DNA of 36,258 nucleotides from an uncultured Allomuricauda sp. (GTDB lineage Bacteria > Bacteroidota > Bacteroidia > Flavobacteriales > Flavobacteriaceae): assembly GCA_937899065.1 (NCBI GenBank), contig CALBPG010000084.1:1-36258 (forward strand), written 5' to 3'. Within the stretch, counting starts at the first letter, position 1, and every line of letters begins with the position of its first letter. The notes beneath the pieces were generated by a model. The model had not been told where the DNA came from. It saw only the letters and a list, made by a program, of their open reading frames with translations, and searched no databases. A program made the position numbers and the translations under genes. This document shows positions 1 through 36,258 of the stretch, one piece after another.

Positions 1-1188
1 AGGTTGATTCGCTTTGTGTCCGCTCATGAAGTAGGGCACACTTTAGGGCTTCCACATAATATGGGCAGTAGCGCAGCTTATCCAGTCGATTCGTTGCGTT
101 CCAAAAGTTTTACTCAAAAGCATGGCACTGCGCCATCCATTATGGATTATGCGCGTTTTAATTACGTAGCACAACCGGAAGACAAAGGAGTTGCTCTGAT
201 GCCTAACGTTGGGGTCTACGACAAACATGCTATTCGATGGGGATACAAACCCATTCTAGACAAAACCGCGGAAGAGGAAAAATCCATTTTAAACGCTTGG
301 ATACGCGAACATGAAAACGACCCTATGTACCGATTCGGGCATCAGCAGGTTGGCGATGTGCACGACCCAAGCTCCCAAACCGAAGATATTGGGGATAATG
401 CTATCAAGGCCAGCCAATATGGAATAGCCAACTTAAAACGCATTGTACCCAAGCTAGAAGACTGGACCACCAAAGCTGGAGAGAACTACGATAACCTTGA
501 GACCCTTTATGGTCAGGTAGTTGGTCAGTTTCGACGGTATATGGGGCATGTTTCCAATAATATTGGAGGGGTTTATGAAAATTACAAAACCGCGGACCAA
601 TCTGGGGCCGTATACACACATGTTTCCCGAGAGCATCAAAAGAATTGTATGAAGTTCATGCAAGAAGAACTTTTCAAAACTCCGGAGTGGCTCATTGACG
701 AAGATATCTTTGGTAAAATTGAGTACTCCGGTTCTGTGGAGCGAATCCGTTCTGTACAGATACGATACCTGAACAATATCCTTCATTTGGGGAAAATGGC
801 GCGTATTATCGAAAATGAATCCTTGAACGGTAGTGAAGCGTATGGTTTGGTTGAGATGATGACGGATTTACGAACAGGGATTTGGTCGGAGCTGCGCAGC
901 AGAAGACCTATTGATACCTATCGCAGAAACTTACAAAAGGCCTATATCGAAAGATTGGACTATTTGATGACCACAGGCCCGCAAAAGAAACTTTCTAGTT
1001 TTGGCGGTTACCGAAAGTCAACCGTGGTGAACACAGCACAATCCGATATTCGTTCTTTGGCACGAGCCGAACTGAACAATACGGCGCGACAAATTCGCAC
1101 TAGTCTTCCGGGAATTCAAGATAAAATGACTCGATACCACCTACAGGACGTACAACAACGCATAGAAGATATCCTGAATCCCAGGTAA
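1..1188 (+). CDS. Zinc-dependent metalloprotease, C-terminal part (DUF5117/DUF5118-type), truncated by window start
   Basis: Open frame continues to the window edge; protein contains HEVGHTLGLPHN (HExxHxxGxxH zinc motif) followed by SIMDYARFNYVAQPED, typical of the large Bacteroidota zinc metalloproteases. Confidence 0.88.
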   Translation, partial: RLIRFVSAHEVGHTLGLPHNMGSSAAYPVDSLRSKSFTQKHGTAPSIMDYARFNYVAQPEDKGVALMPNVGVYDKHAIRWGYKPILDKTAEEEKSILNAWIREHENDPMYRFGHQQVGDVHDPSSQTEDIGDNAIKASQYGIANLKRIVPKLEDWTTKAGENYDNLETLYGQVVGQFRRYMGHVSNNIGGVYENYKTADQSGAVYTHVSREHQKNCMKFMQEELFKTPEWLIDEDIFGKIEYSGSVERIRSVQIRYLNNILHLGKMARIIENESLNGSEAYGLVEMMTDLRTGIWSELRSRRPIDTYRRNLQKAYIERLDYLMTTGPQKKLSSFGGYRKSTVVNTAQSDIRSLARAELNNTARQIRTSLPGIQDKMTRYHLQDVQQRIEDILNPR

Positions 1189-1230
1189 TTAGTTTGCTTT
1201 TTTGAGAACTTGATGGGGTAGTACACCCTA

Positions 1231-1272
1231 AACCATGCATTTCGTCGGTTTAACCATACCTTTCGTCCCATT
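1231..1272 (+). promoter_or_regulatory. Tandem direct repeat with 21-bp period, candidate LytTR-type operator
   Basis: AACCATGCATTTCGTCGGTTT (1231-1251) followed by AACCATACCTTTCGTCCCATT (1252-1272); the first 17 nt agree except at 3 positions. Confidence 0.5.
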
Positions 1273-1356
1273 CACATCGTGTTTGCGGCACTTGACAACA
1301 TATCGTGGTATTTGGAAAAAGGTTTCGCTACTTTAGTAATCCCAAATCTTAACATC

Positions 1357-1542
1357 ATGAGCTACAAAACCAAAAGTCTCGTTTATTTCTCTTGCTTCGT
1401 TCTCGCCGCTACGGCTTTACACTTCATGAATGAGAGTGAGATTTCGCAAGAATCCCAACAAACCACCGAGTTTGCCGAAACACAATTTGAAGAGGACCAA
1501 GCTCCTGAAGATGTTTTGGAAATGGAACTAGCCGAAAAGTAG
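1357..1542 (+). CDS. Small hypothetical protein with one N-terminal TM/signal segment and an acidic C-terminus
   Basis: Internal ATG at 1357 (MSYKTKSLVYFSCFVLAATALHFMNESE...) is a more credible start than the track's 1279 start, since the 1279-1356 part overlaps promoter-like sequence. Confidence 0.6.
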   Translation: MSYKTKSLVYFSCFVLAATALHFMNESEISQESQQTTEFAETQFEEDQAPEDVLEMELAEK

Positions 1543-1644
1543 ATTTCAGCACAAACTGTAGTTAAAAACTTCACAAAAGAGCATTGCCCTTTAAACCTTG
1601 GTTGATGAACCGGGTCCTACTGGCAAATCTTAATAGTTAAACAT

Positions 1645-2088
1645 ATGAAACAGTTTGTAACCTTAGTATTATTGGCGGGCACGCTTATGGCCCATGGACA
1701 AAATCCAAAACACGGAAAAAACCGTGGACCATTGCAAAACATGTCTGCTGAGCAAGTCGCTACTTTACACACCAAAAAAATGACCCTTGCGCTGGACTTA
1801 TCACAAATCCAACAAAAAGAAGTAATGGAAATTACTTTGGAAGAAGTCATGCGACGTAAAGCAAAACGTAAAGAAATTGAAGAACAGAAAGAAAACGGAA
1901 CGCGAACAAAACCAAGTTCCGATGAACGTTTCGAAATGCTCAATGAGCGTTTGGAGCATAAAATAGCCCATCATCAAAAGATGAAAGAGGTTCTCAACGA
2001 AGAACAATACAAAACATGGAAGCAACTTGAGTTGCGAAAAGCCATGCACGGCAAAAAGAAAATGCAGAAGGAAGGTAGGAGAGGATAG
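1645..2088 (+). CDS. Spy/CpxP-like (LTXXQ/DUF4890-type) periplasmic protein
   Basis: Signal peptide (MKQFVTLVLLAGTLMAHGQ), highly charged helical body, LDLSQIQQKEVMEI and LNEEQYKTWKQL repeats typical of Spy-like proteins. Confidence 0.65.
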   Translation: MKQFVTLVLLAGTLMAHGQNPKHGKNRGPLQNMSAEQVATLHTKKMTLALDLSQIQQKEVMEITLEEVMRRKAKRKEIEEQKENGTRTKPSSDERFEMLNERLEHKIAHHQKMKEVLNEEQYKTWKQLELRKAMHGKKKMQKEGRRG

Positions 2089-2104
2089 TGTTTTTTGTTG
2101 ATTT

Positions 2105-2141
2105 TAAAAGCCACGCCAGCCATGGGCGTGGCTTTTTGTTT
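2105..2141. terminator. Bidirectional rho-independent terminator between convergent genes
   Basis: AAAAGCCACGCC-AGCCAT-GGGCGTGGCTTTTT: GC-rich stem with A tract on one side and T tract on the other. Confidence 0.85.
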
Positions 2142-2146
2142 TTAGG

Positions 2147-3889
2147 TTATACTGTAAAGGTGGTAGTGTTACCTTCCACTTCAGTATAGTTGGTACTTGC
2201 CAACGTATCAATAAAACGATATGAAGCGGTTGTCGAACCTGCCGTGAACTCCGCGAGCACATAACCTCTTTGCGCCGCATCGAAATACTGCAATCCATCA
2301 ATCAATAACACAAAAGCTTGTTGAATGCCTTGAACCGTAGCTGGGTCGCTTCCAAACAATCCTTCAAAACCAGGCGATGTTACTGAAGCGCAGGCAAACT
2401 CCTCACCAATCTTATCTCCATTGCTATCAAGCAGCACATTGTGCCAAGCGTTATGGGTATCTCCTGCAAAAACAACTGTGTTTTTTCCCTTGAGCAAGGC
2501 ATACAAACGTTCGCGTTCAACAGCATACCCATCCCAAGCATCCAAATTGTATGGAACTTGCGCTGCCAAACGGGCCAGTTCTTCTTGGGTAAGCGTCGGG
2601 TCGCCCGCTAAAGCCCTTGCCTTCAAAGCAGACAAATCCACAATGGCCTGCTGCAATGCTGCTAAGGTTTCTGGTCTCGTATCGCCTCCGGCTACTTGAC
2701 CTATCAAAATCAGCAGTTCGGCCGGAACGGTCATTGTTCCCATAAGTACTTGTTGCCCTAAAACTTGCCATGTGGCTGAGCTGCCGCCAACGGCACCCGC
2801 GGTCCAAGTCAATTGTTCTTCTCCCATGAGTCTGCGAGATGGGTCTCCCAACGCAGTACCAAATCCAGCAAAGTCAAAACTACCGTCGGCATTGAAGAAT
2901 CCTCCAAAGCCTAGTTGCCTGTCTCTACCAATAATTCTGGTATCCAGCATCACTAGGTTGACCAAATCTCCAAACTCAAAGTTTCGATAAATTACACCCG
3001 GAGTCTCCGTTCGTACTGGTAAGTATTCACTATGCACGCGAATGGCGCGCTCCAAACGCGCCTGGTAATCACCTTCGGAATCATCATGGTTCTCTGCACC
3101 ATCCATATAGGCATCGTTGGTAATCTCGTGGTCATCCCAAACCACAATGAATGGTTTCTTCTGATGTGCCAACTGCAAACCTTCATCAGTTCGATACTGA
3201 CGATAGCGCAAGCGATAATCTTCCAATGTTAAGATTTCCGTGCTGGGGTCGTGTTCGCGCCCGAGGGGTCCCGTATTTTCATTGGTTCCATAGCCGCCTA
3301 CTTCATATTCGTAAATGTAATCTCCCAAATGCAAAACAGCATCTGCATTACTATTTGCAATAGCATCGTATACATTGAACAACCCAGCCGGATAGTTGCT
3401 ACACGAGCAAATTGCCAATTTCAAACTGCTCAAAGCGGCACCTTTCTCAGGTAAGGTGATGGTTTCACCTAAAACTGACTTTTCATTCAGTTCCGATTGG
3501 ATAAAACGGTAGTAGTATTTGCCATCAGCAGCTAATCCGGTTACATCCTGAACAATGGTAAAATCGTTTTCCGCAGAAGCGTACTGCAGCCCTTCTTTAA
3601 CCACGTTGCTAAAATTTTTATCCGTGGCCACTTGCCAATTAATCTTGATGAATTCGCCAACCTCATCCATAGTTGGTGTAAAACGCGTCCAAATAATCAC
3701 AGCATTGGCGATGGGGTCAAAACTTCCAACCCCGTGCAGGAATCGAGGGACTCCATCAACGGGTCCATCATCGTTTAAAAAATCATCCAAATGTTCGCAA
3801 GCCGCGAGTTGTGAAGTCAAAATAACGCCTCCTGATGCCCAAATAGCTTTGGCAAGAAAGGCTCTTCTTGTTTCGGTTTTTCTTTGCAT
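2147..3889 (-). CDS. PhoD-like alkaline phosphatase D family protein, Tat-type signal with lipobox
   Basis: N-term TRRAFLAKAIWASGGVILTSQLAAC; LHLGDYIYEYEVGGYG, VWDDHEITND and FAGDTHNAW metallophosphatase motifs. Confidence 0.93.
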   Translation of the reverse strand: MQRKTETRRAFLAKAIWASGGVILTSQLAACEHLDDFLNDDGPVDGVPRFLHGVGSFDPIANAVIIWTRFTPTMDEVGEFIKINWQVATDKNFSNVVKEGLQYASAENDFTIVQDVTGLAADGKYYYRFIQSELNEKSVLGETITLPEKGAALSSLKLAICSCSNYPAGLFNVYDAIANSNADAVLHLGDYIYEYEVGGYGTNENTGPLGREHDPSTEILTLEDYRLRYRQYRTDEGLQLAHQKKPFIVVWDDHEITNDAYMDGAENHDDSEGDYQARLERAIRVHSEYLPVRTETPGVIYRNFEFGDLVNLVMLDTRIIGRDRQLGFGGFFNADGSFDFAGFGTALGDPSRRLMGEEQLTWTAGAVGGSSATWQVLGQQVLMGTMTVPAELLILIGQVAGGDTRPETLAALQQAIVDLSALKARALAGDPTLTQEELARLAAQVPYNLDAWDGYAVERERLYALLKGKNTVVFAGDTHNAWHNVLLDSNGDKIGEEFACASVTSPGFEGLFGSDPATVQGIQQAFVLLIDGLQYFDAAQRGYVLAEFTAGSTTASYRFIDTLASTNYTEVEGNTTTFTV

Positions 3890-4017
3890 TGTAAAGTGTT
3901 CTCAGGTTTCTTTAAAACTAGCCAACGGAAGTGCCTTTAGGGTTAGCAGAACATTACCAGAAAATTAAACCTGAAAGCCGTATTTTGGGTTAATGTTAAT
4001 CTTGTGCGAGAAGCCTT

Positions 4018-4404
4018 ATGGACTTGAACCAAATCACTATTCCAACAGTAAACCTGAAAATTGCGGTAGCATTTTATAAGAAGCTAGGGCTTGAATTGAT
4101 TGTGTTGGCAGAGCCGCGCTATGCGCGATTTGAATGTCCGAATGGTGCTAGCACTTTTTCAATTCACACGGTGGATGAACTGCCTTCAAGAAATGGTATA
4201 ATCCTATACTTTGAATGTGAGGATTTGGATTCGAAAGTAACAGAACTTAAAGCAAAGGGGATTCGTTTTGAAGAAGGGCCCAAGGACCAGAGTTGGCTTT
4301 GGCGTGAAGCGTTGTTACACGACCCAGACGGAAACGTCATCAAGTTGTACTATGCTGGTGAAAATCGTAAAAATCCACCTTGGCGAATTCCTAGTGGTAC
4401 CTAA
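4018..4404 (+). CDS. VOC family (glyoxalase/bleomycin resistance-like) protein
   Basis: MDLNQITIPTVNLKIAVAFYKKLGL..., C-terminal LLHDPDGNVIKLYYAG. Confidence 0.9.
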   Translation: MDLNQITIPTVNLKIAVAFYKKLGLELIVLAEPRYARFECPNGASTFSIHTVDELPSRNGIILYFECEDLDSKVTELKAKGIRFEEGPKDQSWLWREALLHDPDGNVIKLYYAGENRKNPPWRIPSGT

Positions 4405-4494
4405 AAAAATACCTTATCTCATCTGTACGGCAGTTTATGGCCGTATATACTTATGACCTCCCTAAGGACTTTAATCCTTTAAAATCCTAGCATT

Positions 4495-5310
4495 ATGATT
4501 AGAATAGTATGTAGTACCCTGGTATTATTATTTACCATGGGAACAACCATCGCACAAAACCGTTTCCACTGTACCGAGGACGACTGTTCCTTTAAACCAG
4601 GAGAACAAGTTTTTGTTTTTGGGGATAACGTCAAATTGAGAAATGCCCCAAAAACCGAATCGGAAGTCATGGAACTTTTAAAAATTGGTGAATGGGTCGA
4701 AATTATTGAAAAAACTGAATTCTCTTGGCCCTACCGAGGATTTGATTCTCCTTTTTACAAAGTAAAGTACGACACCACCGTGGGGTACATTTTAGGCGGA
4801 TTGCTTTCCTTAGAAAAGAAAACCATCAATGGACAAGCCTATTTTTTCGCGTATTCAAAAACCAAAAAAGGACCTTTTCTCAATATTAGAGTTCTCGATA
4901 AAGGAAAATATACCGAAGAACAGCTCCCGTTGAGCAATACGAGCATCCACATCAAGACCATGAACGGTAAAGGTATACCTGGGCTAAAAAATATTTTGGT
5001 TGTGGATTATGTTTCGGAAGCTTGTGGTATGGAGGGTGGTGCGGTTTACTTTTTTCCTACGGAAGATGGCCTTTTGAAAATTGGCGAGTTATCCCAAGTA
5101 TCTGAAGCAGGCATATTCTATTATGGCGAAACCTTTATTTTTCCAGATGATGAAGGCGGAGAACCAGATAAGATTATTTTCAAAAAGGAAACGCACAACA
5201 TCTTGGATGAATCCAGTGAGTGGGTTCAAAGAACTGTTGAGACCCGTCGCCTAACTTGGGAAAACGATACGCTTACTCCAAATTTTAGGGAGAAATTACC
5301 GAGACAGTAA
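4495..5310 (+). CDS. Secreted SH3-like domain protein
   Basis: Signal peptide; VFGDNVKLRNAPKTESEVMELLKIGEWVEII resembles a bacterial SH3 segment. Confidence 0.7.
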   Translation: MIRIVCSTLVLLFTMGTTIAQNRFHCTEDDCSFKPGEQVFVFGDNVKLRNAPKTESEVMELLKIGEWVEIIEKTEFSWPYRGFDSPFYKVKYDTTVGYILGGLLSLEKKTINGQAYFFAYSKTKKGPFLNIRVLDKGKYTEEQLPLSNTSIHIKTMNGKGIPGLKNILVVDYVSEACGMEGGAVYFFPTEDGLLKIGELSQVSEAGIFYYGETFIFPDDEGGEPDKIIFKKETHNILDESSEWVQRTVETRRLTWENDTLTPNFREKLPRQ

Positions 5311-5316
5311 TTTCAG

Positions 5317-5365
5317 AGTAGATACCATAGGGAGGTTTTTTGAGGAATCTCCCTTAGTATCTGCT
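5317..5365. other. Two-tier stem-loop between convergent genes
   Basis: AGTAGATAC/GTATCTGCT lower stem (5317-5325 with 5357-5365) and AGGGAGGTT/AATCTCCCT upper stem (5329-5337 with 5346-5354); no strong U tract. Confidence 0.55.
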
Positions 5366-5387
5366 ATTTTAAGTGGACTCTTTTTAC

Positions 5388-5918
5388 TTAACTTTCCAAA
5401 GGGCTTTGAGTCGGTTTTTTTAAAATGAAATAGACTATGATTCCCAAGGTTAAGACGTAGGAGGTTGTCATTAAAATTCCCGAAATGGCAATCACATACC
5501 GCATCCATAAAATTCCTTTGAACAACAAATAGATTCCCGCAAACGTGAAGAATACGGACAACAGTGGTTCAAACAACAAAAACTTCCGTAAAAATCCTTT
5601 GACGGGTGTGGTATAAAAAATTCCAGCCAACAAAAAGAACAACATCCCCATGGCCATCATGTGGGTATGTACAATGTTCAAAATTTGTTTTTCGCTTTTG
5701 GCAAATTTGAGTTCCTCAGCAGCTTCATCTTCTTCGTTCCCCAAGTAGTTTTCTTGAATCCCTTTGGGTTGCCCTCCTTCCGTGGTAAGATTCACAAATT
5801 GCAATGCAGAAAGAAATCCAATACTGGTCACAAAAAGATAGACGAGCAAAAGCCCTTTGATTTCTTTACTAAAATTCTGCAATTGCCCTTTAAAACGCAT
5901 CAGTGGATTGGACCTCAA
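5388..5918 (-). CDS. Conserved membrane protein with TM histidines, unknown function
   Basis: Four hydrophobic segments; IVHTHMMAMGMLFFLLAGIFY; downstream of the FMN-binding gene in the same orientation. Confidence 0.75.
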   Translation of the reverse strand: MRSNPLMRFKGQLQNFSKEIKGLLLVYLFVTSIGFLSALQFVNLTTEGGQPKGIQENYLGNEEDEAAEELKFAKSEKQILNIVHTHMMAMGMLFFLLAGIFYTTPVKGFLRKFLLFEPLLSVFFTFAGIYLLFKGILWMRYVIAISGILMTTSYVLTLGIIVYFILKKPTQSPLES

Positions 5919-5930
5919 ATTTTGGATATT

Positions 5931-6491
5931 CTAAAGTATGCCTTTTTCTTGCAACACCTTTAGGCTTTCCAAAACATCGTTTACCGCTTTGGTCATGGAT
6001 TTTGCCGAAATCGTTGCGCCAGCGATGGCATCCACATCTTCTCCATAGCCAAGCTGCTCACCTACTTTTTTTCCTATGAATTGCTTTAACCAACGTTGGC
6101 TACCGATTTGACGTCCATAATCCTCACGGTAAATCAAAACTTTGGACTTTTTGATATGAAGGTCTGGGGTGAGCAATACAGTATAGTCGAAGATGTTTTT
6201 CATGCTAGGGGCCTGCCCCAAATAGGCGTATCCAAGGAGCACATCATCCTTTTTGATGGCATACAGATTTTCTTTGCCCAGCTCAACGGTTGTCAATTGG
6301 TTGACTTTAGCGTCAACTTGCATGACATCCAAATTAAAGTCTTGAACTGCAAAAGCACCTTCAACGGCAGCATTTAATTTCTGCATCAAACGCGTATTGG
6401 AGTTCTCAAAAGAGGCGAGCCCTAAAAAGAGGAAAGCGGCCAAAAAGGCCGCTCCAATTCTGTATGGTCTTTTATTTTCCTTGTGATGCAT
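5931..6491 (-). CDS. FMN-binding domain protein (RnfG/NqrC-like)
   Basis: Single N-terminal TM; VDAIAGATISAKSMTKAVNDVL resembles the S/T-GA-T-x-T/S flavin motif; start taken as MHHKENK (6491) though 6506 is possible. Confidence 0.85.
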   Translation of the reverse strand: MHHKENKRPYRIGAAFLAAFLFLGLASFENSNTRLMQKLNAAVEGAFAVQDFNLDVMQVDAKVNQLTTVELGKENLYAIKKDDVLLGYAYLGQAPSMKNIFDYTVLLTPDLHIKKSKVLIYREDYGRQIGSQRWLKQFIGKKVGEQLGYGEDVDAIAGATISAKSMTKAVNDVLESLKVLQEKGIL

Positions 6492-7395
6492 CTTCTGGAG
6501 TTGCATTGATAAATTTGTTCAAAACATCAGCAATAGCCTTGGCATCAGCATCCGCCTTTTCTAATGGATACAAATGCATGAACAAAGGTTTTTTGTCAAT
6601 ACTTTTATGTAGACTTAAACTCCCTTCGCGGTCGTAAATGCCATCCCAAGAGGTACGTACATTGGCCCAGAAACCTTGATGCTCATTCCACCATTCTTTT
6701 GCTTTAGCACATTTGGTATCCTCCACCTTATTATAAACATTCCAACCTTTTTCTTGTGCAATTAGAACGTCATCGCTCCCCGCTTCACGGAGAATTTTAT
6801 CATTATCCTGTTCATGCACCCAACCCGCGTTGGTAATCTCCTGACGGTTACCTCGCAACATCACATTGTAGTCACTGCGTTTGGTATACTCTCTTCGAGG
6901 TAGAGGCGAATCCGTTTTATTTTCCCAGAAATGCTTCCCATCATAATGCACCCAAGTGGCCGAACCAGAGTACCGTGGACTATCGTCTACCTGAAATACT
7001 TTTTGAGTCCACTGCCCAGCGACTTCTTCTTTAGGCAGTGTCTTGAAGGTCCAGGTGTTGTTTGCATTGTAATAAAAAACCTTTTGATTCTCGTATTCCC
7101 ATTCTTGTCTCCTATGCTTGATTTTCATGGATTCCCCTTCTACTATCTGGTGTTGAATCGAGATTTTATTGTCTTCTTTCACTATAGGAAGGGCCAATTC
7201 CAGCGCTGCAGCCGTATAGTCCAACTTTTTCTCATAGTCAATTTCAGGAGCAAACGTTTCCGTGTACTTAAAGGTAATATCATAGCAACCACACATCGTT
7301 AAAATTGCCTCGCGGTCCATATCCTTTTTGTCCTGTGCCGTCAAAGAAATGATGCCTATCAGCAAGAACAAACTTGTTAAAGTCTTGTTTCTCAT
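6472..7395 (-). CDS. DUF6607-like secreted protein
   Basis: Signal peptide; MCGCYDITFKYTETFAPEIDY and WNEHQGFWANVRTSWDGIYD recall the DUF6607 family commonly near Bacteroidota haem-uptake genes; overlaps the FMN gene. Confidence 0.75.
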   Translation of the reverse strand: MRNKTLTSLFLLIGIISLTAQDKKDMDREAILTMCGCYDITFKYTETFAPEIDYEKKLDYTAAALELALPIVKEDNKISIQHQIVEGESMKIKHRRQEWEYENQKVFYYNANNTWTFKTLPKEEVAGQWTQKVFQVDDSPRYSGSATWVHYDGKHFWENKTDSPLPRREYTKRSDYNVMLRGNRQEITNAGWVHEQDNDKILREAGSDDVLIAQEKGWNVYNKVEDTKCAKAKEWWNEHQGFWANVRTSWDGIYDREGSLSLHKSIDKKPLFMHLYPLEKADADAKAIADVLNKFINATPEDASQGK

Positions 7396-7434
7396 AGTTT
7401 TCAGTGTTTTATCGTTTTTTTGGATTCCAAAAAT

Positions 7435-7515
7435 ATTAAATTTATTTAGATTGATTAAATATTAGAGATTATATTTGATCGCATTTAATTTCAAATGAGT
7501 CTAAATAAATTTAAT
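7435..7515. promoter_or_regulatory. 16-bp perfect inverted repeat around a candidate promoter of the TonB receptor
   Basis: ATTAAATTTATTTAGA (7435-7450) and its exact reverse complement TCTAAATAAATTTAAT (7500-7515); TATATTTG (TAnnTTTG-like) at 7470-7477. Confidence 0.5.
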
Positions 7516-9618
7516 TTCTTTTTCACCCTATTCGTTTTTACGACACCTATGGTTTTCGGCCAAGAAGAAAAGGTTGCCGATAGCGTATTGACGGAGAATT
7601 TAGACGAAGTAGTGGTTACCGCCACAAGAACTTTACGGCAACTCTCTTCACTCCCCTTACCTGTAACCTTAATCCCGAAAAAACAAATTGAACGCTCAGG
7701 GGTCACCCGACTCAATGAAATTTTGGATGAACAAACCGGAATCGTCATGACACCTGATGCTACCATTGGTGGTGGGCTAGGCGTACAAATTCAAGGCATT
7801 GCCTCTGACTATGTGCTGGTTCTAATTGATGGCGTACCTGTAGTGGGACGAAGCGGCGGTAATTTGGATTTAAGTCGTTTTGCGATAGGCAACATAAAAC
7901 AGATAGAAGTAGTCAAAGGCCCCTCATCCGCGCTTTTTGGCTCGGAAGCATTAGGAGGGGTAATCAATATAATTACGGATAGACCACAGACAGATAAAAT
8001 TAGTGGTCAGGCAAGTCATAGAACCGCTACCTTCAATAGTCAAAATACTGCTGTTAGCTTCAACCAACGTAAGAATAAACTGGGCTATTCCATTTTCTTA
8101 GATCGACTGAGCACCGATGGTTATGATTTGGCAGATGGAGATGAAACACAAACCATCAATCCGTATTTCAATTATACTTTCAATGGCCGCCTGTTTTACG
8201 ATTTCAATGATAACCTCCGCGCCTTTTTTTCTGGAAGGTATTTTCTTCAAGATTTTAATGAACCCTCGGGTACGAGTGAAGAAAGAGACGGGAATTTGCA
8301 ACTTAGAGTTGACCATAAACTATCAAAAAAATCAAAATTTGAATACGAGCTCTACTACACGAATTATGTAACCAATGAACAAAGTGTGGACCCTATCAAT
8401 AATGAGGTTCTTTTTGAAAATGATTTTGACCAAAAATTATTTCGACCTGAAGTTCGGTTCAATCAAACTTTTGGGGACAACAACACCCTAACCACAGGGG
8501 GCGGTTACAATTTCGAAAATTTGAATCGCTCCCTTTTTGCTGAACAAGTTTCTTTTGATTCCCAATATGTCTTCGCCCAATACGATTTTGAACCATTTGA
8601 CAAACTGAACATTATTGTGGGCGCGCGTTTCGACAACCACAGCGTATACAATTCCCAACTCAGCCCTAAAATTTCGGCGAGATACGCCATTACGCCTCAC
8701 TTTTCGGTAAGAGGTTCTGTGGGCAGTGGTTTTAAAGCACCTGATTTCAGACAACTGTATTTGGACTTTACCAACGCACAAGGCGGTAATTACTCCGTTT
8801 TTGGGAAAGAAGTGGAGCGCCAAGGAATACAAAGGCTCATTGATAATAATGAAATCACACGGGACGAAAACAATGAAATCATTCTACGCGTTCCTCTTGA
8901 AGAACTAGGTGAACCTTTGGACGCCGAAAGTTCCATAGGGTATAATCTTGGTTTTGTTTACAAGAAGGGCGATTTCTCAGGAGAAATCAACTTCTACAGA
9001 AATGATTTCACCGACCTTATCGATACGGAAATATTGGCTACCAAAACGGGAGGTGCCAACATCTTTGGTTATGTCAATCGTGAAAGTGTATATACTCAAG
9101 GACTCGAAGTAGACCTGAGGTACAAACTGCTTGACCATCTGAATCTTTCAGCTGGGTATCAATTGCTGTACGCCTATGACAAGGATGTGGAGAGCGAATT
9201 AGAAGAAAATGGAGCTTTCGCTAGGGATCCCAATCGCAATAACGAAACGATAAGAATTGGTCGTGACGCGTACTTCGGTTTGGTAAACCGTTCGCGACAT
9301 ACGTTAAATGTCAAAGCTTTTTATGATATCCCAAAATGGGATGCCAATGCTAATGTAAGAGTAGTCTATCGCAGCAAGTTTGGGTTGACCGATGATAATG
9401 GAAACGGATTTTTAGATGACTTCGATGACACTTTTGTCGATGGCTACGCTCTGGTCAATTTGTCTTTTGGAAAAACATTTTTTAAGCACTATCAGCTTCA
9501 ACTAGGCGCGAACAATTTACTCGATTTTAGAGGGGAAAGCCCTTTTTCCTCGGTAGAAAATCGAATCCTTGTCAATCCTGGGATTCAGCTTTTCGGAAGA
9601 ATAAACATTCAATTTTAA
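7495..9618 (+). CDS. TonB-dependent outer membrane receptor
   Basis: Signal peptide, TonB-box-like DEVVVTATRT, plug domain (VLIDGVPVVGRSGG, IEVVKGPSSALFGSEALGGVINIIT), C-terminal beta-barrel ending in F. Confidence 0.95.
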   Translation: MSLNKFNFFFTLFVFTTPMVFGQEEKVADSVLTENLDEVVVTATRTLRQLSSLPLPVTLIPKKQIERSGVTRLNEILDEQTGIVMTPDATIGGGLGVQIQGIASDYVLVLIDGVPVVGRSGGNLDLSRFAIGNIKQIEVVKGPSSALFGSEALGGVINIITDRPQTDKISGQASHRTATFNSQNTAVSFNQRKNKLGYSIFLDRLSTDGYDLADGDETQTINPYFNYTFNGRLFYDFNDNLRAFFSGRYFLQDFNEPSGTSEERDGNLQLRVDHKLSKKSKFEYELYYTNYVTNEQSVDPINNEVLFENDFDQKLFRPEVRFNQTFGDNNTLTTGGGYNFENLNRSLFAEQVSFDSQYVFAQYDFEPFDKLNIIVGARFDNHSVYNSQLSPKISARYAITPHFSVRGSVGSGFKAPDFRQLYLDFTNAQGGNYSVFGKEVERQGIQRLIDNNEITRDENNEIILRVPLEELGEPLDAESSIGYNLGFVYKKGDFSGEINFYRNDFTDLIDTEILATKTGGANIFGYVNRESVYTQGLEVDLRYKLLDHLNLSAGYQLLYAYDKDVESELEENGAFARDPNRNNETIRIGRDAYFGLVNRSRHTLNVKAFYDIPKWDANANVRVVYRSKFGLTDDNGNGFLDDFDDTFVDGYALVNLSFGKTFFKHYQLQLGANNLLDFRGESPFSSVENRILVNPGIQLFGRINIQF

Positions 9619-9643
9619 ACAATTAACTATAACAAGGATTACT

Positions 9644-10531
9644 ATGAAAACAACCGTAAAACTTTTCACTTTGTTTTTTGCCCTATTCGCTTTTGTTGCC
9701 TGTAGCGACGATGATGAAGGGGTACCAGAAGAATTTACTGTAACCGCTGTTTCCCCTGAGTCAGGCACGGTAGGAACAGAAATCACCATTACTGGCACTA
9801 ATTTCCCATCTGATGCATCCGATGTAACCCTAACTATTGGAGGTGTATCTGCTGCAATTACTTCTATATCAAGCACGCAAATCATAACCACGGTACCTGC
9901 CGGAGCAAGCACAGGTGCTGTGAGCGTGACCGTGGATGGTACAGCCAAAAATATCTCAACGGAGTTTAGGGTATTGGCAGATTTAGAATCTGGAACTGTA
10001 GAGAATCTTTTTGCACCGCAAACTGGTGGCCAAGGACAAGGTGAGATTGGTGGTGAGTTCAACAAATTCAGTTTTGCCACAGGCCTAGAAACCGACAGCG
10101 AAACTGAATGGGATATAGCTTTCCGAGGCACGACCATAGCAGTCAACGGGGGTGCTGTCACAGGTACGAATGACGCGCCCGCTCGAAATGGAAACGGTGG
10201 CGCTGCTATTGAAGATGCCTTGTTTAGTGAAATTACCTCTGCTGATGGACTTACCTATGCACAAGACGGTACTGGTGTTTTCGCCATTCCTACTGGAAGC
10301 GATAATGGCTGGTACAACTACAATTTCATGACCAACGTAGTTAGCCCACTTCCTGGCAAGATTCTCATTTTCAGAACGCATGATGACAAATATGCCAAAG
10401 TTGAAATCTTGAGTTATTATGAAGATGCACCTGCTTCTCCTGATGGATTTGCGGATTCCGCTCGCTACTACACCTTCAACTACGTGTATAATCCCAACCA
10501 AGGAGAAACCGATTTAACCAGCGCTGAATAA
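9644..10531 (+). CDS. HmuY-family lipoprotein with N-terminal IPT/TIG domain
   Basis: Lipobox FVACSDDDE; VTAVSPESGTVGTEITITGTNFP (TIG); ETEWDIAFRGTTIAVNGGA and YYTFNYVYNPNQ are HmuY-like. Confidence 0.88.
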   Translation: MKTTVKLFTLFFALFAFVACSDDDEGVPEEFTVTAVSPESGTVGTEITITGTNFPSDASDVTLTIGGVSAAITSISSTQIITTVPAGASTGAVSVTVDGTAKNISTEFRVLADLESGTVENLFAPQTGGQGQGEIGGEFNKFSFATGLETDSETEWDIAFRGTTIAVNGGAVTGTNDAPARNGNGGAAIEDALFSEITSADGLTYAQDGTGVFAIPTGSDNGWYNYNFMTNVVSPLPGKILIFRTHDDKYAKVEILSYYEDAPASPDGFADSARYYTFNYVYNPNQGETDLTSAE

Positions 10532-10981
10532 ATGGGAAAAGCCATTCAAATACTATTTATCGTATTTCGACTTGTATTGGGAGGTATGATGGTTTATGGC
10601 GGAATTCAAAAATTTCAAAAGCCTATCCCCAAACCAGTGGAGGTAGTAGAAACCGCATCAAAATTCACTTCTCCTGAAAAGGAAAGCACTTTGCAAAAAA
10701 TACTATATATCAGTGGCGCAAAGCAGACGGGATACTTTTGGCAAGTACTTGGAGTTTGCGAACTCCTTTTTGGACTGCTATTGATTTTGCAGGGCACCAG
10801 TTTTATTGGAGCCGTTTTTTTGCTCCCCATAACCCTTCACATTTTCCTATTCCACCTGTATTTGGAAAGTGATGAAATGGGTGAACTTTTGCAAACTGGA
10901 GGCTTGTTTGCCATCAATATCCTTTTGGTGTTGAAAGAACACAAAAAATGGAAACACCTCCTTTGGATTAAACCAATTTAG
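10532..10981 (+). CDS. DoxX-like membrane protein
   Basis: FRLVLGGMMVYGGIQKFQKP start and four TM segments; start codon directly follows the HmuY stop codon. Confidence 0.8.
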   Translation: MGKAIQILFIVFRLVLGGMMVYGGIQKFQKPIPKPVEVVETASKFTSPEKESTLQKILYISGAKQTGYFWQVLGVCELLFGLLLILQGTSFIGAVFLLPITLHIFLFHLYLESDEMGELLQTGGLFAINILLVLKEHKKWKHLLWIKPI

Positions 10982-11007
10982 TTGAGTTAGTTTGGTCAGT
11001 TCTAGAG

Positions 11008-11046
11008 AAGCGGGGAGTTATGTCTGGTCCCCGCTTTTCTTTTTTC
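11008..11046 (+). terminator. Rho-independent terminator
   Basis: AAGCGGGGA-N11-TCCCCGCTT followed by TTCTTTTTT. Confidence 0.85.
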
Positions 11047-11170
11047 CTCCCATATGGAATTTGCTGTTAACTACCTTTCGAAGCTTCGTGATATGAAAAA
11101 AGAGTTTCCAGACTATTTTTTGGGTATTAGGCTCATTTCTGAAATAACTATTTTGCAGCTTTAAGAAGTT

Positions 11171-12331
11171 GTGAAACCACCCAAACACATCCTGCCTGTT
11201 ATTGTCATTGCACAATTCTTTTGTACTTCGTTGTGGTTTGCGGGGAATGGTGTTCTGAACAGTTTGCTGGCTGAAAAAGGAATCGCTATTTCTGTCGGAA
11301 CAGTCACCGCCTCAGTACAATTCGGTTTCATTATTGGCACATTGCTTTTTGCAATACTCACCATTACCGACCGATTTTCACCTTCTAAGGTTTTTTTGGT
11401 TTGCGCGGCTCTTGGAGCCTTGTGCAATTTGGGAATGGTTTGGAAAACCTCAGGTTCGGAGCTGCTATTGGCCTCTCGCTTCACTACTGGTTTTTTCCTT
11501 GCAGGCATTTATCCGGTTGGGATGAAGATAGCAGCAGATTACTTTGACAAGGGTTTGGGTAAATCATTGGGGTACTTGGTGGGTGCCTTGGTTGTGGGAA
11601 CCGCACTTCCCCATTTTTTAAAATGGCTTACGGCTCTTCTCCCCTGGCAATACGTCATTTTTAGCACTTCATTTCTCGCAGTAGTTGGTGGGATACTTAT
11701 GGTTTCTTTAGTGCCAGATGGTCCTTTTCGTAAATCTAGTCAACACCTAGACTTGATGGCTTGCTTTTCCATTTTCAAGAAGAAAGATTTTCGTGTAGCT
11801 GCTTTTGGTTACTTCGGGCACATGTGGGAACTCTACACTTTTTGGGCTTTTGTTCCCATTCTACTAAGACTGTTTATGGAGTTCCATAAAATACCTGAGC
11901 TATCCATTGCTTTCTGGTCATTTTGCGTTATTGCCATTGGTGGGTTGGCTTGTGTTCTTGGCGGATACATTTCACAAAACCATGGTGTAAAACGCACAGC
12001 AAGGTCAGCACTTTTATTATCCGGATTGTGCTGTTTGCTTTCGCCTTTGGCACTACTCTACGCTCCTTTACCTCTATTTCTCATCTTCCTCTTGTTTTGG
12101 GGAATGGTAGTCATTATGGATTCTCCGCTGTTTTCTACCTTAGTCGCCCAAAGTACACCTCAAACTATTAAAGGCACTGCATTGACCATCACCAACTGCA
12201 TTGGGTTTGCTATTACGATTGTAAGCCTTCAACTTATCCAGCTCCTTCAAGGTATCTTACCTGATGTTTTTCTTTTTATGGTGTTGGCTCTTGGCCCCAC
12301 GTTTGGATTAATAGGATTGTTTAGAAAGTAA
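11171..12331 (+). CDS. MFS transporter (GTG start)
   Basis: About 12 hydrophobic segments; FCTSLWFAGNGVLNSLL and LLLASRFTTGFFLAGIYPVGMKIAADYF are MFS-like. Confidence 0.9.
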   Translation: MKPPKHILPVIVIAQFFCTSLWFAGNGVLNSLLAEKGIAISVGTVTASVQFGFIIGTLLFAILTITDRFSPSKVFLVCAALGALCNLGMVWKTSGSELLLASRFTTGFFLAGIYPVGMKIAADYFDKGLGKSLGYLVGALVVGTALPHFLKWLTALLPWQYVIFSTSFLAVVGGILMVSLVPDGPFRKSSQHLDLMACFSIFKKKDFRVAAFGYFGHMWELYTFWAFVPILLRLFMEFHKIPELSIAFWSFCVIAIGGLACVLGGYISQNHGVKRTARSALLLSGLCCLLSPLALLYAPLPLFLIFLLFWGMVVIMDSPLFSTLVAQSTPQTIKGTALTITNCIGFAITIVSLQLIQLLQGILPDVFLFMVLALGPTFGLIGLFRK

Positions 12332-12365
12332 TTTAATCCTTCCATTTTGACATTTATAACTAAAA

Positions 12366-12423
12366 TACCCTCTCCTACAACAAAGGGGAGGTGTCCTGAT
12401 AGCAAAATCAGGACGGAGGGGTA
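12366..12423. repeat. Structured element upstream of the DUF559 gene (two hairpins plus possible outer stem)
   Basis: CCTCTCC/GGGGAGG (12369-12375 with 12385-12391, one G-U), GTCCTGAT/ATCAGGAC (12393-12400 with 12407-12414), outer TACCC/GGGTA. Confidence 0.7.
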
Positions 12424-12467
12424 ATTTTTATTTTTAACTACCACCACTACCAGATCGTATCTTACTT

Positions 12468-12824
12468 ATGCAAATTCACAACAAGAAAATACTTAAACCC
12501 TTCAGAAAACAACTGCGCAAAAATCCAACCCCAGCAGAAGCCTTTTTATGGAAATATCTAAAAGGAAAGAAATTAGAAGGAAGAAAGTTCAGAAGACAAC
12601 ATAGTATTGATTTTTACATTGTGGATTTCTATTGTGTCTCTGAAAAGTTAGTCATCGAGCTGGATGGCCAAGTACATTTCAATCCTGCTACACAGGAAAA
12701 AGACCACATCCGAACCCAACATTTGGAAGGTTTAGGAATCAAAGTAATTAGGTTTGAGAATAAACAGGTTTTTGAAAATTTGTCTTCCGTCTTAAAGGAA
12801 ATAAAGCGCAATTTTAGAAAATAG
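12468..12824 (+). CDS. DUF559 (Vsr-like endonuclease fold) protein
   Basis: LRKNPTPAEAFLWKYLKGKKLEGRKFRRQHSIDFYIVDFYCVSEKLVIELDGQVHF...VIRFENKQVFENL is the canonical DUF559 pattern. Confidence 0.93.
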   Translation: MQIHNKKILKPFRKQLRKNPTPAEAFLWKYLKGKKLEGRKFRRQHSIDFYIVDFYCVSEKLVIELDGQVHFNPATQEKDHIRTQHLEGLGIKVIRFENKQVFENLSSVLKEIKRNFRK

Positions 12825-12841
12825 CTTTCGAGAAGTATCAA

Positions 12842-12902
12842 CCCTTTTGTCCTTCGGACATCTTCCCTTTAAGGGAAGATGCTTTTTTCGAGCGGTCAAG
12901 GG
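12842..12902. repeat. Structured element downstream of the DUF559 gene (two hairpins plus outer stem), roughly the inverted counterpart of 12366-12423
   Basis: CCCTT (12842-12846)/AAGGG (12898-12902) enclosing GTCC-TTC-GGAC (12849-12859) and CATCTTCCCTT-T-AAGGGAAGATG (12859-12881) followed by CTTTTTT. Confidence 0.7.
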
Positions 12903-12962
12903 AATCAAAAACAAGTTTTAGAAACCAAAACTTTACCCCTGAAGGTGTGCACCAAAAGACTA

Positions 12963-14243
12963 TTACAACTCGCAATGCCGAACGGCCTCAATGGTCTTAT
13001 CTAAATCCGCATAGCTTAAGGCATCATTCAGGAAATAACTCTCAAAAGCTGAAGGCGGTAAGTACACCCCTTGTTTCAACATACCGTGGAAATACTTTTT
13101 AAAGCTATCATTGTTTCCTTTGCCGGAAGAAGCGAAATCCATAACTGGTTCATCGCAAAAATGGACTGAAATCATGCTCCCAAACCGATTGATTTGATGT
13201 GTCACACCTCTTTCCGTTAAAACTGCTGCCACACCTTTATGTAGGTATTCCGTTTTTTCTGCAAGACTGTCAAATACCTCTGGTTTTTCACTCAGTTCTT
13301 TGAGCATAGCAAGTCCGGCACTCATAGCCAAGGGATTTCCACTTAAAGTACCTGCTTGATAAACGGGTCCTTCTGGGGCCAGATGCGCCATGATTTCTGA
13401 TTTGGCTGCAAAAGCACCTACAGGAAGTCCACCTCCGATAACCTTTCCGAACATGACGATATCCGCATCGATGCCCAGTGCTTCTTGTGCACCACCTTTT
13501 GCCAATCGGAACCCAGTCATGACCTCATCGAACAATAATAAAATACCTTCTTGGGTACACAATTCGCGTAGACCGTGGATGAATTCATCTGTTGGAACAA
13601 TACACCCCATGTTTCCCGCAACCGGCTCAATGATAATGGCTGCAATCTCATCCTTATTGGCCGCAACCAAGTCTTTTACCCCTTCCAAATCATTGTAATT
13701 CGCCAATAGGGTATCTTTTGCCGTACCCTGTGTCACCCCAGGACTATTTGGGCTTCCGAATGTAACCGCTCCACTTCCTGCTTGAATCAAAAAAGCATCA
13801 GAATGTCCGTGATAACAGCCAGCAAACTTGATAATTTTATCTTTTCCGGTATACCCTCTAGCCAATCGAACTGCACTCATGCACGCCTCGGTGCCACTGT
13901 TCACAAAACGAATCTTGTCGATGTTGGGCACCATCGAAACCGCCAATTGCGCCAGCTCAGTTTCAATTTCCGTAGGCATTCCAAAGGAAGTTCCCTTTTT
14001 TGCCTTCTCAATTACTGCGTTGATAACAGGCTCATAGGCATGTCCTAAAATCAATGGACCCCAAGAGGCGATGAAATCTATCAACTGGTTGCCATCTTCA
14101 TCGTAGAGGTAAGCACCTTTGGCTTCTTTCACAAATATCGGGTCGCCGCCAACGGCCTTAAAGGCTCTTACAGGAGAATTCACTCCTCCCGGAATGTATT
14201 TTTTTGCTTCAGCGAACAGTGCGCTACTGCGTTGATAAATCAT
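12963..14243 (-). CDS. hemL: Glutamate-1-semialdehyde 2,1-aminomutase
   Basis: [42 protein letters not shown] and [18 protein letters not shown] motifs; full length. Confidence 0.97.
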
Positions 14244-15094
14244 TTGGATTTTTCTTTTCGAATGTTCAAAACCTGACCGATGGACAGTGAAGATGAATCA
14301 AGATTGTTCAATTGCATCAACTCGTCTACTGAAATATTGTACCGCTTGGAAAGGGCGTACAGCGTGTCTCCCTTTTCAACCACATGGGTAAACACTTTAT
14401 ATTTTTTGGGTTTTCGAACTTCAGAAAGACCTCCTCGGACAACAGCTTCATCAAATTGGTCCAGGTTGTAGCGCTCAATCAAGTAAATCAATTTTTGTGG
14501 GTACTTACGGTCCGTAGCATAACCCGCTTGGCGCAAACCATGGGCCCATTTTTTGTAGTCATCACGTCGATAATTGAACAGAAATTTATATCTGGAACGT
14601 GATGATAAGAAAATACTATGATCCCGAAACGAAAACATCGGGTGATTGTATTTTCGAAAGCGCTCCCCTCTTTCGTCATCGTCATGAAAATCAAACTCAC
14701 CTTCCCAACCGGTATGGCATTTTATTCCAAAGTGGTTGTTGGTTTTACGGGTCAACTCTCCTTTGCCCGAGCCGCTTTCCAAAATCCCTTGCGCCAGAGT
14801 GATACTAGCCGGAATACCAAAAGCTTTCATTTCGTATTGGGCGATTTCAGAGAAGGTTTCAATGTATTCTTCGGTAGAAGCAATAGGAAACTTCACAAAA
14901 CGCCCCGGATTTTCCGGCATGGGGTATAAATCCTTGTTTGCAGGGTCGGTCCTTGGGGTATTTCCGTTTCGGTCGGGTGTTTTGACCGTTTGGGTAGTTC
15001 TTTTCGGGTTTTGCGTCCTTGCCGTTCTCTTTTTAGTACCGCAACTGGCCAACAAAAGTGTTAGCACCATTACCGTTCCCATTAGCTTTCTCAT
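14240..15094 (-). CDS. Glucosaminidase-domain lipoprotein with C-terminal LysM
   Basis: [38 protein letters not shown]-terminal [29 protein letters not shown] LysM. Confidence 0.93.
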
Positions 15095-15999
15095 ATCTCC
15101 AATAAGGGCATTTTCCTCTGTTTCAATCTTTGGTTCATTCCGATGTTACCTTGTAATCCACCGGTGTGAATGGCGAGAATCTTACTTCCTTTTTGGAAAT
15201 GGCCTTTTTGTATCAAATCCACAATTCCAAACATCATTTTTCCCGTGTAAACGGGGTCAAGCGGAATATCTGTTTCTTTTTTAAAGGTGTTGATGAAATT
15301 CACCAAGACTTCATTCACCTTGCCGTAGCCTCCAAAATGATAGTCTGAAATCAAATTCCAGTTATCTCGCTTCACAAAAGTAGCAATATCTGCTTTTAAA
15401 AAATCACCCTTGAGCGCGGGAAAGCCCAAAACGGTGTGATGCTGTTCTGAAGCATTGATTACACCGGATATGGTTCCGCCCGTACCAACTGCACAACAAA
15501 CGTGGTCAAAAGATGCATCTTCCTCGGTTAGAATCTCCATACATCCTTTCACAGCTAAAGCATTGGTTCCGCCCTCGGGAAGTATCATGGGATTTTCATA
15601 CTTCGTTTGCAGCACTTCGACAAAGCGCTTTGTGTTCTTTTCACGATATTCTTCTCTGGATACAAAGTCTAATTGCATTCCATATGCAAATGCCCTTTTT
15701 AAAGTGGGGTTATCCTTCCATTGATTTTGCAGTTCCTCCCCTCGAATAATGCCGATGGTTTCAAATCCATGTTCGTGGCCAGCGCAAGCCACTGCTAGAA
15801 TGTGATTGGAATACGCTCCTCCAAAGGTGAGGAGTTTGGTATATTTTTCCTTTTTTGCTCGCTGGAGGTTGTATTTGAGTTTGCGTAATTTATTTCCTGA
15901 AATTATGGGATGTAACAAGTCATCCCGTTTCAGGTATAACCGAACTTCAAAGGAATCCAATCCAGGTATTTCAACACGTTGATTCACCGGAGCGTCCAT
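15091..15999 (-). CDS. PLP-dependent 1-aminocyclopropane-1-carboxylate deaminase / D-cysteine desulfhydrase family
   Basis: LKRDDLLHPIISGNKLRKLKYNL, LTFGGAYSNHILAVA, VGTGGTISGVI. Confidence 0.9.
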   Translation of the reverse strand: MDAPVNQRVEIPGLDSFEVRLYLKRDDLLHPIISGNKLRKLKYNLQRAKKEKYTKLLTFGGAYSNHILAVACAGHEHGFETIGIIRGEELQNQWKDNPTLKRAFAYGMQLDFVSREEYREKNTKRFVEVLQTKYENPMILPEGGTNALAVKGCMEILTEEDASFDHVCCAVGTGGTISGVINASEQHHTVLGFPALKGDFLKADIATFVKRDNWNLISDYHFGGYGKVNEVLVNFINTFKKETDIPLDPVYTGKMMFGIVDLIQKGHFQKGSKILAIHTGGLQGNIGMNQRLKQRKMPLLEI

Positions 16000-16005
16000 C
16001 TAAAA

Positions 16006-16335
16006 CTAGCGAACCAAATAATCGAGAAAGCTGAAGGGTTTCCGTCCAGCTAAATACTTTGGGTTTTTCTCATTGGCATAGGCTTCACGTTCAAAACTAA
16101 TGTTTTGGTATGCGCGATAACTATCCAGATACAAAATTGTACGTATGAGCCACTCTAGAATATAGAAAAGATAAAAGGGAAGTATGAGCAATTCGCTCTG
16201 CTGTCTTAGGTGGATTTTTTCGTGGTTTATCAATACTTCGTCCTTTTTTAGGGCATCATCTTTTAAGATGATAAAAGGCCAAAGAGATAATCCGACGTAA
16301 TTGCGATAGAACAAATGTTTGAAAATCAAAATCAC
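16006..16335 (-). CDS. Small membrane protein with HExxH motif, putative M56-like metallopeptidase fragment or minimal form
   Basis: LINHEKIHLRQQSELLILPFYLFYILEWLIR and downstream FEREAYANE. Confidence 0.7.
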   Translation of the reverse strand: MILIFKHLFYRNYVGLSLWPFIILKDDALKKDEVLINHEKIHLRQQSELLILPFYLFYILEWLIRTILYLDSYRAYQNISFEREAYANEKNPKYLAGRKPFSFLDYLVR

Positions 16336-16440
16336 AAGAATCCGTACTAATCTTCTTTCAAAGATAACTGCAAAATCTTCAGTTCAGTATGTGAGCACTT
16401 CAATTCAATTAACAATTTCGGTGAAAGACGGTTTTCGTAA

Positions 16441-16665
<225 letters not shown>

Positions 16666-16736
16666 AAAGAGGGGTTTCGGCATAATTGTTGATGCTTAAA
16701 TTCAAAGGTTTAGGTATAAACTCAAAAAAGATTACT

Positions 16737-17312
16737 ATGAAGAACATCAAACTATTTTCCCTGGCGATTTTGGCCCTCGGCCTATTGGCTTCCTGCTCTT
16801 CCGTACGCGTTGTTGCAGATTATGACCAAAAAGTAGATTTTCAAACCTACGATACCTTCGCGTTTTATAAAACAGGAATTGATCGTGCACAAATTTCCGA
16901 TTTGGACAAAAAGCGAATTTTGCGCGCCATCGATGCTGAAATGAGCGCTCGCGGTTTTACCAAATCGCAAGAACCTGACCTTTTAGTAAGCATTTTCACC
17001 AAAGAAAGAGAAGAAGTTGACGTCTTCAACAACAATATTGGTTGGGGCTGGGGCTGGGGTGGCTTCTACAATCCTTGGATTTGGGGTCCCGGATGGGGCT
17101 GGGGCGGCGGCAATATGGTCAGCACCCGTACCGAAGGCTCTTTGTATATTGACCTCATTGATGCCAAAAGCAAGGAATTGGTCTGGCAAGGGCGTGGCGT
17201 CGGCACCCTGAACAACATCAAAAACATTGAAAAGAAAGAAAAAAGGATACGGGAGTTCGTTTCCGAAATTCTTGAGGAATATCCTCCGGCGAACCGAGTA
17301 GCCGCAAACTAA
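16737..17312 (+). CDS. DUF4136-like lipoprotein with Gly/Trp-rich insert
   Basis: ATG at 16737 gives MKNIKLFSLAILALGLLASCSSVRVVADYDQKVDFQTYDTFAFY; longer track start at 16686 is less likely. Confidence 0.87.
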   Translation: MKNIKLFSLAILALGLLASCSSVRVVADYDQKVDFQTYDTFAFYKTGIDRAQISDLDKKRILRAIDAEMSARGFTKSQEPDLLVSIFTKEREEVDVFNNNIGWGWGWGGFYNPWIWGPGWGWGGGNMVSTRTEGSLYIDLIDAKSKELVWQGRGVGTLNNIKNIEKKEKRIREFVSEILEEYPPANRVAAN

Positions 17313-17320
17313 GAGTACAA

Positions 17321-17346
17321 AAACCGCTTTAAAAGCGGTTTTTTTC
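17321..17346 (+). terminator. Rho-independent terminator
   Basis: AAACCGCTTTAAAAGCGGTTTTTTTC. Confidence 0.88.
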
Positions 17347-17399
17347 TGTCCAAGGTTTCCACATGAGGATTTCGTAAATTTATAAGCACTAAAGCAGTA

Positions 17400-19157
17400 T
17401 TGATGGGATATGAATCAAATCCAATTTTAGATAAACTTCCAGAGCATTTAAAGCAGTTCATCAAACCGCAGGATTACGAGGCCTACACGGCCATTAACCA
17501 AGCAGTTTGGCGCTACGTGATGCGAAAAAATGTAGCCTATTTGGGCAAGGTGGCACACGCCTCCTACGTCGACGGTTTGCACAAAACGGGAATCTCCATT
17601 GAGCATATTCCCAATATGTACGGCATGAACCGTATTTTAAAAGAAATCGGTTGGGCTGCCGTAGCCGTTGATGGTTTTATTCCTCCCTCAGCTTTTATGG
17701 AATTTCAGGCTTACAATGTGCTGGTCATTGCTTCGGATATCCGACAATTGGAAAACATCGAATATACCCCAGCACCTGACATAATCCACGAAGGCGCGGG
17801 ACATGCACCCATCATCGCCAATCCTGAGTATGCTGAATACCTGAGACGTTTTGGGGAAATTGGAAGCAAAGCCATTTCCAGTGCAAAGGATTATGAGTTA
17901 TACGAAGCGGTACGACATTTATCTATTATCAAAGAAGCCAACGGGACCTTACCAGAAGAAATTCGCATCGCTGAGGAAAAAATAGCAGACCTTCAGCAAA
18001 ACATGGGGAAACCCAGTGAAATGGCCTTAATCCGAAATTTACATTGGTGGACCGTAGAATATGGCTTGATTGGAACCCTTGAAAAACCTAAAATCTACGG
18101 TGCGGGTTTACTGTCTTCTATCGGAGAAAGTGAGTGGTGTATGACAGAAGATGTTACCAAGCTTCCCTATACCTTGGAAGCAGCAAATATGCCGTTCGAT
18201 ATTACCAAGCCACAACCGCAACTGTTCGTAACTCCAAATTTTGCACATTTGAGTCAAGTGCTCGAAGATTTTGCGAATACCATGGCATTGCGAACCGGAG
18301 GACTTTCAGGGGTTGACAAACTCATAGCTTCCAAGGCGCTAGGTACCATCGAATTGAGTACAGGTATTCAGATTTCAGGACATTTTCATAATATCATTTC
18401 GCATGAGGGTAAACCCATATACTTCAGAACGGTTGGGGCTACGGCTTTGGCTTACCGCGAAAAAGAATTGGTAGGACATTCCGTTTTAGACCATCCCGAA
18501 GGGTTTGGCTCCCCAGTAGGTAAATTAAAAGGCATCAACTTGGCCATTGAAGATATGAGCCCGAGAGATCTTCGAGCCTATAATATTTTTGAAGGCAAAC
18601 AAGTATCCCTTGAATTTGAAGGTGGTGTAAAAGTAGAAGGCACCATTGTGACGGGAACACGAAACCTTCAAGGTAAAATCATCTTGATTACTTTTCAAGA
18701 TTGCAAGGTGACGCACGATGGCAAGCTGCTATTTTTACCGGAATGGGGACTGTACCATATGACCGTTGGACGGGAAATTGTTTCCGCCTTTAACGGCCCT
18801 GCCGATTTAAAAAGTTTCGATTTGATTACCCACGTTCCAGAAGAAGGAACGATAAAAACGGAGCTGAGTCCGAACCAAGAAAAGTTGGAGCAGTATTACC
18901 AGCAGATTCGGGATTTCAGGGAACAGAAAAACCCTACCATTTCAAGACACAAAGTTTTCATGGAATTGGAGAAACATTTCCCTGATGACTGGCTCTTGCC
19001 CGTAGAACTTTACGAATTGGCCGTTAAAAATGGTGACAGTGGATTCGCCAAAGACATTTTGGCCCATTTGGAAAAAGTAAAGCAGAACCATCCTAATTTC
19101 GGAGCCTTAATCGACGATGGCATTGCGGTCACGAATGCAGAGCGGGTCAAAGCTTAA
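17400..19157 (+). CDS. phhA: Aromatic amino acid hydroxylase (phenylalanine 4-monooxygenase-like) with long C-terminal extension
   Basis: ILKEIGWAAVAVDGFIPPSAFMEFQAYNVLVIASDIRQLENIEYTPAPDIIHEGAGHAP contains the AAAH iron-binding motif; 585 aa total. Confidence 0.9.
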   Translation: MMGYESNPILDKLPEHLKQFIKPQDYEAYTAINQAVWRYVMRKNVAYLGKVAHASYVDGLHKTGISIEHIPNMYGMNRILKEIGWAAVAVDGFIPPSAFMEFQAYNVLVIASDIRQLENIEYTPAPDIIHEGAGHAPIIANPEYAEYLRRFGEIGSKAISSAKDYELYEAVRHLSIIKEANGTLPEEIRIAEEKIADLQQNMGKPSEMALIRNLHWWTVEYGLIGTLEKPKIYGAGLLSSIGESEWCMTEDVTKLPYTLEAANMPFDITKPQPQLFVTPNFAHLSQVLEDFANTMALRTGGLSGVDKLIASKALGTIELSTGIQISGHFHNIISHEGKPIYFRTVGATALAYREKELVGHSVLDHPEGFGSPVGKLKGINLAIEDMSPRDLRAYNIFEGKQVSLEFEGGVKVEGTIVTGTRNLQGKIILITFQDCKVTHDGKLLFLPEWGLYHMTVGREIVSAFNGPADLKSFDLITHVPEEGTIKTELSPNQEKLEQYYQQIRDFREQKNPTISRHKVFMELEKHFPDDWLLPVELYELAVKNGDSGFAKDILAHLEKVKQNHPNFGALIDDGIAVTNAERVKA

Positions 19158-20826
19158 GTTGCTGCTGATTCTCTTGATTGTTTTTTAGAATTGCGATTTC
19201 AGCCTCTCGCCGCGGATAGTATAAAATTTGATGTTCTTCTCCGTTTCGTGAAAGGGTGAGCTGAACTTCCTTTTCCGGGTTGCCATACCAAATACTTCGT
19301 GAAAGCACGAGGTCTCCTCTTTGCACCCCAGCTTTTTCCGCAGCACTTCCCGAAACCACCCTCACCACCTCAGTCTGGTCTTTGTTAAAAGCAAAACCTA
19401 GTTCGTATAGGATGGTATTGTTTTCATATGCGAGGCCTTGTGCTTCAAAAAAATCTTGGAAGGGTATCGGATTTCCATTTTCAATAAAGCGGGTATATCC
19501 AATTTGGTCTGCATCAGGTAAATAATGTGTCATGTGTTCCAGAAACAATTCACGATTAAACTTGTTCCCTTCATCCGCTGCCGCTAGTAATTCTAACATA
19601 AAGTCATCCAGACTGTACTTTCCCTGAGATGTTTTTTGAATGGTATAATCCAAGTAGAAAGCATACAAAGCACCACGGAAATAAGGAAGCTTTTGATATT
19701 CCGGGTTCGTCCAGAAGTTGTTGTAATTGACTTCACTATTGGGTACCTCCTTTATGGATAAGGCTTCTAGGTTTTTAATCATGTCATTCATGGAACTGAT
19801 AAAAAACGCTGCCCCCAACCCATTGATTTTATGCTTTGCAACATTTTTATAGGTGTAGTATTCGGTAAAACCTTCGCTAAACCAATACTCTAGTTCTTCG
19901 TTGTCATTTTGAATGCGGTGTCCTATCCAATTGTGCAATAACTCGTGATTGAACAGATGCACCATTTGTTCCATGTCAATATAGTTGTTGTTCGAAAAGG
20001 ACGTAGCAAACGAATTCGTGAGTCCAGTACCTTGACAGCTACTCCCTAATTCTTGTTCGAACGGTTGCATGGTCACCGTGAAATAAGGCTGGCTATGGTC
20101 ATTCCAAAAGTCTCGTTGAACGGTGCTGGTTTTTTCAAGCAAGGTTTTCATTTCTTCAGGCGTAAACGGAACCCAATCCCCACGCGTAGCAAGGAAAACT
20201 TTATTGTCTTGTATCGTAATTTCTTGGATGTTAAAGTCTCCTCCCAAAAAAATAGCACTATGAAATTCTTCGGGAGCAATAGCAACTATTTCTTGTATAC
20301 TTGAATTACTGCCAAAACTGTTGTGAACTACTTGTGGAGCATCAAATCCTTTCCAAAGCAACCGAATATCCAAGGTTGGTACATCTACCTCGGGCAACAT
20401 AAACAGGTTGTGTGAAAAAACATGAAAATATTCTGGTAGAATAATCGGCCTATAGGTTACACTAGTATTTATGGGGTGGTCAAAATCCTGTTTCAACGCA
20501 TATTCAAATTCAATATTCTCTAGGTTTTTGGGGTATTGGAGTATCACCTGACCCGTCTTTTTATCCATGGAAACCTCTCCCTTCACCCCCAAAAGATTTG
20601 CATAGTGAACGGTATTATGAAGATTTTCTTCCCCCCAAGTACGGTCTTGATAGGTTAAAATGGTCTGACCACAGGAATCGGCAGGAAGGGTCATTTTGAC
20701 CTTCAACAATTGAAGGGAATCCTGGTCAACCTGCGTAATTTCATATTCTACATCCCATATCTTTTCAGGTTGACAATTTATCAGCAAACACAATACTCCG
20801 ATTATGGTGAAAATTCTTTGTCCCAT
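19147..20826 (-). CDS. M61-like aminopeptidase with PDZ domain, lipoprotein
   Basis: HLFNHELLHNWIGHRI (HExxH), WFSEGFTEYYTYKN, C-terminal PDZ VVRVVSGSAAEKAGVQRGDLVLSR; start likely MGQRIF at 20826, though an upstream in-frame ATG at 20874 exists. Confidence 0.88.
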   Translation of the reverse strand: MGQRIFTIIGVLCLLINCQPEKIWDVEYEITQVDQDSLQLLKVKMTLPADSCGQTILTYQDRTWGEENLHNTVHYANLLGVKGEVSMDKKTGQVILQYPKNLENIEFEYALKQDFDHPINTSVTYRPIILPEYFHVFSHNLFMLPEVDVPTLDIRLLWKGFDAPQVVHNSFGSNSSIQEIVAIAPEEFHSAIFLGGDFNIQEITIQDNKVFLATRGDWVPFTPEEMKTLLEKTSTVQRDFWNDHSQPYFTVTMQPFEQELGSSCQGTGLTNSFATSFSNNNYIDMEQMVHLFNHELLHNWIGHRIQNDNEELEYWFSEGFTEYYTYKNVAKHKINGLGAAFFISSMNDMIKNLEALSIKEVPNSEVNYNNFWTNPEYQKLPYFRGALYAFYLDYTIQKTSQGKYSLDDFMLELLAAADEGNKFNRELFLEHMTHYLPDADQIGYTRFIENGNPIPFQDFFEAQGLAYENNTILYELGFAFNKDQTEVVRVVSGSAAEKAGVQRGDLVLSRSIWYGNPEKEVQLTLSRNGEEHQILYYPRREAEIAILKNNQENQQQLKL

Positions 20827-20873
20827 TTTTTTGGTTTGAGTAAGAGACGAAACAAAAAAAGTAATGTCACACA

Positions 20874-21479
20874 TTACTCCAAAAAGGCATCGCTTTCATG
20901 GATAGTATTCCCCTCATATACCAAAGTCCACCCCATGGTTTCCGTGAGCAGCAATATTCTTGAAAGCTCGCTTAAAAAGCGGTTCTCCGAATTGGAAACC
21001 AATGAAGAGGCTTCAATCTTTTTCAGTAGAGACCGCTTCACATTGTCTTTTATAGTATTGTAATCTTTTGCTTCAAAGGGATTTAAATAATCTGCAGTTA
21101 CATCATAATATTCAAAGTCTGGATTGATGTTGATTTCTGGTTCCGGAAGATATTTTACCGTAACCGTTTTGGTTTCGGTATCAATTTCATAGGTCAATTG
21201 GCGCATATCGTAACTAATACTGACTGCGGCATTGACCACCACCAAGGCTTTTTTATCGGCAGTCAACATAGGTCCAAAAAGTTCTTTGGAATCCTTGTAA
21301 CTATATACCTCAGAAAAATGGCCTTCTGAGACTATCAATTTGGAAACATTCTTCAGTTCCTGTTGAATCAGCATAGAGCTTTCTTCCAGAACTACACTTT
21401 CTTGTTTGCGCTCCGCACAAGACTTATAAATGAGTACAGAGGTCAACGCCAGTAGCGCTCCAGCAAGCACTTTTTTCAT
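20874..21479 (-). CDS. DUF4230-like protein
   Basis: N-terminal TM; VSKLIVSEGHFSEVYSYKDSKELFGPMLTADKKALVVVNAAVSISYDM. Confidence 0.82.
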   Translation of the reverse strand: MKKVLAGALLALTSVLIYKSCAERKQESVVLEESSMLIQQELKNVSKLIVSEGHFSEVYSYKDSKELFGPMLTADKKALVVVNAAVSISYDMRQLTYEIDTETKTVTVKYLPEPEININPDFEYYDVTADYLNPFEAKDYNTIKDNVKRSLLKKIEASSLVSNSENRFLSELSRILLLTETMGWTLVYEGNTIHESDAFLE

Positions 21480-22435
21480 GTATCGAATTTTATCCGTGGG
21501 TATCGTTCCTGAAGATACTCAATTTTGGCAGCCAACTGTTTTTGCCGCATGCTATTCGCTTCTGAGTTTGGATTTATAGGTCTGTGGGCTAATCCTTTTT
21601 GTATTCCATCAATCTCTTTCATGGTGGTTTTTGCTTCTTCAGAAATCCAGGCATCGGTAAACTTTTCCCAGAGATAATCAATAGCCAATGCATTCGGATG
21701 AACCAGGTCCTTTTCATAAAAGCGATAATCCCGTAGCTCATCCATTACAATTTCGTACGCTGGAAAATAGGCGATATCCTTGCCAGGGTGTTGGTCTAAA
21801 AGATGATGCAAAGCGTGAATTAAATGCCCTTTACTACGTTGGTTTTCCACAAAACCATCTTTCAAATGGCGTACTGGCGAAATGGTAAAAAGAAGTTGCG
21901 TATTCCTATTCAACTCTCTTGCTAGGAAAACGATTCGCTCCAAACTTTTGATAAGCACCTTGGGAGATAGTAATTTCTTCTCGAATTCCTTTTGGGGCAC
22001 TTTGTGGCAATTAGCCACGGTTTGGTTGTTTGTACCTTGGTAATATACCCAAGCGGTTCCAAGAGTGATGCACACATGCGAAGCTTCTTCCAAAAAAGCC
22101 CTTGTCCTTTGTAAAGCCGAATTTAGCTTCTCCAGCAATTCTTTCTTGGACGGACTGCTCAACCTTGAGTGCGCATCGAAGCAATGCCAAAGTCCATGAT
22201 GCTGAAAAACATCACCCTCAGTATACGGTTTCTGGGTTACCACTCTATCCAAAAAGGCTTCAATCGCAAGTGGATGAAAAAGAATTCCGAAGGGATTTTG
22301 CTGAATTTCGAACTTAAAGTAGTCCAATTTTTCGCCTATGTTTTCGGTAAAACAAGAACCCAACAATAGTACTTTGCTTTGATAATCGATAGGCGATTGC
22401 CCTTTTTCTAATGGAACTTGGGCATATAATTTCAT
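21476..22435 (-). CDS. GSCFA domain protein
   Basis: [21 protein letters not shown]...[37 protein letters not shown]. Confidence 0.93.
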
Positions 22436-25047
22436 TGCAGATAGGCTTCAGCCGCTTTTAGGGCTTCTGGAATTCCATCGGGATTCTTGCCCCCAGCCGT
22501 GGCAAAGAAAGGTTGTCCGCCACCACCGCCTTGAATGTGTTTGCCCAATTCTCTCACAATAGTTCCCGCATTGAGATTTTTATCCGCAGCTAGCGACTTG
22601 GAAATGTAGCAACCCAGCAAGGCTTTCCCTTCCTTTTCAGCGGCAAGCAGTAAAAACAAATTATCTATTTGTCCTCCAATTTCAAAAGCCAAATCTTTGA
22701 TGCCACCAGCGTCTAAATCCACCTTTTTAGCCAAGAATTGAACCCCATTTATGGTACTGAGTTCTGATATCAAATCGTTTTTAAGGCCTTTGGCTTTGTC
22801 CTTTAACAAGAGTTCCACCTGCTTTTTCAACTGGGCGTTTTCGTCTTTCAAGCCTTCCACAGCTTTTACAGGGTCTTTGGTGTTGTTTAGCAAGTCTCGA
22901 ATCTCGAAAAGGGTTCGGTTGTTTTCAAAATAAAAGGCTTTCACCGCGTCAGAAGTAATGGCTTCTATTCGTCGAATACCTGCTGCCACAGCTCCTTCGG
23001 AAACAATCTTAAAGTGCCATATATCCCCTGTGTTGTTCACGTGCGTTCCTCCACAAAGTTCGATGGATTGTCCAAAACGAATGGTTCGTACTGTATCCCC
23101 GTACTTTTCTCCAAAAAGGGCCATGGCCCCTTGTTCCAAGGCTTCTTTTACCGGTACATTGCGATGCTCTTCCAAAGGAAGATGTCCTTCAATTCGAGCG
23201 TTTACAAAATTCTCAACATCGCGCAATTGTTCTACTTCCAACTTGGCAAAATGCGAAAAGTCAAATCGGAGGTATTTTGAATGTACAGCGGAGCCACGTT
23301 GTTCCACATGGCTTCCCAAAACCTCGCGCAAAGCTTGGTGCAACAAGTGTGTTGCGGTATGGTTGCTCGCAGTTCGGAAACGCTGCTTTTCATCTACGGA
23401 AGCCTTGAATTCTTGGTGTACATCTTTTGGCAGGTTTTCGGTAAAATGAACAATCTCGTTGTTTTCTTTTTTGGTATCCACTACGTACACCACATCTCCA
23501 CCTTGGGATTCCAAATATCCTTTATCTCCTACTTGGCCACCGCTCTCGGGATAAAAAGGTGTTAGGTTGAATACCAATTGAAATCGCTCCCCTTCCTTTT
23601 TGGTCTTCACCTTGCGATACTTCACCAATTTCACTTGGGTTTGCAAGGTATCATACCCCACAAATTCTTGTTCTTTGTCTTCCGAGAGAACGGTCCAATC
23701 TTCTTTGGATACTTCGGAAGCGGCTCGCGAACGTGTTTTTTGCGCCTCCAGGGATTTCTCGAAACCAGCCATGTCCAAAGCATAGCCCTGCTCCTCAAGT
23801 ATCAGTGACGTCAAGTCAATCGGAAACCCGAAAGTATCGTACAGTTCAAACGCTTTGTCGCCAGCAATGGTCTTGTCCTTTGCGGATTTCATTACTGAAT
23901 TCAAAAGGACCAAACCTTGTTCCAATGTGATCAAGAACGAGTTCTCCTCTTCCTTGATGACGTTCTCAATCAATTGGTATTGCTCCTTCAATTCCGGAAA
24001 GGCTTGCCCCATGGTTTCACCCAAAACCTTTACTAACCGAAAAATGAAAGGTTGTTTCGTATCTAAAAACGTGAAACCATAACGAATGGCTCGTCTTAAA
24101 ATCCTTCGAATCACGTAACCCGCACCTGTATTGCTTGGCAACTGTCCATCCGCTATGGCAAAAGAAACGGCCCTGACATGGTCTGCCACCACACGGATTG
24201 CGATATCGGTCTCCTCATTTTTACCGTATTCATGTCCCGTAATCGTCTCTATTTCGCGAATCAAAGGCGTGAAAACATCCGTATCGTAGTTCGATTGAAC
24301 TTTTTGCAGCACCATACACAGTCGCTCGAAGCCCATCCCAGTATCGACGTGTTTTTGAGGAAGATTCTCTAAACGTCCATCCGCTTTACGATTGTACTGC
24401 ATGAAAACAAGGTTCCAGATTTCAACCACTTGTGGATGGTCTTGGTTGACCAAACTGGCTCCTGGAACTTTAGCTTTATCTTCTTCAGACCGAATGTCTA
24501 CATGAATTTCAGAACATGGACCACATGGGCCCTGCTCACCCATCTCCCAAAAGTTATCCTTTTTGTTGCCCATAATGATTCGGTCTTCCGGAACAATGGC
24601 CATCCATAAGTCTAAGGCTTCTTGGTCCATACCAAGATTATCTGCATCATCACTTCCTTCGAACACTGACACGTACAAACTATCCTTATCAATTTTGAAG
24701 ACCTCGGTCAACAATTCCCAAGCCCAAGCAACAGCCTCTGTTTTGAAATAATCTCCAAAACTCCAGTTGCCCAACATCTCGAACATGGTGTGATGGTAGG
24801 TGTCTTTTCCAACCTCATCCAAATCGTTATGCTTTCCACTTACCCGAAGACACTTCTGGGTATCGGCAATACGTTTGGCTTCCGAAGTGGAATTCCCAAG
24901 GAAAAATTCTTTGAATTGGTTCATCCCAGCATTGGTGAACATTAGGGTAGGATCGTCCTTCATGACCATCGGTGCAGATGGTACGATTTTGTGGGATTTT
25001 CCTTTGAAAAACTCCAAAAAAGCAGCTCTAATTTCCCGTGATGTCAT
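22432..25047 (-). CDS. alaS: Alanyl-tRNA synthetase
   Basis: Full-length 871 aa; [47 protein letters not shown]-terminal [14 protein letters not shown]. Confidence 0.98.
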
Positions 25048-25151
25048 TGTATTTGCTAGGGTTTTATTAAAATTAACACTTTGTACAAAACAATCTTTAT
25101 ATTTGTGTGTTTTGATAAAAAGAATGGGCTAAAATAGGATAAAATCCCATC

Positions 25152-26129
25152 ATGCATAAAGTTAAGTACTATTACGATCCAGATACCCTTTCCTATCGAA
25201 AGATAGAACCCAAGAAGTCGAGAAAATACCGCAACTTGTTTTTTTTCGTGCTGGGCTCTTCATTGTTTGGATTCTTGGCTTTAATTATTCTTTTGAACAC
25301 CAGCTGGATCAATACCCCCAAGGAACTGTCTTTGCAAAGGGAGGTTAATAACTACGAGCTTCAGTTTGCTATTTTGGACAAGAAGATGGACCAGATAGAA
25401 CAGGTTCTGGGTAATATTGAAGAACGCGATAACAATATTTACCGTTTGTACTTTGAAGCCAATCCCATTCCAGAAGAACAACGACGTGCTGGTTTTGGTG
25501 GGGTAAACCGATATAAATCCCTTGATGGTTTCAACAATTCAGAGATCATTATTGACGCCACCAAACGGTTGGACGTCATTCAAAAACAAATGGTCATCCA
25601 ATCCAAATCTTTAGACGAAATTGCACAACTGGCTGCTGAAAAAGAGAAGCTTTTGGCGTCTATTCCGGCGATTCAACCCGTTCGAAACGAAGACTTGAGG
25701 CGCATGGCCTCAGGATATGGATGGCGCTCCGATCCCTTTACAAAAGCGAGAAAAATGCACTGGGGAATGGATTTTAGTGCCCCCAGAGGAACACCAATCT
25801 TTGCCACGGGAGATGCTGTAGTAACAAGAGCGGATAACAAATCTTCAGGATACGGAAAGCATGTACGCCTAGACCATGGGTATGGATATGTAACCCTTTA
25901 TGCCCACTTGAGTAAATACAATGTGAGCGTAGGGCAAAAGGTAAAGCGTGGAGACCTGATTGCATTTGTAGGCAATACCGGAAGGTCTCAAGCTCCTCAC
26001 CTACACTATGAGGTTTTTAAAGACGGAGAGCGTATCAACCCTATTAACTTCTATTATGGAAGTTTGACGGCGAAAGAATTTGAAAATCTGGTCAAATTCG
26101 CCAACCAAGAAAATCAATCTCTGGATTAA
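25152..26129 (+). CDS. M23 family metallopeptidase with N-terminal TM and coiled coil
   Basis: RMASGYGWRSDPFTKARKMHWGMDFSAPRGTPIFATGDAVV...HLDHGYGYVTLYAHLSKYNV...APHLHYEVFKDG (as read: VRLDHGYGYVTLYAHL). Confidence 0.95.
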   Translation: MHKVKYYYDPDTLSYRKIEPKKSRKYRNLFFFVLGSSLFGFLALIILLNTSWINTPKELSLQREVNNYELQFAILDKKMDQIEQVLGNIEERDNNIYRLYFEANPIPEEQRRAGFGGVNRYKSLDGFNNSEIIIDATKRLDVIQKQMVIQSKSLDEIAQLAAEKEKLLASIPAIQPVRNEDLRRMASGYGWRSDPFTKARKMHWGMDFSAPRGTPIFATGDAVVTRADNKSSGYGKHVRLDHGYGYVTLYAHLSKYNVSVGQKVKRGDLIAFVGNTGRSQAPHLHYEVFKDGERINPINFYYGSLTAKEFENLVKFANQENQSLD

Positions 26130-26458
26130 TGCATGTTGAACTGCCTGAGAAACGGTATTATGGCATTGGGGAAGTCGCCAAAGCCTTCGGCGTGAACACT
26201 TCACTCATCCGTTTTTGGGAAAAGGAATTCGACGTACTACAGCCCAAAAAAAATGCCAAGGGCAATCGAAAATTTACTCCACAGGATATTCAAAATCTCA
26301 AACTTATTTATCATTTGGTAAAGGAACGTGGTTTTACCTTGGAAGGTGCCAAAACCCATCTTAAGGAAGAGAAACTGAAGACTCTTTCAAAGTTTGAGAT
26401 TATCGACAAACTCCAATTCGTTAAGGCTGAACTTTTGAAGATAAAAGACCAGCTGTAA
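26129..26458 (+). CDS. MerR family transcriptional regulator
   Basis: YYGIGEVAKAFGVNTSLIRFWEKEFDVLQPKKNAKGNRKFTPQDI; start overlaps the M23 stop codon by 1 nt (TAATG). Confidence 0.92.
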   Translation: MHVELPEKRYYGIGEVAKAFGVNTSLIRFWEKEFDVLQPKKNAKGNRKFTPQDIQNLKLIYHLVKERGFTLEGAKTHLKEEKLKTLSKFEIIDKLQFVKAELLKIKDQL

Positions 26459-26507
26459 CAAAACACTACAATACAACACTTATTCAATAACCATAATAAA
26501 CACTACA

Positions 26508-27107
26508 ATGAAAAAATGGCTTATTCCTTTAATCATACTGGTAGTAATTGCTTTCGGAATCTATCAATGGGCTGTAGGCTTTAACAATACGGCTGTAGAA
26601 CTTGAAGCGAACGCTAAGACCGCTTGGTCAAATGTCGAAAGTGCTTATCAGCGCAGAAACGACTTAATCGGCAACTTGGTCAAAACGGTACAAGGAGCAG
26701 CAGACTTTGAACGAGGTACCTTAAAAGATGTTATCGAGGCACGTTCTAAAGCCACCAATACCACCATTGATGCCAACAACATTACTCCAGAAAAGCTGGC
26801 AGCCTTTCAAGAGGCCCAAACTGGTTTGTCTTCAGCGCTTTCCAGACTTTTGGTTACGGTAGAACGGTATCCGGACCTCAAGGCAAATCGCAACTTTTTG
26901 GAACTACAATCGCAATTGGAAGGAACTGAGAACCGCATCAATGTCGAACGCAATCGGTTTAACGAAACCGTTAACCTTTACGACATCCATACCACAAAAT
27001 TCCCTGGAAAGATTCTGGCGGGCTGGTTTGGTTTTGAGGAGATGCCTCGTTATAAATCCGACCCAGGTTCCGAAAATGCCCCGGATGTCAATTTTGAATT
27101 CGACTAA
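26508..27107 (+). CDS. lemA: LemA family protein
   Basis: AKTAWSNVESAYQRRNDLIGNLVKTVQGAADFERGTLKDVIEARSKAT. Confidence 0.96.
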   Translation: MKKWLIPLIILVVIAFGIYQWAVGFNNTAVELEANAKTAWSNVESAYQRRNDLIGNLVKTVQGAADFERGTLKDVIEARSKATNTTIDANNITPEKLAAFQEAQTGLSSALSRLLVTVERYPDLKANRNFLELQSQLEGTENRINVERNRFNETVNLYDIHTTKFPGKILAGWFGFEEMPRYKSDPGSENAPDVNFEFD

Positions 27108-27109
27108 AT

Positions 27110-27547
27110 ATGTCCACAGTTGAAGCCTTTTTGACTTCCGAAGAGGAGCAGGAAATCGTACAGGCCATTTTAGCAGCGGAAAAGAACACTTCAGGAGAAA
27201 TTCGAGTGCATATAGAAGCCTCAGCGACCATGGACCACTTTAGCCGCGCCCAACAAGTATTCCACTTCTTAAAAATGGACAATACCAAAGATGAAAATGG
27301 CGTGTTGATTTATGTGGCAGTGAACGACCGAAAATTCGTGATTTATGGAGACCGCGGGATTGACCGAGTTGTTCCGAGAGGATTTTGGGATACTACCAAA
27401 GATGTTATTGCAAACCACTTCAAATCAGGAGATTTCAAAACAGGGATTATTGAGGGAATTCTAAAAGCAGGAAAAGAGTTGGAACAACATTTTCCTTGGG
27501 AACATGGAGACACTAATGAATTGAGCGATGCAGTTTCCAAAGGCTAG
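27110..27547 (+). CDS. TPM domain protein (short form)
   Basis: IVQAILAAEKNTSGEIRVHIEA...GVLIYVAVNDRKFVIYGDRGID. Confidence 0.9.
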   Translation: MSTVEAFLTSEEEQEIVQAILAAEKNTSGEIRVHIEASATMDHFSRAQQVFHFLKMDNTKDENGVLIYVAVNDRKFVIYGDRGIDRVVPRGFWDTTKDVIANHFKSGDFKTGIIEGILKAGKELEQHFPWEHGDTNELSDAVSKG

Positions 27548-28331
27548 TCTTTTTGTTTTTCTATTTCTTTTTACCGCACAGGTATCGGGGCAATACCCTA
27601 TTCCCAAAAAGCCGGAAAAGATAGAAGACCAAACCAGTCTTTACGATTACATCAACCTATTACCAAAAACCCAAGCCAAACAGCTGGAACGGAAACTCAT
27701 TAGGTATGCGGACAGTACTTCCACCCAAATTGTAGTGGCCATCATAGAATCTACGCAAGGAGAGGAAATAAAATTCCTTGCTGCCCAATGGGCGCATTCT
27801 TGGGGTATTGGACAAGCGGATGAGGACAACGGTATTTTTATTCTCCTGGCCAAAGGAGATAGAAAGGTGACCATACAAACAGGCTACGGAGTCGAATCTT
27901 CTTTAACAGACATGATGAGTCGCCGCATTATTGAAAACGAAATGGTTCCCAATTTTAAGTCTGGGGATTACTATGGTGGATTGAATGCTGGCGCGGATGC
28001 GATTTTTGAAGTACTCACCGGACAATTTACGGAAGACCGTTCGTTTGAAGACGGCTTTTCATTTAATGCACTGGTCCCCATCATCATTTTTATCATCATT
28101 TTCATTATTCTGTCTCGACGCAATCGAAACAATCCTGGGGGTCGTGGCGGACGACGCGGTTCGGGCATAGCCCTCTGGGACATTATCATCCTTAGCAATA
28201 TGGGGCGAGGCGGCTACGGTGGCTCTTCGGGCGGTGGATTCGGAAGCGGAGGCGGCTTTAGCGGCGGTGGATTTGGAGGTGGTTTCGGCGGTGGTGGATT
28301 TGGAGGCGGCGGTGCTTCCGGAGGTTGGTAG
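27528..28331 (+). CDS. TPM domain protein with signal peptide, TM and Gly-rich tail
   Basis: LPKTQAKQLERKLIRYADSTSTQIVVAIIES...GIFILLAKGDRKVTIQTGYGVE; C-terminal SGGGFGSGGGFSGGGFGGG; overlaps the previous CDS by 20 nt. Confidence 0.93.
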   Translation: MQFPKASLFVFLFLFTAQVSGQYPIPKKPEKIEDQTSLYDYINLLPKTQAKQLERKLIRYADSTSTQIVVAIIESTQGEEIKFLAAQWAHSWGIGQADEDNGIFILLAKGDRKVTIQTGYGVESSLTDMMSRRIIENEMVPNFKSGDYYGGLNAGADAIFEVLTGQFTEDRSFEDGFSFNALVPIIIFIIIFIILSRRNRNNPGGRGGRRGSGIALWDIIILSNMGRGGYGGSSGGGFGSGGGFSGGGFGGGFGGGGFGGGGASGGW

Positions 28332-28361
28332 CATTATTCATCGCTGAACGAAACGCTTAGC

Positions 28362-30674
28362 TCAATTCACCTTAATTTTTACGGTTTCCGATAGCAAACT
28401 ACCATCTGACCCCATACCTTCCACATGAAGCAGTATTTCATCTTGATTGTTGATAGGCAACATTATAGAGGTAGGAACATCAGCACCGACAGGAACATTG
28501 GCTTTCCAATCCAAAGCGCCATAATTTTTAAAAATCGCGTTGGAATAGCTAGGGTAATTTGGGGTAAAATACGCTTGGGGTCTTGTATAACCATTTTTAA
28601 TGGCAAACCTCAGAAACTTATCTCTTAACTCGGGTTTCTCATACGGACTTGACCTTAATACGATGCTGATATAAAACTTCTTCTCAATGTCGTAGTAAAT
28701 TGCCCGTACCCTGGATAAAGGAATGTTCAATAACGATTCATCGACTGCCACCCGCTTATTTGATTTGGGAGAAAGAAGCACGTTTTCCATAAAACCTTCT
28801 GAATTCATTGCGCTCGAAGAGCTATAGCCCAAAGTGCTCAGGTAGCTGATAACGCTACCAAACCTTTTGATTTCAGCATCCCCAATTATCCTTCCTTCAG
28901 ATATCGGTAAAAGAGTACCTTTCGGTATGAACATATCCGTCTTATCTGTTCTCAGCGCTTTTTTTGTAACAGTAACCTCATTTAGAACAATTATACGTTC
29001 ACCAAGATTCAGGGTTTGGTCTACAGCAAAAGCTTCCCGCCGCATAGGCTCGCGTTTTTCAGTACGGGCCTTGAGCCATTCAGGAGTCTCTTTTACATAA
29101 TCTCGGTTTGACTTGAATTCTACCTCAGCATTGGGTTTTCGAAGTTTTCCTTTGTTTCCCAATAGACTAAGCATGAGCGAGTCATTTTCGAAAAGTACCA
29201 TATTACCTTCAAAGGATTTGCGACTGTCCAATTGGGAAAAATCAATCGCAGAAGACTCTTCGGAAACCAGTGAAACCTGATTTTCGATTTTGATATCCGC
29301 ATCCAGTACCTTCCCGCGAAACGAAATGCCATTTTCAGAAGCAAATTCAATTTGAGCTGCTTTCAAGTTTTTAGACTGCCAATCGTAACGTCCCCAACCT
29401 TCAATAAGCAAGCGTTTGTCCAATTCAAATCGTTTTCTTCTATCCTGCCCGTCGAAAAAGTAATAATCTTCAAGTGTATTAGTCACATAGGGTCGGAGCA
29501 AAAATGACGTGATAACGGAATGATTAGGTGCATAAGCAGTACTTTCTGTAGGAAGTGCCGATACACTTAAGTTGACTTCCTTTTCGATATTTTTGGGTAA
29601 AATCAAATCAACTTGGATGGAATCTCGCAGAAAGGAAGGGCAGTGTTCTACTTCCAAATCTTCAAGAATAGGGCCTTTCACTTTATGATTGAAGAACATT
29701 CGTTGCGAGATTGGATTGAGGTCTTGGTCAAAAAGCACAGCGGTTAAAACCCCGTGGGGCAGCTTCTCTCGAAGGATAGATACAACGGCTTTGTCCTTAT
29801 CTAGCGCGACATCTTCAAAGTAAATATAGGCATCTTGATAAATCGCCATCGTACAAAACTGCTCTTGGGAAACCGAAAAAGTCTCCTCTGAAGCCAGCAA
29901 TTTGACTAGAATTTTATCCTTACCATTATTATCGATACTGAACCCAAACCTATCTTTTACCGCTTCGGGTAGTTCTGAAAAACTAGTCGGAAGACCAGGT
30001 CTTTTATGTTTCAACCGATAGCTTCTACCCGATTCGACCATAAAACCGGTTTGTCCTATCCCAAAACTGTTGGTCTTGATATTGCTTTGGATTACTTTTC
30101 CAGAGTCGTCTACCAGCTCCATATTTGAGGATGATACTCCGTGACCCAATTTGTTTTGAAGGTGTATACCAACGGTGTTGTAAGTACCTTCTATGAGATA
30201 TCCCCCTTCAGGATAAACCGAAATCATTACTTCTTCTTCAAGATGCTCTTCAACCCTATCATTATCTTTTACAATTGAGATTTCTTGACGATACGGTTCC
30301 AAATTCTTGAAATTTCGCATGTAATTCGTCCATGCCAAAAGTGTATACTTTTCATTTACGAAGGTAGAATCAATAGGAATATAACCTTCTCCCATTCCGT
30401 TTTGGATGTAGACCAACTTTCGTTTGATTGGTTTCCCCTCCAAATCATAAAGGGCTACATGCAAATTGGAAGTAGATAGGGAAGGTAGTTGGGATTTCTG
30501 TTCTCTTACGTATGCTTTAAACCACAATCTTTCTCCCTCTAAAAAAGTGGTTTTGTTTAGATGCAGATGAATATTCTCCCAAATTTCAGTGGAGAGAACG
30601 GCTTCTTCGGAAACCTGACCAAAACCCGGTAATACAGCCGTAATGAAAAGAAATTTCAAGAAAACTATTCGCAT
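28362..30674 (-). CDS. Large secreted protein of the macroglobulin-like (MG2)/TonB plug-like type common in Flavobacteriia
   Basis: Signal peptide; ENIHLHLNKTTFLEGERLWFKAYV, LVYIQNGMGEGYIPIDSTFVNEKYTLLAWTNYMRNF. Confidence 0.7.
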   Translation of the reverse strand: MRIVFLKFLFITAVLPGFGQVSEEAVLSTEIWENIHLHLNKTTFLEGERLWFKAYVREQKSQLPSLSTSNLHVALYDLEGKPIKRKLVYIQNGMGEGYIPIDSTFVNEKYTLLAWTNYMRNFKNLEPYRQEISIVKDNDRVEEHLEEEVMISVYPEGGYLIEGTYNTVGIHLQNKLGHGVSSSNMELVDDSGKVIQSNIKTNSFGIGQTGFMVESGRSYRLKHKRPGLPTSFSELPEAVKDRFGFSIDNNGKDKILVKLLASEETFSVSQEQFCTMAIYQDAYIYFEDVALDKDKAVVSILREKLPHGVLTAVLFDQDLNPISQRMFFNHKVKGPILEDLEVEHCPSFLRDSIQVDLILPKNIEKEVNLSVSALPTESTAYAPNHSVITSFLLRPYVTNTLEDYYFFDGQDRRKRFELDKRLLIEGWGRYDWQSKNLKAAQIEFASENGISFRGKVLDADIKIENQVSLVSEESSAIDFSQLDSRKSFEGNMVLFENDSLMLSLLGNKGKLRKPNAEVEFKSNRDYVKETPEWLKARTEKREPMRREAFAVDQTLNLGERIIVLNEVTVTKKALRTDKTDMFIPKGTLLPISEGRIIGDAEIKRFGSVISYLSTLGYSSSSAMNSEGFMENVLLSPKSNKRVAVDESLLNIPLSRVRAIYYDIEKKFYISIVLRSSPYEKPELRDKFLRFAIKNGYTRPQAYFTPNYPSYSNAIFKNYGALDWKANVPVGADVPTSIMLPINNQDEILLHVEGMGSDGSLLSETVKIKVN

Positions 30675-30724
30675 TTTTGATAGCAGACATTTCTATCTAA
30701 AAATTACGAAATTATCCTCGGAGT

Positions 30725-32026
30725 TTACTTCTTCCGCATAAAAATAGTGATGGGAACTCCCGAAAAATCAAACTGTTCCCGGAGCTTGTTTTCCAGGAAG
30801 CGTTTATAGGGGTCACGGACATACTGTGGCAGGTTACAAAAGAAAGCGAACTGCGGATACGCCGTAGGCAATTGGGTGATGAATTTGATTTTGACGTATT
30901 TGCCTTTGTATGATGGCGGCGGCGTTTTTTCAATTACCGGAAGCATAGCGTCATTCAGCGCTCTAGTTTGGATGCGTTTGGAACGGTTTTTATAGACCTC
31001 AACTGCGGATTCAATCGCTTTAAAAATACGTTGCTTGTTCAACACCGAAACAAAAACGATAGGCACATCGGTAAATGGTTCTATTTGCTTTCGGATTTTC
31101 TGTTCATAATCCCGAACGGAATTGGTCGCTTTTTCCACCAAATCCCATTTGTTGACCAAAATCACAACTCCCTTGTTATTTCGCTGCGCCAACCAGAAGA
31201 TGTTCTGCACCTGTCCATCAAAACCACGGGTAGCATCCAAAAGCAAGAGACAAACATCACTGTGTTCAATCGCTCGAATGGAGCGCATAACAGAATAGAA
31301 TTCCAAATCTTCCTTGACCTTTGCTTTCCGACGGATTCCTGCCGTATCCACCAAATTGAACTCAAAACCAAAACGATTGTAGCGCGTGTCAATACTATCT
31401 CTTGTGGTACCTGCTACATCAGTAACGATATAGCGGTCCTCCCCAATCAACGCATTAATAAAAGAAGATTTCCCCGCATTGGGTCGACCTACCACCGCAA
31501 AACGGGGCACATCATCATCTTCTTCGACATTCTCAGGCAATACCTCAACCAAAGCATCGAGCAATTCTCCTGTACCACTACCATTGATACTCGAAATAGG
31601 AAAGACATCCCCAAGTCCCAAAGCATAAAACTCAGCTGCATCCGCCATGCGTTGGGCGTTATCTACTTTATTTACTGCCAAAAACAGGGGTTTATCCACC
31701 CGGCGTAAAAGCTTGGCTACTTCTTCATCCATTCCAGTCACCCCTGACTCCACATCTACAACAAAGATTACCGCATCCGCCTCGTCAATGGCCAACTCTA
31801 CCTGCTTGTCGATTTCTTTTTCAAATACATCTTCGCTACCCACCACGTAGCCTCCGGTATCAATTACGGAAAACTCCTTTCCGTTCCAGTCACTTTTTCC
31901 ATAATGGCGGTCGCGCGTCACGCCACTAACCGCATCAACAATCGCTTCTCGGCGTTGAATCAAACGGTTGAAAAAAGTGGACTTTCCTACATTGGGTCTT
32001 CCGACAATGGCGACAATTGCACCCAT
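30725..32026 (-). CDS. der: Ribosome biogenesis GTPase Der (EngA), tandem G domains
   Basis: [18 protein letters not shown] and [21 protein letters not shown]-terminal KH-like domain. Confidence 0.98.
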
Positions 32027-32081
32027 AGCGTTTGCTTTTACGCGGTAAAGGTAAGTGAATCCCTGAAAGGTCTACAAGAAT

Positions 32082-32116
32082 AAAAAAGGGATACCGAAGT
32101 ATGGCATCCCCTTTTC
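32082..32116 (-). terminator. Rho-independent terminator (minus strand) downstream of the choice-of-anchor gene
   Basis: On the minus strand: AAAAGGGGATGCC-ATACTTC-GGTATCCCTTTTTTA. Confidence 0.82.
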
Positions 32117-32142
32117 CTTAAAATTATGAAGCAAAACTATTT

Positions 32143-33675
32143 TTAATCATTTTGATAGAAGCTCACCGTACCGCTCACCTCATTGCTGATGACCAACAAT
32201 TCTTTCCCGGTAGGGCTATCCGCTGCGTCGATGGCCAAAACGCCTTCAGGACCCACATCTCCCTCGTTTGAGAGAAGTTGTAAGAATTCTGGAAAGCTAG
32301 GATTGGTGATATCGTATACCATGATTTGGTTGTTTCTTTCCAAACCGACAAAAAGAATTTCTCGCTCTCCAATGGTTTGGATGGTCACCGCTTCAGGTTC
32401 GGCGCCTTTATCATCGCTTCGGCAGTCATCACCGTTGAATACGTCAGGAGTCAATTCCAAAGTTTTGGTAGCGATATCATTGCCACTGTCATAAACGATT
32501 TGCCCCATTCCTGACCAAATGGTAAAGGACCGTGCACCGTAGTTGTACAATTCATCAAAATCGCCATCGCCATCAATGTCTCCTAGCGTGGTGGTAGACT
32601 GAAGTCTTCCTAAGTTTTCGTCCAACTGTAATGTAGCCGCATCAGGGAAAGCGGTTTCGTCCAACACCAAATCGGCCATACGCTCTTCTTCGGAAAAACC
32701 ATCATAATCACGAGCATCACCTTCATTGGCGGTCACGATATAATCCATGCCATTGACACTATAATAAGCAATCGCATCAGGTTGATAAATTCCGAAAACA
32801 GGAACGCTTCGCAACTCCTTTTTATCATCCCGGTTACTAGGGTCAATTTCATTGCCCGGTACCGCATAACTTTTGAAGCCCAAGGGCAGAATATCGGTTA
32901 TCTGTTTGCTTTCCAAATCAACAACCGCAACTCCATTGTTTTCTTGTAAGGTAACCCAAGCCGTTTTGGAATCATCTGAAACGGCCACATATTCTGGCTC
33001 TACATCCATGGCCAAGGTCGCATTAGGGCCAAAAACACGGAATCCGGCAGATTCCAATCCTTCTTCCATTGCATTGAAGGCCTCAAAATCAAGGTCATAT
33101 ACTGTCCCTGCTTCTACAGAAATTATGCTAATGGTTCCTTTGGGGTCGATAACATAATCATCATCGGGCTCACCTTCGTTGGCCACAACCAAATACTTAC
33201 CGTCAGGCGTATAGGTGACCATATCAGGCAAAGCCCCTACTTGGTATGCTGCTTTCAATTGCAAGCTTTCCGCATCGTATACTTTTACGAAACCCGGATT
33301 TTGTTTCACTTGGTCTTCCACAGCCACAGCCACCATACCGTCATACACGCTGACACTATTGGGAACTCTGCCATTCAAGTTCAAAGAACCTACATATTGG
33401 CTGGCCGAAACATCAGAAATATCAAAAACGGAAACATTCTCACTTTCGACGTTTACGACAAAAAGTCTTTTGGTTTTGGCATCGTAGCCAGCAATCTCAG
33501 CGGACTCTTCTCCCCCAACTTGAAGGGAACTAACATATTTGAAGTTTACTGAAGTGGGTACTTCATTATCTGGGTGGTCGTCTTCACCACCGCCAATAAA
33601 GTCGTCAATGGCATCGCAAGAATAGGTTAGAGATAATAGTAGAAAGGGCAATAATACTTTAAAAGTGTTCTTCAT
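32143..33675 (-). CDS. Choice-of-anchor I family lipoprotein (beta-propeller-like)
   Basis: Lipobox LTYSCDAIDD; FVVNVESENVSVFDISD, PDMVTYTPDGKYLVVANEGEPDDDY, ITANEGDARDYDGFSEE. Confidence 0.9.
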   Translation of the reverse strand: MKNTFKVLLPFLLLSLTYSCDAIDDFIGGGEDDHPDNEVPTSVNFKYVSSLQVGGEESAEIAGYDAKTKRLFVVNVESENVSVFDISDVSASQYVGSLNLNGRVPNSVSVYDGMVAVAVEDQVKQNPGFVKVYDAESLQLKAAYQVGALPDMVTYTPDGKYLVVANEGEPDDDYVIDPKGTISIISVEAGTVYDLDFEAFNAMEEGLESAGFRVFGPNATLAMDVEPEYVAVSDDSKTAWVTLQENNGVAVVDLESKQITDILPLGFKSYAVPGNEIDPSNRDDKKELRSVPVFGIYQPDAIAYYSVNGMDYIVTANEGDARDYDGFSEEERMADLVLDETAFPDAATLQLDENLGRLQSTTTLGDIDGDGDFDELYNYGARSFTIWSGMGQIVYDSGNDIATKTLELTPDVFNGDDCRSDDKGAEPEAVTIQTIGEREILFVGLERNNQIMVYDITNPSFPEFLQLLSNEGDVGPEGVLAIDAADSPTGKELLVISNEVSGTVSFYQND

Positions 33676-33750
33676 GTTGATTGGATTATTTTGACCTTGA
33701 AGGTCTTAACCGAACATGAAGTAATTGTTATTCGAACACTAAATTATGCT

Positions 33751-34629
33751 TTAGTTATTGTAACCAAAACGTTTAAGCTGTTGTGCATTATTGCGCCAAT
33801 TTTTATTGACTTTTACGTAGAGTTCCAAATGAACCTGTTTGGCGAGAAAGGCTTCCAAGGTTTTTCGAGCTTCAACGCCCACTTTTTTCAGTGCACTTCC
33901 CTTATGTCCGATGAGAATTCCTTTTTGAGTATCGCGTTCAACCATGATGACGCATCTGATACGAACGATTTTTTCGTCCTCCTTGAATTCCTCAGTTTCC
34001 ACCTCAACAGCATAGGGAATCTCCTTTTTGTACTGTAGAAGAATCTTTTCCCGGACGATTTCATTTACGAAAAAGCGTTCTGGCCGGTCCGTTAATTGGT
34101 CCTTTGGATAAAAGGCTGGTGATTCGGGAAGCAACTCCAAGATTCGATTGAAAACGGTTTCCACATTGAAGTTTTCCAAAGCAGATATGGGATAAATTTC
34201 CACATTGGGCAGAAGTTCCTGCCAGTATTGCACTTGATTTTCGAGTTCTTCTTGATGGGTTGTGTCAATTTTATTCAACAACAACATCACAGGAACTTTG
34301 CTCTGCTTTAGTTTTTCAAAGAAGGCTTCATCTTTCAGACCTTTCTCTCCGATTTCGACCATGTATAACAACACATCTGCATCGACAAAAGCAGATTTCA
34401 CCGCATCCATCATAGAAGTCTGCAAATCGTACGCTGGTCGAATGATACCTGGTGTGTCTGAGAAAACTACTTGAAATTCCTCCCCATTAACAATCCCTAA
34501 AATTCGATGTCTGGTGGTTTGGGCCTTCGCCGTAATAATGGATAGGCGTTCCCCAACCAATGCGTTCATTAGGGTCGATTTTCCAACGTTCGGATTCCCG
34601 ACGATATTTACGAAACCTGCTTTATGCAT
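33751..34629 (-). CDS. era: GTPase Era
   Basis: GFVNIVGNPNVGKSTLMNALVGERLSIITAKAQTTRHRI; C-terminal KH domain GILIGHKGSALKKVG. Confidence 0.98.
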   Translation of the reverse strand: MHKAGFVNIVGNPNVGKSTLMNALVGERLSIITAKAQTTRHRILGIVNGEEFQVVFSDTPGIIRPAYDLQTSMMDAVKSAFVDADVLLYMVEIGEKGLKDEAFFEKLKQSKVPVMLLLNKIDTTHQEELENQVQYWQELLPNVEIYPISALENFNVETVFNRILELLPESPAFYPKDQLTDRPERFFVNEIVREKILLQYKKEIPYAVEVETEEFKEDEKIVRIRCVIMVERDTQKGILIGHKGSALKKVGVEARKTLEAFLAKQVHLELYVKVNKNWRNNAQQLKRFGYNN

Positions 34630-36004
34630 GGGGCTGTTTCATTTTTTGAAGATATGCTTTGGTAGCCATGTTTATTTTTGGTGCTAATAACAATACTGCA
34701 ATCATATTAGGAATTACCATCAAAGCGTAGGACAAATCAATAAGGTTTTTGACCACTTCCAAAGAGGCAATTGCAGCGAACACAATCATAATCACAAAAT
34801 ATACATTGTACAGCTTTCCAATTTTGGCGTTGGTTAAAAAGGATAAGCATTTAACACCATAATAGGAATATGTAAATAAGGTTGATAAGGCAAAAGCGGA
34901 AACGATGACCATTAACAAGATGCCACCCCAACTTCCCAAAGAGGTGTTGAAGGCATTCAGCGTCATTACGATGCCGCTTCCTTCTTCAAGATATGCACCG
35001 CTTAAAATCAAAACTATCGCTGTGAACGTACACACCAAAATGGTATCAATAAACGGTCCTAACATGGCAACTAAACCTTCTCTAATCGGCTCATCATTTT
35101 TGGATTGGCCGTGATACATCGGCGCAGAACCTAAACCCGCTTCATTGGAAAACATGGCCCTACGCACACCAATAATAACCAACCCCCAGAAACCGCCAGT
35201 AACAATGGTCTTAAAGTTCCAAGCCTCAGTAATTATAAGTTTTAAGGAAGGTCCAACTTTAGAGGCGTTGGCAATCATGACCAAAATGACCGTCAACAAA
35301 TACACAACCACCATGGTTGGCACCAGAGCCGTGGCCACTTTGGCAATATTTTTTAGTCCCCCAAAAATGACAAAAGATGAAATAATGGCAAGAACTATTC
35401 CTATTACCAATTTCCAATTGAACAGCGGGTCTGCTTCGCTCCCACCCAAAGCCACCAGACTTTCTTCTGGTTGAACGACATTCATAAAGGTTTCGGTGAA
35501 CTGATTCGCGGTAAAAACCCCCAAAAAACCAAACAATCCTGCGATGCTAAAAAAGATGGCCAAAGGTTTCGCTTTTTTCCCCAACCCTTTAGTCATGTAA
35601 AACATAGGACCACCTTGCAGTTTCCCATCGGAATCTTGTCCGCGAAACATAATGGACAACCCGCAGGAATAAAACTTGATGCACATGCCTATTAAAGCGG
35701 TCATCCAAATCCAAAAAACAACACCAGGTCCACCGTCGTGAATGGCAATAGCCACTCCTGATATGTTTCCTAGACCCACAGTGGCAGCAACCGCAGCGGA
35801 TAACGCTTGCAAGGAACTCACATCGCCTTTTGCTTTGTTATCGTCATACTTCCCTGCCGTAATGGCAATGGCATGCCCAAAAAACCGATAAGGCATAAAC
35901 TTGGAATACACCATCAAAAACAACCCGCCGCCTATCAAAAGAATGAACATGGGCCATTCCGTAGCAGATATGGCATTGACCAAAAAATCGTTCAGTTGTT
36001 CCAT
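34622..36004 (-). CDS. Sodium:alanine symporter (AGCS family)
   Basis: SSLQALSAAVAATVGLGNISGVAIAI, GVRRAMFSNEAGLGSAPMYHG; multi-pass membrane protein. Confidence 0.96.
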   Translation of the reverse strand: MEQLNDFLVNAISATEWPMFILLIGGGLFLMVYSKFMPYRFFGHAIAITAGKYDDNKAKGDVSSLQALSAAVAATVGLGNISGVAIAIHDGGPGVVFWIWMTALIGMCIKFYSCGLSIMFRGQDSDGKLQGGPMFYMTKGLGKKAKPLAIFFSIAGLFGFLGVFTANQFTETFMNVVQPEESLVALGGSEADPLFNWKLVIGIVLAIISSFVIFGGLKNIAKVATALVPTMVVVYLLTVILVMIANASKVGPSLKLIITEAWNFKTIVTGGFWGLVIIGVRRAMFSNEAGLGSAPMYHGQSKNDEPIREGLVAMLGPFIDTILVCTFTAIVLILSGAYLEEGSGIVMTLNAFNTSLGSWGGILLMVIVSAFALSTLFTYSYYGVKCLSFLTNAKIGKLYNVYFVIMIVFAAIASLEVVKNLIDLSYALMVIPNMIAVLLLAPKINMATKAYLQKMKQPHA

Positions 36005-36019
36005 GCGTCGAAGATATAC

Positions 36020-36107
36020 AATTCAAAACAAGAGTTAGCACCCCCTCCTTGAGTATAAGAGATACTTTGACTCCACTCAACATTAGTTCGACCTATTGTT
36101 TTGAATT
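36020..36107. repeat. 88-bp segment with 12-bp perfect inverted ends, MITE-like candidate
   Basis: AATTCAAAACAA (36020-36031) and TTGTTTTGAATT (36096-36107). Confidence 0.5.
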
Positions 36108-36138
36108 CGCTTCGCTTTTCAAAACAAGGTCTCACTAA

Positions 36139-36171
36139 TTTGGAAATATGTTTAAAAGAGTTGTATATTTG
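36139..36171 (+). promoter_or_regulatory. Bacteroidota-type promoter of the tRNA gene
   Basis: TTTG (36139-36142), 21-nt spacer, TATATTTG (36164-36171, fits TAnnTTTG), tRNA begins 12 nt downstream. Confidence 0.72.
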
Positions 36172-36182
36172 CCGTCCGATAT

Positions 36183-36255
<73 letters not shown>

Positions 36256-36258
36256 CAA

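Follow-up and report, generated by a model that had tools for sequence, protein, structure and literature searches.

A DUF559 nuclease gene and its inverted double-hairpin cassettes are likely to form a small REPIN-like mobile element in Flavobacteriaceae

In a 36,258-nucleotide stretch of DNA from an uncultured Allomuricauda species, analyzed here as a whole and referred to as the window, a single gene of the DUF559 family lies between two inverted copies of a double-hairpin cassette. The cassette recurs beside related genes in many bacteria, and some of these genomes also have it as scattered gene-less copies, which gives gene and hairpins the look of a single mobile unit; we consider it likely that together they constitute a small mobile element, REPIN-like in its build, with a nuclease of the Vsr/EDxHD type in the place of RAYT. 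The unit moves, and the association between cassette and DUF559 gene holds; that DUF559 is the mobilizing enzyme, and that movement follows a cut-and-copy route, is what we infer. Among its possible readings, the initial annotation had named a small mobile cassette and a nuclease comparable to RAYT/REPIN logic, and this turned out to be the best fit, none of the three results capable of refuting it having occurred. The locus is made up as follows:

12366..12425, + strand: 5′ cassette A, with H1 CCTCTCC..GGGGAGG, GTG, H2 GTCCTGAT..ATCAGGAC and a purine tail GGAGGGGTAA (GGAGGGGT) toward the gene (sequence, fold, covariance model)
12468..12824, + strand: DUF559 gene (PF04480), 118 aa, PD-(D/E)XK-type fold (Pfam, alignment, AF2, Foldseek plus profile)
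12839..12882, - strand: 3′ cassette B′, an inverted copy whose - strand gives H1 CATCTTCCCTT..AAGGGAAGATG (12859-12881), H2 GTCC-GAA-GGAC and tail AAAAGGGTTG (AAAAGGGTT) (sequence, fold, second-best genome match of the independent covariance model)
12859..12889, + strand: terminator-like stretch in which CTTTTTT comes after the H1 of cassette B′ (terminator scan; possible secondary role)

Both window cassettes have the same order of H1, GTG, an H2 of variable sequence and a purine tail, and the two copies are inverted. A repeat finder paired positions 12382-12407 with 12845-12870 (26 nt, 73% complementary), and folding of the flanks as DNA gave z scores of -4.5 upstream and -4.0 downstream, with none of 200 shuffles being equally stable. 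Sequence, folds and an independent covariance model thus agree with the earlier proposal that the flanks are inverted copies of one multi-hairpin unit around one ORF. The outer stem suggested at the same time fared less well: it appears in the upstream minimum-energy fold only and is absent from the downstream one, the support being for H1 and H2 instead. Upstream, the neighbor is an MFS transporter gene on the same strand as DUF559, ending at 12331; downstream, hemL (12963-14243, - strand) is convergent to both. In a search of the window, the outer cassette edges at 12334-12377 and 12871-12898 gave weak matches to the independent model (E values of 0.04 and 0.16), which could reflect either chance or what is left of further cassettes on the outside. 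No Rfam match came near gathering scores, and we rejected a known RNA family on that ground.

Since purine/pyrimidine stems are easily found, and direct flank similarity amounts to only 73% over 26 nt, one could argue that two unrelated G+C-rich hairpins merely came to look alike by chance or convergence. We looked to covariance models, a fixed IUPAC pattern of the cassette having proven uninformative: its counts were no higher than those of a reversed control in most genomes, and its matches told us something only where a real H2 stem was present. The independent model was built from 18 cassettes at other loci, with the window left out; like the other models it begins at the 3′ arm of H1, because MAFFT left the 5′ arm unaligned. 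Its top two sites in the 4,048,859-bp assembly are the two flanks, 12383-12424 on the + strand (E 1.2e-4) and 12839-12869 on the - strand (E 6.5e-3). The third-best site reached E 0.14, such that E < 0.1 was attained by the two flanks alone. The cassette consensus contains GGTG..CGGAAGGGT.

The stems covary, as a shared structured unit had been expected to do. Among 20 cassettes, 97% of H2 cells were paired compared to 64% after shuffling, and among 111 distinct cassettes the figures were 91% and 61%, with 206 double-sided changes versus 62; the smaller set is the cleaner test because the alignment of 111 was fitted to the model. In the larger set, sliding the partner by a single base abolished the signal. 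The sequence and length of H2 vary freely while pairing stays. As for H1, the upstream arm of the same cassette offers 8 or more Watson-Crick pairs in 79% of cases, a level reached by 30% with swapped arms and 1% with shuffled ones. Given a model that pinpoints both flanks in 4 Mb and compensatory changes across 111 cassettes, we regard the chance reading as already refuted and grant it practically no credence.

The ORF at 12468-12824 is a clear DUF559 gene (PF04480, E 7.7e-34, 116.3 bits against a cut-off of 20.6). An alignment of 54 sequences revealed ten invariant residues, E24, W28, Q44, D53, F54, E64, D66, G67, H70 and D79, all of which are retained in the window copy; D53, E64 and D66 form the D..E-x-D core. 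The AF2 model calculated from this alignment (pLDDT 91.7) was matched best by Foldseek to 3HRL (TM 0.69/0.86) and also to I-Bth0305I (3R3P; TM 0.63/0.74, E 3.4e-4), and the alignment profile found the same two structures (3HRL, E 3.1e-30; 3R3P, E 7e-6), placing the model next to solved members of the Vsr/EDxHD PD-(D/E)XK fold. Because the fold matches and the invariant residues are kept, the window protein is probably an active nuclease of this type, as judged from sequence and a predicted structure. Since all ten invariant residues are kept, the alternative that the gene is a domesticated remnant has become less likely. Two other candidate identities were rejected: a defense gene, for which PADLOC returned weak matches only, and phage or plasmid cargo, with 4 distant phage and 39 plasmid matches, every one below 60% identity. 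In phages, distant DUF559 relatives (records H3 and H4) bear the annotations HNH endonuclease and homing endonuclease.

Turning to other loci, the same kind of cassette stands on one or both sides of DUF559 genes in Gramella, Gillisia, Lutibacter, Aequorivita, Croceivirga and others, which upheld the expectation that the flanks have counterparts near related genes. Within the genus, sites of model R1 (R1 sites) occur in 12 of 41 genomes, and every one of these 12 carries a DUF559 gene of the window subfamily (Fisher p 6e-8). Three more subfamily carriers have no R1 sites, among them two with H2-shortened cassettes (G004 and G015). Counted from coordinates, 21 of the 44 R1 sites in the genus lie within about 1 kb of a DUF559 gene.

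A scan of the family, with one genome per genus (151 in total) so that kinship is partly controlled, gave a similar picture. A relative of the window protein is present in 50 of the 151 genera. Where a close relative (E <= 7.2e-40) exists, R1 sites were found in 17 of 18 genomes, versus 8 of 133 without one (p 1.5e-15); restricting the count to unlinked sites left 8 of 18 versus 8 of 133 (p 6e-5). The lone carrier lacking R1 sites (G103) has a DUF559 gene broken by a TAA stop. Eight genomes with R1 sites but no close DUF559 relative speak against our best reading; one of these exceptions (G076, 13 sites) contains a broken DUF559 fragment.

The full H1-H2 form was present at 24 of 76 DUF559 loci, and H1 plus tail alone at many others; by eye and by flank comparison, many DUF559 genes outside the window subfamily have this H1-plus-tail palindrome alone. 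At 37 of 70 DUF559 loci, the flanks of the same locus were complementary above the 99% level of shuffled sequences, as were 8% of swapped pairs. This sequence-based comparison misses the window itself (score 20), because the likeness of the window flanks is structural. Two arrangements exist, with the tails directed at the gene, which is the window arrangement, or pointing outward as at argS, leuS, recG and metH, and any single mechanism must cover both.

Gene-less copies also occur. Some genomes harbor 15-21 cassettes along with one close DUF559 gene. Inverted palindrome doublets are dispersed in extragenic space in three genomes: G033 has intergenic cassette pairs of the form B′-spacer-A away from the gene, G021 has 19 sites, several of them in chains of alternating orientation, and G158 has 21 R1 sites, with about 20 dispersed elements, each a few hundred bp long, that contain A and B′ cassettes. 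Nearly all dispersed copies in G158 share the H1 CTCCTCCCTTCAGACGAAGGGAGG, loop included, with the copy just downstream of the sole close DUF559 relative in that genome. In G193, units of about 200 bp are arrayed in tandem on both sides of DUF559. At a site orthologous between G032 and G033, the right-hand H2 differs while the flanks match, a sign that hairpin arms may be replaced or converted. We did not find an unlinked cassette copy in the window genome, a draft of 269 contigs and 92% completeness. Just downstream of hemL, two loci (L068 and L064) have a GTCATCCTGAGC...GTCGAAGGA repeat inside the H1 loop of DUF559-type cassettes; here, one repeat family is nested within another.

Is the unit mobile at the window locus? 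Of the 30 genus genomes examined, 5 have DUF559 after hemL, and in six sister species the MFS gene abuts hemL without DUF559, three of them (G020, G023 and G025) with apparent hairpin remnants. The gene is thus not fixed between MFS and hemL, as it would be under strictly vertical presence. On the hemL tree, the pattern of presence and absence requires at least 3 changes, and it is explained equally well by one early insertion with several later losses and by repeated or recent gain.

The case for insertion is stronger at other loci. In-frame copies of DUF559 with hairpin ends lie inside leuS, recG, metH and hsdR, the domain order being confirmed by Pfam, and Pfam likewise confirms fusions in which DUF559 precedes rnpA and hemD or is attached behind hisD. 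In leuS, the element sits immediately ahead of the editing domain. Four genomes of the genus possess it; in the others that were read, the loop is either short or taken up by different short repeats. Empty sites exist at both hemL and leuS, while targets vary and no defined cleavage site or exact element end emerged from them. Looking at the leuS loop and the hemL locus by eye, we saw no target-site duplication; decay has blurred the boundaries there. Across the genus, the LeuRS loop between NWIGRS and FTTRPDT (loci L295-L324) contains the in-frame DUF559 element, short repeats such as GTCATTTCGAGCGCAGTCGAGAAATCT and GGACGCTGAGCGTAGTCGAAGCGACC, or nothing, and thus naturally lends itself to insertion by several families of repeats; a CGTC-type-like repeat, identified by eye, fills this loop in other species of the genus. 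In several genus species (L100-L102, L104 and L114), DUF559 is in frame with the N-terminus of RnpA, the ribonuclease P protein, as confirmed by Pfam for L100.

These insertions bear on another explanation, according to which DUF559 is a Vsr-type nuclease for mismatch or damage repair, like VsrA of Caulobacter, and the hairpins are ordinary terminators or mRNA-stabilizing elements between convergent genes. There is something to be said for it: VsrA, itself a DUF559 protein, has a functional link to a cytosine methyltransferase and the SOS response (PMC12907096), MFS and DUF559 do converge on hemL, and the downstream hairpin with its CTTTTTT looks like a terminator. Indeed, the scan agrees with the earlier remark that this hairpin could terminate transcription, and it may act so; what such a role leaves unexplained is the wider system. 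Both window cassettes share conserved parts that are no part of a terminator (GTG, H2 and tail) in inverted orientation, similar hairpin ends lie in frame within coding genes, the DUF559 gene is patchy at the hemL locus, and E < 0.1 is reached nowhere else in the genome. We consider this explanation quite unlikely. The DUF559 domain is borne by VsrA, an example of such a protein acting on the genome in living cells (PMC12907096), and by YcjD of E. coli K-12, and the endonuclease-like NGO0050 of N. gonorrhoeae (3HRL) matches the alignment profile; VsrA differs in being treated as a mismatch-repair nuclease, and the word "palindrome" is absent from that paper.

In E. coli, ycjD adjoins a hairpin, GTCCCCTCGCCCCTCTGGGGAGAGGGTTAGGGTGAGGGG, that by eye has the H1-plus-tail look. 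The K-12 locus (L123:6200-6760; DUF559, 167 bits) has a palindrome-like 3′ remnant, with GTCCCCTCGCCCCTCTGGGGAGAGGGTTAGGGTGAGGGG about 200 bp downstream. E. coli is missing from the control genomes reported for PF04480, despite ycjD scoring 167 bits.

Another possibility is that REP-like cassettes are moved by a different enzyme, a RAYT or other Y1 transposase, and that the DUF559 genes are captured passengers. REPs mobilized by RAYTs are known with inverted doublets, dispersed copies and intragenic insertions (PMC3116915, PMC3733652), and a Y1_Tnp match, most often a weak one, was obtained in 8 of 14 cassette-bearing genomes. In the other six (G000, G008, G032, G033, G184 and G193), which include the window genome, an incomplete draft, and five that are 99-100% complete, Y1_Tnp was not found; a RAYT-type transposase therefore cannot be required there now. 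Moreover, cassette presence tracks the DUF559 subfamily, the in-frame insertions in several host genes include the DUF559 gene itself, and the GTAG tag was not seen in the cassette or its consensus by eye. Movement by another enzyme thus strikes us as unlikely.

How, then, does the DUF559-hairpin unit relate to known systems? With REPIN/RAYT it has in common short palindromes, inverted doublets, copies that are both dispersed and flanking one nuclease gene, and occasional intragenic copies (PMC3116915, PMC3733652); a single gene may accompany many copies in either case. However, the enzyme here is a DUF559 PD-(D/E)XK protein whereas RAYT is an HUH tyrosine transposase, the cassette has the two-hairpin form H1-GTG-H2-tail, and the DUF559 gene itself is in frame inside host genes. 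Because the tyrosine transposase and the GTAG tag are both missing, we do not class the cassette system as REPIN/RAYT. CGTC REPs have been reported without a dedicated transposase and possess a CGTC tag and a CCA tail (PMC3733652); they differ in having one hairpin, in that tag and tail, neither of which we saw in the cassette by eye, and in the lack of a reported transposase gene, whereas the cassettes here flank a nuclease gene. Rickettsia palindromic elements occur in frame inside conserved genes (PMC3733652), and the DUF559 unit likewise enters genes in frame. Finally, I-Bth0305I (3R3P), listed as a mobile-intron nuclease, shares its catalytic fold with the window DUF559, yet the partner of the latter is a palindrome cassette, and no intron or intein was recognized around the gene.

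Taking the DUF559 unit as a mobile element, we see it as most likely that the protein would recognize its own cassette, as an extruded hairpin or as duplex, and would cut at cassettes or at target sites, upon which repair would copy the cassette, either alone or together with the gene, to a new place. Such homing-like action would take place in cis and in trans. The cassette also spreads without the gene, as inverted pairs in a REPIN-like or MITE-like manner and as tandem arrays. We favor a homing-like cut-and-copy route because of the homing-nuclease fold, for which we know of no strand-transfer chemistry, the lack of a visible target duplication and the arms apparently replaced at orthologous sites. 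By analogy to RAYT systems, transposition via a hairpin or single-stranded intermediate is possible.

In the literature, we found no description of a link between DUF559 and palindromes, mobility or leucyl-tRNA synthetase; as bioRxiv and the majority of subscription journals lay outside the coverage, the unit is provisionally undescribed so far as we found. DUF559 is common, including in E. coli as YcjD, yet nearly unstudied, and our results bear on studies in which DUF559 proteins are interpreted as nucleases of mismatch repair. To our knowledge, no enzyme is known for many bacterial palindromic repeats without RAYT. Whether DUF559 proteins are the missing mobilizers of this large class, which would make them part of selfish, tyrosine-transposase-independent elements with a solitary Vsr-type nuclease and in-frame entry into genes, we see as evenly balanced. 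If true, movement of cassettes by DUF559 would account for a protein family of unknown function, for a class of intergenic hairpins readable as terminators, and for in-frame insertions in enzymes like LeuRS, RecG and methionine synthase.
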